Assembly (NCBI GenBank): GCA_030655715.1
Contig: JAUSPR010000247.1
Coordinates: forward strand, 1 to 10,974
Length of the DNA stretch: 10,974 bases
From: Thermoplasmata archaeon
GTDB taxonomy: Archaea; Thermoplasmatota; Thermoplasmata; SG8-5
Reading direction: 5' to 3'
Positions 1 through 10,974 of this stretch are shown piece by piece; within the stretch, counting starts at the first letter, position 1, and every line of letters starts with the position of its first letter. The notes under the pieces were generated by a model, which saw nothing but the letters and a program-made list of their open reading frames with translations, was not told the DNA's origin and searched no databases. A program made the position numbers and the translations under genes.

Positions 1-235
1 GAGTTCTGTAACCTTCCGCTTTGGTTTTGATGCTGGTGGGATTGGATTTTCCGGCCTCTGTATGAAGCGTTGTGGAGCCTCCGAAAACAGTTGCGCACAT
101 TATTGCGACAGTTTCATGATTCATGTTTGGAGGCAGGCGCATTTCAACTGGCCGACCATCTTTTGTAACTATGCCGCACCCCAGCACACCCTCGATTCCC
201 TTCAATTCTTCCAATATATTGGCTATCTCAGTCAT
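1..235 (-). CDS. Roadblock/LC7-domain protein (MglB-like), C-terminus cut by window edge
   Basis: This gene runs off the left edge. The visible 78 residues begin MTEIANILEELKGIEGVLG and continue with CGIVTKDGRPVEMRLPP and a helix around NMNHETVAIMCATVFGG. That is a starting helix, a G-I/V-L-G strand, a D-G turn and a second helix, the usual roadblock/LC7 (MglB-like) start. Family members are about 110-130 residues, so a third or more is missing. Roadblock proteins commonly dimerise and act with small Ras-like GTPases; no GTPase is visible here. The ATG at 235-233 follows the V4R gene's TAA (238-236) with no base between, so the two are almost certainly co-transcribed and perhaps translationally coupled. 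The domain assignment is by eye; the co-transcription is inferred from spacing. Confidence 0.75.
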   Translation of the reverse strand, partial: MTEIANILEELKGIEGVLGCGIVTKDGRPVEMRLPPNMNHETVAIMCATVFGGSTTLHTEAGKSNPTSIKTKAEGYRT

Positions 236-691
236 TTAATTCCCTTCCATCTCTCTCATGATGAACTCGCATTGCGTATCCCCGAGGCTGAGGCATTTAT
301 CTTCAAGGCATAAAAGCTTTTTGCCTGTATGTTTCTCCATAATCACATGTATCATTCCCCTGAGCCTGTGACATGTTGCCTCGTTGGCACCCGGAAGCGA
401 TTCGAAAGAACCCCTGGCAAATACCCTGGTATCGGTGAAGGTGATTTCCTCGACCCAGCCTCTGCCCTTGATTAGTCTTCCGGCGGTTTCCAGGTAAGTG
501 TTTGGATCTCCGCTAGCCATCTCGATCATCTCTCTTCCAAGAATCTCTCCCTCTCTGTAGAAAAGCCCATGACTGGCATGGGACATGACGCTTTCATAAA
601 GGCATTTGAGTTTCTCCAATTCGGTCTGTGATATTCTAACAAATCTCATAACACCATGCATATCGCGGTAGGTGGTTAAATATCTTTCCAC
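236..691 (-). CDS. V4R (4-vinyl reductase) domain protein
   Basis: A 151-residue protein that is essentially one V4R domain. The diagnostic end is clear: CLEDKCLSLGDTQCEF at residues 128-143, with E130, C133 and C141 in the ExxC-x7-CEF arrangement of V4R proteins. In that family these residues bind metal or a small ligand. The earlier part (ISQTELEKLK, YREGEILGREM, GRGWVEEITF) also fits. Stand-alone V4R proteins in archaea are thought to be sensory or regulatory, not biosynthetic; no specific ligand can be named. The start is GTG at 691, 8 nt after the upstream gene's TAA; an in-frame ATG at codon 11 is an alternative. It sits between the 309-residue gene and the roadblock gene. V4R and roadblock domains are often paired or fused, which supports one functional unit. 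The domain is seen; the sensory role is inferred. Confidence 0.82.
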   Translation of the reverse strand: MERYLTTYRDMHGVMRFVRISQTELEKLKCLYESVMSHASHGLFYREGEILGREMIEMASGDPNTYLETAGRLIKGRGWVEEITFTDTRVFARGSFESLPGANEATCHRLRGMIHVIMEKHTGKKLLCLEDKCLSLGDTQCEFIMREMEGN

Positions 692-699
692 CGCATGGG

Positions 700-1629
700 T
701 TAACTCAGTTTGTCCAAGGCCTGGAAAATTGCAGAAGTGTATTTGTCCAAGTTCTCGAGTGAGTTTCTGTCGCCCTTCCAGTTGGTAAACTCCGTAGCCA
801 GTTTGTTCTCCATAATCTGAATGGCCTTCAAAATCACCCTATACATAACTGGCTTGGATTCTCCAACTATGACAACTGCAGCGTAAACATGAGTACTATC
901 TTCCAAAATGATGGTATGCCCCTCATAGGTCAGCGAATGGACATGCTCGCCCTCTTTGAATGCTTTGGTCATCTGTTCCTTAATAGCCATGACCATTCTG
1001 GACATTAATTTTTTGTCAAGCTCTGTAGGGGATTTCTTGCTCTTGACAGATAGCAGAGTTCCATCCTTGTGAAGTAAGAAAATGGTTTCCGCAACAAACT
1101 TTGTAGCCTGCACTGGAGGTTCAACAGCATCCTCGAAGGCCTCCTCGAAAAATTTCTCCTTGATTTTCTTCTGTAATTTTTTAATCTCGTTCTCCACAAC
1201 ATCAAGGTCTGTCTCTTCGGTGAACAGGATATGAATTTTTTTTGCTTCTTCCTCGAAGCCAACGATGTTCAGGCTTGCGAGTTCGGCTTTCAGTTCTTTT
1301 AATCTAGGAGTGATCTTAAGAGAAGTTGCCAGGGACTCAAGGGATTCAACCTGAAGCGGGTCGTTTAACTTGTCAGAATGCTGGGAGAACATTTCATGCT
1401 TTTCATTGAAATTCAAATTCTCAAGTTGGTCCAAGACCTTCTCCAGCCTAGCTACTTTTTCGGAAAATTCTTTGAACGATTTATCAATGGCATCGGAATC
1501 TCCTGAACGCATAGTTTCTAAAATGGGGTCAACCAAATAACCAATGGCAACCCAGTTGTAGAGACTGGACGCATTATTGCTATCCGCATTTGAATCCTTT
1601 GAAATCGATGAACCTTTTTTCCTTGCCAT
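700..1629 (-). CDS. Coiled-coil protein with C-terminal roadblock/profilin-like domain
   Basis: A 309-residue soluble protein in three parts. Residues 1-25 are a Lys/Ser/Asn-rich tail. Residues 45-75 and 105-165 are charged heptad-like helices, probably coiled coils. Residues 178-285 form a compact alpha/beta domain starting AETIFLLHKDGTLLS, with a long amphipathic helix, the strands HSLTYEGHTIILED and THVYAAVVIVGE, and a closing helix ending FTNWKGD. Domains of this look, with a final W-x-GD, are in my recollection common in Thermoplasmata proteins of unknown function and resemble roadblock/profilin-type sensor folds. No membrane segment or catalytic motif is visible. It heads the V4R and roadblock genes, so a signalling or scaffold role is reasonable but inferred. 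The ATG at 1629 has a short leader with AGGGGA. A TATA-like stretch at 1667-1678 suggests its own promoter, separate from the helicase gene 64 nt upstream. Confidence 0.7.
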   Translation of the reverse strand: MARKKGSSISKDSNADSNNASSLYNWVAIGYLVDPILETMRSGDSDAIDKSFKEFSEKVARLEKVLDQLENLNFNEKHEMFSQHSDKLNDPLQVESLESLATSLKITPRLKELKAELASLNIVGFEEEAKKIHILFTEETDLDVVENEIKKLQKKIKEKFFEEAFEDAVEPPVQATKFVAETIFLLHKDGTLLSVKSKKSPTELDKKLMSRMVMAIKEQMTKAFKEGEHVHSLTYEGHTIILEDSTHVYAAVVIVGESKPVMYRVILKAIQIMENKLATEFTNWKGDRNSLENLDKYTSAIFQALDKLS

Positions 1630-1666
1630 GGTTCCCCTGTTAATGCCCGGAGAATGACAAACTGCT

Positions 1667-1678
1667 ATTTATGTATTT
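1667..1678 (-). promoter_or_regulatory. Possible TATA box for the 309-residue gene and its operon
   Basis: On the minus strand this reads AAATACATAAAT, about 38-49 nt before the ATG at 1629. A TATA box here would start transcription near 1648 and give a leader of about 20 nt. The match to the archaeal consensus is only fair. Confidence 0.35.
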
Positions 1679-1693
1679 AGATTATTAATATCA

Positions 1694-3601
1694 TCAATGC
1701 TCAGGGGTGAAAAAAACCATTGCGTCTGCAACAGGATTCTCAGAACGCACCATCTCGGGGATCTCGGTCTTGAATTGAATCAATCTGGAATCGAGTATCA
1801 AAGCGACGCCACGGTCAGTTTCCCTTCTCAATAGCCGACCTATGCTCTGCATCATCTTTCTGACGGTCGGAGCCTTGACAGTGTATTCCCAACCCTTGCC
1901 AAATCTTCTGTCGTAATAATTGAGAAGCGCCTTCTGTTTTGCAGTGGGCTTGGGGAACGGAATGCCAACAAGAATTGCAATCTCCAATTCCCTGTCCGGA
2001 AAGTCGATTCCTTCCGAGATTCTTCCGCCCATCACCGCGAACATCACAGCACCCTGGCTTAACTTGAAATTGCTCACAGTTGTCATGAGCTCATCCTGGC
2101 TCATGCCCTGCTCTTCATAATAAATATCCCTATTCAGATTATTTACTATATCCTTGAATTCCAGCATCAAAGCGAAGCTGGGGAAAAATATTATTGTATT
2201 GCGTGGAATTTTTTCAAGTATCTGAACAATCAATATTTTAATTTTCGGAATCATGTCCTTGTCCATAGCCAGTGTTTCAAATCGCGTGGTCAAGTCCTCG
2301 GTGTAAAGAATGAGTCGATTCTCTTTCCTGAACGGGCTTGGCAAAATCAGGCAGTCCGTGTCCTCCGGAAGACCGATGGAATCCCGGTACTCGGCAATCG
2401 GGCTTATGGTTCCCGAGAGATGGATCGAGGAATGGCATTCCAGCAATATCTTGGTGGCCAGGGCAGGGTTCAGACAGTATGCTTCAAGTTTTGTATTGTC
2501 CCCACCTGCTATAAGCTTGGCATATTCCGTATCTTCGAGCATCATCCAGTCCATTAAAAATGAAGCGGATTTGAAAATGTGTGACCTTGGCAATTTGCCC
2601 TGCTTCCTTTTCGACTCCTTCAGAATGTCCCCATGAGTCACCATGTTCATCAGCATTATCTGAACTTCCCGGCTAGTGGATTTCAACCGGTACATCAACT
2701 GTTCCTCAATCTCGCTTGGCGGGACAAGGCCATCCTCATCAATCATATATTCGGTTGCTGTCGAATCCAGAATATCCTTGAACAGGGCGCATGCCCCGGA
2801 AATGTCCAGCCCGGACCTGAGGTGCGGATTGCCAATCTCCATGGCTTCGGTTATGGACAGGTCCAGAGCACGCGATGTAAGATCCCTGGAATGTAATTCT
2901 CTTGCATAATTTGCAAGATTATGCGCTTCATCAATTATAACAATAAGATCGGAAATATGGACCTTCATCCAGTCCAATAGGGCGCGTCGGATAAGTGGGC
3001 TGAAAAAATAGATATATGGCGCGGTAACAACGACAGCATCCTTGAGCAGAATTTTGTTGGCCTCATAAGGACAAATTTCCCCCTGAGACTTGCAGAGAGA
3101 TATAAAATCCTCGACAGTCGGTATGTTTTCTTTCACTTGCCCGGATATTTTCTCCAGGTCGAAATCAAGAAGATTCTTGTAAAACCTACAGCCCTTTCCG
3201 CCATCCAGACTGGCTTTTTTCAGGTCCCCGCAGATTTTGGAAAGCTCTTCTGCATTTCCCCTTCTTAGGTCAGGGCGTTCCTCCAAAAGAGAACACATGT
3301 TCTGGCGGCCCTGCATACCGATTCCGAAGACTTTCGTTTTATCGTTGATCTTTCTCAATTCGATTATTACCTGTTTCTGCTGGGAATTGGTTCTGGTAAG
3401 GTAAAGTACTTTTTTTTTATGCTTCAAAGAATACTCCAGAGCGGGAGCGAGCGAACAAATTGTCTTTCCCGAGCCGGTGCCGGATTCTGCGATCACATGG
3501 CCGCCTTTCTCCAGTGTGGCGTTTATGTGTTTCATGATAATCTTCTGATTGTCCCTGGGCTCATAAGGAAATAGGCCTGGCTGGTTATTCTTCCACATCA
3601 A
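1694..3601 (-). CDS. XPD/Rad3-family superfamily 2 DNA helicase with Fe-S cluster domain
   Basis: A 635-residue protein with all the main XPD/Rad3 motifs. Walker A is ESGTGSGKT at 39-47. DEAH is at 224-227, inside VIIDEAHNLA. Four Fe-S ligands fit: C103, C124, C138 (in GCRFYKN, like the CRFY of XPD) and C177 (in ICPYE). An Arch-like helical insert fills about 235-380. Helicase domain 2 carries SGTISP at 396-401, GGRISEGIDFPD at 525-536 and motif VI QSIGRLLRRETDRG at 585-598. Such proteins are ATP-dependent 5'-3' DNA helicases that use the Fe-S domain as a strand-splitting wedge. Archaeal members are linked to DNA repair, and this length is normal. The start is the ATG at 3601 (a second Met follows at 3598). 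A TATA box at 3621-3628 makes the mRNA nearly leaderless. DinG-type helicases are related, but the cysteine spacing and motif set favour XPD. The symbol is left blank because several paralogues exist in archaea. Confidence 0.92.
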   Translation of the reverse strand: MMWKNNQPGLFPYEPRDNQKIIMKHINATLEKGGHVIAESGTGSGKTICSLAPALEYSLKHKKKVLYLTRTNSQQKQVIIELRKINDKTKVFGIGMQGRQNMCSLLEERPDLRRGNAEELSKICGDLKKASLDGGKGCRFYKNLLDFDLEKISGQVKENIPTVEDFISLCKSQGEICPYEANKILLKDAVVVTAPYIYFFSPLIRRALLDWMKVHISDLIVIIDEAHNLANYARELHSRDLTSRALDLSITEAMEIGNPHLRSGLDISGACALFKDILDSTATEYMIDEDGLVPPSEIEEQLMYRLKSTSREVQIMLMNMVTHGDILKESKRKQGKLPRSHIFKSASFLMDWMMLEDTEYAKLIAGGDNTKLEAYCLNPALATKILLECHSSIHLSGTISPIAEYRDSIGLPEDTDCLILPSPFRKENRLILYTEDLTTRFETLAMDKDMIPKIKILIVQILEKIPRNTIIFFPSFALMLEFKDIVNNLNRDIYYEEQGMSQDELMTTVSNFKLSQGAVMFAVMGGRISEGIDFPDRELEIAILVGIPFPKPTAKQKALLNYYDRRFGKGWEYTVKAPTVRKMMQSIGRLLRRETDRGVALILDSRLIQFKTEIPEMVRSENPVADAMVFFTPEH

Positions 3602-3620
3602 TCAAGTATCCTTGAATTGT

Positions 3621-3628
3621 TATATAAA
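3621..3628. promoter_or_regulatory. TATA box between helicase gene and structured RNA copy 1, possibly bidirectional
   Basis: TATATAAA reads TTTATATA on the minus strand, which is consensus for archaea. It lies about 23 nt before the helicase ATG at 3601, predicting a nearly leaderless mRNA. On the plus strand the same near-palindrome lies 26 nt before base 3655, where the structured element begins, which is the right distance for a start site there too. Use in the plus direction is inference. Confidence 0.6.
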
Positions 3629-3654
3629 GCAAACGAGGAGGTCAGTGAAAGTGT

Positions 3655-3870
3655 GTAAACTACCAGCCCCTAAAGTGGTTGGCGTTTGTTGCCGGGGCTG
3701 GAAGTTTACGTGCGTAGGCCATGCACCTGAATTATCAAAGCCAAACAGCTTTGATTTCATGTGTTGAGATATGCACGGTGCATGGCGGTCTATCTTTTGA
3801 TTGTATTCGTGTAATTGGTCAATTCAACTCAGGCGTAAACGCCTGAGGATTCTTGACCATTATCACTAAA
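3655..3870 (+). ncRNA. Structured RNA element, copy 1 (unrecognised family)
   Basis: This is a noncoding element matching the one at 10763-10963. Hairpin 1 (3655-3709) pairs GTAAACT-A-CCAGCCCC with GGGGCTGG-A-AGTTTAC around one A/A mismatch. Hairpin 2 pairs GCCATGCACC (3718-3727) with GGTGCATGGC (3777-3786), ten of ten. Inside it, ATCAAAGC (3734-3741) pairs with GCTTTGAT (3748-3755). Hairpin 3 has an outer stem TGGTCAA/TTGACCA (3816-3822/3853-3859) and an inner stem CTCAGGCG/CGCCTGAG with a TAAA loop. It ends in TTATCACTAAA (3860-3870), identical in both copies. The two copies differ by compensated base changes, which argues for a functional RNA or single-stranded DNA fold. No long ORF runs through it. 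The plus strand is chosen because a TATA box lies 26 nt before it; the fold is largely symmetrical, so strand is uncertain. It could instead be a non-autonomous mobile element with hairpin ends. Confidence 0.75.
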
Positions 3871-3901
3871 GATTGCGGTATTAGGGCGAGAACATGTTTA
3901 A

Positions 3902-3997
3902 TCAACCATAGCCAGAGCCAGGATACAGAAAGCGTACGATGACGGCAGAATTACCAAGGAACAGTACGAAAATAACATGGAAAAATTCAAGGATTGA
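3902..3997 (+). pseudogene. SHOCT-like C-terminal fragment, no start codon
   Basis: The frame opens after a TAA at 3899-3901 and reads IARARIQKAYDDGRITKEQ, then a short helix ending EKFKD and TGA (3995-3997). The pattern aromatic-D/E-x-G-x-I-T-x-E-x-Y with a Lys-rich final helix is typical of SHOCT, a short domain found at protein C-termini. There is no ATG, GTG or TTG before the conserved part. An ATG at 3894 in another frame meets TAG after five codons; a single-base shift would join it to this frame. The fragment lies directly after the structured element, so the parent gene may have been broken by the element or lost. It is in the same frame as the acetyltransferase, 18 nt upstream of its ATG. 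Confidence 0.45.
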
Positions 3998-4015
3998 TAC
4001 TGCATTCCCTGTCAC

Positions 4016-4486
4016 ATGCCCGACTGGAAAATTCAAGTTGCCAATACTGCCGATTCGGAAGAAATATCCCAACTCTACAGAACAGTCTGGACCCCATTTT
4101 TGAATGATTTCCCCAAAGAACTGATGGATAATCGCATGCCTTTGGCCAGGGAGATTAAGGCCAGCATGGAAAAAAAGACATATTTTATTGTGCGAGATAA
4201 AGCAAAAATAATCGGTGTGGCGCGTGCCACGATAGAACATGGCGCCTGCCTTCTGGACAGGATGGTAGTTCATCCCGAATTCCGGGGAAAGGGTATCGGA
4301 AAGGCCCTGACACTGCACATAATAGACTATGCCAGAAACAATAATGCCAAAAAAATATGGTTGGACACCAGCCCCAAACTAACTGAAGCTATCGCCTTGT
4401 ATGAGAGCCTGGGCTTCAGGGAGTGCGGGTTATTTAGAAAGCATTATTGGGGTACTGACATTAAATTCTATGAGATGCTAATATAA
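4016..4486 (+). CDS. GNAT-family N-acetyltransferase
   Basis: A 156-residue single-domain GNAT protein, normal length for the family. Motif A is at 81-98, DRMVVHPEFRGKGIGKAL, with the acetyl-CoA pyrophosphate loop R90-G-K-G-I-G95. Motif B is ALYESLGFRECG at 127-138, followed by the FYEM strand. It transfers an acetyl group from acetyl-CoA to an amine; the layout is RimI-like, but the acceptor cannot be predicted. The N-terminal part (ADSEEISQLYRTVW) fits the first strand and helix region. The start is the ATG at 4016; no clear Shine-Dalgarno is visible and an in-frame TGA 18 nt upstream limits extension. It lies downstream of the structured element and the SHOCT fragment and converges with the membrane-protein gene, so it is probably a single-gene unit. 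No functional partner is evident. Confidence 0.88.
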   Translation: MPDWKIQVANTADSEEISQLYRTVWTPFLNDFPKELMDNRMPLAREIKASMEKKTYFIVRDKAKIIGVARATIEHGACLLDRMVVHPEFRGKGIGKALTLHIIDYARNNNAKKIWLDTSPKLTEAIALYESLGFRECGLFRKHYWGTDIKFYEMLI

Positions 4487-4487
4487 T

Positions 4488-4549
4488 TAATACAATATAT
4501 AATTAGTTAAAAAGCAGAAATTTCAACATGCCCCGCTTGAATTGTATTA
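4488..4549 (+). terminator. Inverted repeat plus T-rich run after the acetyltransferase gene
   Basis: TAATACAAT (4488-4496) pairs perfectly with ATTGTATTA (4541-4549), starting one base after the acetyltransferase stop and followed by a T-rich run. It encloses GTTAAAAAGC, which on the minus strand is a T5 run that could end transcripts from the opposing membrane-protein gene. A terminator role is inferred from position. Confidence 0.4.
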
Positions 4550-4573
4550 TTTTGTTAGCTGGAGGGCGGGGAT

Positions 4574-4644
4574 GTGAGGCCTCACAAGCGCTCACCAGGC
4601 CTCTCTATTTTAGAATATCTTGCATGGATGACGATTTTTCATCC
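4574..4644. repeat. GC-rich palindrome and small hairpins between convergent genes
   Basis: GTGAGGCCTCAC (4574-4585) is a perfect 12-bp palindrome. Its GAGGCCT (4576-4582) can also pair with AGGCCTC (4597-4603). Further on, GGATGA (4626-4631) pairs with TCATCC (4639-4644). The stretch lies between the 3' ends of two convergent genes and has no ORF. It may be part of a terminator or a small RNA; I do not recognise it. Confidence 0.35.
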
Positions 4645-4691
4645 TTTGTAGGAATTTAAATTCTATGGATTAATATTATAATGTACAAATA

Positions 4692-5525
4692 TTAATTAAA
4701 TATTAGCAACGTCGAGATAAATATCGCTCCAAACAATATCATCAGAACGCCGGAAATGCGTTCTGCCTGTAACAGTCTTTTCTGGCGCGTCTCCTTCTTA
4801 GCCAGGTTGGTCCCGAGCCCTGCGAATCCCAGGCTGGGAAGCGAAGCCCCCACGGAGAATAAAAAGAAAGCAGAACCGCCGAGCAATGCGCCCGAGAGCG
4901 GTGATGTCATGCCTGAACCCGAGATACCAACAAAAATCGTTTCCAGGCTGAGAACTGTCTCGCCGATGCAGGCAATGCTGACAATGCCGCCCCAGAGCAA
5001 TAATCCTGACCTGCTCTTGGGCGTGGCAAATCGCATTTTCGAGAACAATGGATGTTTTGGCTTGCACTCGCTTTCCGGTGATTTGCCTTCGGCCAGGTTA
5101 TTCAATTTCTCGTCTGCATTGGCGAATACATAAAGACCGTAGACGAACATCAGAGAACCGATAATCACATAGCCAGCTAACCAGGTATTTGAGCCAGCTG
5201 TTGCGAAATCAAATTCCGAGCCAATGAGAAAACCGCCAGCCCCGATAATAAAACCCAGAATGGTGAGGAACACTATTCTCGGCGCATTGAACCATAGCGC
5301 TATTTTCACGCCTTTTTTCCAGTCACCGCCGTTCTCGATTAATGTGGGAACCAGGGAAGGCATGCACAGTGCCAGACATGAACTTGCGCCCCGGCGGAGG
5401 CCCATGAGGAAGCCATAGACAAGGACAATGATTGCGGCCATCATTGATAGAGCATCCGTAATGAAGTATAACAGGGTTTCGCCGGGGAATTTGGATGTAT
5501 GGAGTGACCCCCTTTTCATGGACAT
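4692..5525 (-). CDS. CcdA/DsbD/SafE-type polytopic membrane protein
   Basis: A 277-residue membrane protein with about six hydrophobic segments (roughly 25-43, 73-103 possibly as two, 117-135, 176-201, 211-233, 257-276). The first ends in GLRRGASSCLALCMPSLVP, with C50, C54 and prolines at 56 and 60. The fourth contains SIACIGETVLSLE with C186. A Cys-Pro segment in the first helix and a Cys-Ile-Gly segment in a later one resemble the inverted-repeat core of CcdA/DsbD, which passes reducing power across the membrane, and of the related SafE/UreH group. There is no fused thioredoxin or periplasmic domain and no thioredoxin gene nearby. The loop at about 138-172 is hydrophilic. Two starts are possible, Met1 at 5525 and Met3 at 5519; a TATA-like CTATAATG about 20 nt upstream slightly favours Met3 as a leaderless start. 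The family call is moderate; electron or metal/sulphur-compound transport cannot be told apart here. Confidence 0.55.
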   Translation of the reverse strand: MSMKRGSLHTSKFPGETLLYFITDALSMMAAIIVLVYGFLMGLRRGASSCLALCMPSLVPTLIENGGDWKKGVKIALWFNAPRIVFLTILGFIIGAGGFLIGSEFDFATAGSNTWLAGYVIIGSLMFVYGLYVFANADEKLNNLAEGKSPESECKPKHPLFSKMRFATPKSRSGLLLWGGIVSIACIGETVLSLETIFVGISGSGMTSPLSGALLGGSAFFLFSVGASLPSLGFAGLGTNLAKKETRQKRLLQAERISGVLMILFGAIFISTLLIFN

Positions 5526-5546
5526 TTAGAATAGTGACAACATTAT

Positions 5547-5619
5547 AGGAGGTGAGATATGACAAAGAACCTTAAAATGAGACTGAGGTTGATATTGCTC
5601 GAAGTCGATTTTTAAGGTT
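5547..5619 (+). other. Micro-ORF with full Shine-Dalgarno inside a long inverted repeat
   Basis: AGGAGGTGA (5547-5555) matches the archaeal anti-Shine-Dalgarno almost completely. Three bases later an ATG (5559) opens MTKNLKMRLRLILLEVDF, ending TAA at 5613-5615. AACCTTAAAA (5568-5577) pairs perfectly with TTTTAAGGTT (5610-5619); with one G/T pair it extends to 13 bp. The stem would enclose most of the micro-ORF. It lies about 80 nt before the 354-residue gene, so a leader peptide or attenuator is conceivable. The 3-nt spacing is short for efficient initiation, and the peptide has no known relative I can name. Confidence 0.3.
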
Positions 5620-5665
5620 TTTCTGATAGCTGACATCTGTAAGACATAATCATTGACTGACAAAG

Positions 5666-5675
5666 AATAAATATC
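5666..5675 (+). promoter_or_regulatory. TATA box for the 354-residue gene
   Basis: AATAAATATC is centred about 28 nt before the ATG at 5698. This predicts transcription starting at or next to the start codon, a leaderless mRNA, and fits the absence of a Shine-Dalgarno before that ATG. Confidence 0.55.
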
Positions 5676-5697
5676 ACAAACCATTCTGTAGTTCCAT

Positions 5698-6762
5698 ATG
5701 GTGAGCATAGTAGGGATTGACAGTAGAATTTTCATCCGTGATACGATTAAAAAGAATGGGATGCCGGGTCACTTTGAATCTGTCGTGGGGATAGCTGTTA
5801 AAGTTAGAGATTACTTGGAATTTAATCAAAAGTACATCCAGGTTATGTCAGATGCGTTTAAAAGTGTAAGTCTGACAACCGATTATCAAAGCTATTGCGT
5901 GAATGATCTGAAAGACCTTCCTGAAAAAGATGATATACTGGCTTATTTTGTTGAACATATAAGTCGCCACATCGAAAAGGTTCATGTTTTCTATACTTTA
6001 TTTTCAAAAGATCGATTGAAAGAGGTTAAGGTTTATGGACGAATGGCACAAAAGAAAAAGATAAAACTTGCTGCGCCTACGAGGACTTATGAAGAACTCA
6101 TCAACGAGCATCTTATCCATTGTTTTCCTGCGATTTGTGCATGGCGTTTAACTGAGTATTTATCACCCGGAACTATTGAATTTCATTTAGATTCGTATGG
6201 TGGGAATATTTGCGAGGCGCAGGAGGAACTGGATGATAGTGATTTTACGATTTTTGTATATCCCAGTGGTGATTGCTGTAACCCTGTGATTTCCACAGCG
6301 GACTTATTGTTAGATGTTATGGATACCAGACTCGAAAAGAGAAGAAAATTATTGATTTTTGATAACATTAGGCCAGCCATTTCAGAGTTTGGAGATAACT
6401 TGTTGGTTTACCCGATTTTGAACAAACACCTACCTTCAATCACTCCATTAGAACAAAAGCCGATTGATACTATTTCAAAGCTCAAGCATCCTGTTTTCTG
6501 GGTTTTCAAAGGCGATTCGCTTATTAATTCTGGCATAATGAAAAGGTCAAAGACATATCGAAATCTGGTTGATTATGCAGCTACCCAGTTCAGTGTTGTT
6601 AAGATGTTTGACAGGAGCAAGGACATTGATTATGTCCAGATGGATGATTTCGGAGTTTATCTTAATACTCAGGGTAAGGAGATTATAGAGTCTTACAGAA
6701 AGCTCGGAAAACCCTTCAAACCTTTTGATCTAGACGTGATGGTTCCCAAAGAGAATAAGTAA
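5698..6762 (+). CDS. Unrecognised 354-residue protein, possible RNase H-like/DUF3800-like fold
   Basis: I do not recognise this protein with confidence. It starts MVSIVGIDSR, a short strand ending in D8, then a second strand after GHFESVVGIAVKV. A central strand HIEKVHVFYTLFS (91-103) is followed by a Lys-rich stretch. TIEFHLDSYGG (159-169) carries D165 at a strand end, and NPVISTADLLLDVMDTRL (195-212) puts D202 and D206 in a helix. D at the first strand, D after a later strand and a final ST-AD-L helix recall RNase H-fold nucleases such as DUF3800. The C-terminal third (about 215-354) has no motif I can place. There is no membrane segment or signal peptide. The gene is visibly AT-richer than its neighbours, stands alone with its own promoter and is flanked by repeat-rich DNA, all suggesting acquisition. 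The nuclease idea is inference. Confidence 0.6.
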   Translation: MVSIVGIDSRIFIRDTIKKNGMPGHFESVVGIAVKVRDYLEFNQKYIQVMSDAFKSVSLTTDYQSYCVNDLKDLPEKDDILAYFVEHISRHIEKVHVFYTLFSKDRLKEVKVYGRMAQKKKIKLAAPTRTYEELINEHLIHCFPAICAWRLTEYLSPGTIEFHLDSYGGNICEAQEELDDSDFTIFVYPSGDCCNPVISTADLLLDVMDTRLEKRRKLLIFDNIRPAISEFGDNLLVYPILNKHLPSITPLEQKPIDTISKLKHPVFWVFKGDSLINSGIMKRSKTYRNLVDYAATQFSVVKMFDRSKDIDYVQMDDFGVYLNTQGKEIIESYRKLGKPFKPFDLDVMVPKENK

Positions 6763-6771
6763 ACCAGAAAA

Positions 6772-6780
6772 TATATATAC
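6772..6780 (+). promoter_or_regulatory. TATA-like run before a 23-codon ORF
   Basis: An alternating AT run (ATATATATA) directly follows the 354-residue gene and lies about 30 nt before an ATG at 6808. It could drive a very short leaderless transcript or simply be AT-rich spacer. Confidence 0.3.
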
Positions 6781-6807
6781 ACCCGTTGATATAGTAGATA
6801 TCACGAC

Positions 6808-6879
6808 ATGGCCGATAGGTTATGTCTACTGTGTAGAATAATCGTTAACCCCACTATACTTTTTTATTTTAACTTTTAA
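6808..6879 (+). CDS. Possible 23-residue peptide with CxxC
   Basis: The ATG at 6808 opens MADRLCLLCRIIVNPTILF and ends YFNF, TAA at 6877-6879. It has a C-L-L-C pair and a hydrophobic end. A TATA-like run about 30 nt upstream would give a leaderless message. Nothing else supports it, and a 23-codon ORF is easily chance; its last third overlaps the T-rich terminator region. Confidence 0.2.
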   Translation: MADRLCLLCRIIVNPTILFYFNF

Positions 6880-6898
6880 GTTTATCTTTTATCCATTC
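6858..6898 (+). terminator. T-rich terminator region after the 354-residue gene
   Basis: Successive T runs (CTTTTTTATTTT, then ACTTTTAAG and ATCTTTTATCC) lie about 100 nt after the stop. Archaeal RNA polymerase stops at such U-rich tracts without needing a hairpin, so this is the likely end of the 354-residue transcript. Confidence 0.5.
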
Positions 6899-6929
6899 AT
6901 GCCTTGTTTTTAATTTCAAATATCACCAA

Positions 6930-7015
6930 AGCGCTCCGAGGACTGCGAGCGGGGGGACGGGCGCGAGCCACCGCAGGAGCATGAGGGTGGGGGATGCGTT
7001 CAGCATGGCGGCGCG
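6930..7015. other. GC-rich patch in AT-rich intergenic DNA
   Basis: An abrupt GC-rich block of about 85 bases sits between AT-rich flanks. It contains G runs, a small stem CGCTC/GAGCG (6932-6936/6947-6951) and repeated GCGAGC-type words. No start or Shine-Dalgarno marks it as coding. It ends just before a TATA box at 7016. It may be the end of a repeat or mobile-element remnant; I recall similar GC-rich intergenic blocks in methanogen genomes but cannot confirm identity. Confidence 0.4.
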
Positions 7016-7023
7016 TTTATACA
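7016..7023 (+). promoter_or_regulatory. TATA box before the small membrane-protein ORF
   Basis: TTTATACA lies 28 nt before the ATG at 7052, spacing that fits a leaderless or very short-leader archaeal transcript. Confidence 0.45.
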
Positions 7024-7051
7024 GTAACAATAAACACAGAAGCAAAAGAAC

Positions 7052-7231
7052 ATGGAAAACACGTTGGCGAATGATTATTCATAGCAGTTTTCAACCGTAG
7101 AAGAACCAGAAATAATTCAACCGCCAGTGTCTGATAATGATACCATTTGGATAGGAATTATTATTCTATTGATTACAATAATAATGTTGATGTTGTTCTA
7201 TCAGTTTAACAAAGAAAAAGAACTGGAATAA
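7052..7231 (+). pseudogene. Small single-pass membrane protein ORF with in-frame TAG at codon 11
   Basis: The ATG at 7052 reads MENTLANDYS, then TAG (7082-7084), then continues in frame to TAA at 7229-7231 for 59 codons in all. After the TAG come an acidic, Pro-rich stretch (EEPEIIQPPVSDND), a hydrophobic helix WIGIIILLITIIMLMLFYQF (33-52) and a charged end NKEKELE. This is the layout of a one-helix membrane protein with a charged tail. The open frame on both sides of the TAG and the TATA box 28 nt upstream suggest a real gene. Either the TAG is a fresh nonsense mutation or it is read through, for example as pyrrolysine; no other gene seen whole in this window stops at TAG. A restart at GTG (7127) would still give the membrane helix. 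No family is recognised. Confidence 0.4.
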
Positions 7232-7329
7232 GCTATTCCCAGATGTATTCTTTACCCTTCCTCTATTCTTTGGCCATAAATATTTGCCAGCAAAAGTTGA
7301 ATGCAACTTCACCTTTTCCAAATTCCGAA

Positions 7330-7575
7330 CAAAAACGTTTGGAACGCACGTTCCAATGCCGAATAAAACCAAATGCCGTTCACACCCCTTCATCGTTCCG
7401 AATCCCCTCTTCTTGTCACACGTAGTTCCAAACGTCCAACACACCCCCTCGTTCCAAATGTCCAACAGGACTTTGGATACCGACCAAAAACGTTTGGAAC
7501 AAATGTTCCAATGCCGGCTAAATTCGGATGCCGAATTAATTTGGATGCCATATAAATTTGGATACCGGATAAAAG
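7330..7575. repeat. Degenerate tandem and inverted repeats built on GTTCCAA / TTGGAAC
   Basis: Two 38-nt copies (7330-7367 and 7485-7522, 155 nt apart) share CAAAAACGTTTGGAAC, four variable bases, then GTTCCAATGCCG. Each contains a perfect 7-bp hairpin TTGGAAC-N4-GTTCCAA. Between them GTTCCAAAYGTCCAACA occurs twice (7425-7441, 7451-7467). After them come AATTCGG-ATG-CCGAATT and two near-copies of AATTTGGATRCC. The 155-nt period is not a multiple of three and the overlapping frames share no consistent reading, so this is not protein-coding. No CRISPR-like fixed spacing is present. Confidence 0.7.
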
Positions 7576-7690
7576 CATTCGACGATGGCATGGCTATGAT
7601 GAATAGCTAAATCGAATGCCATACGGCTCGCAACAATCTATGAGCGATAGGTGAATACGTAGTTAAATCTGGCAAACTGAAGTATTCGCC
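7575..7690. repeat. Chain of three hairpins, possible structured RNA
   Basis: GCATTCGA (7575-7582) pairs with TCGAATGC (7612-7619) around an inner GCTAT/ATAGC stem (7593-7597/7603-7607). GCTC (7626-7629) can pair with GAGC (7642-7645). GGTGAATAC (7650-7658) pairs with GTATTCGCC (7682-7690) with one G/T pair, which would suit RNA. No ORF of note crosses it. A TATATA run lies just to the right at about 7708-7713. Confidence 0.4.
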
Positions 7691-7730
7691 ATGAGTAAGC
7701 ATTTTGTATATATGCTCTCTCAACAGTCTT

Positions 7731-7769
7731 CCCGGTAATCAGCAATCTGGAAGCAATAAGATTACCGGG
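7731..7769. terminator. 10-bp inverted repeat abutting the ArgS stop codon
   Basis: CCCGGTAATC (7731-7740) pairs perfectly with GATTACCGGG (7760-7769) around a 19-nt loop, ending two bases before the ArgS stop triplet (7774-7772 on the minus strand). On the minus strand it directly follows the coding region, so it is probably a 3' stem protecting or ending the aRF1-ArgS transcript. No U tract follows on that strand, so a processing or stability role fits better than intrinsic termination. Confidence 0.45.
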
Positions 7770-7771
7770 TT

Positions 7772-9481
7772 TCACAGCTCCTCGGGCGCCACAATCCCCA
7801 GCGTATCCAGGGTATTGGACAGAACAAATTTGGTAGCAATAACCAATGCAAGCCTGGAGTCCTTCAACTCAGGCTCCGCAATTAGCACAGGACAATCCCG
7901 GTAGAACTGATTGAATGTCGAGGCAAGCTCGAATGCGTAAGCCGCCACAGGATGGCAGGCCATGCTGGTGCCGCATTCCTTTAACATGGATGGGAATCTG
8001 GCAAGGATTTTTATCAACAGGATTTCCGATGGATGTGTCAGTTTGGCAGTATCATATTTTTTCAGGGGAGAAGCCTTCCTGAGAATGCTGCTGGCCCGGG
8101 CATGGGAGTACTGGACAAACGGCCCGCTATTGCCATCGAAACTAAGGGCTTCTTCCCATTTGAAGACTATCTGTTTCTCAGCCTGGATGCGGATGATGTT
8201 GTAGCGTATCGCGCCGGTTCCTACTGCATCCGCGATACCGCGTTTCAGTTCTTCAGTGAGCTCGGGTCTGCGCAGATCCACCTCTTTCCTGGCCATTGTC
8301 ACGGCCTCTTCGATTAGATCGTCAATGTAAACAACTCTGCCGCGGCGTGTGGACATTTTTCCTTCGGGCAATGATACGAATGAATAAAATATCGGTTCTA
8401 TTTGCTTTTCCTGGCCTAAAAGATTTACACCGATTCCGACAATCTTGGCCTTCAATCGATGGTCTTCCCCCAGTATGTCTATTGCCCTGTCATAATTCAC
8501 GAATTTGTCAAGGTGATAAGCCATATCCCGGGTGCTGTAAAGGCTTGAGCCATCACCACGGGTCAGGAAGAACTTGTTTTCTTGACCAGTTATGTCGAAT
8601 TCTTCCAGTGAAAGATAAAGTGCGCCGTTATCCTCTGCAGTGCAATCCATTGCCCTTAACTTCTCCACGACGCGTTCAACCGAACCATCGAAAACGTACC
8701 TGGATTCCCAAGCAAAAGAATCAAAATGAATGTCCAAACGTCTGAGCGAGCGGGTCATGCCCTCAAGAACCTTTTTGCAGTTCGCCTGGACACGTTCGGC
8801 GATGTTCTTGTCCTTTGCCTCGTATTTGGAAATCATGGCATTGATTTCTGCCAGAACTTCAGGTTTCTCCATCTGTTTGCTGGCTTCCTGATAATACCAG
8901 ACCATGGCATGGTCCGCTTTCTCGGGAATTTCGCCTTCCTGGGTGAGGTTTTCCACGCCCCAGGTCAAGGTTACCTGCTGTTTCCCCATGTCGTCCACAT
9001 AAAATTCTGTAGTGACCTCATGGCCGCATCTTCTGAGTATCCGCGCAAGCGTGTCGCCGATTATGGGGTTACGTGCGCGGCCGACATGCAACGGCCCGTT
9101 CGGATTCGCGCTCGTGTGCTCCAGGTTGATTTTTATGCCAGTTGGTTCGGAATTGCCATATTCTTCGCGAAACTCCATGATGGATTCTACCGTAATTCTG
9201 GACAGCTCGCTCGGCTCTATTCGGAAATTCACATATGGACCGCTGGCCTCAATCGAGGCAAAGAGCTTGTCCTTGGGAATTGACTGGGAAATGATTTTTG
9301 CGATCTCAACCGGAGACTTGCGCAATTCCTTTGCCAGGAGGAAACATGGAAAGGCGAAGTCCCCCATGTCCTCGGGCGGGACCTCGATTGATAGTCTGGT
9401 ATGCGTGCCCAACTTTGAAAGTGCCTGGTTGACCAGGTCAAAGGCCCGGTTACTGAACATCTCCAAAGGGTTAAAATCCAT
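7772..9481 (-). CDS. argS: Arginyl-tRNA synthetase
   Basis: A 569-residue class I synthetase that charges tRNA-Arg with arginine in the cytoplasm. An N-terminal Add-1-like domain covers about 1-90. The catalytic core begins INLEHTSANPNGPLHVGR, with the HIGH signature as HVGR at 132-135, preceded by the HTSANPNGP motif characteristic of ArgS. EGKMSTRRG at 373-381 is the KMSKS equivalent. The core includes FFLTRGDGSSLYSTRDMAY (304-322) and YVDDMG (161-166). The DALR anticodon-binding helices carry SGPFVQYSHARASS (452-465) and end with FNQFYRDCPVL and LDTLGIVAPEEL, as in archaeal ArgS. The length is normal. The ATG at 9481 follows the aRF1 stop TGA (9485-9483) with a single base between, so the two genes are co-transcribed and probably translationally coupled. 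No odd residues were seen. Confidence 0.97.
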   Translation of the reverse strand: MDFNPLEMFSNRAFDLVNQALSKLGTHTRLSIEVPPEDMGDFAFPCFLLAKELRKSPVEIAKIISQSIPKDKLFASIEASGPYVNFRIEPSELSRITVESIMEFREEYGNSEPTGIKINLEHTSANPNGPLHVGRARNPIIGDTLARILRRCGHEVTTEFYVDDMGKQQVTLTWGVENLTQEGEIPEKADHAMVWYYQEASKQMEKPEVLAEINAMISKYEAKDKNIAERVQANCKKVLEGMTRSLRRLDIHFDSFAWESRYVFDGSVERVVEKLRAMDCTAEDNGALYLSLEEFDITGQENKFFLTRGDGSSLYSTRDMAYHLDKFVNYDRAIDILGEDHRLKAKIVGIGVNLLGQEKQIEPIFYSFVSLPEGKMSTRRGRVVYIDDLIEEAVTMARKEVDLRRPELTEELKRGIADAVGTGAIRYNIIRIQAEKQIVFKWEEALSFDGNSGPFVQYSHARASSILRKASPLKKYDTAKLTHPSEILLIKILARFPSMLKECGTSMACHPVAAYAFELASTFNQFYRDCPVLIAEPELKDSRLALVIATKFVLSNTLDTLGIVAPEEL

Positions 9482-9482
9482 T

Positions 9483-10709
9483 TCAGGCCCCCGTCCTGTA
9501 TCTCAGGATTGCAGCCACGCCGTTAAACGCTTTCATCAGCATTTCTCCCTCTTCCGAAACATTTGATATCATCTCGACATTTGTGCCGTAAGCGTCCGCT
9601 AAATCGAAAAGGTCATTGACTATGTCCAGTTCCTTGAGGATATCCACTTCCGCGGTGCATTCGGGGCATTTCACATGCACCAATGACTTGAGAATCATTT
9701 CACCCTTTTTTCCACATTTGGGGCAGGAATAATCGATATGGGTCTTTTCCATTCCCTCGGAAATCAACAGAGTGGCCACTGCCCCTCTTTCCAAGGCATC
9801 TCTTACCTGGTCTTCCCCATAAGCAGCCAGGCCATCATCCGGCTTCCGTAGTTCATCAAGGAACTTTGTCATCAGTTTTTTCTCCTGCATCAGGCTGAGG
9901 TCTTCCAGTGCCGGAGCGGCATTCTGCATCAACTCCCTGAGACCGGATTCATCAGTATAGCAAACCTCGAAGGCCCCGATGACTATCTTCATAAGCTCAT
10001 GGTGAAGATAATTATCCTCCATGAAGTTGACCTTTGTAGAACCTGGACCTCCAATGATAACTCCCTTGAGTCCCTCAATCGCCATGAATCTATCGTTGGC
10101 AATCTCTGCCACATTCTTGAAATATTCGTGAACGGAAATTTCAATAAGCCGCTCAAATCTCTGCGCGGACTGACCCCCGGCCCTGTGCTTGCCCATGACC
10201 AGGGATTGAAAGTTCTTGATGACCTCTATGCGTTTACCGTTAAGGAGACCAATTGTGGCCTCATTTCTGTCAATTACTATGAGACCGTAAATCTCGCTCT
10301 CCGTGAGCATGGCCTCCAGCTGTTCAAGATAGAAATGCGAGTCGCAACGATACATGAAAGTAGTTACCGGCTCGGGCGGCTGAAGAATGAAGGAAACCGG
10401 CACTGTCTGGTCACCTGTCCCGGATTTGTGGCCAACAAGGAATACCAAACCGTTATCTGGAACATTCTTGAAGGTCTTCAATTTACCTGAAATCGAATCA
10501 ATTGCCCACATGACATTTTTCTTTGTGGTCCTGGACTTGATATTGGATGATTGCGCGTACTCATTCCGTAGATAATTGGTAACGTCCGAAACGCGCTTGC
10601 TCGGGGGAACATAAAGTGAGATAAGCTCCGTGGCCCGTCCTTTTATGCTCTGAATTTCCCTGAGCTGTTTCTTGAATTCGTATTTCAAGAGGTCCTTTGA
10701 TTTTGCCAT
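9483..10709 (-). CDS. prf1: Archaeal peptide chain release factor subunit 1 (aRF1)
   Basis: Class I release factor that reads stop codons in the ribosomal A site and triggers peptide release, working with aEF1A. With the chosen start it has 408 residues. Domain 1 carries NIKS at 56-59 (SSNIKSRTTKKN) and YRCDSHF (120-126) of the stop-codon pocket. Domain 2 carries GGQ at 178-180 in HRAGGQSAQRFERL, the catalytic loop. Domain 3 has a CPKC...CPEC pair (C329, C332, C348, C351), a zinc site typical of archaeal aRF1. The frame is open 11 codons further to an ATG at 10742, but the ATG at 10709 gives MAKSKDLLKYEFKKQL, the usual family start, with GGATGAT six bases upstream, a weak Shine-Dalgarno. It is followed 1 nt later by argS. 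Confidence 0.95.
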   Translation of the reverse strand: MAKSKDLLKYEFKKQLREIQSIKGRATELISLYVPPSKRVSDVTNYLRNEYAQSSNIKSRTTKKNVMWAIDSISGKLKTFKNVPDNGLVFLVGHKSGTGDQTVPVSFILQPPEPVTTFMYRCDSHFYLEQLEAMLTESEIYGLIVIDRNEATIGLLNGKRIEVIKNFQSLVMGKHRAGGQSAQRFERLIEISVHEYFKNVAEIANDRFMAIEGLKGVIIGGPGSTKVNFMEDNYLHHELMKIVIGAFEVCYTDESGLRELMQNAAPALEDLSLMQEKKLMTKFLDELRKPDDGLAAYGEDQVRDALERGAVATLLISEGMEKTHIDYSCPKCGKKGEMILKSLVHVKCPECTAEVDILKELDIVNDLFDLADAYGTNVEMISNVSEEGEMLMKAFNGVAAILRYRTGA

Positions 10710-10747
10710 TTGAATATCATCCTGCATCCAACGAAAAGGCATATGCC

Positions 10748-10757
10748 TTTATGAAAA
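10748..10757 (-). promoter_or_regulatory. Possible TATA box for the aRF1-argS operon
   Basis: The minus strand reads TTTTCATAAA here, about 40 nt before the ATG at 10709; transcription starting near 10727 would include the GGATGAT ribosome-binding sequence. A perfect palindrome GGCATATGCC (10737-10746) sits next to it and could be an operator or an alternative AT core. Confidence 0.35.
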
Positions 10758-10762
10758 TACCG

Positions 10763-10963
10763 GTAAACTACCAGCCCCTAAAGGGACTGGCGTTTGTTGC
10801 CGGGGCTGGAAGTTTACCATATGGCAGTTGCATACCTGACTTATCGAAGCTAATTGGCTTCGATTTTTGATGCTCAAATATTCACGGTATGCAACGGTGA
10901 ACCGACGACAGGCCGTTCATCCCTAGCTTAAAAGCCAGAGAGTTCCCGGCCTTTATCACTAAA
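10763..10963 (+). ncRNA. Structured RNA element, copy 2 (unrecognised family)
   Basis: This is the second copy of the element at 3655-3870. Hairpin 1 (10763-10817) matches it at 52 of 55 bases. Hairpin 2 pairs GTTGCATACC (10827-10836) with GGTATGCAAC (10886-10895); the sequence differs from copy 1 at six of ten pairs, all compensated. The inner hairpin is ATCGAAGC/GCTTCGAT (10843-10850/10857-10864), one compensated change. The spacer after the inner hairpin is 21 nt in both copies. Hairpin 3 has an outer stem AGGCCG/CGGCCT (10910-10915/10947-10952) and an imperfect inner stem with the same TAAA loop. It ends in TTATCACTAAA (10953-10963). Flanking sequence after this motif is unrelated to that after copy 1. 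Copy 2 begins 53 nt upstream of the aRF1 start on the opposite strand. Strand is assigned by analogy to copy 1. Confidence 0.75.
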
Positions 10964-10974
10964 CAATGCTTTCC

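Follow-up and report, generated by a model that had tools for sequence, protein, structure and literature searches.

The window analysed here is a 10,974-nucleotide stretch of a Thermoplasmata archaeon assembly (GCA_030655715.1, contig JAUSPR010000247.1) and harbors two hairpin-rich sequences, designated copies A and B, which an initial annotation had described as an unrecognized structured RNA. Both belong to a short mobile DNA repeat that is dispersed in the genome and carries no gene; neither is a new RNA gene. The repeat is non-coding and comprises three hairpins, one at its left end (LE), one at its center (HP2), and one at its right end (RE). Its features within the window, all on the minus strand (the reading direction of the transposase), are as follows.

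3655..3865, minus: mobile repeat, copy A (delimited by means of nested copies and the autonomous element)
3866..3870, minus: target pentamer TTTAG, on the 5′ side of copy A's left end (from joined flanks and the targets tallied in 73 copies)
3655..3709, minus: RE hairpin, copy A, with GTTTAC as its last bases (last 33 nt 90.9% identical to the autonomous element; helix 1 of alignment A1)
3718..3786, minus: HP2, copy A, with the inner stem at 3734-3755 (A1 helices 2 and 3)
3805..3811, minus: guide-like ATTCGTG of copy A, able to form base pairs with both target and left tip (column 219 versus target column 280)
3816..3859, minus: LE hairpin, copy A (A1 helices 5 and 6; aligned to the left ends of the autonomous elements)
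10763..10958, minus: copy B of the mobile repeat
10959..10963, minus: target pentamer TTTAG, on the 5′ side of copy B's left end
10763..10817, minus: RE hairpin of copy B (33/33 identity of its last 33 nt with the autonomous element's RE at locus L164; E 5e-12)
10827..10895, minus: HP2, copy B, with the inner stem at 10843-10864
10910..10952, minus: LE hairpin of copy B (versus the LE of the autonomous element, 84.6% over 39 nt, E 4e-7; 95.7% over 23 nt)

The reported likeness between the two copies was borne out in its details. The hairpins at 3655-3709 (copy A) and 10763-10817 (copy B) are alike at all but 3 of their 55 positions, and six of the ten pairs of the next stem differ between copies, every change being compensated (GCCATGCACC/GGTGCATGGC at 3718-3727/3777-3786 in copy A; GTTGCATACC/GGTATGCAAC at 10827-10836/10886-10895 in copy B). 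The single compensated change of the inner hairpin (ATCAAAGC/GCTTTGAT versus ATCGAAGC/GCTTCGAT) and the altered outer stem of the 3′ hairpin (TGGTCAA/TTGACCA to AGGCCG/CGGCCT) were likewise present. Both copies do close with the letters TTATCACTAAA, but these are made up of the left end and its target site and are not the 3′ end of an RNA, the closing CTAAA being the target and lying outside the element, as is evident from nested copies. Copies range from 201 to 265 nt in length, which is too short to encode a transposase, and the open reading frames of at least 50 amino acids that overlap those in the window (51 and 57 amino acids) start outside them.

Copy number, fold and covariation

While both of the originally described copies are present, the total is about a hundred: the repeat core yielded 107 matches in the 1.73-Mb genome of the window, compared to 2 for a reversed control (this count was used in place of another repeat search, which returned at least 50 matches from 40 of 156 candidates). 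Following the exclusion of loci L001-L008, L144, and L155 as duplicates of other loci, 74 full-length copies were found, 32 of them in the window's own genome. The repeat occurs in 11 of the 13 genomes of its order and, across a sample of the class, in 11 of 300 genomes (two candidates scored per genome), all 11 of which fall within the order; 16-mer matches outside Thermoplasmata, among the matches listed, are most likely due to chance. A high-copy IS200-derived repeat represents an addition to this archaeal order, on which a limited literature search found no paper.

Copies A and B each outfold all 200 of their shuffles (z of -6.6 and -4.8, respectively). Covariation was measured by counting structure pairs, with slid-partner and shuffle controls, in alignment A1, which comprises 60 of the 74 full-length copies, one copy each at L011, L012, L030, L036, L043, L058, L062, L076, L086, L100, L108, L149, L160, and L163 having been omitted by choice. 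In A1, 89.9% of cells pair, a value favoured by derivation of the structure from the same sequences, versus 25 to 41% for slid partners, and the subterminal hairpins of both ends (helices 1, 5, and 6) have 86 to 92% of their cells paired. Both-side changes were apparent at 24 of 53 pairs overall and at 10 of 18 pairs in helices 2 and 3 of HP2. The covariation score of 0.172 exceeds that of the shuffles (0.079), none of 500 reaching it, although further pair types show no excess (47 versus 50.6 in shuffles). The conserved fold with compensated change that had been proposed from two copies thus persists when 60 are aligned.

Relationship to an autonomous IS200/IS605 element

An autonomous insertion sequence (IS) of 707 bp, with the LE and RE of the repeat, is present in related genomes at loci L164 and L165, in both cases 3′ of TTTAG. 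When it was used as the query, 73 of the 74 full-length copies matched, giving 120 matches (73 at RE and 47 at LE), all of them inside the initial 60 or final 50 bases of the IS. The LE of copy A was not matched in this search, though it can be aligned with that of the IS, and the HP2 region has no match to the IS. The best LE match to the IS overall, at L131, has an E value of 3.5e-12. HP2 is also missing from six mini-copies of a relative.

The open reading frame of the IS encodes an IS200-type TnpA (PF01797, 100 bits; NF033573, 106.6 bits against a cut-off of 55), with the HUH motif in the form HVH at positions 61-63 and a tyrosine at position 127 (Y127); its relatives in the PDB include IS608 TnpA. 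The element was located in genome G011, the record from which the query itself comes, and in G006 (85%), and a third carrier, G300, has a TnpA with 50% identity and an identical 21-nt RE. The window genome (73% complete, in 287 contigs) yielded no Y1 transposase, and genome G010 has 43 repeat matches, yet its TnpA is just 33% identical. Eight loci of distant Y1 enzymes (31 to 35%; L166-L172 and L174) were also checked, of which one, L172, had the RE of the repeat, as an ordinary repeat copy. Two pattern matches in viral contigs were both unrelated to TnpA. The repeat is probably mobilized by the transposase of a relative.

We propose that copies A and B are, very probably, copies of a non-autonomous miniature element (MITE) of the IS200/IS605 family, of the type termed "PATE." This reading is based on the observed high copy number, ends in common with a tnpA-bearing IS, a TTTAG/C/T target 5′ of LE, duplication-free insertion in the readable nested copies, and covarying stems with a minus-strand wobble bias. 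The compensated stem changes look like those of DNA hairpins retained for a transposase.

REPINs, with their associated REP-RAYT systems, are likewise hairpin repeats of high copy number that are tied to a Y1 enzyme. In contrast to these, the repeat has IS-type ends and an IS-type target, and its partner TnpA scores only 29.6 bits on the REP model (cut-off 80) against 106.6 bits on the IS200 model.

PATEs are palindrome-associated transposable elements of Haloquadratum walsbyi (PMC3119063). They share with the repeat a length too short to code, the lack of terminal inverted repeats and of target duplication, near-terminal palindromes related to IS605-type elements, and frequent interruption by other mobile elements (PMC3119063). 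The repeat is distinguished from PATEs by its occurrence in a Thermoplasmata-type lineage, its third, central covarying hairpin, its entry into the CTAAA/GTAAA sites of its own copies, and a partner IS that, as found here, has tnpA only (PMC3119063).

Target sites and a putative guide

Left tips could be placed for 73 of the 74 full-length copies, and 49 of these lie directly 3′ of TTTAG, TTTAC, or TTTAT in the minus-strand reading. The complete tally (TTTAG, 32; TTTAC, 9; TTTAT, 8; TTTAA, 3; other one-base variants, 21) leans toward the placing pattern, which required CA[ACG]TAAA with at most one change. The five bases following RE have no strong consensus, the first of them being poor in C (3 of 73).

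Joined flanks spanned another copy in 5 of 68 cases, all five without a gap. Four of these joins are firm (100% over 70, 94.7% over 94, 93.0% over 43, and 85.1% over 74 bases), while the fifth, at L156:1502-1715, extends 10 bases beyond the junction and has flanks from two different parts of the repeat. Because the joined flanks of the four firmly nested copies match an unbroken copy with no gap, insertion there occurred without target duplication. The join at L109:3550-3764 is unclean, with one extra base, and at L044:5181-5389 and L112:449-662 a host repeat is present on a single side.

Column 219 and target column 280 are Watson-Crick complementary in 54 of the 58 copies with letters at both (G-C, 35; C-G, 14; T-A, 4; A-T, 1). 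In the TnpA orientation, the segment which tracks the target is located 3′ of the LE hairpin; it is missing from copy B and from L111:946-1167. This covariation between the target base and a base beyond the LE hairpin suggests natural guide switching: the base that distinguishes TTTAG, TTTAC, and TTTAT is matched by its complement, and sub-lineages would thus have switched target through a change of guide.

IS608 and ISDra2, as members of the IS200/IS605 family, have in common with the repeat their subterminal hairpins, a short target that is fixed and lies 5′ of LE, base pairing between guide and cleavage site, an HUH-Tyr TnpA, and a second hairpin beside the LE hairpin (PMC5934647, PMC6006769). 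Their target is TTAC, whereas that of the repeat is TTTA(G/C/T), and the repeat differs further in holding no gene (PMC5934647, PMC6006769). The guide of IS608 lies 5′ of the LE hairpin, while the target-tracking complement of the repeat lies 3′ (PMC5934647). It is conceivable, though we advance it only tentatively and at somewhat below even chances, that the repeat represents natural re-targeting of an IS200-type element with a guide across the hairpin from that of IS608, and that HP2 is a gained module which holds the folded strand movable.

Based on the known mechanism of such elements, an IS200-type TnpA, present or past, would act on the repeat in trans, binding its minus strand in single-stranded, folded form and cleaving 3′ of TTTA(G/C/T) and 3′ of TTTAC. 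The repeat would leave as a single-stranded circle and go in 3′ of a new target, which would pair with the guide segment of LE. The guide/target rule is testable, given that there are about 100 copies, some of them nested, and that the target varies naturally.

Folded strand and alternative explanations

Read on the plus strand, stem mismatches comprise 132 A·C versus 16 G·T cells, corresponding to 59 versus 13 inferred events (p 4e-8), with slid controls giving 1.0 to 2.1 for the ratio of A·C to G·T; other mismatch types account for 87 further stem cells. The tolerated mismatches are G·T of the minus strand and not G·U of the plus strand, and the conserved fold therefore lies on the opposite strand, which reads tnpA. 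With pair 16-73 omitted, the bias is apparent among mismatches derived from both G-C (62 versus 13) and A-T pairs (33 versus 3), while HP1 without this pair has no visible wobble bias (7 A·C, 6 G·T). Deamination of cytosines in single strands left exposed was considered as the sole cause and rejected because of the bias in A-T-derived mismatches. A slight bias in the same direction was also seen in unpaired columns (238 versus 197, p 0.055) and among all changes in paired columns (91 versus 76, p 0.28). The tally of A·C against G·T mismatches thus reveals the folded strand, and the bias points, only indirectly, to the tnpA-reading strand as the one that may transpose as single-stranded DNA; it fits single-stranded DNA and RNA of the same strand alike and cannot tell the two apart.

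Dense compensated change among repeat copies, a usual sign of a structured RNA, can arise from the hairpins of mobile DNA. The initial proposal of a new plus-strand structured ncRNA family, or of a cis-regulatory RNA, is in keeping with the strong fold, the covariation, and the lack of an Rfam match: as had been supposed, neither strand of the window has a credible match to a known family, the single 18.6-bit match (cut-off 41) lying at 1227-1261, outside both copies. It is nevertheless contradicted by the strand test, and dispersed copies nested in copies, ends that are the same as those of the IS, and the mixed strands of neighboring genes speak against it; we consider it highly improbable. 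Around the window genome's own full-length copies there is no consistent gene neighborhood, the strands at the 24 of 32 flanked on both sides being (-,-) in 8, (+,-) in 7, (+,+) in 5, and (-,+) in 4; a plus-strand cis-regulatory RNA was set aside on this inconsistency. An RNA of the minus strand, either an omega-RNA-like guide of TnpB (the guide being the DNA after GTTTAC) or another domesticated RNA useful to the host, would fit the wobble bias equally well, and would also fit the retention of HP2 without an IS counterpart while six mini-copies of a relative dispense with it. HEARO and omega-RNA, the latter IS-linked, are among the structured families of Rfam and to that extent resemble the repeat, which differs in lacking a credible match on either window strand. 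However, the TnpB zinc ribbon (PF07282) was over cut-off in none of the 13 genomes of the order, including the window's own (weak sub-threshold matches in 3 of 13; control genomes positive in 6 of 14), and the TnpB/omega-RNA candidate was rejected on this basis. As TnpA alone explains both target-base tracking and the nested insertions, a functional minus-strand RNA is very unlikely.

A MITE of an ordinary DDE-type IS with terminal inverted repeats is scarcely tenable: HP1 resembles a fused inverted repeat, and its long-loop forms led a palindromic DDE-type MITE to be considered, but the ends of the element are not mutual inverted repeats, the four firm joins have no target duplication, and the end-sharing IS encodes a Y1 TnpA, so that this candidate was dropped after the tnpA-bearing copies had been read. 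The IS200-type MITE remains the preferred reading. The compensated changes themselves could, in principle, be the unselected product of template switching from one hairpin arm to the other (quasi-palindrome correction) during replication or a single-stranded phase of the element. Hairpins of this size are suitable substrates for such switching, and six adjacent HP2 pairs switch in 7 to 10 copies each, as a single tract event predicts; yet template switching alone does not yield the excess of A·C over G·T and leaves the guide/target match unexplained, and we regard it as unlikely. This alternative concerns the cause of the covariation and is compatible with the MITE explanation.

The repeat and its autonomous relative

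Re-reading confirmed the two copies and the base-level description given in the initial annotation (size range 201 to 216 nt):

3655-3870, copy A, hairpin-rich sequence
10763-10963, copy B, hairpin-rich sequence

Both fold more stably than 200 of 200 dinucleotide shuffles (z scores of -6.6 for A and -4.8 for B), and an Rfam scan of both strands of the window returned no credible family match. The right-end (RE) core, CTACCAGCCCCTAAAG, allowing at most two changes, occurs 107 times (53 forward, 54 reverse) in the window's own genome (1.73 Mb, 73% complete, the window's contig being C206), against 2 occurrences of the reversed control sequence; the hairpin-rich sequence is a dispersed repeat. 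By DNA search, 11 of the order's 13 genomes carry it. In a class-wide sample of 300 genomes, where two candidates were scored for each, 11 had it, and every one of these belongs to the order; the records bearing it include Methanomassiliicoccales and other Thermoplasmata metagenome-assembled genomes (MAGs).

Two longer, gene-containing forms of the repeat (here, the IS) were seen:

L164 (same place as L021), 707 bp after the target pentamer TTTAG, on the repeat's minus strand: TTTAG | TCTAAAAGGGAGAGAACCCCCTGGCTTTTAAGCCAGGGATGAATCGACC ... tnpA ... CTTTAGGGGCTGGTAGTTTAC |
L165 (genome G006), 707 bp, layout identical to that of L164

By its sequence, the 158-amino-acid product is classed as an IS200-type transposase, TnpA, scoring 100 bits against PF01797 and 106.6 bits against NF033573 (cut-off, 55), with HVH at residues 61 to 63, Tyr127 and PDB relatives that include the TnpA of IS608 and further Y1 transposases of solved structure. 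BLAST of the IS against the 74 full-length repeat copies gave 120 matches in 73 copies, 73 near the right end (base 660 onward) and 47 near the left end (up to base 59), with none to the interior between these bases. Copy B matches the IS at 33/33 bases of the RE and at 84.6% over 39 bases of the left end (LE), while copy A matches at the RE (90.9% over 33 bases), with no LE match in this search. A third carrier, genome G300, encodes a TnpA of 50% identity alongside an identical 21-nt RE. In the MAG JASLWR01 (ETNP2_MAG_1), several copies (L054, L056, L067, L077, L079, and L081) place the same RE near contig ends, as is expected where a multicopy IS interrupts assembly; the best TnpA in this MAG shares 50% identity with the one from L021.

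It is proposed with high confidence that the repeat is a nonautonomous IS200/IS605 element of the same kind as the PATEs of Haloquadratum walsbyi, a confidence lowered very slightly because one of five insertion joins fails as a simple empty site. As outlined in PMC3119063, PATEs are noncoding, carry palindromes near their ends, are related to IS605-type elements and cause no target duplication, representing the closest described elements to the repeat. A limited literature search found no paper on miniature inverted-repeat elements of Methanomassiliicoccales.

Target site and insertion

The left tip could be placed in 73 of 74 copies, by a pattern biased towards the observed target pentamers; the pentamer 5′ of it, in TnpA orientation, is TTTAG in 32, TTTAC in 9, TTTAT in 8, and TTTAA in 3, the remaining 21 being one-base variants. 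The 5 bases 3′ of the RE lack a strong consensus. When the flanks of 68 copies were joined, five joins spanned another repeat copy, all without a gap (100% identity over 70 bases, 94.7% over 94, 93.0% over 43, 85.1% over 74, and 92% over 25). The first four are firm, with neither target duplication nor removal of bases in any of them; the site used in the host copy is CTAAA or GTAAA:

L109:1287, in the host copy's HP1 (RE hairpin) loop
L113 and L110, in the host copy's LE hairpin loop
L122, at the edge of the host copy's HP2 (central hairpin)

The fifth (L156) is not a simple empty site, because its left flank derives from HP1 and its right flank from the LE hairpin. Four further cases do not settle the duplication question: L109:2186-2399 has a clean-looking junction but is diverged, L109:3550-3764 has one surplus base at the join, and L044:5181-5389 and L112:449-662 have the repeat in one flank only. 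A tandem pair (L045:6824-7031 and the next copy) fits insertion at the GTAAA that begins the repeat itself.

The covarying fold and the strand that carries it

The initial annotation had suggested a new structured RNA family, and the compensated fold on which this was based is borne out. In 60 of the 74 copies, a 53-pair structure has 89.9% of cells paired and 24 pairs with two-sided change, its further pair types being no more numerous than in shuffles; RNAalifold alone predicted 19 pairs, 10 of them changed on both sides. The plus-strand RNA is not upheld. With the guide helix omitted, Watson-Crick combinations fill 2,496 of the stem cells on the presented strand, with A·C in 132, G·T in 16, and something else in 87 (on the opposite strand, 132 G·T and 16 A·C), and the window's own genome alone gives 58 A·C against 9 G·T. 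Parsimony on a FastTree tree, which for repeats of this sort is approximate, counted 59 A·C against 13 G·T changes (binomial P = 4e-8), from events that are partly nonindependent. Pair 16-73 supplies 37 of the 132 A·C (95 versus 16 without it), and slid-partner controls gave A·C/G·T ratios of 1.0 to 2.1. HP2, at 27 to 2 and 7 to 2, carries the signal together with the LE hairpin, at 42 to 4 and 12 to 2; in HP1 without pair 16-73, the bias is absent (7 to 6). The A·C excess therefore assigns the fold to the minus strand, on which tnpA is read. TnpA of the IS200/IS605 family acts, so far as is known, on the tnpA-reading strand only. Transposition in this family is single-stranded and hairpin based, according to PMC5934647 and PMC6006769.

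Besides this strand bias, the mixed strands of the gene neighbors (24 own copies flanked on both sides) and the overlap of 3 of 32 own full-length copies with open reading frames of at least 110 codons argue against a plus-strand RNA. RNA may be made from the repeat's minus strand; no TnpB exceeded the cut-off in any of 13 genomes, leaving an omega-RNA role without a partner.

Guide-like segment, variant copies and neighboring features

Alignment columns 215 to 221 are able to base-pair with columns 278 to 284, which hold the left tip and target (75.2% of cells paired); 40 copies lack pairing at 218-281. Of 58 copies, 54 have a Watson-Crick match between column 219 and the target's variable base (column 280), through three main pair types (G-C, 35; C-G, 14; T-A, 4; plus A-T, 1), the highest match to column 280 among columns with at least 40 letters. 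Subfamily linkage explains part of this signal, columns 244 and 261 likewise matching column 280 at 82 to 83%; copy B and L111:946-1167 are without the segment. Across the LE hairpin, 13 columns between 266 and 279 were scored, and the best of them reached 36/60 with one pair type. In IS608, according to PMC5934647, the guide is situated 5′ of the foot of the hairpin, so that the repeat's guide-like segment, on the opposite side of the LE hairpin, would be differently placed, the single point that may be new relative to known elements.

HP2 covaries although BLAST found no match of the IS to this region in the 74 copies. Since PMC5934647 describes a second hairpin adjoining the LE hairpin in IS608, ISDra2, and IS605, HP2 may serve to keep the single strand in its active shape. 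Six mini-copies of 115 to 117 nt in one relative (L017, L019, L025, L042, L057, and L099) lack HP2, the RE and LE hairpins abutting.

L110 (2446-2652) and L143 (2208-2452) carry a long insert within the HP1 loop, possibly another small element; that of L110 contains a strong hairpin, GCCCTGCC..GGCAGGG. A variant in JAUWNU01 (L011, L012, L014, L030, and L039) has a different, longer HP1 with an arm ending TGACTGTATGTTTAC, which suggests that RE hairpins vary between host species.

Three predicted proteins of 277 to 354 amino acids in the window have no Pfam or NCBIfam match at an E value of 0.001:

700-1629, minus strand
4692-5525, minus strand
5698-6762, plus strand

A second, unrelated repeat family occupies 7280-7640, with units like GTTTGGAAC..GTTCCAATGCCG and 57-nt direct repeats at 7322 and 7477 that are 81% identical; this stretch has 58 matches in the window's own genome, itself included.
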